Of a DNA stretch of 43,021 nt, positions 1 to 43,021 are shown in pieces (within the stretch, counting starts at the first letter, position 1; every line of letters begins with the position of its first letter). The translations under genes were made by a program, and so were the position numbers. The stretch is from Caldifarciminota bacterium (GTDB lineage Bacteria > SDB-A), in contig JAFGIG010000140.1 in assembly GCA_016929715.1 (NCBI GenBank), forward strand, positions 1-43,021, given 5' to 3'. The notes beneath the pieces were generated by a model. It did not search any database and was not told the origin of the DNA. It saw nothing but the letters and a program-made list of their open reading frames with translations.

Positions 1-1960
1 AAAATTCCAGAGAGATTCGAGAAAAACTGTCGAAAGAAGCTGAATCTATGTAATTTTTCGACAACTCGAGACTCATTATCTTCACGAGTTTCTGATGCCA
101 ATATTCTGAAATACTGCCGCCTGAGTAGTGAAGGCGGTAATATCTTCTCGGGTTAGGTATTATACTGGCTAAATATGCGCACTGAAGGGGATTGAGATCC
201 CTTGTGTCAACTCCGAAATATTTTTTTGATGCCGCCCCAATACCTCTTATTCCCGGTCCGAATTCGATTATATTCAGGTATAATTCGAGGATTCTGTTTT
301 TAGTGAGATTTTTTTCAAGCTGCCATGTCAGCACTGCTTCTTCAAGTTTTCTCGATAAGCTCTTCTCATCAGACAAGAAAAGATTTCTTGCCAACTGCAT
401 TGTTATTGTGCTTCCTCCGCTTATGTATCTGGAGACTTCCAAGTTTTCCCTCATGGCTCTTCTGATGTGATATATACTGAATCCTCTGTGGCTGAAAAAA
501 GATCCGTCTTCGCAAACCAGAACTGCTCCGATCAGAGGGCGCGGAACATTTGTCAAAAGCACATAATTCGGATTAGACGGCCCCAAGTATATCTTTTCGC
601 CTTTTAGAGAACCTATTCTCACAGTGGCGCAAAAAGGCCTGGAAAAAGAATCCATGTGTATTGTTTTGCCGAGGTTGTCCAGTTGGACTCCCCGAAACAC
701 TGAATTTATACCGAAATCCGTGCTTTCCGGGCAAGAAGAAGAGTATTGAAAAAAACCTTCCAAGTCAAAATCGCCCCTGCCCGTCAATCCGGCTAGGTTA
801 GGAAGCAGTTCTTCGGGAACTAAATCTATTATGCTCGCAACCTCTATCCTCTCTCCTGAAAAAAATACATTTACCATTGCAGTGTCGGAGTATCTTACAG
901 AACCTGTAAAAGAAAGATTTGAATTTCCCAGGGAAAAAAGCAAAGTGTCTATATCGATGTTTTTTTCGTAAAAGGATAAAGACAAAGAAGCTTTTGGAAT
1001 CTGTAGCAGATCAAAAGTTACAGTATCTTGGCAAAGATATCCTGAAAATACAATCAAGTCTTTGAAGGCGATGGATTCAGCTCTAACATGAAAAATACAA
1101 TCATCAAAATTGATCGCGATTTTTCCCGATAGGTCATAATCTAAAACCTCGAATTTGTCTGTCGGATTTATTGGGACATAAAAATTTTCCGCTGAGATCA
1201 AAAACAATCCGTTTGAAGATGAAAGACTGAGACCTCTACCCGGAATAGAAACAAGAGCCGGTGATACTGAAAAATCGACTATGACAGTATCGTCTATTCG
1301 GGCTTCTATCTCTCCCGTGTATCTGCTCGAAAATTCTCCTCTCAATTTTCCTTCAAAGCAACCGTTTCTGAGCAGTCCTTCAAGGTTAAATTCGTCAATT
1401 TTTATATGGGAAAGCAATAAGACAGGGTTTTCGGAATTGATTTTCAGATAGCGCTCTCCGGCAGAATCGTCAACTGAAAGGGTTAAAAACGAGTTGTCGG
1501 CACATAGAAAGCCTCTGTGATGACTGCCTTGTCTTTCAAGATGAAATGAATCTAAGACGATCTCCCTCCCGTCAAATTCAATAATCCCTTTTTTTAGGTC
1601 GATTTGATCGGGGATTCTCATGAAAGTTTCGTTTGATTCGCCTTTTTCCGAAGGTTTTCGGGCATTTTTTAGAGGTATTTGGAAATCCTGGACTGAAACC
1701 CGTTTCACTCTGCCAATGTCGGGGAATGAAAGACATAAAGTAACATCTTGAGCCCGGCCGCCTTCAAATCTGCTCGGAGAGATGAACTCGACTTGTTTCA
1801 GACTGAAAACAAAAGGAGATTCGATTTCTATCTTTTTCGCTTTTATCCCGAGAGAGAGCAGGCGGTTTTCGATTGATCTCAAGAAAATAAATCTCGAAAA
1901 ACCTAAAAGAGCAAGCAAGACAAAAAAAGCAATAATCGGTAAAACGAAACGTCTTGACAT
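1..1960 (-). CDS. GT51 peptidoglycan glycosyltransferase with long N-terminal domain (C-terminus off window edge)
   Basis: The minus-strand frame is open from the ATG at 1960 to position 1 (653 codons), so the 3' end is missing. Residues about 6-27 form a membrane anchor. Residues about 30-465 are a beta-rich region resembling AsmA/DUF3971-type envelope proteins (tentative). Then comes a GT51 lipid II polymerase domain: motif 1 is EDGSFFSHRG at 484-493 (predicted catalytic E484), motif 2 is GGSTITMQLARNLFL at 515-529, and RKLEEA at 537-542 supplies the second acidic residue, E541. NRILELYLN follows at 555-563. GT51 enzymes polymerise glycan strands at the outer face of the inner membrane. The long N-terminal region is not that of a class A PBP; whether a transpeptidase follows cannot be seen. 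The ATG overlaps the upstream stop by one base (TAATG), so translation is probably coupled. Confidence 0.88.
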   Translation of the reverse strand, partial: MSRRFVLPIIAFFVLLALLGFSRFIFLRSIENRLLSLGIKAKKIEIESPFVFSLKQVEFISPSRFEGGRAQDVTLCLSFPDIGRVKRVSVQDFQIPLKNARKPSEKGESNETFMRIPDQIDLKKGIIEFDGREIVLDSFHLERQGSHHRGFLCADNSFLTLSVDDSAGERYLKINSENPVLLLSHIKIDEFNLEGLLRNGCFEGKLRGEFSSRYTGEIEARIDDTVIVDFSVSPALVSIPGRGLSLSSSNGLFLISAENFYVPINPTDKFEVLDYDLSGKIAINFDDCIFHVRAESIAFKDLIVFSGYLCQDTVTFDLLQIPKASLSLSFYEKNIDIDTLLFSLGNSNLSFTGSVRYSDTAMVNVFFSGERIEVASIIDLVPEELLPNLAGLTGRGDFDLEGFFQYSSSCPESTDFGINSVFRGVQLDNLGKTIHMDSFSRPFCATVRIGSLKGEKIYLGPSNPNYVLLTNVPRPLIGAVLVCEDGSFFSHRGFSIYHIRRAMRENLEVSRYISGGSTITMQLARNLFLSDEKSLSRKLEEAVLTWQLEKNLTKNRILELYLNIIEFGPGIRGIGAASKKYFGVDTRDLNPLQCAYLASIIPNPRRYYRLHYSGGSISEYWHQKLVKIMSLELSKNYIDSASFDSFSRISLEF

Positions 1961-3522
1961 TATGCTGATCCAACAAAACCGAAATCTGCGGCTCTTTCAA
2001 TTTCATTGATCGCTTGAGGGATGCATTGACAGATATCTGAAGCTATAACACCGTGAAAAAGCTTCTTAGCTGTGATTCCGGCAAGAGCGTGGACAAACAC
2101 TCCGGTAGAAGCGCTTTGATAGGCGTCAATTTTTCTTCCTAGGAAGCTTGCTATGATCCCGGATAGAACATCGCCGCTTCCGGCAGTCGCCAAAGCGCTG
2201 TCCATAACGGGACTCTGGGCGGTTTTGAGCGTTTTTCCGCATACTACTATTCCGAAAGGTCCTTTGAGATGGACGGTCAAAGAGTATTTTTTCGCGAAAT
2301 TCAGCGCGTGTTCTTTTCCGTTTTCTCCAATTTCTTCAACTGAAAGATCTGTCAAGGCGCTGAACTCCCCTGCATGTGGGGTCAAAACAGTGTTTTCACG
2401 TCCTTTAATTTTTTCTAATGATCCTGCAAGCGCTCTGAGCGCGTCAGCGTCCACGACTGCGGGAATATCGGTCTTGAGGAGAATTTCGATTACAGCTTGT
2501 GCAGTTTCGGGATCTCTGCCTATTCCCGGACCGATTACAACGGCGTCGTATTTTACGAGAGTCTGGATTAGCTTTTTTGCTCCTTCTAAATTTATGAAAG
2601 GTCCTTCGTTTGACGCAAGATATGTCGCTTCGGGGAATGAAACTGAAACCTGCGTGATATTGGATGGAAGGGCGAGGGTCACATATCCCGAGCCTGTTTT
2701 CAGTGCACCTTTTCCTGAAAGAACCGGAGCGCCGGACATTCCAGTTGATCCTCCGATTATAAGGATTTTGCCGAAAAGGTTTTTGTGAAAAGAGTCGTCT
2801 CTTTTTGGGAGAATGTTTTTGACCATATCGCAGGTTAAAAGCTCAGTATCGTGAATTTTATTCAGGACAAACTCGGGAATGCCGATATCGGCGACGAACA
2901 AATTTCCGCAATGCCTCTTTCCTCGGACGGTGAAATGACATTTTTTTGCGCACCCGAAAGTGACTGTAGATTCAGCTTTAATTGCCTGTCCGTCAACTGA
3001 TCCGCTGTCTGAATTTATTCCACTTGCGATGTCGAGAGAGAGAACAGGTTTTTCGGACGCGTTGACGCGTTCGATTATTTCAGAAGGCAAATCCCTTGCC
3101 TTGCCTTTGAATCCTGTCCCGAAAATACCGTCAACCACAAGGCGCGACCGGAGAAGGCTTTTTTCGAAAGATTCCATAAAATCGGATTCAGAGGGAAGTT
3201 TTATCTTAAGTCCTGTTTTGACGAGAATTCCGTGCTGTATCAGGGCATCCTTTGAAAGTAAAGAAGGATCGAAAAGAGAAAAGAAAAAGACTTCTAATCC
3301 CTGATTTTGAAGAAATCTCGCGCATACGTATGCGTCGCCGCCGTTGTTGCCTTTCCCGGCTATGACAAGGACTTTTTCTTTGGGTTTCAATTTCCACATG
3401 TCAATGGAGAAAAAAGCCGCGATTCTGCCCGCGTTTTCCATAAGCGAAAGAGAAGGTATGCCGAGTTCACTGATGGCGATTCTGTCAGCTTCCCTCATTT
3501 GATTTGAACTTAAAACATACAC
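1960..3522 (-). CDS. nnr: Bifunctional NAD(P)HX epimerase / ADP-dependent NAD(P)HX dehydratase
   Basis: This 520-residue protein repairs hydrated NADH and NADPH. The N-terminal YjeF_N epimerase domain (about 1-215) carries GKGNNGGD at 56-63 and DGIFGTG at 131-137. The C-terminal ribokinase-like dehydratase (about 235-510) carries GPGIGRD at 331-337, VVDAD at 356-360, TPHAGEF at 381-387 and AGSGDVLSG at 447-455. Length and domain order match the usual bacterial fusion. The start is GTG at 3522, overlapping the mltG stop by one base (TAGTG), with a GGGAGG ribosome site just upstream; the nearby ATG at 3518 is out of frame. It sits in the ruvX-mltG-nnr-GT51 chain. Confidence 0.95.
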   Translation of the reverse strand: MYVLSSNQMREADRIAISELGIPSLSLMENAGRIAAFFSIDMWKLKPKEKVLVIAGKGNNGGDAYVCARFLQNQGLEVFFFSLFDPSLLSKDALIQHGILVKTGLKIKLPSESDFMESFEKSLLRSRLVVDGIFGTGFKGKARDLPSEIIERVNASEKPVLSLDIASGINSDSGSVDGQAIKAESTVTFGCAKKCHFTVRGKRHCGNLFVADIGIPEFVLNKIHDTELLTCDMVKNILPKRDDSFHKNLFGKILIIGGSTGMSGAPVLSGKGALKTGSGYVTLALPSNITQVSVSFPEATYLASNEGPFINLEGAKKLIQTLVKYDAVVIGPGIGRDPETAQAVIEILLKTDIPAVVDADALRALAGSLEKIKGRENTVLTPHAGEFSALTDLSVEEIGENGKEHALNFAKKYSLTVHLKGPFGIVVCGKTLKTAQSPVMDSALATAGSGDVLSGIIASFLGRKIDAYQSASTGVFVHALAGITAKKLFHGVIASDICQCIPQAINEIERAADFGFVGSA

Positions 3523-4553
3523 TATCGACGACCTCCCATCCTGTTTCTCGATTCATTGACGGCTTTCACGTGTTCTGCGTATGTTGCTGAAAATACATGC
3601 GAACCGTCATTTCGGGCGACATAATACAAAAAACTTGTTCTGTCAGGGTTCATAGCGGCTTCAATAGATTTTTTCCCGGGGCTGCATATAGGCCCCGGCG
3701 GAAGGCCTTTATGCATGTATGTGTTGTATGGAGATACGACTTCAAGGTCGCTGAAATACACTTTTTCCTTGTGCCCTCCGAGCGCGTAAAGAACAGTAGC
3801 GTCGCACTGAAGGGGCATGTCAGCCGCAAGACGATTCATGTAAACAGAAGAGATTAAGCTTCTCTCTGAATCGATTTTAGCCTCTTTTTCGATCAAAGAG
3901 GCGAGAACTATTATTTCATAATAAGTTAATATATCCTTATCAGGGTTATTCAATGAATCGGTTACAATGAAATGGAGGGAAATCATATCCTCAATGGCTC
4001 TTTGTGGTCCAGTTCCGAATCCGAAATCATAGGAAGAAGGGAAAAGAAACCCTTCGAGCGAGAGAGGCGGTTTTGGAAAGGTTTCCAAGGGTAAGACTGA
4101 AGATATAAAAACAGAGTCACGGCAAAGTTTTGTGAACAAAATGCTGTCGCAATCTGCCTTTTGAGATAATATTGACGCTGTCTCTTCAATCGTCAGTCCT
4201 TCGGGGATAGTGACGTATCTCCTAACCGGTCCTCTCTTAATTCTTTGAGCTAAAGATTCGGGGTTCGATGGAACCGGAAAGAGATAATTTCCGCTGGAAA
4301 TACTCCTGTCCGCTTTAATATCTATTATGAATCGGTAAAAATATTTTCTATCGCTTTTCAGCAAAATCCCCTCTTTTTCCATTTCGTCCATCATAGAATT
4401 GACTGAAGATCCGCTTTTTATTCGGAATAGAGCCGTGTCTTTTCCGTCAACCGTCGAGCTCTTGCCTGAAAAAGGCAGGCTGCACGATATTGCGGAAGAT
4501 AAAAGGAAAGCAGACAGAAGCAAGGGAAAATCAAGCCGTGTCTTTATTTTCAT
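3522..4553 (-). CDS. mltG: Endolytic murein transglycosylase MltG (YceG family), possible lipoprotein
   Basis: This 343-residue YceG-family protein cleaves nascent glycan strands near the membrane and is thought to set their length. The catalytic segment LASLIEKEA lies at 208-215, so E212 is the likely acid/base (E218 in E. coli). The family motifs LEGFLFP at about 156-162, SPYNTY and GLPPGPI follow in order. MltG normally has an N-terminal transmembrane helix; here the hydrophobic segment ends in AISCS with Cys24, which could be a lipobox. The start at 4553 lies 23 bases inside ruvX, so the two are translated as a unit. The GT51 polymerase two genes downstream makes the likely substrate. Confidence 0.94.
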   Translation of the reverse strand: MKIKTRLDFPLLLSAFLLSSAISCSLPFSGKSSTVDGKDTALFRIKSGSSVNSMMDEMEKEGILLKSDRKYFYRFIIDIKADRSISSGNYLFPVPSNPESLAQRIKRGPVRRYVTIPEGLTIEETASILSQKADCDSILFTKLCRDSVFISSVLPLETFPKPPLSLEGFLFPSSYDFGFGTGPQRAIEDMISLHFIVTDSLNNPDKDILTYYEIIVLASLIEKEAKIDSERSLISSVYMNRLAADMPLQCDATVLYALGGHKEKVYFSDLEVVSPYNTYMHKGLPPGPICSPGKKSIEAAMNPDRTSFLYYVARNDGSHVFSATYAEHVKAVNESRNRMGGRR

Positions 4554-4911
4554 TTAAAAAATCCTGTAGGATAATAGCGGCAGAGACGGCATCGTCGCCG
4601 TGTTTTTTGGACTTGACCCGAAGCGCTCTTTTAGTGGAGAGATTTTCGTCATAAAGAGAAACTTTGATGTTGAAGGCACTGCTTATTTTTCTGGCAAGAA
4701 AGGCTGACGGTTTATAAGGACCGTTTAGTGTAACGGTCTGGCCCACCACGATTTCCGAAACAGAATACTCTTTCAAAAGACCTGCCAGAACCGAAAACAA
4801 TTCTTCTCTTTTTACCGTCATCAAAGGTTTAGAGATAATGCACATTTCATCCGATATCGAAATTCCGCACTTTTTTCTTCCCGGATCTATTGATATAATT
4901 CTTGAATTCAT
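4531..4911 (-). CDS. ruvX: Putative pre-16S rRNA nuclease / Holliday junction resolvase-like RuvX (YqgF)
   Basis: This 126-residue protein has the RNase H-like fold of YqgF. The signature DPGRKKCG at 9-16, VVGQTV at 55-60, YDENLST at 87-93 (usually DERLST) and the acidic DDAVSAAIILQ at 106-116 are all present. The family processes the 5' end of 16S rRNA precursors in E. coli and was first proposed as a resolvase; which role applies here is not visible. It is the first gene of the leftward operon. Its 5' leader is very short and shows no clear ribosome site. Confidence 0.94.
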   Translation of the reverse strand: MNSRIISIDPGRKKCGISISDEMCIISKPLMTVKREELFSVLAGLLKEYSVSEIVVGQTVTLNGPYKPSAFLARKISSAFNIKVSLYDENLSTKRALRVKSKKHGDDAVSAAIILQDFLNENKDTA

Positions 4912-4953
4912 ATTCTTTTATGATATTCTATCAGACAAGTGAATAATTTGAAA
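4902..4953. promoter_or_regulatory. Divergent promoter region between ruvX and folB
   Basis: On the plus strand TTGAAT (4902-4907), a 16-base spacer and TATTCT (4924-4929) could serve folB. On the minus strand TTTCAA (4948-4953), a 17-base spacer and TAGAAT (4925-4930) could serve ruvX. The two -10 boxes are almost the same bases read in opposite directions. Seen by eye only; the ruvX -35 is weak. Confidence 0.35.
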
Positions 4954-4962
4954 GGGGCTGCT

Positions 4963-5349
4963 ATGCTGGATAGGATTTCGCTTAAAAACATGAAATTCTA
5001 TGCTTACCACGGCCATGAAGAAGAAGAAAGAAACAACGGAATAAACCTTGAAATTGACATAGATCTGTATGCCGATCTCAGTAAGGCGATGTTTTCGGAT
5101 AACTTAAAGGAAACAGCAGATTACAGAAAAATATACGCCGCTGTCAAAGAAGAAGTGATGAACAATAAATTCATGCTCCTGGAAAAGATCATGGACCGAA
5201 TAATTATTTCTCTTTTCGATAAATTCCGGGAAATAGAAGCAATCAGGACATCTGTAAGAAAACCGACTCCGAGTCTCGGCGGTGTTGTCGAATCGGTCGA
5301 AGTCACGGTTTATCGGAATAGAAATATGTATATTGAAAGGCAAAAATGA
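4963..5349 (+). CDS. folB: Dihydroneopterin aldolase
   Basis: FolB converts dihydroneopterin to 6-hydroxymethyl-dihydropterin in folate synthesis. The 128-residue protein shows the family pattern: FYAYHGH near 12-18, an ETADYRKIY segment, LLEKIMDRI in the middle and SVRKPTP near the end, which holds the catalytic lysine. I chose the ATG at 4963 because AAAGGGG sits 5 bases upstream and homologues begin about there; an in-frame GTG at 4939 would add eight residues. The stop overlaps the next start by four bases (ATGA). No folP or folK is in view, although kinases like the next gene are fused to folK in some bacteria. Confidence 0.92.
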   Translation: MLDRISLKNMKFYAYHGHEEEERNNGINLEIDIDLYADLSKAMFSDNLKETADYRKIYAAVKEEVMNNKFMLLEKIMDRIIISLFDKFREIEAIRTSVRKPTPSLGGVVESVEVTVYRNRNMYIERQK

Positions 5350-5978
5350 GATCAAAAATGATTTCCGTTGAAGGATTGCCGTGTTCAGGAAAATACGCTC
5401 TGGCTAAAAAGATCACGGAAAAATTGAACGCGAAAATTTTTTGGTCGGATTTCTCGCAAAATTCGTTCCTGAAGAATTTTTATATGTCTGAGGGTAATTT
5501 CGCTTTTGCTGCTGAAGTCTCTTTGCTTCTTGAACGCAGGGAAGTTTTGAAGAAAATCCTTCAGCCTGAAATATTCGGCAGCGGTTTATATGTCGCGGAT
5601 GCTTCTCTTCACAGAGGAAGAATATACGCATCATGCACATTAAATTCCGATGAGTATTCTCTGTTTCTCAATATGTCCGCTCTTCTTCTCGATGATCTTC
5701 CACAACCTGATTTGATAATATACATAAGGACAGATCCTTCCGTCGCAAAAGCTAAATTGTCGAGGTCAGGATTCTTGCCGGAGAGGGAATTGAGCAAAGA
5801 GTATCTTATTTCGCTTTTTAAGGCGATGGACGATTACCTTCTCAATCTTACAGATCAGGATATGATGGTAATAAACGGATACGACGAAACGAAAGAAAAG
5901 GAAACCGAAGCCGTCTCCCAAGAGATAGCGGATTTCCCCGGAGGAGTCAGATTTTACAATATAGGAGATCATTTTTGA
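5346..5978 (+). CDS. Deoxynucleoside kinase-like protein with degenerate active site
   Basis: This 210-residue protein aligns along its length, by eye, with bacterial deoxyadenosine/deoxyguanosine kinases (dNK family): P-loop at the N-terminus, a DFSQNSFLKNFY segment, YVADASLHRGRIYA at about 83-96, and PDLIIYIRTDPSVA. Key positions differ. The P-loop reads GLPCSGKYA, with Tyr where Ser/Thr should bind Mg2+. The segment that usually reads E-x-F-A-D-N-P is WSDFSQNS, so the expected catalytic Glu is gone. It may be an inactive or repurposed kinase. It overlaps folB upstream and panC downstream by four bases each, so it is expressed with vitamin genes. The start is ATG 5346; ATG 5358 is an alternative. 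Confidence 0.75.
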   Translation: MRSKMISVEGLPCSGKYALAKKITEKLNAKIFWSDFSQNSFLKNFYMSEGNFAFAAEVSLLLERREVLKKILQPEIFGSGLYVADASLHRGRIYASCTLNSDEYSLFLNMSALLLDDLPQPDLIIYIRTDPSVAKAKLSRSGFLPERELSKEYLISLFKAMDDYLLNLTDQDMMVINGYDETKEKETEAVSQEIADFPGGVRFYNIGDHF

Positions 5979-6823
5979 AAGTTGTCAGAACCTGCGCCGA
6001 GATGATCGAAATTTCAAAATTCTACATAAAGCAGAACCTTCGGCTCGGATTTGCTCCTACTATGGGATGTCTTCATGACGGACATCTTTCGCTTTTAGAA
6101 CATTTGAACCGAAGATGCGACGCGCGCGTTGCGAGTATTTTTGTCAATCCGAAGCAGTTCTGTCCCGGAGAAGATTTTGAAAGGTATCCCCGGGACGAGG
6201 AGAGAGATCTAAAATTGCTCAAAAAAAACTGTGATTATGTATTCATTCCCTATGAAAAAGAGATGTATCCCAAGGGTTTCTCAACTTCCGTCGAAGTTTC
6301 GGGTCTGTCCGATACGTTGTGCGGCAAAAAGAGAATGGGCCATTTCAAAGGGGTGACGACGGTCGTTGCAAGGCTTTTCGGAATAGTCAGACCGACTTTC
6401 GCTGCATTCGGCCAAAAAGACTATCAGCAGTTTGTTATCATAAAAAAAATGACACAAGACCTTTCTTTTGGGATTCAACTGATTATGTGCCCTACAGTAA
6501 GAGAAAAAGACGGATTGGCTATGAGCTCAAGAAACATGTATTTGTCCTCAGAAGAAAGAGCAAGAGCTCTTTCTCTCAGGAAAGCTCTTTTGACGGCAAA
6601 AAAAGAAATTGAAATTGGACAAACTAAAGCGGAGAATTTAAAAAAGACAATGCTCAAAGTCATGAATAACCTCGGGGCTAAAGCAGAATACGCAGAGATA
6701 GTCGATACTGAAAATTTACAGACTGTAGATCCCATCCATGGAGAAGTCCTTCTGGCGGTGGCCGCATACGTTGGCAAAACGAGGTTAATAGACAATGAAA
6801 TTTTACGCTGTAAGGAGTTATGA
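5975..6823 (+). CDS. panC: Pantothenate synthetase
   Basis: PanC joins pantoate and beta-alanine using ATP to make pantothenate, the coenzyme A precursor. The 282-residue protein carries PTMGCLHDGH (the HIGH-like nucleotide site) near 28-37, FVNPKQF, the ERYPRD region, MGHFKGVTTVV, FGQKDYQQ and DGLAMSSRN, all in the expected order. The start is TTG at 5975, overlapping the previous stop (TTGA), with AGGAG at 5963-5967 about 7 bases upstream; no other start fits. PanD follows with no gap, so beta-alanine supply and use are coupled. panB is not in the window. Confidence 0.96.
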   Translation: MKVVRTCAEMIEISKFYIKQNLRLGFAPTMGCLHDGHLSLLEHLNRRCDARVASIFVNPKQFCPGEDFERYPRDEERDLKLLKKNCDYVFIPYEKEMYPKGFSTSVEVSGLSDTLCGKKRMGHFKGVTTVVARLFGIVRPTFAAFGQKDYQQFVIIKKMTQDLSFGIQLIMCPTVREKDGLAMSSRNMYLSSEERARALSLRKALLTAKKEIEIGQTKAENLKKTMLKVMNNLGAKAEYAEIVDTENLQTVDPIHGEVLLAVAAYVGKTRLIDNEILRCKEL

Positions 6824-7174
6824 ATGCTTAGAAGATTTGTGAAAGTTAAACTGCACGGCCTTCGGGTGACAGAGACGAATCTCGATTATACCGGCAGCAT
6901 AGGCATAGATTCGGAAATTATAAAAAAAGCCTGCCTGCGACCTGGAGAGTTTGTGCATGTTGCGAATCTGAATAACGGAGAAAGATTTCAAACATATCTG
7001 ATCGAAGAGAAGCCTTTTTCCCGAGAAGTGAAGTTAAATGGCGCTGCAGCAAGGCTTGGCGTTAAAAAAGACAGATTGATAATAATGTCCGAAATCTATC
7101 TCACGGAAGATGAAATTGATGAATATAAAATGAATGTATTAAAATTCGACGAAGAAAATCGCGATATAGATTGA
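6824..7174 (+). CDS. panD: Aspartate 1-decarboxylase (pyruvoyl enzyme) precursor
   Basis: PanD decarboxylates aspartate to beta-alanine. The 116-residue proenzyme shows the self-cleavage site YTGSIGID with Gly24-Ser25; Ser25 becomes the pyruvoyl group. LNGAAARLG and the final SEIYLTEDE region match the family, and length is normal. The ATG follows the panC stop directly, preceded by AAGGAG, which supports this start. The product feeds PanC encoded immediately upstream. Confidence 0.95.
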   Translation: MLRRFVKVKLHGLRVTETNLDYTGSIGIDSEIIKKACLRPGEFVHVANLNNGERFQTYLIEEKPFSREVKLNGAAARLGVKKDRLIIMSEIYLTEDEIDEYKMNVLKFDEENRDID

Positions 7175-7186
7175 AAAAGAGCGATA

Positions 7187-8110
7187 ATGGACGGATTGGG
7201 AATAGTCATATTAGCCGCGGGTGAAGGAAAGAGAATGAAATCCACTTTACCTAAAGCCCTCCACAGAGTAGCAGGATATCCAATGCTCGGTTATGTCCTT
7301 GATACCGCCGAAAAACTTCAACCCCAAAAGATTGTTGCAGTAGTCGGTAAAGGCGGAGAATCCGTCATGGAATATTTTTCAGGCAGAAACATCTCATTTG
7401 TCCTTCAGGACCCTCCCCTAGGAACGGGACACGCCGTTTTACAGGCTAAAGAAGCATTGAACGGAATTAGTAAAACATTGATACTATACGGCGACGTTCC
7501 TCTCATTCGTCATGAAACACTTGTTGATTTTCTCAGTGAATCGGAAAAATCAGCAATATCTGTCCTCGGAATGGTTCTTGAAGAGCCAAAATCCTACGGA
7601 AGGCTTATAACAAAAGGCGGATGTCTGCTCGCTATAAGAGAATCGAGAGACGCCAACGAAGAGGAAAAAAAAATAAAAAAAGTCAACACTGGTATAATGA
7701 TTTGCCGGACTGAAATTCTTTTCAACGCTCTTTTAAAGATCAAACCGGATAATGATCAGAAGGAATATTATCTTACAGATGTCGTTTCCGTTTTAAACTC
7801 GGAAGGCGAAAAGGTATGTTTTTGGACAGCTGAAAATGCTTCGGAATTCCAGGGCGCTAATGACAGGGAAGAACTGTCATTTCTCAGTGAATACGTGAGA
7901 AGAGAAAAAATGAGAAACCTCATGAAAGCAGGTGTGTCAATAATCTCACCCCAAAACACAGTTATAGATTACGAAGTTCAAATCGGTGAAGATTCGGTGA
8001 TACACCCTTTCAACTATATCTCAGGTAAAACCAAAATCGGACAAAAATGCACGCTGAAGCCTTTTCATTTTTTGGAAAACGCTAAGATGGAAGACGGGGA
8101 AATCCTGTGA
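7187..8110 (+). CDS. GlmU-like N-acetylglucosamine-1-phosphate uridylyltransferase, lacking most of the acetyltransferase domain
   Basis: The first 230 residues are a nucleotidyltransferase of the GlmU type: LAAGEGKRMKS at 9-19, PKALH at 22-26, QDPPLGTGHAV at 74-84, GDVPL at 102-106, NTGI at 167-170, EYYLTD at 183-188 and GANDREEL at 213-220. It should make UDP-GlcNAc from GlcNAc-1-P. GlmU is normally about 450 residues with a long left-handed beta helix that acetylates glucosamine-1-P. This protein stops at 307 with only two or three hexapeptide coils (about 255-300), so that activity should be absent and must come from elsewhere. The stop overlaps the next start (GTGA), which argues against a recent frameshift. 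The ribosome site is weak. Confidence 0.85.
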   Translation: MDGLGIVILAAGEGKRMKSTLPKALHRVAGYPMLGYVLDTAEKLQPQKIVAVVGKGGESVMEYFSGRNISFVLQDPPLGTGHAVLQAKEALNGISKTLILYGDVPLIRHETLVDFLSESEKSAISVLGMVLEEPKSYGRLITKGGCLLAIRESRDANEEEKKIKKVNTGIMICRTEILFNALLKIKPDNDQKEYYLTDVVSVLNSEGEKVCFWTAENASEFQGANDREELSFLSEYVRREKMRNLMKAGVSIISPQNTVIDYEVQIGEDSVIHPFNYISGKTKIGQKCTLKPFHFLENAKMEDGEIL

Positions 8111-8562
8111 AAAGGTCAATCCTTATCATCTTATTAACTACCTTTCTATCATGCAGCCAGCCGCCGAAAATAAAAATGGAAGACGAGAATCCTTATGTCG
8201 ATTATTCAGGATATCCTCAAGACACTGTGCTTGTAGAGATATTAAACGGAACCGGAAAAGATGCGCTGGGAAGGTTTGTCGCGGATACCTTGAAATCCAC
8301 AAAAGCTCTTTGGAATGAAACGCTTTATGTTTTCGATGTAATAAGGATTGACAACTGGTATGAGCCTGAACTTGACAGGACTTTCATAGTGGACAGAAAA
8401 GATTCTATGGGCAGAAACGCCCGGATACTCTGTGAGGCGACTTCGGTCGATCCTCCATTGGTTGAAATTAGAAAGAATACAATGCAGGATGTGACTATTA
8501 TTGTTGGCCCCGATTATGAGATTTATTTCGGTTCTATGGACTCTTCGGATAAAATATGGTAA
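8107..8562 (+). CDS. Lipoprotein with LytR_C-type domain
   Basis: This 151-residue protein starts with a lipoprotein signal (hydrophobic residues 4-14, then FLSCS with Cys16). The mature part resembles the LytR C-terminal domain found behind LytR-CpsA-Psr ligases: VEILNGTGKDALGRFVADTL near 43-62 and DVTIIVGPDYE near the end. The domain's role is not known. The LCP catalytic domain itself is absent. The GTG start overlaps the stop of the GlmU-like gene by four bases, so the two are translationally coupled, which suggests a cell-envelope role. Confidence 0.7.
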   Translation: MKRSILIILLTTFLSCSQPPKIKMEDENPYVDYSGYPQDTVLVEILNGTGKDALGRFVADTLKSTKALWNETLYVFDVIRIDNWYEPELDRTFIVDRKDSMGRNARILCEATSVDPPLVEIRKNTMQDVTIIVGPDYEIYFGSMDSSDKIW

Positions 8563-8613
8563 ATTTCGTTTTTTGTAATTTGGAGTGTATTATTTTTGTT
8601 TAAAGGAGGGTTG

Positions 8614-9123
8614 ATGAAATCAGCTTTAGCTATAATTCTCCTGACTGCGCTTGCAATGATTTCTTGCAGTCAGAAACCCGGATCAGCGGGAGACACTACT
8701 GCCTCCGACACGTCGGCAGTAAATGACACTTTGTCCGTAGAACCGGAAACATTACCTTTCACGCCGCCAGTTGACGGTATAATAACCGAAGAAATGTCCG
8801 AAAGGTATATCCAATGCGCGGTCGAAATAAATAATCTAATACAGCAAAGAGCGGAAGCCGGCAGGAATTATCTCGACAGCCTTGGCGTGACTTTTGAACA
8901 GCTGTCAGATTCAACTTTCAAGGCGGAAAACAGTCAAGTAATTGAAAACTATAACAACATAACAATAGGCGGGGATTTCGCTGAAGCTGAAAAAAACATT
9001 TACAGAAAATATTCCATGTCGGAAGACGAGTTCATCTGGATAGCAAGCCATCTTTCCAATCCGGAGAACAAAGAGATACAGGCAAAAGTCACCGAAGCCC
9101 TTCTCGAAATTATAGCTCCTTGA
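8614..9123 (+). CDS. Hypothetical lipoprotein
   Basis: I do not recognise this 169-residue protein. It has a lipoprotein signal peptide ending AMISCS and a low-complexity Ser/Thr/Asp linker. A helical, charged C-terminal part of about 100 residues has family-like spacing (YIQCAVEINNL, then YRKYSMSEDEF). The ATG at 8614 is preferred because AAAGGAGG at 8602-8609 lies four bases upstream; an in-frame TTG at 8596 would put that site inside the gene. Its 3' end overlaps the convergent exonuclease gene by 14 bases. Confidence 0.75.
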   Translation: MKSALAIILLTALAMISCSQKPGSAGDTTASDTSAVNDTLSVEPETLPFTPPVDGIITEEMSERYIQCAVEINNLIQQRAEAGRNYLDSLGVTFEQLSDSTFKAENSQVIENYNNITIGGDFAEAEKNIYRKYSMSEDEFIWIASHLSNPENKEIQAKVTEALLEIIAP

Positions 9124-9892
9124 TTTGAGCTACAACGGGGGAATGATCGGAAGGCTTAAGTTCCCCCGCTTTCTTTCTACAATCCCTGTCGATATAGCAT
9201 GATGTGAGATAACCACTTAAGTCAGTAGAAATGAGTATGTAATCCAGACGCATTCCTTCATTTTTATGAAACGCTCCACCGCGGTAATCCCACCATGAAA
9301 AAGCTTTCTTATCGGGATTGAGATAGGCAAAAGAATCCACGAACCCGGCGTCTAAAATCTCTTTCATCTTCTCTCTTTCTTTTGGGTGAAAACAGATGGA
9401 ACCATCAAGATTTTGGGGATCCCAGACGTCGATTTTGCGCATTGCCACGTTGAAATCTCCGCCGGTTATGACACTTTTGCCGTTTTTTCTCAGTCCGGCC
9501 AAATGAGCCCGAAGCCTGTCAAAAAAATCAAGTTTTTTTGTAAAAGCCGGATTACCCGGTTCTTTGCCGTTTGGAACATACACACTGACAAAAGATATGT
9601 TTTTATATGATGCTGTTATCAGCCTTTTTTCATCTTCATCGGAATCAGAGCCGAACCCCCTGCGAACATCATTGAGGTCAATCAAAGATAAAATAGCCAC
9701 CCCGTTGTAAGTTTTTTGACCGTAGAAATAAGCCTTGTAGCCGATTTCTCTAAAGAACGAAAGAGGGAATTTCTCATCCTGTGTTTTTGTCTCCTGGAGA
9801 AAAATTAAGTCTACTGCATTTTTTTCAAGCCATATACGAAGATATTGAGATCTCATATTGAGCGAATTCACGTTCCAAGTGGCTATTTTCAT
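9110..9892 (-). CDS. xthA: Exodeoxyribonuclease III / AP endonuclease
   Basis: ExoIII cuts DNA 5' of abasic sites and trims 3' blocking groups in base excision repair. The 260-residue protein has the full endonuclease/exonuclease/phosphatase set: WNVNS at 6-10, FLQETK with metal-binding E34, TGGDFNVA in the middle, WWDYRGG and the closing SDHSPVV with D249 and H250. The start at 9892 gives MKIATWNVNS, which is typical. No ribosome site is visible, but a well-formed promoter lies 42 bases upstream. Confidence 0.95.
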   Translation of the reverse strand: MKIATWNVNSLNMRSQYLRIWLEKNAVDLIFLQETKTQDEKFPLSFFREIGYKAYFYGQKTYNGVAILSLIDLNDVRRGFGSDSDEDEKRLITASYKNISFVSVYVPNGKEPGNPAFTKKLDFFDRLRAHLAGLRKNGKSVITGGDFNVAMRKIDVWDPQNLDGSICFHPKEREKMKEILDAGFVDSFAYLNPDKKAFSWWDYRGGAFHKNEGMRLDYILISTDLSGYLTSCYIDRDCRKKAGELKPSDHSPVVAQIKEL

Positions 9893-9909
9893 AATTTTTA
9901 AGTTTAATA

Positions 9910-9961
9910 TTGATTATTAATCCGTAAGGATATATTATACACCCTTCTGAAAGAATGTCAT
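9910..9961. promoter_or_regulatory. Overlapping divergent promoters for xthA and the small membrane protein
   Basis: Plus strand: TTGATT (9910-9915), 17-base spacer, TATTAT (9933-9938). Minus strand: ATGACA (9956-9961), 16-base spacer, TATAAT (9934-9939). Both match sigma70-type consensus well. The two -10 boxes occupy the same bases, so RNA polymerase can load in only one direction at a time. Confidence 0.5.
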
Positions 9962-9997
9962 AACCTAAGTTCGCGCAAAAGGAGGATTGCTCTGATC

Positions 9998-10312
9998 TTG
10001 GCTTTAATGATAAGCAGGATAACGGGCGGTTTTTTATTGATGTTTTTCGGCGGATGGAGTGTAGTGTTAAACCAAAAGGAATCCTATAAAAAACCTAAAA
10101 TCCTGAGAAAAAGACTTTCTAAAAAAGAAAAAGTAATGAAGGAACATTTCGGCTATTTCGCCGCCGCCGGAGCATTGGGATGGATAACTTCAGAAACTTA
10201 CCGTTTTTTCAGTTTAGCCCCAGCGGCAGGGCTTGTTGTCATGGTCTTATTGTGCTCGGTTAATGCGATTGCCCTGTTCAGGAGATTGAGGGCTTCATCG
10301 GAAATCGGGTGA
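9998..10312 (+). CDS. Small membrane protein of unknown function
   Basis: I do not recognise this protein of about 104 residues. It has a hydrophobic N-terminal segment (about 4-25), a very basic stretch rich in Lys and Arg (about 28-48), then two hydrophobic segments (about 50-70 and 72-95). The start is uncertain. AAAAGGAGG at 9977-9985 lies 12 bases from TTG 9998, 21 from ATG 10007, and 6 from an in-frame CTG at 9992. It stands alone between a divergent and a convergent neighbour. Confidence 0.6.
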   Translation: MALMISRITGGFLLMFFGGWSVVLNQKESYKKPKILRKRLSKKEKVMKEHFGYFAAAGALGWITSETYRFFSLAPAAGLVVMVLLCSVNAIALFRRLRASSEIG

Positions 10313-10326
10313 AAATCTTTTTTCTC

Positions 10327-11298
10327 TCAGAATTCAAATGGAGCGTTTTTCCCAAAATCAGGTCTTAAAACGTATGGCGATTCTCTGACGTCCTGAATAA
10401 ATACATATTCAAAACCGAGATCCATTGAAAAAGCGACTACATCATCATACTCTTTTTTCATAAGAGTTCTGTTGATTTCAGGATACCTAGAAGCTTTATT
10501 ACAGGGATAGTATTGAGACATTAAGCTCAGGCAAATTTTTGAGGAGACCGCGTTTTTGATTTCAAAGAGAATCTTTTTACTGTCTTGAGTATTCCCAGGA
10601 ATAACTAAATGCCTTAGTAAAACACCCCTTAGAGCTTTTGTATTATCGTCGAAGGCAAAATCCCCTGTCTGATCAGCCATGATAACGAGGGATTCTATGG
10701 CGTTTTTGAAATAATTGGGTGCGTCTGAATATTTTATTGACAGGCAATCGTCATAGTATTTGATGTCAGGCATGAAAACGTCAACAACACCTGCAAGAAG
10801 CTTAACTATTTCGGGATTTTCATATCCGCCTGAGTTATAGACTACAGGCAAAGAGAATCCACGGGAACAGCACTCATCGAGGGATTCGATTATCTGTGAT
10901 GCGTAATGAGTCGGTGAAACGAGATTCAGATTTTCACATCCTGCGTTCTGGAGTTTTAAGATTACCTCGCTCAAGTTTTCCACTTGCTTTTCGGGTCTGT
11001 AGTTCTGACTTATTTGATAATTCTGGCAATAAACGCATTTCATAACGCAATAGGCGAAGAAAACGGTGCCCGATCCCTTTGTCCCGCTAATCACGGGTTC
11101 TTCTCCGAAATGCGGGCCGAAAGAAGAAACGGCGGCTTTTTCCCCTGAGCGGCAATAACCGGACTCTCCTTTAAGCCTGTTTATTCCGCATTTTCTCGGA
11201 CAGAGACAGCATTTTTCCAAAAGTTTTTTGAAAATTTGGGTTCTCTCTTTCAGTGAGCCGTTTGCGTGAAGTTTTATGAGGGATGGCTTTTTATCCAT
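10327..11298 (-). CDS. PflX-like radical SAM protein (COG1313)
   Basis: This 323-residue protein (from ATG 11298) belongs to the radical SAM family annotated as pyruvate formate-lyase activating enzyme-like PflX; the true substrate is unknown. The 4Fe-4S/SAM motif CVMKCVYC binds the cluster. A second cysteine group near the N-terminus, CCLCPRKC with a later GYC, is typical of COG1313. The open frame reaches back to 11427. I prefer 11298 because a promoter at 11306-11334 ends seven bases upstream, longer forms would overlap divergent nth, and the family begins about here. No glycyl radical partner is in view. Confidence 0.85.
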   Translation of the reverse strand: MDKKPSLIKLHANGSLKERTQIFKKLLEKCCLCPRKCGINRLKGESGYCRSGEKAAVSSFGPHFGEEPVISGTKGSGTVFFAYCVMKCVYCQNYQISQNYRPEKQVENLSEVILKLQNAGCENLNLVSPTHYASQIIESLDECCSRGFSLPVVYNSGGYENPEIVKLLAGVVDVFMPDIKYYDDCLSIKYSDAPNYFKNAIESLVIMADQTGDFAFDDNTKALRGVLLRHLVIPGNTQDSKKILFEIKNAVSSKICLSLMSQYYPCNKASRYPEINRTLMKKEYDDVVAFSMDLGFEYVFIQDVRESPYVLRPDFGKNAPFEF

Positions 11299-11305
11299 GT
11301 CGGCA

Positions 11306-11334
11306 TATATATAACGGAAAAGTTTGACGGTCAA
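11306..11334 (-). promoter_or_regulatory. Promoter of the PflX-like gene, predicting a leaderless transcript
   Basis: TTGACC (11329-11334), a 17-base spacer and TATATA (11306-11311) read on the minus strand. The start codon begins at 11298, only seven bases beyond the -10. The expected first transcribed base is at or next to the A of ATG, and there is no ribosome site. Confidence 0.55.
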
Positions 11335-11410
11335 TAAAGAAAGAGCGGATTTGCCTGTTTTCATAAACACGTTTTTATGATTAAATTTCGGCATAATAAA
11401 AAGGCAGAAA

Positions 11411-12055
11411 ATGAAGATAGAAACCAAAGTATGTAAAATTTATGAAATTCTATCGCGGCTCTATCCGCGAGCGAAATGTCATCTCTTATACAGTGAACCG
11501 CATCAGCTTTTGATATCGGGTATTTTATCCGCTCAGACTCTCGATTCGAGGGTTAATTCCGTAACTCCGAAGCTTTTTAAGGAGTATCCGACGCTGAAGT
11601 CCATATCCCAGGCAGACGAGTCATATCTGAGAACTCTTCTCAAACCGGTTGGCATGTTTAATATCAAATCCAAAAGGATAATTGAAGCCGCCGCTTTTAT
11701 AGAAAATGAATACTTCGGCTGTATTCCCGAAACCATAGAAGAACTTGTGAGAATACCCGGAGTCGGAAGAAAAACAGCCAATCTCTTCATAGGTGAATAT
11801 CTCGGAAAACCCGCGATTATAGTTGACACGCATTTTAAGAGAGTTACTGCTCGTCTCTGCCTTGTCGAGGAAGGAATGACCCCGGACGAAATCGAGTTCG
11901 AAGTAATGAAGATTTTACCCCAAAAAATCAGAACGACCTTTTCATTCTCTGTAGGCGATCACGGAAGGGAGGTTTGCAAGGCGAGAAAACCCTTGTGCAG
12001 CATTTGTTGCATAACGAAATACTGCTGCAGTTATCCTGACGGTATTCCTCGTTAA
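11411..12055 (+). CDS. nth: Endonuclease III
   Basis: Nth is a DNA glycosylase/AP lyase removing oxidised pyrimidines. The 214-residue protein shows the helix-hairpin-helix LVRIPGVGRKTAN with the catalytic Lys, followed by IIVDTHFKRV with the catalytic Asp. Near the C-terminus the 4Fe-4S cluster cysteines have the classic C-x6-C-x2-C-x5-C spacing. The start is ATG 11411, preceded by AAAAGGCAG. It is divergent from the PflX-like gene. Confidence 0.95.
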   Translation: MKIETKVCKIYEILSRLYPRAKCHLLYSEPHQLLISGILSAQTLDSRVNSVTPKLFKEYPTLKSISQADESYLRTLLKPVGMFNIKSKRIIEAAAFIENEYFGCIPETIEELVRIPGVGRKTANLFIGEYLGKPAIIVDTHFKRVTARLCLVEEGMTPDEIEFEVMKILPQKIRTTFSFSVGDHGREVCKARKPLCSICCITKYCCSYPDGIPR

Positions 12056-12061
12056 AGGCAC

Positions 12062-12089
12062 TTGATTTATTTGTCAGTTAATATATATT
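12062..12089 (+). promoter_or_regulatory. Candidate promoter for the DUF1858 / binding-protein operon
   Basis: TTGATT (12062-12067), a 16-base spacer and TATATT (12084-12089) lie 44 bases before the ATG at 12134, which has GGAGG in front of it. The whole 78-base gap after nth is AT-rich, so chance matches are possible. Confidence 0.4.
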
Positions 12090-12133
12090 TACAATGAGTC
12101 GATTATATTACAATAACCAATTACGGAGGTTTT

Positions 12134-12346
12134 ATGCCCAATGTGATTACTCCTGAGACTAAACTTTCTGACATAATTCAGAAATATCCTAAAACCCTTG
12201 AAGTATTCCAAAAATATAACCTCCACTGCCTAGGCTGTGTTCTTGCCGCCGGGGAATCTTTGAAAGACGGCCTTCTGGCTCATGGGTTGGATGTCGAGCA
12301 GGTAGTCAAGGAAATGAACGATTTGGTTTCTGAACAAGATAAGTGA
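12134..12346 (+). CDS. DUF1858 domain protein (ScdA N-terminal / hybrid-cluster-associated redox disulfide type)
   Basis: This 70-residue protein is a single DUF1858 domain: a helical fold with the conserved LHCLGCVLAAGESL segment around 30-43, whose two cysteines (C-x2-C) may form a redox disulfide or bind metal. Related domains precede ScdA/RIC iron-sulfur repair proteins or sit beside hybrid cluster proteins; the function is inferred only. ACGGAGG directly upstream confirms the start. It overlaps the following lipoprotein gene by four bases. Confidence 0.85.
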   Translation: MPNVITPETKLSDIIQKYPKTLEVFQKYNLHCLGCVLAAGESLKDGLLAHGLDVEQVVKEMNDLVSEQDK

Positions 12347-14013
12347 AAAAAAAATTATCAGTATTATACGGATTATCCGTTTTAGCCCTCATTTCCTGTT
12401 CACCGATTAGAAATGACGGAACTGGAGATCCCGCGTATATAGAAGATCTCAACAGGATGGCTTTTGAAAAATACGATATAGGTCAGTATTCCGACGCAGT
12501 TATAATATTTCGTCAGATTTTAGCTTCTTCCCCTTCAGATTCCATTAGATACGAAACAGAATACATGATAGCGCTCAGTTCATATATGCTTGGAGATTAC
12601 CCTCAGTCTGAAGAGACTCTATTAAAACTATTGTCAAATTCAAATTTACCTGTGATTAAAAGAATATCGGCACTGCGGCTTATTTCTCAAATTTATTCCG
12701 ACGAAGAATCTTATAAAGAGGCATTGAATTCTATAATCGATCTTTTTGATATACTGCCGAACGAAGATCCTTATAAAGAAATCGCGATTAGCAGGTTTAA
12801 CGAACTTTCCTCTAATCTTTCCATGTCTGAACTCATAAATATATATGAAAACAAAAGAGATTTATCCCTTTCTCCGGAGATTTTATACCGGGCTTCGCAG
12901 GCGGCTTTTGCCGAAGGCGACGCTGAGGAATCCGAGAGGTTGTGGTCTCTTTTGAAAAAGAACCATCCAAACGCACCCGCGCTCGAAAGAACTCCTCCTT
13001 TTCTAAGGAAAATCAACACGAGACTTGTCGGAGTCATAATGCCTTTGACAGGCCAGCATGCTCAATACAGCACTGAAGTCATAAACGGCATTAAGCTTGC
13101 CTTGAGAGGCGAAGCGATGGAGATATTGATATACGACTCATACGGTGAAGTATCACAGGCAATTCAGTGCGCCAAAAAACTTATCTACGAGGAAGGTGTT
13201 TTGGCAGTTATTGGGCCCCTTTTGTCCTCGACATCATTCGAAGTAGCGAAAATCTGCTCTGAAGCAGGTGTCCCGATGATAACTCCGACTGCCACTCAGA
13301 ACGGAATAAGCGAGATAGGCAATTATATATTTCAGCTCAATAAGCCTGAAACTGACGAAGAATTGTTTATTTTGTCGCAGTGGGCCGTTGAAACCATGAA
13401 TTACAGACGGTTTTGCCTGGTAATGGGAGAGGAGCACAGGGAAGAAACCGAGAGGTTTTCCGATTACCTGACAAGCGCCGGAGCTGAGATATCCGGGACT
13501 TGGATTCTCCCCAGAGGCACTAGCGACTTCTCTCGTATTTCATCTGAAATAATAATCAAAGAACCCGATGCAGTTTTTATTTCCGCAAGCGTAACTGAAA
13601 TAGTCCAATTGACTCCTACACTTCGGTTTATGGGCTGCAAAGCAAGATTTTTGGGTTCTTCAATATGGAATAACGACGAAATAGTCAGATACGGTGAAGA
13701 TGCTGTGGTCGGCGCTGTATTCCCAGGTAAAGGATTTTACGGCTCCGAGACTATTGAATTTGTCAACTCGTATTCGAGACAATACGGCAGGGAGCCGAGC
13801 CGTGTTGCGAGACTAGGATATGATGCTATGAAAATCATACTTCTCGCTTCGCAGAGCAGAATTATTGATAATTCTATGCAGCTCGGCGAAGAATTGGTTT
13901 CGCTAAAAAACTATTCCGGAGTTTCAGGGCAGATAATCCTCGAGCCCGGTAGCAGTATGAGTTACAAGCTTCTGACTATACAGAGAGGCCGTATTCTGCC
14001 GCTGGATGAATAA
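12343..14013 (+). CDS. Lipoprotein with TPR-like region and periplasmic-binding (LivK/LpoA-type) domain
   Basis: The 556-residue protein begins with a lipoprotein signal (LALISCS, Cys19). Residues about 30-210 form TPR-like helical repeats (YDIGQYSDAVIIFRQIL and similar). Residues about 225-550 are a type I periplasmic-binding fold of the Peripla_BP_6 group, starting with GVIMPLTGQHAQYS. TPR plus LivK-like fold is the layout of LpoA, the outer-membrane activator of PBP1A, and of related orphan binding proteins. No ABC permease is nearby, so an envelope role is more likely than amino-acid uptake. The start is GTG, overlapping the upstream stop (GTGA). Confidence 0.8.
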   Translation: MKKKLSVLYGLSVLALISCSPIRNDGTGDPAYIEDLNRMAFEKYDIGQYSDAVIIFRQILASSPSDSIRYETEYMIALSSYMLGDYPQSEETLLKLLSNSNLPVIKRISALRLISQIYSDEESYKEALNSIIDLFDILPNEDPYKEIAISRFNELSSNLSMSELINIYENKRDLSLSPEILYRASQAAFAEGDAEESERLWSLLKKNHPNAPALERTPPFLRKINTRLVGVIMPLTGQHAQYSTEVINGIKLALRGEAMEILIYDSYGEVSQAIQCAKKLIYEEGVLAVIGPLLSSTSFEVAKICSEAGVPMITPTATQNGISEIGNYIFQLNKPETDEELFILSQWAVETMNYRRFCLVMGEEHREETERFSDYLTSAGAEISGTWILPRGTSDFSRISSEIIIKEPDAVFISASVTEIVQLTPTLRFMGCKARFLGSSIWNNDEIVRYGEDAVVGAVFPGKGFYGSETIEFVNSYSRQYGREPSRVARLGYDAMKIILLASQSRIIDNSMQLGEELVSLKNYSGVSGQIILEPGSSMSYKLLTIQRGRILPLDE

Positions 14014-14035
14014 ATAACCCAAATAAGGAGATAAA

Positions 14036-14317
14036 ATGACGAATAAAAAGCCGGAAGAGAAAAAAAAGTCCAAAGAAACCGCCAAGGTTAAAAAAGAACA
14101 ACCTACCGAGGGACTGGGTCTCAATCTCTATAATTATATAATTATTGGTGCCGGTATATTATCTGTCTTGCTGGGGTATTTTTTTCTCAGGAGAGGCTCG
14201 ATCACACTTGCACCAATTCTTCTGATAGCAGGTTACGTAGTCCTGATACCGCTTGGCCTTATAGTCAGCCTGCGGAGGAAAAAAGAAGTTAACCCCGCAA
14301 GCAAAGACTCGAAATAA
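14036..14317 (+). CDS. DUF3098-like small membrane protein
   Basis: This 93-residue protein has a Lys/Glu-rich N-terminus (about 1-27), two membrane helices (about 33-51 and 58-78) and a basic tail. The segment GSITLAPILLIAGYVVLIP resembles the conserved part of DUF3098 proteins known from Bacteroidetes relatives; function is unknown. AAGGAG at 14026-14031 supports the start. It lies 22 bases behind the binding-protein lipoprotein, probably in the same operon, and converges with lysC. Confidence 0.75.
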   Translation: MTNKKPEEKKKSKETAKVKKEQPTEGLGLNLYNYIIIGAGILSVLLGYFFLRRGSITLAPILLIAGYVVLIPLGLIVSLRRKKEVNPASKDSK

Positions 14318-14325
14318 TAAATCTG

Positions 14326-15543
14326 TTATTCTTCCTCGAAAAGTCCGAATTCATAAGCGAGGTCTTTCAGGACAGATGAGGCTTTTTCTTTTTCCAAAAG
14401 AAAGCTGACCTTGACTTCTGAAGCAGAGAGCATATTTATTTTGGACCCATTATTCATGAGTATAGAAAAAAGTCTTCCCATGATTTCGGGCGAATTTCCG
14501 CTTCCAGTGCCCACAAGACTCACTAAAGAGAAGTCTTCTGAAACCTCGAATCTAACGCATCCGAAGACCTTCGCAGCTTCTCTCGCGGCGTTGAGTTGTC
14601 GTGAACTTAAAAGAAGAGTCAAGCGGAAGTATTTTTCTGATTTTTCACTCGAGAAATTTTTAGCGTTGACATTGTTCTCCGAAAGGTAACGGAGAAAACG
14701 AAGAGAGTCGTCGGTTTCGAAATACGCTGAGACAAGGATTATCTCATTATCAGTCGTCAATCCTTTTACGGTGACGCCTTCAAGAGATGGGGGAGTGTTT
14801 TTTATCAAAGTTGTTTTCCCTCCGGATTTTTCTTTGAAATAATTATCAATATTTTTAACTCGGACGACGAGGCCATATCTTGATGCTATCTCGACAGCCC
14901 TCGGATGCATTACCTTTGCGCCTAAATACGCCATTTCCATCATTTCTTCGTAACCTATTTCAGAAAGGAGCTTTGTCCCTTCCATCAATTTAGGATCGGC
15001 GCAGAATACGCCGTCGACGTCTGTGAATATGTCGCAGAACTGGGCTCCGAGAACACATGCCAGAGCCACAGCTGAAGTATCTGAGCCTCCTCGTCCGAGT
15101 GTCGTGATTTCTTTTTTTTCGCTGACGCCCTGAAATCCCGCAATAATTGCTATCTTTCCTGATTCAAGCGACTCTTTTATCCTTCCGGGAGTTATTCTCA
15201 GAATCCTGGCATCGCAGTGATTGCAGTCTGTTATAATGCCAGCCTGGCTTCCAGTGAATGATATCGCATCTTTGCCGAGGTTTTTAAGAGCCATGGACAA
15301 CAAGGAAATTGAAATGCGCTCTCCGACCGATACGAGCATATCCAATTCCCTCGAATCCGGATTCTCGCTAACAGACCTGGCAAGTTTGATCAAATCGTCT
15401 GTCTGTTCTCCCATAGCAGATACAACAGCCACAATACTGTAACCAAGATCGGTCAAATCGGAAATTTCTTTGGCTACGAGTTTGATTTTTTCAGGATCTC
15501 CTACAGTTGTCCCGCCAAATTTCTGAACGACAATCCTTTTCAT
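14326..15543 (-). CDS. lysC: Aspartate kinase
   Basis: LysC phosphorylates aspartate, the first step toward lysine (diaminopimelate), threonine and methionine. The 405-residue protein has QKFGGTTV at 7-14, the TLGRGGSDTSA substrate site in the middle and two C-terminal ACT domains (about 265-400) that usually bind the feedback amino acid. Length fits a single-function enzyme. It starts inside the last bases of dapA (four-base overlap), so the two are coupled. Confidence 0.96.
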   Translation of the reverse strand: MKRIVVQKFGGTTVGDPEKIKLVAKEISDLTDLGYSIVAVVSAMGEQTDDLIKLARSVSENPDSRELDMLVSVGERISISLLSMALKNLGKDAISFTGSQAGIITDCNHCDARILRITPGRIKESLESGKIAIIAGFQGVSEKKEITTLGRGGSDTSAVALACVLGAQFCDIFTDVDGVFCADPKLMEGTKLLSEIGYEEMMEMAYLGAKVMHPRAVEIASRYGLVVRVKNIDNYFKEKSGGKTTLIKNTPPSLEGVTVKGLTTDNEIILVSAYFETDDSLRFLRYLSENNVNAKNFSSEKSEKYFRLTLLLSSRQLNAAREAAKVFGCVRFEVSEDFSLVSLVGTGSGNSPEIMGRLFSILMNNGSKINMLSASEVKVSFLLEKEKASSVLKDLAYEFGLFEEE

Positions 15544-16415
15544 ATCAGATTTAAGTTTTCCAATTCCTTTTTCAGAAGTGCTTTGTTCTTTTCGGACATC
15601 TCTCCGAGCGGAAGCCTGAGCTCTCCTGAAGGCATTCCCATCATTCTCATGGCGGTTTTGACGGGAACGGGATTTGTCTCGATGAAAAGAAGTTTGGTAA
15701 GGCAGAAGTATTTCAGGTGAATATCTTTAGCTCTAGATGTTTCATCCATCGAAAAAGCTCTCGTCATTTGTGATATTTCAGACGGAATTATGTTTGCGCT
15801 GACTGAAATGACACCTTTTGCCCCGACCGCCATGGAAGGAAGAGTTAAGGTGTCATCTCCCGAGAGTATCTCAAAATCCGCATCGATTGAGGAAGCCATC
15901 TCGGACACTCTGTCTATGTTTCCGGCGGCTTCTTTTATACCGGCGATATTTCTGTGTTCTGTTCGGAGTTCTGCGACAAGATTGACGTCGATGTTGATAC
16001 CCGTCCTCGACGGAACATTGTATATGTATATCGGAAGGTCTGTCTCTTTGGCTATTTGAGAGTAATGCTCCTTCATTCCCGATCGGTTAGGTTTGTTGTA
16101 ATACGGAGTAATTGCGAGGACAGCGTCAACTCCTGAAGAATTGGCAACAGAAAGATTTTTCAGAGATTTTTCAGTTGAGTTTGTCCCGATATTCAGCATT
16201 GTCCTGACGCGTTTACGCGCCGTTTCCTCGACAATGACTGTGAGGCGCTTAAATTCTTCGGCGTTCAATGTCGGCGATTCTCCTGTAGTGCCTGCGATGA
16301 GAATACCTTCAACGCCTTTTTCCACGTAATACTCTACATTTTTTCTAATACCGGCTTCGTCGAGTTTTCCCTCTTTGAAAGGAGTTATCATGGCTACCGT
16401 GCAGAACTGAAACAT
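15540..16415 (-). CDS. dapA: 4-hydroxy-tetrahydrodipicolinate synthase
   Basis: DapA condenses pyruvate with aspartate semialdehyde on the way to diaminopimelate and lysine. The 291-residue protein has GTTGES at 42-47, YYNKPN near 105-110, Tyr132 in IYNVPSRTG with Arg137, and the Schiff-base Lys161 in GIKEAAGN. CGGAGG lies just before the ATG. It heads a dapA-lysC operon with a strong -10 upstream. The leader is only about 30 bases, so no lysine riboswitch fits. Confidence 0.97.
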   Translation of the reverse strand: MFQFCTVAMITPFKEGKLDEAGIRKNVEYYVEKGVEGILIAGTTGESPTLNAEEFKRLTVIVEETARKRVRTMLNIGTNSTEKSLKNLSVANSSGVDAVLAITPYYNKPNRSGMKEHYSQIAKETDLPIYIYNVPSRTGINIDVNLVAELRTEHRNIAGIKEAAGNIDRVSEMASSIDADFEILSGDDTLTLPSMAVGAKGVISVSANIIPSEISQMTRAFSMDETSRAKDIHLKYFCLTKLLFIETNPVPVKTAMRMMGMPSGELRLPLGEMSEKNKALLKKELENLNLI

Positions 16416-16447
16416 GAGAACCTCCGTTTTATGTATCTTTTTCGATT

Positions 16448-16476
16448 ATTATACGCAATCATGGTCTTTTGTTGAA
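16448..16476 (-). promoter_or_regulatory. Promoter of dapA-lysC
   Basis: TTCAAC (16471-16476), a 17-base spacer and a perfect TATAAT (16448-16453) on the minus strand, 33 bases before the dapA start. The rest of the 200-base gap between dapA and the next plus-strand gene holds nothing else I can support beyond a strong ribosome site at 16604-16610. Confidence 0.5.
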
Positions 16477-16615
16477 GCGATTATTGATTCAGCCGGCGAT
16501 TGAATTGGCAAAGCGGGTAAAATTTTCAAAAGCCTGACATCCGTGCATTTTGGGTTGTTTGTGGTAAACTATATATTTGGTTTTGAAAGGAAGAAAGTCT
16601 AAAAAGGAGGATGAC

Positions 16616-16864
16616 ATGACCGTTAAAGTCGAAAGTTCAAAGCCGGTTGTCTTTTTGCTGGCTGCCATAGCGCTTCTGCTTTTGTTAAATCTGGCGAAGT
16701 CCTATATTTCTGTTCCCGCGCTTTACGCTGAGTTTAACAACGACAGCTTTGAGACAGATTCAAGAAATCTCGAGAAAATAGCCACCGCTTGTAATTCCAT
16801 AGCGAGGCAACTCGAAAACATCAATGGAACTTTAGACGAAATAAAAAGGGAAATCGACAGGTGA
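16616..16864 (+). CDS. Single-pass membrane protein with coiled-coil tail
   Basis: This 82-residue protein has one membrane helix (about 10-26, VVFLLAAIALLLLLNL) followed by an acidic helical tail with heptad-like spacing (LEKIATACNSIARQLENI). I do not recognise a family. ATG 16616 is chosen because AAGGAGG (16604-16610) lies five bases upstream; an in-frame TTG at 16577 would place that site inside the gene. FTCD follows after three bases, so it is the first gene of an operon with ftcD and gltX. Confidence 0.75.
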   Translation: MTVKVESSKPVVFLLAAIALLLLLNLAKSYISVPALYAEFNNDSFETDSRNLEKIATACNSIARQLENINGTLDEIKREIDR

Positions 16865-16867
16865 AAT

Positions 16868-18547
16868 ATGAAGCTCATGGAATGCGTCCCTAATTTCAGC
16901 GAAGGAAGAGATAAATCAAAGATAGAACTTATAACAGCGGAGATAGAGGCAATTCAAGGAGCAGTGCTTCTCGACGTCGATCCGGGACCGGATACAAATA
17001 GAACTGTGGTGACGTTTGTAGGCGATCCTGATTCCGTGGTAGAAGCCGCTTTTCTCTCTATAAAAAAAGCTTCGGAACTTATTGATATGTCCTCTCACAG
17101 CGGGGCTCATCCGAGAATGGGAGCCACCGACGTGTGCCCGATGATACCTGTTTCAGGTCTGACTGATGAGGAATGCGTGATATATTCGGAAAAGCTCGCC
17201 AAAAGGGTCGGCGAGGAACTCGGCATACCGGTGTATTTATATGAAAAATCCGCGAGAAGCCCTGAAAGAAGGCATATATCGGACATTAGAAAAGGCGAAT
17301 ACGAAGCCCTTGAAGAAAAAATGAAAGATGAATTCTGGAAACCCGACTTCGGTCCTTTTTCTTTTAATTCCAGGTCCGGCGCAACGGTCATCGGAGTCCG
17401 GGATTTTCTGATAGCCTACAACATAAATCTGAACACTACAGACACGAAAATAGCTAAAGATATCGGAAAAACTATAAGCGATTCCGGCAGATTCAAGAAA
17501 AATAAAGAGGGAAAATTCGAACTCGACGCAGAGGGGATGAAGGTCAAAATTCCGGGAACTCTCAAAGCCTGCAAAGCTACAGGTTGGTTTCTTCCCGATT
17601 TTAATGTCGCTCAGGTCACTATGAATCTAACGGATTATCACACAACCGGGATTCATACAGCATATGAAGAAGTAAGACGTCAGGCTGATTTAAGAGGCGC
17701 TCTGGTCACAGGGAGCGAGATAGTGGGATTGGTGCCTCTTGAAGCCATAAAAGAGGCCGGTAAGTATTATTTGGCAAAACAGGGAAGTTGTCAGGCGACG
17801 CCTGAGAAAAAAATAATCGAATCAGCAATTATGTCTCTCGGCCTTTCTTCGCTTTTCCGCTTCGAACCGGAAAAGAAAATAATTGAATACGTGGTGGGCG
17901 CCAAAGGAGCGGGAAAACTCGCATCAATGAAGATTTACGATTTTCTGGATGAAGTTTCCTCAGATTCAGTCGCTCCCGGCGGAGGAAGCGTCAGCGCACT
18001 GCTCGGATCTCTCGGTTCCGCTCTGGCTGCAATGACTGCGAACCTGACTTTCTCGCACAAAGATTATTCGGACAGAAGAAATTTTATGGAGGAATGCGCG
18101 CAAAGAACACAGGAACTCAAAGAAAAACTCGCGGATTTAATCGATAAAGACACTGAAGCTTTCAACCTAATAATTCAGGCCAGAAGATTGCCAAAAAAAA
18201 CAGATAAAGAAAAAAAAATAAGAAATATTGCTATTGAAGAAGCGAATAAAAAGGCCACTGAGATTCCTTTTATGACATGTTCTCTTTCCCTGCAAGCTCT
18301 CGAAACAATCGACGAAGTCGTTTCAAAAATCAACCCAAACAGCGTATCAGACGCCGGAGTTGCCGCACTTTCAGCTCATGCCGCAGTGGAGGGAGCATTC
18401 CTCAATGTTTTGATCAATCTTTCAGGCATAAATGACGAATCATTCATTGAAAAAACAAAATGTGAAGCCCAGAAACTCATGGATAAAGCGGCGAAATTGA
18501 AGGCTGAAATCATGACACGGGTTTACGGCACTATAGGGAGCGCATGA
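16868..18547 (+). CDS. ftcD: Glutamate formiminotransferase / formimidoyltetrahydrofolate cyclodeaminase fusion
   Basis: This 559-residue bifunctional enzyme moves the formimino group of formiminoglutamate to tetrahydrofolate, then releases ammonia to give methenyl-THF. The transferase (about 1-300) starts ECVPNFSEGRD and carries SSHSGAHPRMGATDVCP at 75-91 with the likely catalytic His81. The cyclodeaminase begins near M354 and contains VAPGGGSVSALLG. Both halves in one chain are the vertebrate layout, also seen in some bacteria; many bacteria split them. No histidine-degradation genes are in view. The stop overlaps the gltX start (ATGA). Confidence 0.94.
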   Translation: MKLMECVPNFSEGRDKSKIELITAEIEAIQGAVLLDVDPGPDTNRTVVTFVGDPDSVVEAAFLSIKKASELIDMSSHSGAHPRMGATDVCPMIPVSGLTDEECVIYSEKLAKRVGEELGIPVYLYEKSARSPERRHISDIRKGEYEALEEKMKDEFWKPDFGPFSFNSRSGATVIGVRDFLIAYNINLNTTDTKIAKDIGKTISDSGRFKKNKEGKFELDAEGMKVKIPGTLKACKATGWFLPDFNVAQVTMNLTDYHTTGIHTAYEEVRRQADLRGALVTGSEIVGLVPLEAIKEAGKYYLAKQGSCQATPEKKIIESAIMSLGLSSLFRFEPEKKIIEYVVGAKGAGKLASMKIYDFLDEVSSDSVAPGGGSVSALLGSLGSALAAMTANLTFSHKDYSDRRNFMEECAQRTQELKEKLADLIDKDTEAFNLIIQARRLPKKTDKEKKIRNIAIEEANKKATEIPFMTCSLSLQALETIDEVVSKINPNSVSDAGVAALSAHAAVEGAFLNVLINLSGINDESFIEKTKCEAQKLMDKAAKLKAEIMTRVYGTIGSA

Positions 18548-20022
18548 TGGAAGATGTCCGAGTTCGTTTTGCTCCTTCACCGACGGGTTTTCCGCATGTC
18601 GGGAACATTAGAACGGCACTGTTCAACTATCTTTTCGCCAGAAACAGAAACGGCGTTTTTATACTCAGAATTGAAGACACCGACAGGGAAAGACTAGTAA
18701 ATGGTTCCGAGAAGGCTATTGAGAGAGCTCTTTCATTGCTTGAAATCAGACCTGACGAAGGTTACGGCGCAGGAGGTGATTTTGGACCTTACCGCCAGTC
18801 GGAGAGAATAGGCATTTACGAGAAAATCGCCGCTGAAATGATAGAGAAAAAAACAGCCTATGTCTGCGACTGCTCTGAAGAACGACTCGACAAAATACGT
18901 GCAAGACTCAGAGAAGAGAAAAAAAATCCCATGTATGACCGTTTCTGCCGAGATAAAAATCTTCCCTATGAAGGAGTCGAATCTCTGAAAGCTTGGGGTA
19001 GAGTAGTCAGATTCGCATCGCCTTTTGAAGGAGAGACATCTTACGAAGATTTTCTAAGAGGTAAGGTCCGTTTCGGCAATGAAACCATGGACGACATGGT
19101 ATTGATAAAAAAGGACGGATTCCCGACATATAATTTTGCCAACGTAGTCGATGATCACTTCATGAAAATTTCACATGTCTTAAGAGGGGACGAGTTCATA
19201 TCTTCGACGCCTAAACACGTCCTTCTATACAGATCCTTGAATTGGAAAGAGCCTTTGTTTGTTCATCTCCCAGTCATACTCGGTTCCGACAAAAAAAGGC
19301 TTTCGAAAAGACACGGATCGGTGAGCATAGAAGATTACGAAAAAATGGGAATATTGCCTGAGGCGATGTTCAATTTCCTGTCCTTGCTTGGCTGGTCACC
19401 GGGAAACAACGAAGAAATATTATCGAGAGAAGAAATTATATCGAAGTTTTCGCTCGAAGGACTTTCGACAAGTCCAGCTGTTTTCGATATTAAAAAGCTG
19501 GAGTGGATAAATTCAGTTTATATATCGAAGATGACGGGAGAAAAAATATTTTCAAGAGCCAAAGTATTTCTTTGTGAAAAAAAACTTGTCGGCGAAGATA
19601 CCGACGTGAAATATGCCGCACAAGTTTTTGAACTTCTTAAGACAAGACTTCCAAAGCTCTCCGACTCGGTAGAAAGAGCAGGCTATTTTTTCAAAGATCC
19701 CTGGGCTTATGACGACGGAGCATGGAAGAAATCCTTTTCGGGAGTGGAAGAAATCGAATACTATGTGGAGTCTCTCAAAAATGCTATAGCGCATGACGAA
19801 CCGGTCACTAAAGACGATTTCGAAGCTTTATTGAGAAAAACGGCGGAAAACCTAGGAATAAAAACGAGTGTTTTAATACACGCTCTGCGTGTAAGCATAA
19901 CAGGGGTTTCGGCGGGGCCTGGCCTTTTTGAGATCTGCGAGGTCATTGGAAAGGAAAGGATACTGAAAAGGCTTGAAAACGCGCTAAAAAAATACAAAAA
20001 TGAAATTTCTCAGTCCCAATAA
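18544..20022 (+). CDS. gltX: Glutamyl-tRNA synthetase
   Basis: A class I synthetase of 492 residues that charges tRNA-Glu. It has FAPSPTGFPHVGN, with the HIGH-type motif at 17-21, FPTYNFANVVDDH, HVLRGDE and the KMSKS-type loop KRLSK at about 251-255. The C-terminal anticodon-binding region is present at normal length. Whether it also charges tRNA-Gln (needing GatCAB) cannot be judged. ATG 18544 overlaps ftcD; ATG 18547 is equally possible. The 3' end overlaps the convergent gene by 13 bases. Confidence 0.96.
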   Translation: MMEDVRVRFAPSPTGFPHVGNIRTALFNYLFARNRNGVFILRIEDTDRERLVNGSEKAIERALSLLEIRPDEGYGAGGDFGPYRQSERIGIYEKIAAEMIEKKTAYVCDCSEERLDKIRARLREEKKNPMYDRFCRDKNLPYEGVESLKAWGRVVRFASPFEGETSYEDFLRGKVRFGNETMDDMVLIKKDGFPTYNFANVVDDHFMKISHVLRGDEFISSTPKHVLLYRSLNWKEPLFVHLPVILGSDKKRLSKRHGSVSIEDYEKMGILPEAMFNFLSLLGWSPGNNEEILSREEIISKFSLEGLSTSPAVFDIKKLEWINSVYISKMTGEKIFSRAKVFLCEKKLVGEDTDVKYAAQVFELLKTRLPKLSDSVERAGYFFKDPWAYDDGAWKKSFSGVEEIEYYVESLKNAIAHDEPVTKDDFEALLRKTAENLGIKTSVLIHALRVSITGVSAGPGLFEICEVIGKERILKRLENALKKYKNEISQSQ

Positions 20023-20846
20023 GGATTTCCGTCTTCGTCTATAAGAAGTTTCGAGCCGTCGGGGAGCACCATGTGCCTTGAACTCAAAAGGAGGCTGTCC
20101 GGAGAAAAAACCATTTCTTCAGAAAGGAGTTCTTCGGTTTTTGCTTTGATGTGTCTTTCTATCTCGAGTTTTGCGTTTCTTATGAATATGTCTCGTTCAT
20201 TGGGCAGATCGCTCGATTCGTAAAGCCGAAGCCAAATTTCAGCGGCAAAAAGGTGTTCTCCTGTCTTTTGCGCTGAAGCCGATGAAAATTTCAGAACATA
20301 TTCCGGAGCGTCGGGCTTTGATGCGGCAATAAGGAATTTCTTTTTTGCGAGCCCGTAAAAGAATATCTTCATGCTGTCTGACTGAAGAGGAGCTGAAATC
20401 CAGTATATAAAACCGCTTATAAAGGGAAACCTCCAGTTGTCGGGATTTTCCACTGCACCTTTGTCGAGTAGTTCATGAGCCCCCTGAAAATCTCCTATAT
20501 TGTCGTAAAGTATGAAAGCGCCGAGAGTATATGGGGTCGTGAAATGCGGATCGATATCGGTGAGCGTGAAAAGCAGTTTTTTCATACTTGAAAAATCCCG
20601 GTCGGTTTGATTTTTCAGTCCGTAATATTGAACGATTTGCATCCAGGTCAGATCGGCCAGGATTGAAGAAAAAGTCGGACCTGCAAGTCTTAAATTTTTT
20701 CCCGCAGGAAAATAAGCGAGCTGTTCAGAGGTTGAAACAGGCCTGTATTCGCGGACTTTGCCGGATAAGAAACCCGAAATCGCCGCGGTGAGTATAAAAA
20801 GCGAAAAAAAAAGCATTTTTCTCGGGATATCAGATGGATGATTCAT
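20010..20846 (-). CDS. Membrane-anchored TPR-like protein of unknown function
   Basis: This 278-residue protein has one N-terminal membrane helix (about 10-28). The rest is predicted outside the cytoplasm and mostly helical, with TPR-like spacing: LADLTWMQIVQYYG, LLFTLTDIDPHFTTPYTLGAFILYD, AHELLDKGAVENPDNWRFPFISGFIYW. I know similar uncharacterised proteins only as TPR-type. A GAGGCG ribosome site is weak. It starts 20 bases after tRNA-Leu and is probably transcribed with it. Confidence 0.7.
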   Translation of the reverse strand: MNHPSDIPRKMLFFSLFILTAAISGFLSGKVREYRPVSTSEQLAYFPAGKNLRLAGPTFSSILADLTWMQIVQYYGLKNQTDRDFSSMKKLLFTLTDIDPHFTTPYTLGAFILYDNIGDFQGAHELLDKGAVENPDNWRFPFISGFIYWISAPLQSDSMKIFFYGLAKKKFLIAASKPDAPEYVLKFSSASAQKTGEHLFAAEIWLRLYESSDLPNERDIFIRNAKLEIERHIKAKTEELLSEEMVFSPDSLLLSSRHMVLPDGSKLLIDEDGNPYWD

Positions 20847-20866
20847 AAATAAAACGCCTCGAAAAA

Positions 20867-20950
20867 TGCCGGGAGCGGGACTTGAACCCGCACGAACTCG
20901 CGTTCACTGGAACCTGAATCCAGCGCGTCTGCCAATTCCGCCACCCCGGC
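20867..20950 (-). tRNA. tRNA-Leu (anticodon CAG)
   Basis: This is an 84-base class II tRNA with a long variable arm. The acceptor pairs GCCGGGG with TCCCGGC, leaving discriminator A. The anticodon stem is CTGGA/TCCAG around the loop TTCAGGT, giving anticodon CAG for CTG codons. The T-arm has GGTTCAAGTCC. The CCA end is not encoded: the next bases read TTT. Confidence 0.95.
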
Positions 20951-20959
20951 ATGAAGGAA

Positions 20960-20988
20960 ATATTATTTTGCAGCGTTGAAAAAGTCAA
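20960..20988 (-). promoter_or_regulatory. Promoter of tRNA-Leu
   Basis: TTGACT (20983-20988), a 17-base spacer and TAATAT (20960-20965) on the minus strand. Nine bases separate the -10 from the mature tRNA 5' end, so transcription should begin only two or three bases ahead of it and leave almost no 5' leader for RNase P. Confidence 0.55.
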
Positions 20989-21005
20989 CATGTTTAATGA
21001 TGTCG

Positions 21006-22337
21006 TCACTTTGGGGTTTTCTTGAGGATGAAAGATTTGATTTTCAGGATTTCGTTTTTTATAGTTTGAATATCGAGTTTGACGTGTTTTTTGTCTTTTA
21101 ACAGAAATTTGCCGTCAACAATACAATGTCTGACGTCTTTAGAAGAAGCTGAAAATATTATGTGGTGAAGCGGATTATAAATCGGAATAGCGTTCGACTC
21201 TTCTGTATCCAAGACTATTATGTCCGCTTTGGAACCCGGAGTGAGCCGGCCTGAGTTTTCAAAACCGATTGCTTTTGCACCGTTCATAGTTGCCGCTCGA
21301 AAAACGGAATCGGAAGGGAATAACTCCGGATCCTGATTAGCTCCTTTTTGAAGAAGAGCCGCCGTTTTCATCTCTCCTATCATATCGAGGCTGTTGTTGC
21401 TCGCAGGGCCGTCTGTCCCTAAGCAGAAAGGGATTTGTCTTTCCAAAAAAAGTTTTACCTTTGGTATGCCAGAACCGAGTTTTAGGTTACTAGTCGAGCA
21501 TATAACCGGGACTGCGCCTGTCTCCGCGATAATGTCGGCGTCTTTCTCATCTGTCCAAACACAGTGAAAAAGAAGCGTGTCGCTGTCGAGAATATCTTCC
21601 TTTTCGAGAAGTTCAATGACTGAAAGACCCCAATTATTTTTGGAGTTTTCGTTCTCTTCCAGTGTTTCCGCGGCGTGAATTTGAAATTTCCGTTTTGTTT
21701 CGCGGGATATATTTTTTAACTTTTTTATATTTTTAAGAGAGCATGTGTAAATGGAATGAGGGGAGGAAGAAAAAATCACGTTACCCGAAAAAGCTATATC
21801 TTCAAGAAATTCTTTTGTTTTTTTTATTCCGTTTTCTGTCTCACCGTATGAAGGCGAAGGAAAATCGAAAATCCCCTCTCCGAGCAGCGATTTCATGCCT
21901 GCAGTTTTGCAGGCTTCTGCGACTGACTCTTCGTGGATATACATATCGCAAAAACTAACGGTCCCTGATCTGATCATTTCAGAACATCCGAGAAGCGATC
22001 CCCAATAGACCATGTCTTTCGTAAGTTCTTTTTCTCTCGGAAAAATGTTTTCTTCGAGCCATTTGCCGAGAGGAATATCTTCAGCTAAGCCTCTGAACAG
22101 AGTCATGGCGATATGAGTATGAGCGTTCACAAAACCGGGAAGGATAATGGATGATTTTTCTTCGAACTCTATGAATTCGGGAAATTTTCGGCTCACTTCT
22201 TTTTCGGTTCCGATGGCTGCTATACGATTGCCAGCAACAGCCACAGCTCCGTTCTCAATGAAAGCTTCGCAGGGAGAAGTTATAAGATAATCGCCTTTGA
22301 GGATGTAACCTGCCGAATCATTGTGCTTTTTATTCAT
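21006..22337 (-). CDS. mtaD: 5-methylthioadenosine / S-adenosylhomocysteine deaminase (MtaD family amidohydrolase)
   Basis: This 443-residue metal-dependent hydrolase is of the TRZ/ATZ group. NAHTHIAMTLFRGL at 71-84 supplies the zinc ligands His73 and His75, and further ligand segments FQIHAAET and GTDGPASNNSLDM follow. The closing GRLTPGSKADIIVLD is typical of cytosine-deaminase-like amidohydrolases. Members deaminate methylthioadenosine, S-adenosylhomocysteine or adenosine; which one is used here cannot be told. It diverges from the sensor kinase gene across a 76-base AT-rich gap. Confidence 0.85.
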   Translation of the reverse strand: MNKKHNDSAGYILKGDYLITSPCEAFIENGAVAVAGNRIAAIGTEKEVSRKFPEFIEFEEKSSIILPGFVNAHTHIAMTLFRGLAEDIPLGKWLEENIFPREKELTKDMVYWGSLLGCSEMIRSGTVSFCDMYIHEESVAEACKTAGMKSLLGEGIFDFPSPSYGETENGIKKTKEFLEDIAFSGNVIFSSSPHSIYTCSLKNIKKLKNISRETKRKFQIHAAETLEENENSKNNWGLSVIELLEKEDILDSDTLLFHCVWTDEKDADIIAETGAVPVICSTSNLKLGSGIPKVKLFLERQIPFCLGTDGPASNNSLDMIGEMKTAALLQKGANQDPELFPSDSVFRAATMNGAKAIGFENSGRLTPGSKADIIVLDTEESNAIPIYNPLHHIIFSASSKDVRHCIVDGKFLLKDKKHVKLDIQTIKNEILKIKSFILKKTPK

Positions 22338-22363
22338 GACCAGACCCCACTATTTAATATGAG

Positions 22364-22408
22364 TTGTTTTATTTAAAGGGTTATTATATCATAATAAAAA
22401 ATTGTAAA
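22364..22408. promoter_or_regulatory. Divergent promoter region between mtaD and the sensor kinase
   Basis: Plus strand: TTGTTT (22364-22369), 17-base spacer, TATCAT (22387-22392), serving the kinase. Minus strand: a TATAAT lies at 22383-22388, but the nearest -35-like TTTACA (22403-22408) leaves only 14 bases, so the mtaD promoter is weakly supported. Confidence 0.35.
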
Positions 22409-22413
22409 GCTAT

Positions 22414-23988
22414 ATGCCTGAAAAACATTCAATAATAATCGTCGATGACGAGAAATCCATAACTGAGCTGTTGAAGGAAATACTCGTCACTTCCGGTTTT
22501 GACGTTGAAACTACAAACGATTCCGAAGAAGCACTTCAGATAATAAAAAAAAGGAGCTTCGACGTAATCCTCACGGATCTTAAAATGCCGAAAATCAGCG
22601 GAATAGAACTTATAGAAAGGGCTCTGCTGGTTAGAAAAAATGTCATACCCATCATTATGACTGGATACGGAACGATTGAGTCCGCTGTTGAAGCCATGAA
22701 AAAAGGCGCTGTGGGATATATACCAAAACCTTTCAGGGCAAAAAACATAATTTCCGTGATCCAAAAAGAGCTCGAGGCGAGAGATCTTAGGAAGGAAAAC
22801 ACCTATCTTAAAAAAATTATCGCCGTCAACGATTTTTTTGACAGCCTTTCCTGCGAATCTAAAATTGACAATGCCTATAAAGGGATATTGGAAACCTGTG
22901 AATTTATACTACCTCTCAATAAACTCTATTTTTTTATAAAATCCTCTCCCAAGGAAAACTGCATCGTCAAAGTCAAAGGAGACACATACGAAAGCGAAAC
23001 AAGCGCAAATTACGAAGAACTCGCAAAAAAGGTTATTTCTCAGAACATTGCATACAGTTACATAGATTCTGAGGAAGGCAAGATATTTGCTTTGACCATG
23101 AGGAGCAGGAACACAATAAACGGAGTGGTACTGATGCTTCTACCCGCGGATTACGTGATACCTGACGAGGATCTGAGAATATTGAGGCTTCTTGCCAACA
23201 GAGTTGCTATTTCGATTGAAAACATGTGGCTGATAAAAGGAATCGCAAGTTCAATTAAAAAAATACCGATTCATCAATCTCCGATAATGGAATACACAAA
23301 AGGCTCTTTTGTCTCTGAAATCGCTTCAATAATCTCTCATGAAATCTCAAATCCGCTGAGTGCCCTGCAGATCGCAATAGATTATATAAACAATCTTAGT
23401 GCTCCTTTTGAAAAGGAAAAATTCGATCAGGCTTTCTCCTGCATCAACGAAGGTGTAATGAAGATATCGGATATAGTGAACAATCTCAGATCGCTGTCTG
23501 TCAACCGCACTCCTGTCTATTCGTCAACAAACGTCAATTCTCTTATCTCGGAAACACTCAGAATACTAAATGATAATCTCGCCTTAAAAAAAATAAATAC
23601 TGAAATTTCCTTGGACGAAAGGAATCCTGTAATTCAGGCGGATAAAGATCAGATACAACAGGTATTTATGAATATAATAGCTAATTCAACAGAAGCGATA
23701 AAAAGCGATAACGGATTGCTTAAAATAGTTTCAATTTACGACGATAATGAAAAGTGTGTTTACCTGTCTTTTGAAGACAACGGGCTAGGAATCGAAAAAG
23801 AAAATCTTGAAAGGATTTTCGATCCTTTTTTCACTGCAGGCAGGGGAAATGGAAAAAAAGCCGGACTCGGTCTTGCGATTGCAAAAAAAGTAATCGGAAA
23901 ACACAGGGGGACAATCAAAGCAGAGAGTGAACCCGGGAAAGGCACAAAAATCACAGTAAAGCTGTATGATAATCCGGATAATATTTAG
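22414..23988 (+). CDS. Response-regulator/sensor histidine kinase hybrid (REC-sensor-HisKA-HATPase)
   Basis: This is a 524-residue cytoplasmic kinase with no membrane segment. An N-terminal receiver domain (about 5-120) has the acidic pair D11-D12, phospho-acceptor Asp55 in LTDLKMP and Lys105 in YIPKPF. A GAF-like sensor region (about 135-285) follows, then a HisKA domain with His309 in ISHEISNPLSALQ. The ATPase domain has NIIANSTEAI, EDNGLGIE and GLGLAIAKK. A receiver ahead of the kinase suggests it is switched by another histidine kinase. No output regulator is adjacent. No clear ribosome site precedes the ATG, and the leader is about 14 bases. Confidence 0.92.
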   Translation: MPEKHSIIIVDDEKSITELLKEILVTSGFDVETTNDSEEALQIIKKRSFDVILTDLKMPKISGIELIERALLVRKNVIPIIMTGYGTIESAVEAMKKGAVGYIPKPFRAKNIISVIQKELEARDLRKENTYLKKIIAVNDFFDSLSCESKIDNAYKGILETCEFILPLNKLYFFIKSSPKENCIVKVKGDTYESETSANYEELAKKVISQNIAYSYIDSEEGKIFALTMRSRNTINGVVLMLLPADYVIPDEDLRILRLLANRVAISIENMWLIKGIASSIKKIPIHQSPIMEYTKGSFVSEIASIISHEISNPLSALQIAIDYINNLSAPFEKEKFDQAFSCINEGVMKISDIVNNLRSLSVNRTPVYSSTNVNSLISETLRILNDNLALKKINTEISLDERNPVIQADKDQIQQVFMNIIANSTEAIKSDNGLLKIVSIYDDNEKCVYLSFEDNGLGIEKENLERIFDPFFTAGRGNGKKAGLGLAIAKKVIGKHRGTIKAESEPGKGTKITVKLYDNPDNI

Positions 23989-24824
23989 ACAATTTTTTTT
24001 CCTTGAACATGCTTTTCCAAAGAATATTTCCAGTCCGGCGGTTTTATTCCCGTGACGGATGAGAAAAGTGAAAGGTCAAGAACAGAATATTCAGGCCTCG
24101 GGGCGGCGTTGGGGTATAATCTGCTGGATGTTTTGATAACTTTCGGCGCCTTGATTTCTTTTAGCTGAAAATAATATTTTGCGATTTCAAACCATGTGGT
24201 TTCTCCTGAATTGGAGACGTTCACTATGCCTCTGTATTGGCTGTTGACAAGAGCAACAGTCCCTTCACATAGAAAATCAATAACAGTAGGAGACCCGCAA
24301 AAGTCGCCGACAACATTGATTTCGTTCCGAACGCGCGCTGCCTCAGAGATTTTTTTTATAAAACCACCGTTTTGCGTCAGCAGCCATGAAGTTCTTATTA
24401 TCAGGTAATCCGATAATTTCCTCTGAATAATATTTTCGGCTTCAAGTTTTGACTTGCCGTATACTGATATTGGATTAGGGATGTTTTTTTCATTGTAGGG
24501 CTTTTTTGATTTGCCGTCAAAAACGTAATCGGAGCTGTAAAAAATTAACCTCGCGTGGCTTGTGAAATCGCAAATGTTTCCGGTTCCGGTCGTATTGATT
24601 TCCATCGCTTTTAGAGGATTATTTTGACAGTAATCGACATCGGTTATCGCGGCTGTGTGGATAACTATATCAGGAGAATTTATTTTGAAATATGTGTTTA
24701 ATGAATTACGATCCGTTACATCAAGTTCTTTTTTCGAGGGAGAGAGTATTTTGAAATTTTGAAGGTAATTTTTTAGAACGGAAGCGACAGCACCTTCGCC
24801 GCCGGTAAGAAGGACGGTTTTCAT
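23985..24824 (-). CDS. rfbD: dTDP-4-dehydrorhamnose reductase-like protein (RmlD family)
   Basis: This 279-residue short-chain reductase of the RmlD type reduces dTDP-4-dehydro-rhamnose to dTDP-rhamnose in classical pathways. It has a Rossmann start VLLTGGEGAVAS, DIVIHTAAITDVDYC, SSDYVFDG and the catalytic YGKSKLE. The glycine motif GGEGAVAS departs from the usual GxxGQLG. The start is set at ATG 24824, which overlaps the upstream stop (ATGA); the frame is open 33 bases further. It is last in the mglB-to-rfbD operon, its 3' end overlapping the kinase gene by four bases. No rfbC epimerase is in view. Confidence 0.88.
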   Translation of the reverse strand: MKTVLLTGGEGAVASVLKNYLQNFKILSPSKKELDVTDRNSLNTYFKINSPDIVIHTAAITDVDYCQNNPLKAMEINTTGTGNICDFTSHARLIFYSSDYVFDGKSKKPYNEKNIPNPISVYGKSKLEAENIIQRKLSDYLIIRTSWLLTQNGGFIKKISEAARVRNEINVVGDFCGSPTVIDFLCEGTVALVNSQYRGIVNVSNSGETTWFEIAKYYFQLKEIKAPKVIKTSSRLYPNAAPRPEYSVLDLSLFSSVTGIKPPDWKYSLEKHVQGKKIV

Positions 24825-25555
24825 TGACGTTTTTGTTCTTTTCTGACGTAATCCCATGCTCTTGAATATGATTCAATGGTTCCCGCATCTGTCCACCATC
24901 CTCTAAGGTAGCCGTGAGTAAGCGCTCCTTCAAAGATGTATTTATTATTTACTTCAGTTATTTCTATTTCGCCCCTTTCTGAAGGTTTTAACTTTTTAAT
25001 TACGCTAAAAACATCCCTGTGATACATGTATATTCCAGTCACGGCGTAATCTGAATCGGGGACAGACGGTTTTTCGGTGATCTTTAATATTTTTCCGTCT
25101 TTAATTTCAGGGACGCCGAACCTTTCCGGTGTATTGACTTTTTTAAGCAAAATACGGGCTCCGGCCTTCTGTTTTAAAAAGATCTGCGTCTGTTTAGTCA
25201 GGTCGTCTGAAAACAAATTGTCGCCGAGAACTACGATTATTTTTTCTCCGCGGATGGAATTCTCACAAAGACCAAGGGCGTGAGCAATTCCCTTTTCGCC
25301 TTCCTGATATATATAGAATATGTTTTTCAGTCCGAAATCACGGCCGTTCCCGAGTAACCTAATGAAATCCCCGGCGGATTTGTCGCCGACGACGATTATT
25401 AATTCTTCAATGCCCGAAGCGGCTATTTTTTCGATGGGGTAGAAAATCATCGGTTTGTTGAATACAGGGAGCAGATGCTTGTTTGTAATTTTTGTCAGCG
25501 GAAGAAGTCTGGTTCCGAGACCTCCGGCGAGAATTATACCCGTCAATTTTTGCAT
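24821..25555 (-). CDS. rfbA: Sugar-1-phosphate nucleotidyltransferase (glucose-1-phosphate thymidylyltransferase-like)
   Basis: This 244-residue enzyme activates a sugar phosphate as a nucleotide sugar. It has LAGGLGTRLLPLTKITNKHLLP (positions about 9-30; key Arg17 and Lys26), a VLGDNLF metal site near 108-114, and ERFGVPE and ITEKPS further on. It is about 50 residues shorter than RmlA of enterics, matching the short RfbA form of many non-model bacteria and archaea. dTTP is the likely nucleotide, but UTP is possible. It overlaps the epimerase gene upstream by 13 bases and rfbD by four. Confidence 0.88.
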   Translation of the reverse strand: MQKLTGIILAGGLGTRLLPLTKITNKHLLPVFNKPMIFYPIEKIAASGIEELIIVVGDKSAGDFIRLLGNGRDFGLKNIFYIYQEGEKGIAHALGLCENSIRGEKIIVVLGDNLFSDDLTKQTQIFLKQKAGARILLKKVNTPERFGVPEIKDGKILKITEKPSVPDSDYAVTGIYMYHRDVFSVIKKLKPSERGEIEITEVNNKYIFEGALTHGYLRGWWTDAGTIESYSRAWDYVRKEQKRQ

Positions 25556-26469
25556 CTAAATGCCTCTATCATAAGATTTAACCCTTGATGAAGATTAATC
25601 TTCGGCTCCCACCCCAGAATATGTTTGGCTTTTCCGATGTCCGGTTTTCTTGTTTTAGGGTCATCATCGAGAGGTTTGTTAAAAACGATTTTCGATTTTG
25701 AACCTGTAGCTTCGACAATCGAATCGGCAAGCTCCTTTATGGTTATCTCTTCGGGGTTTCCTACGTTAATAGGAAGGTAATAATCCGCATCTATAAGCAT
25801 TAGGAAAGCGTCGACGACGTCATCAATATAGCAGTAGCTTCTTGTCTGGCTGCCGTCACCGTAGATGGTAATATCTTGACCCGACAGGGCGGATCTGACG
25901 AAATTGGGAATAGACCTTCCGTCATTGAGGCGCATATTCGGACCGTATGTATTAAATATTCTGACAATTCTGGTGGAAAGGCCAAATTCTCTGTGAAAAG
26001 TCATTGTCATCGATTCTGAGAACCTTTTTGAGACTTCATACACGCTTCTGGGCCAAATAGGATTGACACTGCCGCAGTATTCTTCGTTTTGCGGTGAAGT
26101 AAGAGGGTCTCCGTATATTTCCGATGTAGAAGAAAGAAAAAACAGGGCTCCATTCTTTAGAGCGTAATTTAGCGCGTTGTATGTGCCCACTGAACCGGTT
26201 AAAAGCGTTTCGACGGGGAATCTGAAATAATCAGGAGGACTCGCAGGAGATGCGAGATGAAAGACGACATCCGCTTTTTCTTCTATCTCTATAGGCTTTG
26301 TGACATCGCCTCTAATGAATTTATAGCCCTGTGATTTATTTTGTTCAATATTGCGCATATCGCCTGTCGATAAATTGTCGAGGCAGATGACTCTTTTGCC
26401 TTCTCTTAAAAGCCTTTGGGTCAGATGAGATCCTATGAATCCGGCTCCTCCTGTTATAAGATACGTCAT
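25543..26469 (-). CDS. NAD-dependent epimerase/dehydratase, UDP-glucuronate decarboxylase-like
   Basis: This is a 308-residue extended SDR: NAD-binding GGAGFIGSH at 7-15, HLASPASPPDY at 71-81, TSEIYGDP at 115-122 and catalytic YEVSK at 144-148. The ASPASPP segment, TSE triad and later NTYGPNMRLNDGR favour UDP-glucuronate decarboxylase (UDP-xylose synthase) over dTDP-glucose 4,6-dehydratase, whose triad reads TDE. Its neighbours rfbA and rfbD would suit a dehydratase, so function is open. The ATG follows directly on the stop of the DgkA fusion. Confidence 0.85.
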   Translation of the reverse strand: MTYLITGGAGFIGSHLTQRLLREGKRVICLDNLSTGDMRNIEQNKSQGYKFIRGDVTKPIEIEEKADVVFHLASPASPPDYFRFPVETLLTGSVGTYNALNYALKNGALFFLSSTSEIYGDPLTSPQNEEYCGSVNPIWPRSVYEVSKRFSESMTMTFHREFGLSTRIVRIFNTYGPNMRLNDGRSIPNFVRSALSGQDITIYGDGSQTRSYCYIDDVVDAFLMLIDADYYLPINVGNPEEITIKELADSIVEATGSKSKIVFNKPLDDDPKTRKPDIGKAKHILGWEPKINLHQGLNLMIEAFRCKN

Positions 26470-27570
26470 TCAGGCTCCTATCCGGGCATAAGGTGGTAAA
26501 TATATATAGATCATCAGATATTTAGAGATTATCCCCGCGAAAGAAACAGGGATCGAGTATCTTTTCTTGCATGAAAAAGCCACAGAATACGAAGAGGAAA
26601 TAACTGCTGAAGAAAAGGGAAAAGGAGCGGCTGACAAGCAGAATATGCCTAATAAATGAAATTTGCTTGAGTTAATACTTTCATGATTGTTTGAGTTTTT
26701 ACTGAAAGAATTCTTAAATCTCGGCCCCCACGTTGAGAGAAAAAACAAAAAAACGAATTCCCCCACAAGAGATAAAATTCCCGCAGTCAGAGGAGGTCTC
26801 AAAGACGCAATGTAGCCAGAACCAGTTGATGCGCAAGCACCTATAATGAAACTTACAAAACGCCCGTCGCTGAGAATCAGATTGAACCCGTTGATAATCC
26901 TGAAACAGACAGCGCCTGCTATAATGGAAAAAATACCCGTCATATAAACTTTATCGCTCGATTGGTTTCTCAGTAATGCTTCGATAAGTATTATTCCCCC
27001 GATTAAAAGAAAAAAGACGAATGTAACGGAAATAGAGTAAAGAGTCAGAAAAGTGACAAGAAAGACGACAGTGAAAGTGGTCTTTTCCAGATAAAAAGTG
27101 AAACTGCCGTAAGTGCGTCTGAAATAAAGGACAATGACTATGGAAAACAAAAAAGCGGCGGCAAGGAGAAAGACAAGCGGCGTTTTAAGGATGAATTCCG
27201 AGAAAATTTCTATAGAAGCCATGGCTGAGTCCGCAAGAATGAGATATGCGAAAATAATTGATGAAAAAGTAGCGCAGAGGACGGCTCCGGCGGAAATATC
27301 TTTGGCGTTTTTGACGAATTCGTTATAACCCGGAGACACGAAGTCTGAAAGAATCTCTATTGATGAATTTATCAATTCTGCCGTGATGACCATGGTGGCT
27401 ATGGCGAGGAGAGCGAGGGAATTTTTGAGTCCTGCTCCTCCGAATATGATCGAGTAGAGAGCGAGGAAAAAAATAAAAATATGAAGATGTATGTGTTTTT
27501 GTGTTTTGAGCGCGAGTTTTATGCCTCTAAGGGCGTTGAAAAAAGATTTGCCGATTTGGGTATCTGCCAT
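26470..27570 (-). CDS. DgkA-type lipid kinase fused to a polytopic membrane domain
   Basis: Residues 1-115 match the small DgkA/undecaprenol kinase family: SFFNALRGIKLALKTQKHIHLH, then the active-site region ITAELINSSIEILSD (Glu65, Asn68, Glu72) and VKNAKDISAGAVL. The enzyme phosphorylates diacylglycerol or undecaprenol in the inner membrane. Usual length is about 120; this one continues to 366 with some seven more hydrophobic segments and no family I can name. There is no PAP2 phosphatase motif. The last part (APFPFSSAV onward) is only faintly like SNARE-associated/DedA proteins. It overlaps mglA by one base (TAATG). Confidence 0.75.
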   Translation of the reverse strand: MADTQIGKSFFNALRGIKLALKTQKHIHLHIFIFFLALYSIIFGGAGLKNSLALLAIATMVITAELINSSIEILSDFVSPGYNEFVKNAKDISAGAVLCATFSSIIFAYLILADSAMASIEIFSEFILKTPLVFLLAAAFLFSIVIVLYFRRTYGSFTFYLEKTTFTVVFLVTFLTLYSISVTFVFFLLIGGIILIEALLRNQSSDKVYMTGIFSIIAGAVCFRIINGFNLILSDGRFVSFIIGACASTGSGYIASLRPPLTAGILSLVGEFVFLFFLSTWGPRFKNSFSKNSNNHESINSSKFHLLGIFCLSAAPFPFSSAVISSSYSVAFSCKKRYSIPVSFAGIISKYLMIYIYLPPYARIGA

Positions 27571-28151
27571 TACTGGGACAGCTTTTTGAGAACTAGCTTG
27601 GAGATTTCCTTCAACGTGGAAAAAACACCGATGCCTTCGCTTGCCACAGCTTCAAAAGAAGGGACTTTCAAAGGGTTGAGGAGTTTTTCCAGCTGGTTCA
27701 TAGGGGCTATGTTGGGGAGATCGCGTTTATTGTATTGAATCACGAAGGGAGTCTCTCCGAGTTTCAAATTATACTCTTTAAGATTCTCAATAAGATTTCT
27801 TATGCTTTCAATATTGTCTTCAAGTCTTTCAATCTGTGAGTCTGCAACGAATATCACTCCGTCAACACCCCTTAAGATTAATTTCCTTGAAGCGTTGTAA
27901 TAGACCTGCCCCGGAACAGTATAGAGGTGGAAACGAGTCTTAAAACCCCTTATCGTGCCGAGGTCCACGGGAACGAAGTCGAAAAACAAAGTTCTGTCCA
28001 TGTCCGTGGCTAAAGAAATCAATTCTCCTCTATGGCTCGGGTTTACTTTTTCGTAGATTTTTTTAAGGTTGGTTGTCTTTCCGCCGAGTCCCGGCCCGTA
28101 ATAGACGATTTTACAGTTTATCTCTCTTGAGGCGTAATTAATTACAGACAA
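27570..28151 (-). CDS. mglA: MglA-type small Ras-like GTPase
   Basis: This 193-residue GTPase is of the MglA family, which sets the front-rear axis in Myxococcus and occurs widely in bacteria. The P-loop GPGLGGKT is at 19-26. TVPGQ at 78-82 replaces the DTAGQ of Ras, as usual in MglA, and NKRD at 141-144 reads guanine. The start is TTG at 28151 with AGGAG some six bases upstream; the nearby ATG is out of frame. Its presumed regulator MglB is encoded just upstream, so the two form a GTPase/activator pair. Confidence 0.94.
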
Positions 28152-28159
28152 ATCATCTC

Positions 28160-28654
28160 CTAATGTAAATCTTCAAAGAAATCTTCAAGAAAGTTGTCTA
28201 TTTCGACATCTTCTGTCGGGAAAGCAGCGGTTTTGTCTTCTTCAATTTTCTTTGTAATTTTTATAAATATTTCCGAAAGATTTTCTTTTGTTCGCAGGGC
28301 TTCTACTTTGACCCTGCCCAACGGAGTATGAGATTTAAATATTATGGCAAGTATGAATTTATCCTCTATAATCTGGATAAATATATTGTTTTCCATACCC
28401 TGATGGTGCAAAGTTGCGAATGCGTTTTCGCCTATCAAGCCAGCGAGGTGGCTTGTGGCGGCATAATCGGCTGCTACGAGAGAAGAAAACGCAAGTATAT
28501 CTATATTCTCTGTTTCTCCGCAGGATACAATGGGCTGTCCAGATCTGTCAATGAGAACCACTACGCGGGCGTCAATTGTTTTCTGAAACGTCGAAGTGAT
28601 ATTTTTCAATACCCAGAAATCTTCTTCTAATATATCTATGTGTTCATAAGACAT
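28160..28654 (-). CDS. mglB: Roadblock/LC7 protein, MglB-like
   Basis: This 164-residue protein has a roadblock fold (about 10-125): [17 protein letters not shown], then [12 protein letters not shown] and a strand-rich second half. Roadblock proteins next to MglA act as its GTPase activator. The C-terminal 30 residues are acidic and probably disordered. No ribosome site is visible; a candidate promoter overlaps the recR stop codon upstream. mglA follows after eight bases. Confidence 0.88.
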
Positions 28655-28688
28655 AATTTTGCCGTTTGCATGGAGTTACGAGTATTTG

Positions 28689-28714
28689 TTATATGATATG
28701 GCACTATTAGTCAA
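28689..28714 (-). promoter_or_regulatory. Candidate promoter of the mglB operon
   Basis: TTGACT (28709-28714) covers the recR stop codon; TATAAC (28689-28694) follows after a 14-15 base spacer, which is short. The leader to mglB would be about 28 bases. It would allow mglBA and the sugar genes to be transcribed apart from dnaX-ebfC-recR. Confidence 0.3.
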
Positions 28715-29321
28715 CCTGTTTTTTGATTTGGATTCTTCCTTCGAGAGAGAGCCTTATGGTCTCGAGGTCCAGAAGGTCAATATCTCCCCCGACAGGAATT
28801 CCCCTTCCGAGTCTTGTAACTGTAACTCTGAAATCGGACATCAAATCCGCCAGATAAAGCGCTGTCGTATTGCCTTCTGGAGATGGGTTAGTCGCGATTA
28901 TAACTTCCCGGACGTCTCCGGATCCCACTCTTTCAAGGAGCTTTCCGATGCTTAATTTTTCCGGACCTATTCCGTCAAGAGGAGAAAGAGCACCGCCGAG
29001 GACATGATAAAGGCCGTTATAAAAATTTGTGCTTTCGAGAATTATCTGGTCTATAAAATTCTCCACTACGCAAATTACCGTTTTATCTCTTGAAGGATCT
29101 TTGCAGATGTGACATTCATCTCTGTCGGAGATTGATCCGCAACTGAGGCAAAAATATGTTTTTTCGTGAAGGGTTTTCAGGGATTCCGCAAGCTTAAAAG
29201 CAGTCTGCGGACCTTTTTCGAGCAGATGAAAAACGATGCGCCTCGAACTTTTTTTTCCAAGTCCCGGGAAAGAAGCGAGTATTTCAATCATCTCCTCTAT
29301 ATGTTTTGGTATTGATGGCAA
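28707..29321 (-). CDS. recR: Recombination mediator protein RecR
   Basis: RecR works with RecO to load RecA at gaps. The 204-residue protein has a helix-hairpin-helix FPGLGKKSSRRIVFHLL at 18-34, a four-cysteine zinc site (C58, C61, C70, C73) and a Toprim domain (about 80-175) including LGGALSPLDGIGPE. The TTG start follows the ebfC stop with no gap. dnaX-ebfC-recR is a common bacterial gene order. Confidence 0.96.
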   Translation of the reverse strand: MPSIPKHIEEMIEILASFPGLGKKSSRRIVFHLLEKGPQTAFKLAESLKTLHEKTYFCLSCGSISDRDECHICKDPSRDKTVICVVENFIDQIILESTNFYNGLYHVLGGALSPLDGIGPEKLSIGKLLERVGSGDVREVIIATNPSPEGNTTALYLADLMSDFRVTVTRLGRGIPVGGDIDLLDLETIRLSLEGRIQIKKQVD

Positions 29322-29636
29322 TTAAGCGTAGTCCCCCGGAATATCAAAAGGCCCTGTTACGTTTTTCATTTTTTCCTGCGCGGCAATTTTCGCCTTTTTC
29401 TGCGCGGCGCAAAAAGCCGCTACGATAAGATCCTCGAGCATCCCGGCGTTGTTCGGGTCTATTATTTCTTTCTCAATTTTCAAGGAAACAGGAGTAAAAG
29501 CGCCGTCGAGAATTGCCTTGACCATGCCTCCGCCTGCTTCACCTTCAAATCTTTCTTGAGACAGTTCTTTTTGTATTTTGTCTATTTCAGACTGCATTTT
29601 CTTCGCCTGTTCTACTAATTTCTTAAAATTCTGCAT
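29322..29636 (-). CDS. ebfC: YbaB/EbfC nucleoid-associated protein
   Basis: This 104-residue DNA-binding protein is of the YbaB family: helical N-terminus (MQNFKKLVEQAKKMQSEI), the conserved GEAGGGMVKAILDG near 32-45, and a C-terminal helix. It forms a dimer that binds DNA broadly; its exact role is unclear. It lies 11 bases after dnaX and directly before recR, its classical place. AAAGAG is the ribosome site. Confidence 0.95.
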   Translation of the reverse strand: MQNFKKLVEQAKKMQSEIDKIQKELSQERFEGEAGGGMVKAILDGAFTPVSLKIEKEIIDPNNAGMLEDLIVAAFCAAQKKAKIAAQEKMKNVTGPFDIPGDYA

Positions 29637-29647
29637 GTATTGCTCTT

Positions 29648-31078
29648 TCAGTTGATTTCAATAACTTCTCCTCCGAAAAGGTTTTTAATTTTTTTAACAT
29701 TCTCGTCATTATCCGCTTCATTTTCGGCGGGACCTTGTAAAAAAACAATTTTCAAATCCCTTTTCCAGATTTTGAGGGAGGCTTTTTGAATTACTGATGA
29801 ATTGCCCTTGTTTTGAAGCAATTTGACAAAACCGGGATTGGGAAGCGTAATGACAAGGGATTCGTTTTTAACTTCAGCTGTAGAATTAACAAGGTAATGA
29901 TATACAACCTTATTTTCATTTTCAATCTCTTTGAGCATTTGGGAATACTGTTGATCGGGATTTTTAACCGCAGGTTCAGCCTCTTTGAAACTATCTCCGT
30001 GATTGATGTTTTCATATTTTAGAATAAGGTCCTTGACTGATTTCGTATCGACCATTCGAGCTATTCTCGCGAGGAGAATTTCAAGGCGTATTTTAGGAGA
30101 CAACTTTGAATTGACATCGAGAAAAGACGACAAAAGTTCAAGAGCCCTCAAGGTTCTGTCGATGCCAAGTCTGTTGGAAGGGGTGTCATCGGAAGTTTTT
30201 TTCAGTGAATCGTATAGAGCAAGGGCAAGCGAATGAGCTATATCGTTCGGTTGATAACCTTCTCTGATTATGCTGTCGCAAATGAGAAGAACTTCTTTCG
30301 CTTCGTGATCGGATAGCGCTTTAATGATGTCTTTTATACTATTTATGCTGACTTCTCCTAGTATTTCACGCGCTTTCTTTTCGTCGATATCCGAATAAAC
30401 TGAAATTTGTTCAAGAAGGCTCAGAGAGTCCCTTACAGATCCCTGCGCTTTTCGGACAATGACATTTAAGGCCTCTTCAGAAATATTTATATTTTCTTTT
30501 TCAGAGACAATTTTCAAATAGTCGAAAACAGCCGTGTCTCCAACTAACTTGAAGTCGAATCTTTGACATCTCGATATTATTGTCTGCGGAACTTTTTCAG
30601 GTTCCGTGGTAGCGAAAATAAATCTTGTATTAGGCGGAGGTTCCTCGAGAGTCTTGAGGAGAGCATTGAAAGCTTCTTTTGTGAGCATATGAACTTCGTC
30701 TATTATGTAAATTCTTTCTCGGGAAACAGGCGTATAGAGGAGATTTTCCCTTATTGACCTGATATCGTCGACTCCTCTGTTTGAAGCTCCGTCAATTTCT
30801 ATTACGTCTTGGAAACGGGATTCAGATATAGCTTTGCATGAAGAGCATTCGCAGCATGGTTTGGAAGAAATTCCCTTTTCGCAATTTATCGCTTTAGAGA
30901 GGACTCTCGCCGCCGTTGTCTTGCCGACGCCTCTGGGGCCTGAGAAAAGGTATGCCTGTGCAATTTTACCCTTTTCGAGCGCGTTCTTTATGGTTTCTAC
31001 TACGTGTTTTTGTCCGATGAGGCCGTCGAAGTCTTCCGGTCTCAGTTTCCGGGCGAGAATCAGGTAGTCTTCTTTCAT
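29648..31078 (-). CDS. dnaX: DNA polymerase III subunit gamma/tau
   Basis: DnaX is the clamp-loader ATPase. The 476-residue protein has the P-loop GPRGVGKT at 47-54, a zinc module with C66-x8-C75-x2-C78-x2-C81, the DEVH Walker B at 127-130 and FIFATTEP sensor 1. Regions beyond about 360 are diverged, and the length is that of a short tau or gamma form. The start at 31078 is only about 15 bases from the predicted 3' end of the SRP RNA, with CAGGA as ribosome site, so the RNA and message probably share a transcript. Confidence 0.95.
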   Translation of the reverse strand: MKEDYLILARKLRPEDFDGLIGQKHVVETIKNALEKGKIAQAYLFSGPRGVGKTTAARVLSKAINCEKGISSKPCCECSSCKAISESRFQDVIEIDGASNRGVDDIRSIRENLLYTPVSRERIYIIDEVHMLTKEAFNALLKTLEEPPPNTRFIFATTEPEKVPQTIISRCQRFDFKLVGDTAVFDYLKIVSEKENINISEEALNVIVRKAQGSVRDSLSLLEQISVYSDIDEKKAREILGEVSINSIKDIIKALSDHEAKEVLLICDSIIREGYQPNDIAHSLALALYDSLKKTSDDTPSNRLGIDRTLRALELLSSFLDVNSKLSPKIRLEILLARIARMVDTKSVKDLILKYENINHGDSFKEAEPAVKNPDQQYSQMLKEIENENKVVYHYLVNSTAEVKNESLVITLPNPGFVKLLQNKGNSSVIQKASLKIWKRDLKIVFLQGPAENEADNDENVKKIKNLFGGEVIEIN

Positions 31079-31093
31079 TTTCCTGCCATTTCT

Positions 31094-31196
31094 AAGCGGT
31101 CAGCTTGGCTTTCGACAGGAGTGCTCTGGATACCGTTGCTGCCTCCCGGCCCTGGCGGAGTTCTCCGGCACATCCTACGAAAGGGCCGACCGCTTT
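31094..31196 (-). ncRNA. ffs: Signal recognition particle RNA, small bacterial type
   Basis: A 103-base RNA with closing helix AAGCGGTC/GACCGCTT and an inner helix CCCTTTCG/CGAAAG. The tip matches the universal SRP domain IV: CGCCAGGGCC, tetraloop GGGA, then GGCAGCAACGG. The usual tetraloop is GGAA. There is no Alu domain. With Ffh and FtsY (not in view) it targets membrane proteins. It lies between tRNA-Ala and dnaX, the same strand and neighbourhood as in Bacillus. Ends are set by the closing helix, to within a few bases. Confidence 0.88.
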
Positions 31197-31223
31197 TTAA
31201 AACATCTGATCTAAAATTGAAAA

Positions 31224-31296
31224 TGGAGCAGAGCGGATTCGAACCGCCGGCCTCCTCCGTGCGAGGGAGGCGCTCTTCCATCTGAGCTACTGCCCC
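31224..31296 (-). tRNA. tRNA-Ala (anticodon CGC)
   Basis: A 73-base tRNA: acceptor GGGGCAG/CTGCTCC with the G3-U70 pair that marks tRNA-Ala, D-stem GCTC/GAGC, anticodon stem CCTCC/GGAGG around CTCGCAC (anticodon CGC, for GCG codons), and T-loop TTCGAAT. The CCA end is not encoded. It begins eight bases after the stop of the secreted protein gene and is followed after 27 bases by the SRP RNA. Confidence 0.96.
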
Positions 31297-31304
31297 TTTC
31301 GATT

Positions 31305-32726
31305 TCATTCCATTGTTACTATTATGTAGTATCTGCAGTCAGTAAAAAAACCGTCGTAGTCAGTATACGGATAAACTTTTACATATATTTTTTGACCTCT
31401 GTCAAGCTCGATTCTGCAGGTTTCATTTGTAGGATCGCCGTTGTTGTCTATGTCGGATGAAGTGATTACCTCGCCCGAAGCGTCTTCAATTTGGATTACG
31501 AGGTCGCCTTCGCCGGTTGTTCCCTGTGTTTCGATAGTGTATGTCGCTTTCCTGTCGGCAGTGAATACGAAATAATCCATGAAATCGAATTCGTTAAATG
31601 ACAGCTCATTATTTGATCGGGTGCCCAGGCTTAGAGGATTCGAGTTGGCTCTTGAGGCATCTCTGTCGGGATGGTGAACCACTTCAATGTTGAAATCGGC
31701 GTATTGCCTTGAGTTTGGATTGTTTGCAACCACAATAAAATACTTTCCGCCAGGGAGCACAAGTCTTTCCTTGCCAAGAATTCCGTCAAGATCATTGTCC
31801 GATTGGAGAATAGAGTCGCCTGAAAAAGCTAACAAAACGAGATCGGCATCTTCCGATATGAGATCGACAACTGATATGCCTTCCGTGGGCAGTGAAAGCG
31901 AGTAGATGTATGCCAAAACATTTTTTTCAGGGTCTAAAGACGCTTCGTCAAAAGCTCTGTTGGAAGAGAGGACAAGATTGTCGTCTTCGGAAAGAATCTC
32001 ATAGTAAATGTTGAAAAAAATGTCTTCTGTGTCTGATAACGCATAAGGTTTGACAATTATCAGTGGTTTTTCTTCTGACGAGTAATACAAAATCTCCTCG
32101 ATTCCGGAATTGCCCTCCAGGTCATAGTCCGATTGAAGAAGATACGAAAACGGGTTGGAGGGTAAATAAAGTTCGAGTATGATGTCACCGCTGGCTTCAG
32201 CCCTTGCGTATATCAGATTTTTAGTCAGATCGATATCCTGAGGTTCAAAAACCGCGATAGGCTGAGTTTGATTGAGATAGCCTGATATGTTTTCAAGGTC
32301 GCCAATAGTTCTTTCCAAGACGTTTATGGGAGATGTGATTCCAATGAGTTCATCTGTAGCGTAAAACCATGAAAGAACACTGAATTCCTTTGTTTCCGGG
32401 AGCGCTGAGTATGGGTTGGCAATAATATAGTATTTTCCGGGAGAAGGGATCATGAAAACAGCCTGTTCGGCTCCGGTGTTGCCGCCGGCGTCGATGTCAA
32501 CTACTGAAGGGGACATCTCTAGGAAAAGAGTATTCGGTCCTCTTCCAGACAACGTTAAGTCCGTATTGAAATCAGAAGATTTTATCACTACTGAAAGGTA
32601 GCCACTGCTATTGGCTTCAAAATAAAAATAAACCGGTTTGTCCTCAATAAAATAATCTGCTGTTCTGCCTACTGGAAGCTGGTTCATTGTTAATGAGATT
32701 AACGCGGAAAAAAGAATAAAAAACAT
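31305..32726 (-). CDS. Secreted protein with four PPC-like beta modules
   Basis: A 473-residue exported protein with a short signal peptide (about 1-16). The mature part is four beta modules of 110-123 residues, resembling bacterial pre-peptidase C-terminal (PPC) domains. Each ends with a D-x-D motif (D77/D79, D200/D202, D310/D312, D425/D427) in a frame like SDYDLEGNSG or SDNDLDGILG, then a strand such as GKYYIIANPY or GGKYFIVVANN. The aspartates may bind calcium. There is no catalytic domain or sorting tail I can recognise. AAAGGAGG precedes the start. The call rests on internal repetition and overall pattern. Confidence 0.72.
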   Translation of the reverse strand: MFFILFSALISLTMNQLPVGRTADYFIEDKPVYFYFEANSSGYLSVVIKSSDFNTDLTLSGRGPNTLFLEMSPSVVDIDAGGNTGAEQAVFMIPSPGKYYIIANPYSALPETKEFSVLSWFYATDELIGITSPINVLERTIGDLENISGYLNQTQPIAVFEPQDIDLTKNLIYARAEASGDIILELYLPSNPFSYLLQSDYDLEGNSGIEEILYYSSEEKPLIIVKPYALSDTEDIFFNIYYEILSEDDNLVLSSNRAFDEASLDPEKNVLAYIYSLSLPTEGISVVDLISEDADLVLLAFSGDSILQSDNDLDGILGKERLVLPGGKYFIVVANNPNSRQYADFNIEVVHHPDRDASRANSNPLSLGTRSNNELSFNEFDFMDYFVFTADRKATYTIETQGTTGEGDLVIQIEDASGEVITSSDIDNNGDPTNETCRIELDRGQKIYVKVYPYTDYDGFFTDCRYYIIVTME

Positions 32727-32772
32727 CTAATCCTCCTTTGTTTTTTTTTTCAGAAACAGTGTTATTTTACAA

Positions 32773-32784
32773 CCGCATATGCGG
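32773..32784. repeat. Perfect 12-base palindrome upstream of the secreted protein gene
   Basis: CCGCATATGCGG is a perfect inverted repeat in the 76-base gap between the COG1839 gene and the secreted protein gene. On the minus strand it lies between a weak -35 and a TAAAAT -10-like box, so it could be an operator. No T-run follows, so it is not a standard terminator. Confidence 0.4.
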
Positions 32785-32802
32785 GAAATACAGTCCTTTA
32801 GT

Positions 32803-33291
32803 CTAAAAAGTGAGTTTGTATCCTATTTTTCTGAGGAATTCAAATCTTTTCTTTCTTTGGGTTTCGTCTTCCAACCCCATGGGCGAAAAACCGTCTACGA
32901 CACCCAGAAGGGCTTTTCCCTGATCCGTAGTGGCGACAATTACCTGCAAGGGATTCGCAGTAGCGCAATAGATGCAAGAAACCTCGGAGAGATTTTTAAG
33001 CGAATTTATAAAATTTATCGGATAAGCGTCCTTGACAAAGAGTATAAAAGTGTGCCCTGCGGCGATTTTTAAGGCGTTTTTCCGTGATAATTCCAATAAT
33101 TCATCGTCGTTGCCCTCTGATCTGATGAGAGCGGGACCGGAAGCCTCGCAGAATGAAAGGCCGTATTTTATCGAAGGGGTAGATTTCATGAGAGCATCGG
33201 CTATATCTTCCGGCGTCATTATAAAGTGAGCTGAACCGATAACGAGATTATATCCTTTTTCATTATCAACCTTGATTGCTGATATCTCCAT
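32803..33291 (-). CDS. COG1839 / adenosine-specific kinase family protein
   Basis: This 162-residue protein matches the small PF04008 family, called adenosine-specific kinase after an archaeal structure that binds adenosine or AMP; real activity is uncertain. Conserved stretches are GSAHFIMTPEDIADALM, YGLSFCEASGPALIR, GHTFILFVKDAYPIN and the CATANPLQVIVA strand followed by LLGVVDGFSP. It has no known nucleotide kinase motif. It lies 10 bases after recN. The family is more usual in archaea and thermophilic or anaerobic bacteria. Confidence 0.85.
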   Translation of the reverse strand: MEISAIKVDNEKGYNLVIGSAHFIMTPEDIADALMKSTPSIKYGLSFCEASGPALIRSEGNDDELLELSRKNALKIAAGHTFILFVKDAYPINFINSLKNLSEVSCIYCATANPLQVIVATTDQGKALLGVVDGFSPMGLEDETQRKKRFEFLRKIGYKLTF

Positions 33292-33301
33292 AATAAACTC
33301 C

Positions 33302-34948
33302 TCATATTTTTTTAGAATTAATAAGACTTTCAGCGTAATCGAGTGTTTCTTTCGTCATCGTTTTTCCACTCGCCAAAGCCGCGACTGCTTTTATCCTGGC
33401 TTCCCTGTCGTTGGCATATGCAACTGAGGTTTCTGCTCTCTTTTCTGTGATGTTTTTTCTAACTTCAATGTAGTGGTCAGCGAAAGATGCTATCTGGGGA
33501 AGATGTGTTATTGCAATAATTTGCCTTGAAGAGGAAAGATCATGTAAATACTTGCCGACGGCTTGCGCCGTTTTGCCTGAGATTCCTATATCAATTTCGT
33601 CGAAAACAACGACTGGCAGGAGTCTGCTTTGCATCGTTGTGGCTTGTATGGCTAGGGCAATCCTCGAGAGTTCTCCCCCTGACACCACTTTAGAGAGAGC
33701 TTCGGCTCTTATGTCAGGGTTGGCGGAGAAGCTGAAATCGACGTCGTCCTTGCCGGTTGTGTCGAGATAATATCCGCCGATTCTGTTTTCGGCTGATTTT
33801 TTATCGCTAACTATGACTTTGAATTCCGCTCCTTTGAAGCCTAAACTTTCTAGCATGCGGGATATTTTTTCGGTTAATTCCTGGGAATGTTTTTTTCTCT
33901 TTTCGCTTAGAATCAGCGATTTTTCAAGGGCTTCTTTCTCGAGCGCAGACAGCTTCTCTCTTGCGTTTTTAATCGTCTCTTCGGTTATGGAAAACTCAGA
34001 CAAGATATTTTCAATTTCTTCATTTTTTTTAATCAGTTCGTCGAAAGAACAGTTGAATTTTCTCATAGCTGAACTTATCTTCTCGCGCCTTTGCCTCAAT
34101 GAATTCAGTTTTTCGGAATCGAATTCAAAATCGGACATTTTCGACAAAACCCTTTCCAGTTCGTCTCTGACGACACAGAGCTGATCTGTAAGATTAGAAA
34201 TATCCCCGAAAGAAGAATCTATTTGTTCAAGCTGATTCACTTCGGATCTCAACTCTTTTAACAGGGCAAAAATGCCTTTTTCGGAAGAACAGACGATTTC
34301 TTCGCTGTTCATAAGATGGGTTTTGATTTTTTCGAAATTTTCTATTTTTTTTATTGCTGATGAAGTCTCTTCCCATTCGTTCGGTTTTAATCCAAGCTCT
34401 TCCATTTCTCTTTTCTCGTATTGCGCCAGTCTTTTTTTTTCATCTCCAAGAATCTTTTCCCTTTCGAGCCGGGAGAGTTCTTTAGCGGCATTTTTGTAAT
34501 GTTCGTAGGATGACCTATAAATGTCTGCGATACTGTCGTTCCCGCTGAAACAATCGAGGTATTCATAATAGTTTTCAGATTTTAAGAGTTCTGACATCTT
34601 GTTCTGTCCGAACAAAAGCACCGATTTTGACGACAGTTGTCTGATTTGCTGCCGGTCTGCTTTTTCACCGTTTAGAAATAAAGCCGCCCTGCCTTTTTTC
34701 GGTATTTTTATATCATAGATCCTTTGGTTTCCTGAATGGTCTGTCATAACTGTTTTAATTTCTGACAGGGATTTTTCAGGTCTGAAAGCTCTTCTGTCCG
34801 TTTCAAAACCCAGAGAAAGAGAAATAGCGTCAAATATCAGGGATTTGCCGGAGCCCGTTTCGCCTGTGATTATGTTGAAACCCTCTGCAAAGTGTATTTC
34901 CGCTTTCTTGATAGTGGCGATATTTTGTATGGTTATGGATTTAATCAT
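33302..34948 (-). CDS. recN: DNA repair protein RecN
   Basis: RecN is an SMC-like ATPase acting in double-strand break repair. The 548-residue protein starts MIKSITIQNIATIKKAEIHF and has Walker A GETGSGKS. A long helical central region (about 150-390) forms the coiled coil. It ends with the ABC signature VVSGGELSRIALAIQ and Walker B VVFDEIDIGISG. I start it at ATG 34948, which overlaps nadK by eight bases and matches the usual N-terminus; the frame is open to an ATG at 34996. Confidence 0.94.
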   Translation of the reverse strand: MIKSITIQNIATIKKAEIHFAEGFNIITGETGSGKSLIFDAISLSLGFETDRRAFRPEKSLSEIKTVMTDHSGNQRIYDIKIPKKGRAALFLNGEKADRQQIRQLSSKSVLLFGQNKMSELLKSENYYEYLDCFSGNDSIADIYRSSYEHYKNAAKELSRLEREKILGDEKKRLAQYEKREMEELGLKPNEWEETSSAIKKIENFEKIKTHLMNSEEIVCSSEKGIFALLKELRSEVNQLEQIDSSFGDISNLTDQLCVVRDELERVLSKMSDFEFDSEKLNSLRQRREKISSAMRKFNCSFDELIKKNEEIENILSEFSITEETIKNAREKLSALEKEALEKSLILSEKRKKHSQELTEKISRMLESLGFKGAEFKVIVSDKKSAENRIGGYYLDTTGKDDVDFSFSANPDIRAEALSKVVSGGELSRIALAIQATTMQSRLLPVVVFDEIDIGISGKTAQAVGKYLHDLSSSRQIIAITHLPQIASFADHYIEVRKNITEKRAETSVAYANDREARIKAVAALASGKTMTKETLDYAESLINSKKI

Positions 34949-35792
34949 CCCGCATACTGAAATAATAGCACCTTGAGCTTTTTTTGCAACCATCACAGCC
35001 TGTTCTCATTTTCTTGTCGCCGAGTTTGAGTTTGGTCCTAAGCGTCGAGAAATAATCAATGCTGTCAAGCCGCAGTAAAGTTGTATAATCCGGGGATTTG
35101 ACTATCTCGATTTCGTCTCCTTTAGAGATTTTTTTTGCAGTCTGACCGTCTGTGACGACGAACGCAGACTCACTGCACAAAGTTATGTTTACGGCTGATT
35201 TGGCGCTTACAATCAAGGGCCTGAGTGAAAGGGAGTGAGGAGATATTGAATTAATTATCATAAGTTCCATTTCAGGCCGGACTATAGGACCGCCTGCGGA
35301 TAGTGAATAAGCAGTGGATCCGGTTGGAGTTGAAACTATTACGCCGTCTCCGACTATTTCGGTTACAAAAACCCCGTCTACAAAGCACAAAAGGTGTATT
35401 ACTCTGAAAGAAAGTCTAGGCATTACAACTACATCGTTTAGTGCGTCGGAAGATCCGTCAAGCCTCAGGTTCATCCTTTTTTCAAACTTGTAGGATCCGG
35501 ATTCGAGTTCAATGAGAGAAATATCTATGTCTGCGGCTTTTATGTCGGCGAGAAAACCCAGATTTCCGAGATTTATCCCCAGAATGGGTGTATCCCTGTG
35601 AAGGACTGTTTTGGCGGCTTTGAGCATTGTCCCGTCGCCGCCGAGAGAAATAACAAGATCTTCTTTCGGGTTAGGGATTTCTCCGTAAATTATTTGAACT
35701 CCATTTTTCAGAAGAAAAGCTGCTATCTTTTCCACAACAGAGGCATAATCCTTTTTAGGATTTGTCAAAACTCTGACTACTTTGAATTTCAT
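34941..35792 (-). CDS. nadK: NAD kinase with cysteine-containing C-terminal tail
   Basis: NadK makes NADP from NAD. The 283-residue protein has the catalytic GGDGT at 51-55, NLGNLGFL near 74-81, STPTGSTAYSLSAGGPIV near 154-171 and the closing DYFSTLRTKLKLG of the family. Homologues normally end near here. This one adds about 24 residues with C266, C269 and C275 (CDGC, then SSRC), which could bind metal or simply be a tail overlapping the recN start. It lies 10 bases after prmC. Confidence 0.94.
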   Translation of the reverse strand: MKFKVVRVLTNPKKDYASVVEKIAAFLLKNGVQIIYGEIPNPKEDLVISLGGDGTMLKAAKTVLHRDTPILGINLGNLGFLADIKAADIDISLIELESGSYKFEKRMNLRLDGSSDALNDVVVMPRLSFRVIHLLCFVDGVFVTEIVGDGVIVSTPTGSTAYSLSAGGPIVRPEMELMIINSISPHSLSLRPLIVSAKSAVNITLCSESAFVVTDGQTAKKISKGDEIEIVKSPDYTTLLRLDSIDYFSTLRTKLKLGDKKMRTGCDGCKKSSRCYYFSMRDD

Positions 35793-35802
35793 GAATACTC
35801 TT

Positions 35803-36672
35803 TTATTTTACCGCGACAATCACTCTTTCGATTCCCGAAAGATCTCTCTCGCTCCAGACAGAGGCAAAACCTTCTTCCCGTAGAATTTCTGAAGCTGAAT
35901 CCGATTGACAACAGCCGATTTCTGAAAAGAGAAAGCCTCCTTTGGGAAGAATCCTATGAGCTTGTTTGGAGAGCTCTCTGAATGGAACTAGTCCGTCGTG
36001 GCCTCCGTCGAGAGCAAGAATTGGTTCATTGCGTATTACTTCTTCTTCGAGAGACTGAAGATAGGAAGAAGGTATATACGGCGGATTTGCTATGACCGCC
36101 ATTATATTATTCTTGGAAGAGACGGATTTTAGAGCATCGGATCTTATCAAAAATATATTTTGAGAAAATTCTCGGTTGAGGGACAAATTCTTCTTTTGCC
36201 ATTTCACAGCTTCTTCAGAAATCTCAATAGAAAAAAATACAGCACCGGGTAAATTTTTTGAAAGGTAGAGCGAAAGAGCTCCTGATCCAGAATAACAATC
36301 AATAATAGAGCCTTTTATGCCTTTCAGATAAGAAACCGCAATCCTCGCGAAAAAAGCTGTTTCCGGTCTGGGTATGAAAACTCCCGGTCCCACGAGAATT
36401 TCAATGCCGTTGAATGTTTCCTTTCCGGTTATGTATTGTCTCGGAGTTTTGGCTGCCCTTTTTTGGAGAAAATTTAGATATAGAAGAGTTTTTTTCATAT
36501 CCAAAGTGAAATCAGGATTTTCCAATAAATTCTGAACACTTATCTCGGATGCGTGTGAGAGAAAATAATAGGCTTCATCGAGAAAGCATTCTATCCCATT
36601 GGATTTGAGCAAAGCGGAACCTTTGTCTATCAAATCGGTTATATTGTTTTGACAAGCCAAAGATGTATTCAT
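35803..36672 (-). CDS. prmC: Peptide chain release factor N5-glutamine methyltransferase
   Basis: PrmC methylates the glutamine of the GGQ motif in release factors. The 289-residue protein has an N-terminal helical domain (about 1-80), then a SAM-binding fold with DCYSGSGALSL near 125-135 and the amide-binding NPPY at 196-199. It overlaps prfA, its substrate's gene, by four bases (ATGA), the usual arrangement. Confidence 0.96.
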   Translation of the reverse strand: MNTSLACQNNITDLIDKGSALLKSNGIECFLDEAYYFLSHASEISVQNLLENPDFTLDMKKTLLYLNFLQKRAAKTPRQYITGKETFNGIEILVGPGVFIPRPETAFFARIAVSYLKGIKGSIIDCYSGSGALSLYLSKNLPGAVFFSIEISEEAVKWQKKNLSLNREFSQNIFLIRSDALKSVSSKNNIMAVIANPPYIPSSYLQSLEEEVIRNEPILALDGGHDGLVPFRELSKQAHRILPKGGFLFSEIGCCQSDSASEILREEGFASVWSERDLSGIERVIVAVK

Positions 36673-37760
36673 AATCCTATTTCCGAAATTTTTCTGTTTC
36701 GTTCATCCTCTAAGAGCATCGAGATGACTGGTTCGAGAGCTCCGCCGAGTATTTCTTCGAGTCTGTGAATGGAAAAATTTATTCTGTGATCTGTAACTCT
36801 CTTTTGAGGAAAATTATAGGTTCTTATGCGTTCGCATCTGTCGCCTTTGCCGACCTGTGATCTTCTCTGACTCGTGATTTTCTCGGTCTCTTCCCCGAGT
36901 TTTATGTCATAAAGTCTTGCTTTGAGGACTTTATATGCTTTTTCTCTGTTTTTTATCTGGCTTCTCTCTTCCTGACACACGACTGCCAAACCGGAAGGAA
37001 TGTGAGTCAGCCGAACGGCAGTCGAAAGTTTGTTTACATTCTGTCCGCCGGGCCCGGAAGAGTGAAAAAAGTCCATTTTTATGTCCTTTGGGTCAATTTG
37101 TATTTCGACTTCTTCCGGTTCGGGAAGAATGGCTATCGTTATTGTCGAAGTGTGAATTCTGCCGCCTGATTCCGTAGTGGGAACTCGCTGGACTCTGTGG
37201 ACTCCGGACTCAAATTTCATTTTCTTATAGACGTCTTTGCCTGAGACAGAGAATACGCATTCTTTAAGCCCTCCGAGTTCACTTTTGTGAATGTCGATTA
37301 TTTCGGTTTTCCAGTTATTATCTTCGGCGAATCTTTGATACATCCTGAACATGTCACCGGCGAAAAGCGCCGCTTCCTCTCCTCCTGCTGCCGGTCTGAT
37401 TTCAACTATTATGTTTCTTGAATCAAGAGGATCATTGGGGACAAGGTGAAACAGCAAACCTTCAATTTTTCTCCTTAGAGAGTCTGAGATTTCCTTTTCT
37501 TCGATTTCGGCAAGCTCCAGCAGTTCATTATCTTTCTCGGATGAAATAATACTTCTCGTCTCCTCGAGTTTTTTTTTCAGGGAGTCAATTTCATCGGCTA
37601 AGGATACTATTGGGTCGAGTTCGGATTTTTCCTTGAGAAGACGCAGATATTTTTTTTGGTCGGCAAACACTGCCTGTTCGGATATTTCCGCATCGACCGC
37701 GTTTTGCCTTGTTCTCGCTTTTTGCACAAAATCGTCGAGTCTCGGATTTTCAAGAGACAT
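36669..37760 (-). CDS. prfA: Peptide chain release factor 1
   Basis: RF1 ends translation at UAA and UAG. The 363-residue protein has the stop-reading PxT motif (PTT, 184-186) in QRVPTTESGGRIHTST, and GGQ at 228-230 in SSGPGGQNVNK, which triggers peptide release. The PxT motif marks it as RF1, not RF2. The start lies 11 bases inside the DUF1385 gene upstream; prmC follows directly. Confidence 0.97.
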   Translation of the reverse strand: MSLENPRLDDFVQKARTRQNAVDAEISEQAVFADQKKYLRLLKEKSELDPIVSLADEIDSLKKKLEETRSIISSEKDNELLELAEIEEKEISDSLRRKIEGLLFHLVPNDPLDSRNIIVEIRPAAGGEEAALFAGDMFRMYQRFAEDNNWKTEIIDIHKSELGGLKECVFSVSGKDVYKKMKFESGVHRVQRVPTTESGGRIHTSTITIAILPEPEEVEIQIDPKDIKMDFFHSSGPGGQNVNKLSTAVRLTHIPSGLAVVCQEERSQIKNREKAYKVLKARLYDIKLGEETEKITSQRRSQVGKGDRCERIRTYNFPQKRVTDHRINFSIHRLEEILGGALEPVISMLLEDERNRKISEIGL

Positions 37761-38649
37761 CCGAAAATTCCTCTATAGAAGCTTTCAAGGCGCTGATGCT
37801 CACTTCCATTTGCCTGCTGTCCGGCTGTTTTGTCGTGATTTTCTGCATTAATAAACCCGGAAGAATCAGTGACCTGAAAATTGGGTTTTTCAGATGTTTC
37901 GAGCCGGCGCGGTTGAATTCATAAGCCAGTCCTGCAATAAAAGGGATGTAAAATATATGAACTAAAGTCCTTGTCCAAGGCGTATTCGAAATATTTAGCA
38001 TGTTAAAAATCAAAGTGTCGAATAAAGCGCTGAACAACACCGCAAAAATTACGGTCACGAGAATTAGGCTGGTGCCGCATCTTGGGTGCTCCTTTTGATA
38101 ATTTAGTGCATTTTCCGGCGTAAGTTCCTGTCCCGATTCATAGCAGTATATAGCCTTATGCTCGGCGCCGTGATACTCAAAAACCCTTCTGACATCCTTG
38201 ATTAAAGATATGCCGAGGACGTAAAGAATGAAAAAAACGAGTCTGAATGAGCCGACTATGAGATTTAACAGAAACTGGTTATTCTTGTAAACCGCCGGGA
38301 ATAGGAATTTTGATGCAATAAGAGGCAGGCTGAAAAAAATCAAAACAGCCGCTATAAGGGAAACTATCATCAGAAAATCGTCTTTCCATGTCTTTTTCGC
38401 ATCTTGGGTTAGAATCTGTGAGGACATTTCAAGAGCTTTGTATCCTAAAGACATAGTCTCAAAGAGAACAACAAAACCTCTAATCAGAGGCATCCTTGCA
38501 AAAGAATGCTTTTCGAGAAATGATTTTCTTTTCCATTTTCTCGTCACTATTGTGCCGTCATTTTGACGGACGGAAAGAGACCAGCTCATGGGAGTCATCA
38601 TCATAACTCCTTCGAGAATAGCCTGTCCTCCGACTTTTATCAGACTCAT
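37750..38649 (-). CDS. DUF1385 membrane protein
   Basis: This 299-residue conserved membrane protein has VGGQAILEGVMM at 6-17, about four membrane segments (near 95-115, 122-150, 195-220 and 225-245) and the hallmark YHGAEHKAIYCYE near 160-172. The His and Glu there hint at a metal site, but function is unknown. In many bacteria it sits beside prfA-prmC, or rpmE, as it does here, so it is likely part of that conserved cluster. Confidence 0.92.
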   Translation of the reverse strand: MSLIKVGGQAILEGVMMMTPMSWSLSVRQNDGTIVTRKWKRKSFLEKHSFARMPLIRGFVVLFETMSLGYKALEMSSQILTQDAKKTWKDDFLMIVSLIAAVLIFFSLPLIASKFLFPAVYKNNQFLLNLIVGSFRLVFFILYVLGISLIKDVRRVFEYHGAEHKAIYCYESGQELTPENALNYQKEHPRCGTSLILVTVIFAVLFSALFDTLIFNMLNISNTPWTRTLVHIFYIPFIAGLAYEFNRAGSKHLKNPIFRSLILPGLLMQKITTKQPDSRQMEVSISALKASIEEFSDVS

Positions 38650-38652
38650 GTT

Positions 38653-39066
38653 TTAGTTCTTGATAATTATCACCGTGTCGACGGCAGTGTCCGATATGCC
38701 ATTAGTGTTGGATACTTCCAGAGCGATGATTTTAGTTATTGGAAACGATTGGTTTGTATCAAGCGTGTATGAAATTGAAGGCGGAGAAGAGAGGATTGAC
38801 TGAAGGCTTGTCCAATTTTCCCATACTACAGAGTCGGGGTTTAGTCCGTAATCCCAAGTAAATCTTGCCCAAAGGTCTGATACGGGAACTCCGGAGCAAC
38901 GGCTTCCCGAAGCGTCAATTGTAAAAAGGGCATTAGAAATCAAAGCGGTATCCGGGGTGACGTTAAGTGATGCTATTGGTTTTGCCTGAGGAGAGAGCGG
39001 ATCTTTAGAGCAGGAAAACACCGCGATCAAAAAAACAAACACCGCAGTTCCGTAAAACTTCTTCAT
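38653..39066 (-). CDS. Lipoprotein with PKD-like domain
   Basis: This 137-residue protein has a lipoprotein signal ending AVFSCS (Cys20). It is followed by one PKD/Ig-like beta domain: FTIDASGSRCSG, then WARFTWDYG and the final DTAVDTVIIIKN. PKD domains serve in surface adhesion or binding. It overlaps the CRP-like gene by four bases (ATGA) and ends three bases before the DUF1385 start. Confidence 0.75.
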   Translation of the reverse strand: MKKFYGTAVFVFLIAVFSCSKDPLSPQAKPIASLNVTPDTALISNALFTIDASGSRCSGVPVSDLWARFTWDYGLNPDSVVWENWTSLQSILSSPPSISYTLDTNQSFPITKIIALEVSNTNGISDTAVDTVIIIKN

Positions 39067-39722
39067 AGCTGGCTCTCAGTTTCGAATTTGGTTTTAAGCT
39101 TAATGTAACGTATGAACTCTTTAAGTTTTTCTATGTTTACTCTTATTTTATCTTCCTGATAGCTTATAACCTCCGATTCCATGAGATTTTCTATCATTTT
39201 TCTCGCCGAGCTGTCTTTGATGCCCACGCTGGCGGCAATGCCTTCAGGGTCAATGTTAATTGTCAGGACGGAATCGTCTGTTTTATTCTCAGCGAAACTC
39301 TGGGCTTTGTTCAAAAGGACGGTTGCAAATCTGAGTTCGTCATCGGGAATCGCGAGCAGTTTAAACTGATTGGATGTCACCCTGAGCCTTGAAATAAGTT
39401 CGTTGACGACGAATTCAATAAACGGATTTTTTCTGATGTTAGATATAAATGCCTCTTTGTCAAAAATGACAAGCTCTACATCAGTAGATGCTTCCGCGCT
39501 CGCGGATCTAGGAGATTGATCGAGAATGGCCATCTCTCCGAAAAAATTTCCCTCTTTCAGAACCGCCAGAGTATGCTGTATCCTGCCTGTAAGCTTGTAA
39601 ATCCTTACATTTCCGGATTTGATAAGATACATTTCATTTCCTGTGTCGCCTTCACTGAAAATAATTTCTCCTTTTTTATAGAAAATTTTCTTTTCAGATA
39701 TGTCGACTGTGTCTTCTTTCAT
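39063..39722 (-). CDS. CRP/FNR-family transcription regulator
   Basis: This 219-residue protein has a cyclic-nucleotide-binding domain (about 10-125) with GEIIFSEGDTGNEMYLIKSG, FFGEMAIL and PRSASAEA. A C-terminal winged helix (about 140-210) contains IAASVGIKDSSARKMIENLM. In CRP, GEL/IA plus PRSAT binds cAMP; this GEM-PRSAS version could too, but the ligand is not shown. No FNR-type cysteine cluster is seen. It has its own promoter and lies next to the phosphotransbutyrylase gene. Confidence 0.9.
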   Translation of the reverse strand: MKEDTVDISEKKIFYKKGEIIFSEGDTGNEMYLIKSGNVRIYKLTGRIQHTLAVLKEGNFFGEMAILDQSPRSASAEASTDVELVIFDKEAFISNIRKNPFIEFVVNELISRLRVTSNQFKLLAIPDDELRFATVLLNKAQSFAENKTDDSVLTINIDPEGIAASVGIKDSSARKMIENLMESEVISYQEDKIRVNIEKLKEFIRYIKLKTKFETESQL

Positions 39723-39745
39723 ATTTTTTCCGTTTGTTGCGTTGA

Positions 39746-39774
39746 ATTATCTGTTAAATCCCCTGAAAATGCAA
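39746..39774 (-). promoter_or_regulatory. Promoter of the CRP-like gene
   Basis: TTGCAT (39769-39774), a 17-base spacer and GATAAT (39746-39751) on the minus strand, 23 bases before the ATG. The -35 lies within the last bases of the ptb gene. Confidence 0.45.
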
Positions 39775-39778
39775 ATCA

Positions 39779-40702
39779 TTATGAACAATCAGCGGCCTTG
39801 CCTGATTGAGCGAGAAGCGATCCGAGAGCGATGGAATTGAGCTTTGTTTTAGGTTCATCCGACCTCGACAGCATAACGACCGGTTTAGATGTGCCGAGAA
39901 TAGCCCCCGCGGCTTGAGCGGAAGCCAGATATATGAGTGATTTTGCGAGCATGTTACCTGCGGACATTGAAGGAACCATGAAAATGTCAGCATCTCCGGC
40001 CACAGGAGATTTGATGTTTTTATGCGTTGCTGATTCTGAAGACAGAGCCGCGTCTATCGCGAGAGGTCCGTCTACGACGCAATTTTTTATCTGCCCGTTA
40101 AAATTCATCTTGCTCATCTGAGCTGCATCAACTGTTTCAGGTTGTTTTTCAGAAACTGTTTCGACACCAGCCAGAACAGCCACCTTAGGGTTGACGATGC
40201 CTAGTTTCTCGCAAAGTCTGACTGAATTTTCAAGGATGTGAATCTTTGCCCCGATATCGGGGTGTTCATTCATTCCTCCGTCCGTTACTATTAGGAGTTT
40301 GTGGTATGAAGGCAGAGACAGTATTGCCGCGTGGCTTAGCAGCTGAGAAGATCTCAGGCCGTATTCCTTGTCGAGGACGTTTTTTAAAAACTTGGAAGTG
40401 GAAACAAGCCCTTTCATAAGAAAATCAGCCTGGCCGCTGCTGACAGCCGAAACTGCCTGCCGGACGGCTTCATTTTCGTCTTTTACGTCGACAATCTCGA
40501 ATCGACTGTTTTCGATTCCGATTTTTTTCAACAAATCGACAATGACCCCTTTGTCGCCGAAGAGAAGGGGGTAAGCTAAATCAATATCGACGGCTCTGGC
40601 AATGGCTTCGAGAACGTTTTCATCCTCAGCGCACGCGACGGACAATATTTTTTTGCCGCCGGAGACAGCTTTTTTTACGAGTTCTTCCATGTTTTTTATC
40701 AT
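39779..40702 (-). CDS. ptb: Phosphate butyryltransferase (phosphotransbutyrylase)
   Basis: This 307-residue enzyme of the phosphate acetyl/butyryltransferase family interchanges acyl-CoA and acyl phosphate. It has DFLMKGLVSTSKFLKNVL, the long LLIVTDGGMNEHPD segment and DADIFMVPSMSAGNML near the C-terminus. Length and motifs fit Ptb better than Pta. No butyrate or acetate kinase is adjacent. It lies 58 bases after the 2-oxoacid:ferredoxin oxidoreductase genes and may turn their acyl-CoA product into acyl phosphate for ATP. Confidence 0.9.
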   Translation of the reverse strand: MIKNMEELVKKAVSGGKKILSVACAEDENVLEAIARAVDIDLAYPLLFGDKGVIVDLLKKIGIENSRFEIVDVKDENEAVRQAVSAVSSGQADFLMKGLVSTSKFLKNVLDKEYGLRSSQLLSHAAILSLPSYHKLLIVTDGGMNEHPDIGAKIHILENSVRLCEKLGIVNPKVAVLAGVETVSEKQPETVDAAQMSKMNFNGQIKNCVVDGPLAIDAALSSESATHKNIKSPVAGDADIFMVPSMSAGNMLAKSLIYLASAQAAGAILGTSKPVVMLSRSDEPKTKLNSIALGSLLAQSGKAADCS

Positions 40703-40731
40703 AAAAACACCTCTTGGGTTTTAACCGGCTT

Positions 40732-40760
40732 ATTATACTAACCCTTAAAAAGTATCTATA
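40732..40760 (-). promoter_or_regulatory. Candidate promoter of ptb
   Basis: A perfect TATAAT (40732-40737) in the gap between the oxidoreductase and ptb genes, preceded by T-A-G. The -35 is poor (TGATAT at about 40755-40760). AGAGGTG stands before the ptb ATG. Confidence 0.3.
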
Positions 40761-42182
40761 TCACTGAGAAAGCGTTAAGCCTTTCTCCAAAGCTTTCTTG
40801 TTTATGTCGATTAGGTTTTCTTTCGTTATGTGGATCTTGAAAGCGTCGAAAAGCGATGTTTTGTCGAGCATGCCGGTTTTTCCTATAAGAGCGCCGATGA
40901 TTAGGGAATTAGTCACTTTTGTGCTTTTGAGTTCTTTGTCAGCGATATCGCTGAAAGGTTTTGCCAAAACCTCCACATCTTTTCGAGAAACGCCTTTTTT
41001 TACGAGGGTTGTGTCTATTATTATAAGTCCACCCGTAGCAACGTCTTTTTCAAATTTTTCGAGTGACGGCTGATTCATTGCAATAAGGATATCAGGTTTG
41101 TCAACGCTCGGATTCGATATTTTTCCGTTTTTGATAACTACGTGACAATTTGCTGTCCCTCCCCTCATTTCGGGTCCATATGAAGGAATCCAAGTAACTT
41201 CTTTGCCTGTCAGCATTGCCGCTTCTGCGAGAAGGACGCCGAGCATTAAAATACCCTGTCCGCCGAAACCGGCGATTTTAATCCTGGGTTCTTCATAAAG
41301 GGCTTTCAAAGGTTTTGGCGCGGGGTAGGATTTGCTTTCAATGTCCAGTTCGAGCGCTTGAGATATTTTTGATTTGTCCCAGAGTGGTTCTTTAATTTTG
41401 ATTTTCTCTCTTTCCGAAGATACATCTTTGAAAACATTTACTGGAAAATAAGGGAGCTGATTTTCTTCTATCCATTTCAGGGAATCGACAGGAGACACTT
41501 TCCATCCGGAAGGGCATTGCGAGAGTATTTCTACGAATGAAAATCCCTTGTTGTCAACCTGAAGTTGAAGGGCTTTTCTTATGGCTTGTCTGGTTTTTAT
41601 TCTGTTTTTAGTGTCATGAAGGCTGACTCTTTCAACATAGACGGGCGCTTCGAGCTGAGAAATCAATTCAGCCATTCTCAACGGATGTCCTTCATTTGCA
41701 GGATTTCTGCCGTAAGGCGATGTCGTGGTTTTTTGACCCACTAAAGTAGTAGGAGCCATCTGTCCGCCAGTCATACCGTAAATGCTGTTGTTCACGAAAA
41801 AGACTGATATTCCTTCTCCTCTGTTGGCGGCGTGCAGGATCTCGTTTCCGCCTATCGCCGCAAGGTCTCCGTCGCCCTGGTAGCTGATTACTATTGTATC
41901 CGGTTTGGCCCTTTTTATTCCAGTTGCCACCGCAGGAGCCCTTCCGTGGGGTGCCTGCTGGTGTCCGCAATCGAAATAATAATATCCGAAAACGCTGCAG
42001 CCGACGGGGCTGACCCAGATGGTTTTTTCTGCTATACCGAAATCCTCGATGGCTTCGGCTATCATTTTATGAACTATTCCGTGCCCGCAGCCGGGACAGT
42101 AGTGGGTTGACTTCTTATCCGGGCTGGGATTTCTGAAAAAAATGTCATAAAAGCCTTTAGGTTTTCTGAGGACTTTGCCCAT
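40761..42182 (-). CDS. 2-Oxoacid:ferredoxin oxidoreductase, fused beta and gamma subunits
   Basis: This 473-residue protein joins two subunits that are often separate. Residues about 1-270 are the thiamine-diphosphate beta subunit: YCPGCGHGIVHK, SYQGDGDLAAIGGNE, then NNSIYGMTGGQMAPTT. Residues about 295-470 are the gamma subunit with GFGGQGILMLG and EMRGGTANCHV. It oxidatively decarboxylates a 2-oxoacid to acyl-CoA, passing electrons to ferredoxin. Fused beta-gamma is known in VOR/KOR-type enzymes. It overlaps the alpha gene by one base (TAATG). The substrate (2-oxoisovalerate or 2-oxoglutarate) is not fixed by motifs I can see. Confidence 0.92.
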   Translation of the reverse strand: MGKVLRKPKGFYDIFFRNPSPDKKSTHYCPGCGHGIVHKMIAEAIEDFGIAEKTIWVSPVGCSVFGYYYFDCGHQQAPHGRAPAVATGIKRAKPDTIVISYQGDGDLAAIGGNEILHAANRGEGISVFFVNNSIYGMTGGQMAPTTLVGQKTTTSPYGRNPANEGHPLRMAELISQLEAPVYVERVSLHDTKNRIKTRQAIRKALQLQVDNKGFSFVEILSQCPSGWKVSPVDSLKWIEENQLPYFPVNVFKDVSSEREKIKIKEPLWDKSKISQALELDIESKSYPAPKPLKALYEEPRIKIAGFGGQGILMLGVLLAEAAMLTGKEVTWIPSYGPEMRGGTANCHVVIKNGKISNPSVDKPDILIAMNQPSLEKFEKDVATGGLIIIDTTLVKKGVSRKDVEVLAKPFSDIADKELKSTKVTNSLIIGALIGKTGMLDKTSLFDAFKIHITKENLIDINKKALEKGLTLSQ

Positions 42183-43021
42183 TATTTCCTCCCCATTATT
42201 TTTTTTACTTGTTCGAGCACTTCGGTTGAAGTCGGGACAATTCCGCCCATTCTTGTGTAAGAATAAATCTCTTTCATGCAGTTTGCCTGAAGCTTAATAT
42301 CCTCAAAAAGCTGCCCGTCGGACATCTCGACGACGAGAATATTTTTAACTTTTTTAGAGAGATCCGTCAGAGCTTTTCCTGGAAAAGGCCAGAGAGTAAT
42401 GGGTCTGAAAAGGCCGACTTTGATACCTTCATTCCTTGCTTTTTCTGTTACGTCTTTCAGAATTCTTGATGTAATTCCGTAGCCGACGAGAAGGATATCC
42501 GCGTCCTGTGTCTGAAATTCTTCGTGCATAATTTCATTTTTTTCAATGGTTTTGAATTTCTCGCCGAGCCTTTTTATGTGGTCTTCCATCTCGGACGGTT
42601 CAAGGTAAATAGAATTTATCAGGTTTTTTGAGTGTTCTGCAGTTCCCTGAGTCGCCCACGGCTTTTTCGGAAGTTCTTCTTTTGAAATGGGTTCGGGAAA
42701 ATCTACGGGTTCCATCATCTGGCCGATAAAAGCGTCGGAAAGAAGCACGACCGGAGTTCTGTATTTATCTGCAAGCTCGAGGCCTTTGATTGTCAGGTCG
42801 CACATCTCCTGCGCTGAATTCGGAGCAAGAACAATGAGTTTATATGAACCGTGTCCTCCGCCTTTAACAGACTGGTTGTAGTCCGACTGTTCGGGGGCAA
42901 TGTTGCCGAGACCGGGACCGGCTCTCATGACATTTACGATGAGGCAGGGAACTTCGGCTCCTGCCGAATATGATATTCCTTCCTGCATTAAACTAATTCC
43001 CGGACCCGAACTGGCGGTCAG
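42182..43021 (-). CDS. 2-Oxoacid:ferredoxin oxidoreductase alpha subunit (5' end off window edge)
   Basis: The frame is open to the right edge, so the N-terminus is missing; 279 residues are visible. It starts within TASSGPGISLMQEGI, the conserved pyrimidine-binding region, then VNVMRAGPGLG, YKLIVLAPNSAQEM, LSDAFIGQMM and a C-terminal GLFRPITLWPFP transketolase-type domain. The ATG at 42988 is internal. Upstream subunits (a small ferredoxin-like delta) would be expected just outside the window. The chain overlaps the fused beta-gamma gene. Confidence 0.92.
   Translation of the reverse strand: MTASSGPGISLMQEGISYSAGAEVPCLIVNVMRAGPGLGNIAPEQSDYNQSVKGGGHGSYKLIVLAPNSAQEMCDLTIKGLELADKYRTPVVLLSDAFIGQMMEPVDFPEPISKEELPKKPWATQGTAEHSKNLINSIYLEPSEMEDHIKRLGEKFKTIEKNEIMHEEFQTQDADILLVGYGITSRILKDVTEKARNEGIKVGLFRPITLWPFPGKALTDLSKKVKNILVVEMSDGQLFEDIKLQANCMKEIYSYTRMGGIVPTSTEVLEQVKKIMGRK

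Follow-up and report, generated by a model that had tools for sequence, protein, structure and literature searches.

The polarity module formed by the small Ras-like GTPase MglA and its partner MglB has been described for Myxococcus xanthus and Thermus, and type IV pilus ATPases are the usual outputs of MglA. A synteny of dnaX, recR, mglA, and DUF149 in deltaproteobacteria is already published (relevant passage of PMC3983030), and PMC4316618 describes the gene neighborhoods of MglA groups 1, 4, and 5 as varied. Two kinds of protein are also relevant here: lipid kinases in which DgkA is fused to a PAP2 domain, and proteins of the PF06695/COG2426 family. According to a section of PMC7818093, PF06695 and PF09335 (DedA) are distantly homologous within the VTT/DedA superfamily, and the abstracts of PMC10127716 and PMC12893004 describe DedA proteins as undecaprenyl phosphate flippases.

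We analyzed a stretch of 43,021 nucleotides (contig JAFGIG010000140.1 of assembly GCA_016929715.1, from a Caldifarciminota bacterium), termed the window herein. Its mglB-mglA pair resembles the M. xanthus and Thermus modules in gene order and in near-full-length protein matches but, unlike these, is followed by glycan-precursor genes. The genes of the deltaproteobacterial synteny, dnaX-ybaB(DUF149)-recR-mglB-mglA, are likewise grouped here. We regard it as reasonably probable that the locus consists of a housekeeping cluster, which bears the polarity pair, with an envelope-precursor operon added to its end. Comparisons within the phylum covered four genomes from two genera (G000 to G003, with G000 being that of the window). 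The features of the locus are as follows.

29648..31078, minus strand: dnaX (TIGR02397, 395.5 bits, above cutoff)
29322..29636, minus strand: ybaB (TIGR00103, 73.4 bits, above cutoff)
28707..29321, minus strand: recR (TIGR00615, 219.4 bits, above cutoff)
28160..28654, minus strand: mglB, Roadblock/LC7 GAP-type partner (PF03259, 31.6 bits; cutoff, 23)
27570..28151, minus strand: mglA, small Ras-like GTPase, TTG start (match to M. xanthus MglA chains)
26470..27570, minus strand: DgkA fusion, 366 amino acids (PF01219, 80.6 bits; cutoff, 22.3)
25543..26469, minus strand: UXS-like SDR of the UDP-glucuronate decarboxylase type (317.7 bits and E = 8.6e-94 to the human UXS1 chain)
24821..25555, minus strand: rmlA-like glucose-1-phosphate thymidylyltransferase, short form (PF00483, 173 bits)
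23985..24857, minus strand: rmlD, dTDP-4-dehydrorhamnose reductase (TIGR01214, 232.5 bits, above the equivalog cutoff of 224.05)
22414..23988, plus strand: receiver-histidine kinase, convergent, outside the run (PF00072, PF00512, PF02518)

Layout of the gene run

The six genes from mglB to rmlD had been predicted to form a tight run with gaps of at most 8 bases or overlaps, and coordinates and family matches agree with this. On the minus strand, 8 bases separate mglB from mglA, mglA and dgkA overlap by 1 base (TAATG), and dgkA and the UXS-like gene adjoin with a gap of 0; the UXS-like and rmlA-like genes overlap by 13 bases, and rmlA and rmlD by 37 bases from the listed start or by 4 from an inner ATG. 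The 3′ end of rmlD abuts the convergent kinase gene. At the other end, recR is located 52 bases upstream of mglB on the same strand and is preceded by ybaB and dnaX with no strand change and by a tRNA-Ala just before dnaX; this upstream extension (recR, ybaB, and dnaX) was absent from the original prediction. The run contains no glycosyltransferase, flippase, or polymerase gene and covers precursor supply only. A promoter and terminator scan gave no excess over shuffled sequences (16 versus a mean of 14.0; 6 versus a mean of 8.1), so transcription units are unreadable from the scan.

MglA and MglB are under strong selection

MglA matched the M. xanthus MglA chains over its full length (residues 1 to 192, E = 2.7e-81), and an alignment to solved MglA showed that the P-loop, the TVPGQ switch, and the DRTLFFD stretch are kept; we take Arg53 and Gln82 of MglA to have catalytic roles. 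MglB matched the M. xanthus MglB chains (E = 3.9e-25) and did not reach the NCBIfam model NF052242 (64.3 of 200 bits). Each is the genome's sole match of its kind (Robl_LC7 in the case of MglB). Within the genus, amino acid identity is 96 to 98% for MglA and 94 to 96% for MglB, against 49 to 81% for the other genes of the run. A recent transfer of mglBA, which such identities might suggest, was ruled out because the proportion of fourfold sites that differ within the genus (0.60 to 0.70 for mglA and mglB) is as high as that of the neighboring genes (0.53 to 0.73). High protein identity together with saturated silent sites therefore points to strong purifying selection and not to recent exchange.

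PilB/PilT-family (type IV pilus) ATPases, identified at the level of the family, are encoded on other contigs in all four phylum genomes, so an ordinary output for MglA is available. Together with the tightness of the run, their presence would fit coexpression in the service of pilus-based movement, with the polarity pair and a surface glycan that the pili pull on being made together and MglA never touching the enzymes; the abstract of PMC7484181 links the EPS of M. xanthus to pilus-dependent motility. We consider this explanation possible but unlikely, since none of the best 80 of 574 MglA loci, myxobacteria included, shows such a linkage.

The sugar-precursor enzymes

By sequence comparison, the nearest solved relative of the UXS-like gene product is UXS and not RmlB, and its score against the RmlB model TIGR01181 (131.1 bits) is below the cutoff of 365.1. 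The rmlA-like product had as its best solved match PDB 3hl3 (E = 1.8e-76), which is annotated as this enzyme; it is named RmlA-like because, despite this match, it fell below the NCBIfam equivalog cutoffs (224.1 bits against 320.25, and 217.1 against 360.65). Other genes of the two pathways are found in the phylum genomes: UDP-glucose-dehydrogenase-type genes and an RmlB over cutoff are located elsewhere in the genome in all four, and RmlC in three (G000 to G002), while the sole RmlC-family match of G003 is weak and lies directly after rmlD in the run. A supply of dTDP-rhamnose and UDP-xylose is therefore plausible.

A DgkA fusion with a decayed phosphatase domain

The DgkA fusion is the novel part of the locus. 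It consists of a kinase (residues 1 to 112), a pseudo-PAP2 part (about 113 to 240), and a PF06695/VTT-like tail (about 241 to 366). In an alignment of the 4 phylum fusions with 18 DgkA-PAP2 comparators, the equivalents of E69, N72, E76, K94, and D95 are kept in 22/22 sequences; we take these positions and E28 to be those of the DgkA active site, in E. coli numbering and with the E. coli roles. The catalytic residues of the kinase part thus appear intact, with five of the six checked positions kept. At the sixth, the equivalent of E28 is Q in 4/4 fusions, and an inactive kinase for this reason was ruled out, as Q is common in the comparators (10/18).

Aligned by hhalign to 20 DgkA-PAP2 fusions, the protein matched over query columns 3 to 242 (probability, 99.7; E = 4e-27) with a middle part that is poor in places, and the pseudo-PAP2 reading therefore rests on collinearity. 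(Of the DgkA frames selected by pattern, L147, L152, and L157, which were short or showed no PAP2 part, were kept out of the 20-sequence profile.) With the same profile, the hmmsearch match ended between residues 154 and 172; in a comparison with seven DgkA-PAP2 sequences, the whole-fusion match stopped at column 158 and the middle alone was not significant. In all four fusions, the PSGH-type loop is replaced by an 8-column gap and SRx5H by an IILIEALLRN-like sequence, whereas S-x-H and R...H are kept in 18/18 comparators. We take the PSGH-type loop and SRx5H to be PAP2 phosphatase motifs; on this assumption, the PAP2 domain lacks both catalytic motifs in 4/4 members and does not classify as a PAP2 phosphatase. 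The protein is thus collinear with the known DgkA-PAP2 lipid kinases over the kinase and PAP2 part and differs from them in the deleted loop, the replaced R...H, and an added tail of about 125 to 150 residues.

The tail is weakly DedA/VTT-like, as judged from profile comparisons. All four members matched PF06695 at E values up to 1 (best, 4.8e-5), with the window member scoring 20.2 to 21.3 bits, below the cutoff of 30.7, and a single hhalign comparison with a 10-row COG2426 alignment gave a probability of 92.6 (E = 4.6e-7; controls, 0.1 to 0.5). The PLPxTGAW motif of standalone PF06695/COG2426 proteins is mostly replaced. One clear PF06695 protein is encoded elsewhere in the window's genome. 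An AlphaFold2 model of the fusion built from four rows was uninformative (mean pLDDT, 46). A long DgkA frame in another genome (G031) was ruled out as a second fusion because its extra length is mostly upstream of the kinase and a tail was not seen. Taken at its most ambitious, the domain layout could describe a one-chain lipid-carrier machine (kinase yielding undecaprenyl phosphate, lipid-binding dead phosphatase, and DedA-like translocating tail) that MglA from the same message would place at a pole, giving polar carrier regeneration and glycan output, which we regard as very improbable.

Conservation within the phylum

The order ybaB-recR-mglB-mglA-dgkA fusion-UXS-rmlA-rmlD, together with the convergent kinase, is kept in all four phylum genomes, as is dnaX, which in G001 is cut by the contig end. 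Its recurrence in four genomes argues that the arrangement is not due to chance. Between G003 and the window, silent sites are saturated and amino acid identity from ybaB to rmlD is 45 to 66%, with mglA as the exception at 90%; the gene order is therefore old. The TAATG overlap of mglA and dgkA is found in G000 and G002, and the two genes overlap or nearly touch throughout the window's own genus; the gap is 42 bases in G003. The 52-base gap between recR and mglB is conserved within the genus. The original prediction of an operon-like layout is borne out by this order, found in both genera, and by the TAATG overlap, and its proviso that the order be conserved beyond a single genome held as well.

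Conservation extends beyond the run. Starting at the kinase and continuing to the right end of the window, 22/22 genes are in the same order in both G002 and G003, regardless of function (a spurious ORF at 31004-31285, which overlaps the tRNA, was dropped from this count). On the other side of the kinase, to its left, 22/24 ORFs are kept in G001, 0/24 in the compared stretch of G002, and 1/24 in G003, whose contig ends ∼1.6 kb further on. Because the synteny is region-wide and includes unrelated genes, conserved order is weak evidence of shared function. It could even be that the run shares nothing other than its neighborhood, its parts being transcribed from internal promoters, for which the recR-mglB gap and, in G003, the mglA-dgkA gap could leave room. 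We give this very little credence, as in the window's own genus mglA either overlaps dgkA or ends almost at its start and the promoter scan was no better than shuffles.

Neighborhoods of mglA and dgkA in other genomes

Neighborhoods were named for the best 80 of 574 mglA relatives, a set biased to close ones. Among these 80, recR is located upstream of mglA in 52 of the 68 loci with at least 2 kb of upstream sequence, ybaB in 47/68, and mglB in 59/68; dnaX is upstream in 42 of the 56 loci with 4.5 kb. The dgkA-UXS-rmlA-rmlD extension sets the locus apart from the deltaproteobacterial synteny and occurs in 0 of these 80. None of the 80 loci (65 with at least 2 kb downstream) yielded a dgkA or UXS gene near mglA, with profiles built from this phylum that may miss a distant DgkA. 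Sugar genes near mglA were seen solely in L065 (Eisenbacteria), where rmlA and rmlD lie at least 6.5 kb downstream. The neighborhood survey that had been proposed thus upheld the gene order within the phylum and did not extend the linkage to these other loci.

The same-strand ORF after mglA, assigned by a longest-ORF rule, was taken for 51 of the 80 loci (22 others were minus-strand and unscanned, and 7 had none): it encodes a CDP-alcohol phosphatidyltransferase in 19/51 and CinA in 10/51. All 19 CDP-alcohol phosphatidyltransferase neighbors come from Gemmatimonadota (or synonym) records, so this phylum is not alone in having a membrane-lipid gene downstream of mglA; in those records, the gene is probably part of the usual housekeeping company.

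Among the matches listed for 386 genomes (PF01219 in 127, MglA in 150), DgkA is within 10 kb of MglA in G000 to G003 only, as determined by comparing printed coordinates by hand for MglA matches to about E = 6e-65; the next-nearest pairs are ∼20 kb (G022, with a weak MglA-like match), 25 kb (G351), and 41 kb (G169) apart. In 20 further DgkA neighborhoods, covering 5 kb on each side (two cut by a contig end), no MglA, UXS, RmlA, or RmlD was found.

This proximity, exclusive among the matches listed, the TAATG coupling, an unusual fusion protein adjoining mglA, and an order kept across saturated silent divergence are what speak for the original prediction of spatial control, in which MglA-GTP would recruit or activate the precursor enzymes and the lipid kinase at a pole and so localize a surface glycan. 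However, synteny is general in the region, the widespread partner of mglBA is dnaX-ybaB-recR, the run supplies precursors and lacks genes for assembly or export, ordinary outputs for MglA are present, and mglBA is far more conserved within the genus than its supposed targets. Spatial control is accordingly improbable in our view. The accompanying remarks fared better: single links are known, and no described system of this makeup, neither MglA with dgkA and rml genes nor a DgkA-PAP2-PF06695 fusion, was found in the literature searched.

A probable join of two blocks

Gene content, order, conservation, and selection are directly observed. In the reading that we favor, of a precursor operon appended to a housekeeping cluster, an operon of a lipid kinase, a UXS-type SDR, RmlA-like, and RmlD would have been joined behind the old dnaX-ybaB-recR-mglB-mglA cluster in the phylum ancestor, and the join of the two blocks would have led to coexpression. 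MglA and MglB would set the pole as usual, most likely for type IV pili, and MglA would not aim glycan synthesis. The four downstream genes would feed dTDP-rhamnose and UDP-xylose into envelope glycan assembly, for which the DgkA fusion may phosphorylate a lipid (undecaprenol or diacylglycerol). We favor this reading because recR and dnaX are so often upstream among the best 80 of 574 mglA loci, because the same synteny is reported in the passage of PMC3983030 cited above, and because all 22 genes are syntenic in G002 and G003; the remaining pathway genes elsewhere in the genomes (RmlC in G003 being weak and after rmlD), the pilus ATPases on other contigs, and the kept kinase positions, with a substitution at the sixth that is common in relatives, also argue for it. 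Against it, the TAATG junction of mglA and dgkA in G000 and G002 is tighter than chance adjacency needs, and mglA also precedes a membrane-lipid gene in Gemmatimonadota.

Reading function from the neighbors of mglBA thus requires prior removal of the dnaX-recR background. Were carrier regeneration in fact steered by the polarity pair, bacterial Ras-like GTPases would gain a new output. Failing that, the DgkA fusion is still useful as a lipid kinase joined to a decayed phosphatase domain and a putative flippase-like tail, so far in one small phylum.

Genes flanking the mgl run

The following two features of the window lie outside the minus-strand run from dnaX to rmlD.

22414-23988, convergent with rmlD: receiver-histidine kinase (receiver domain, then HisKA and HATPase)
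31305-32726: gene for a 473-residue protein, adjoining tRNA-Ala (31224-31296)

Gene order comparison placed the kinase gene next to rmlD in all four genomes of the phylum in our collection. The 473-residue protein gene is also present in two of them, G002 and G003, by the same type of comparison.

DgkA fusions and mglA neighborhoods elsewhere

DgkA-PAP2 fusions were common in the sampled genomes (loci L108-L116 and L139-L156), and their alignment showed that the active-site position E28 (E. coli numbering) is frequently Q; no paper on such fusions was among the matches listed by the literature searches. Among the best 80 of 574 mglA relatives, 19 of the 51 same-strand neighbors immediately 3' of mglA were CDP-alcohol phosphatidyltransferase genes of Gemmatimonadota (loci L024, L027, L031, and 16 more).

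Start of mglA and the recR-mglB gap

The mglA gene (27570-28151) starts with TTG in three of the four phylum genomes and with GTG in the remaining one.

28655-28706: intergenic gap between recR and mglB

This gap, which is well conserved within the genus, is a possible promoter or regulatory site.
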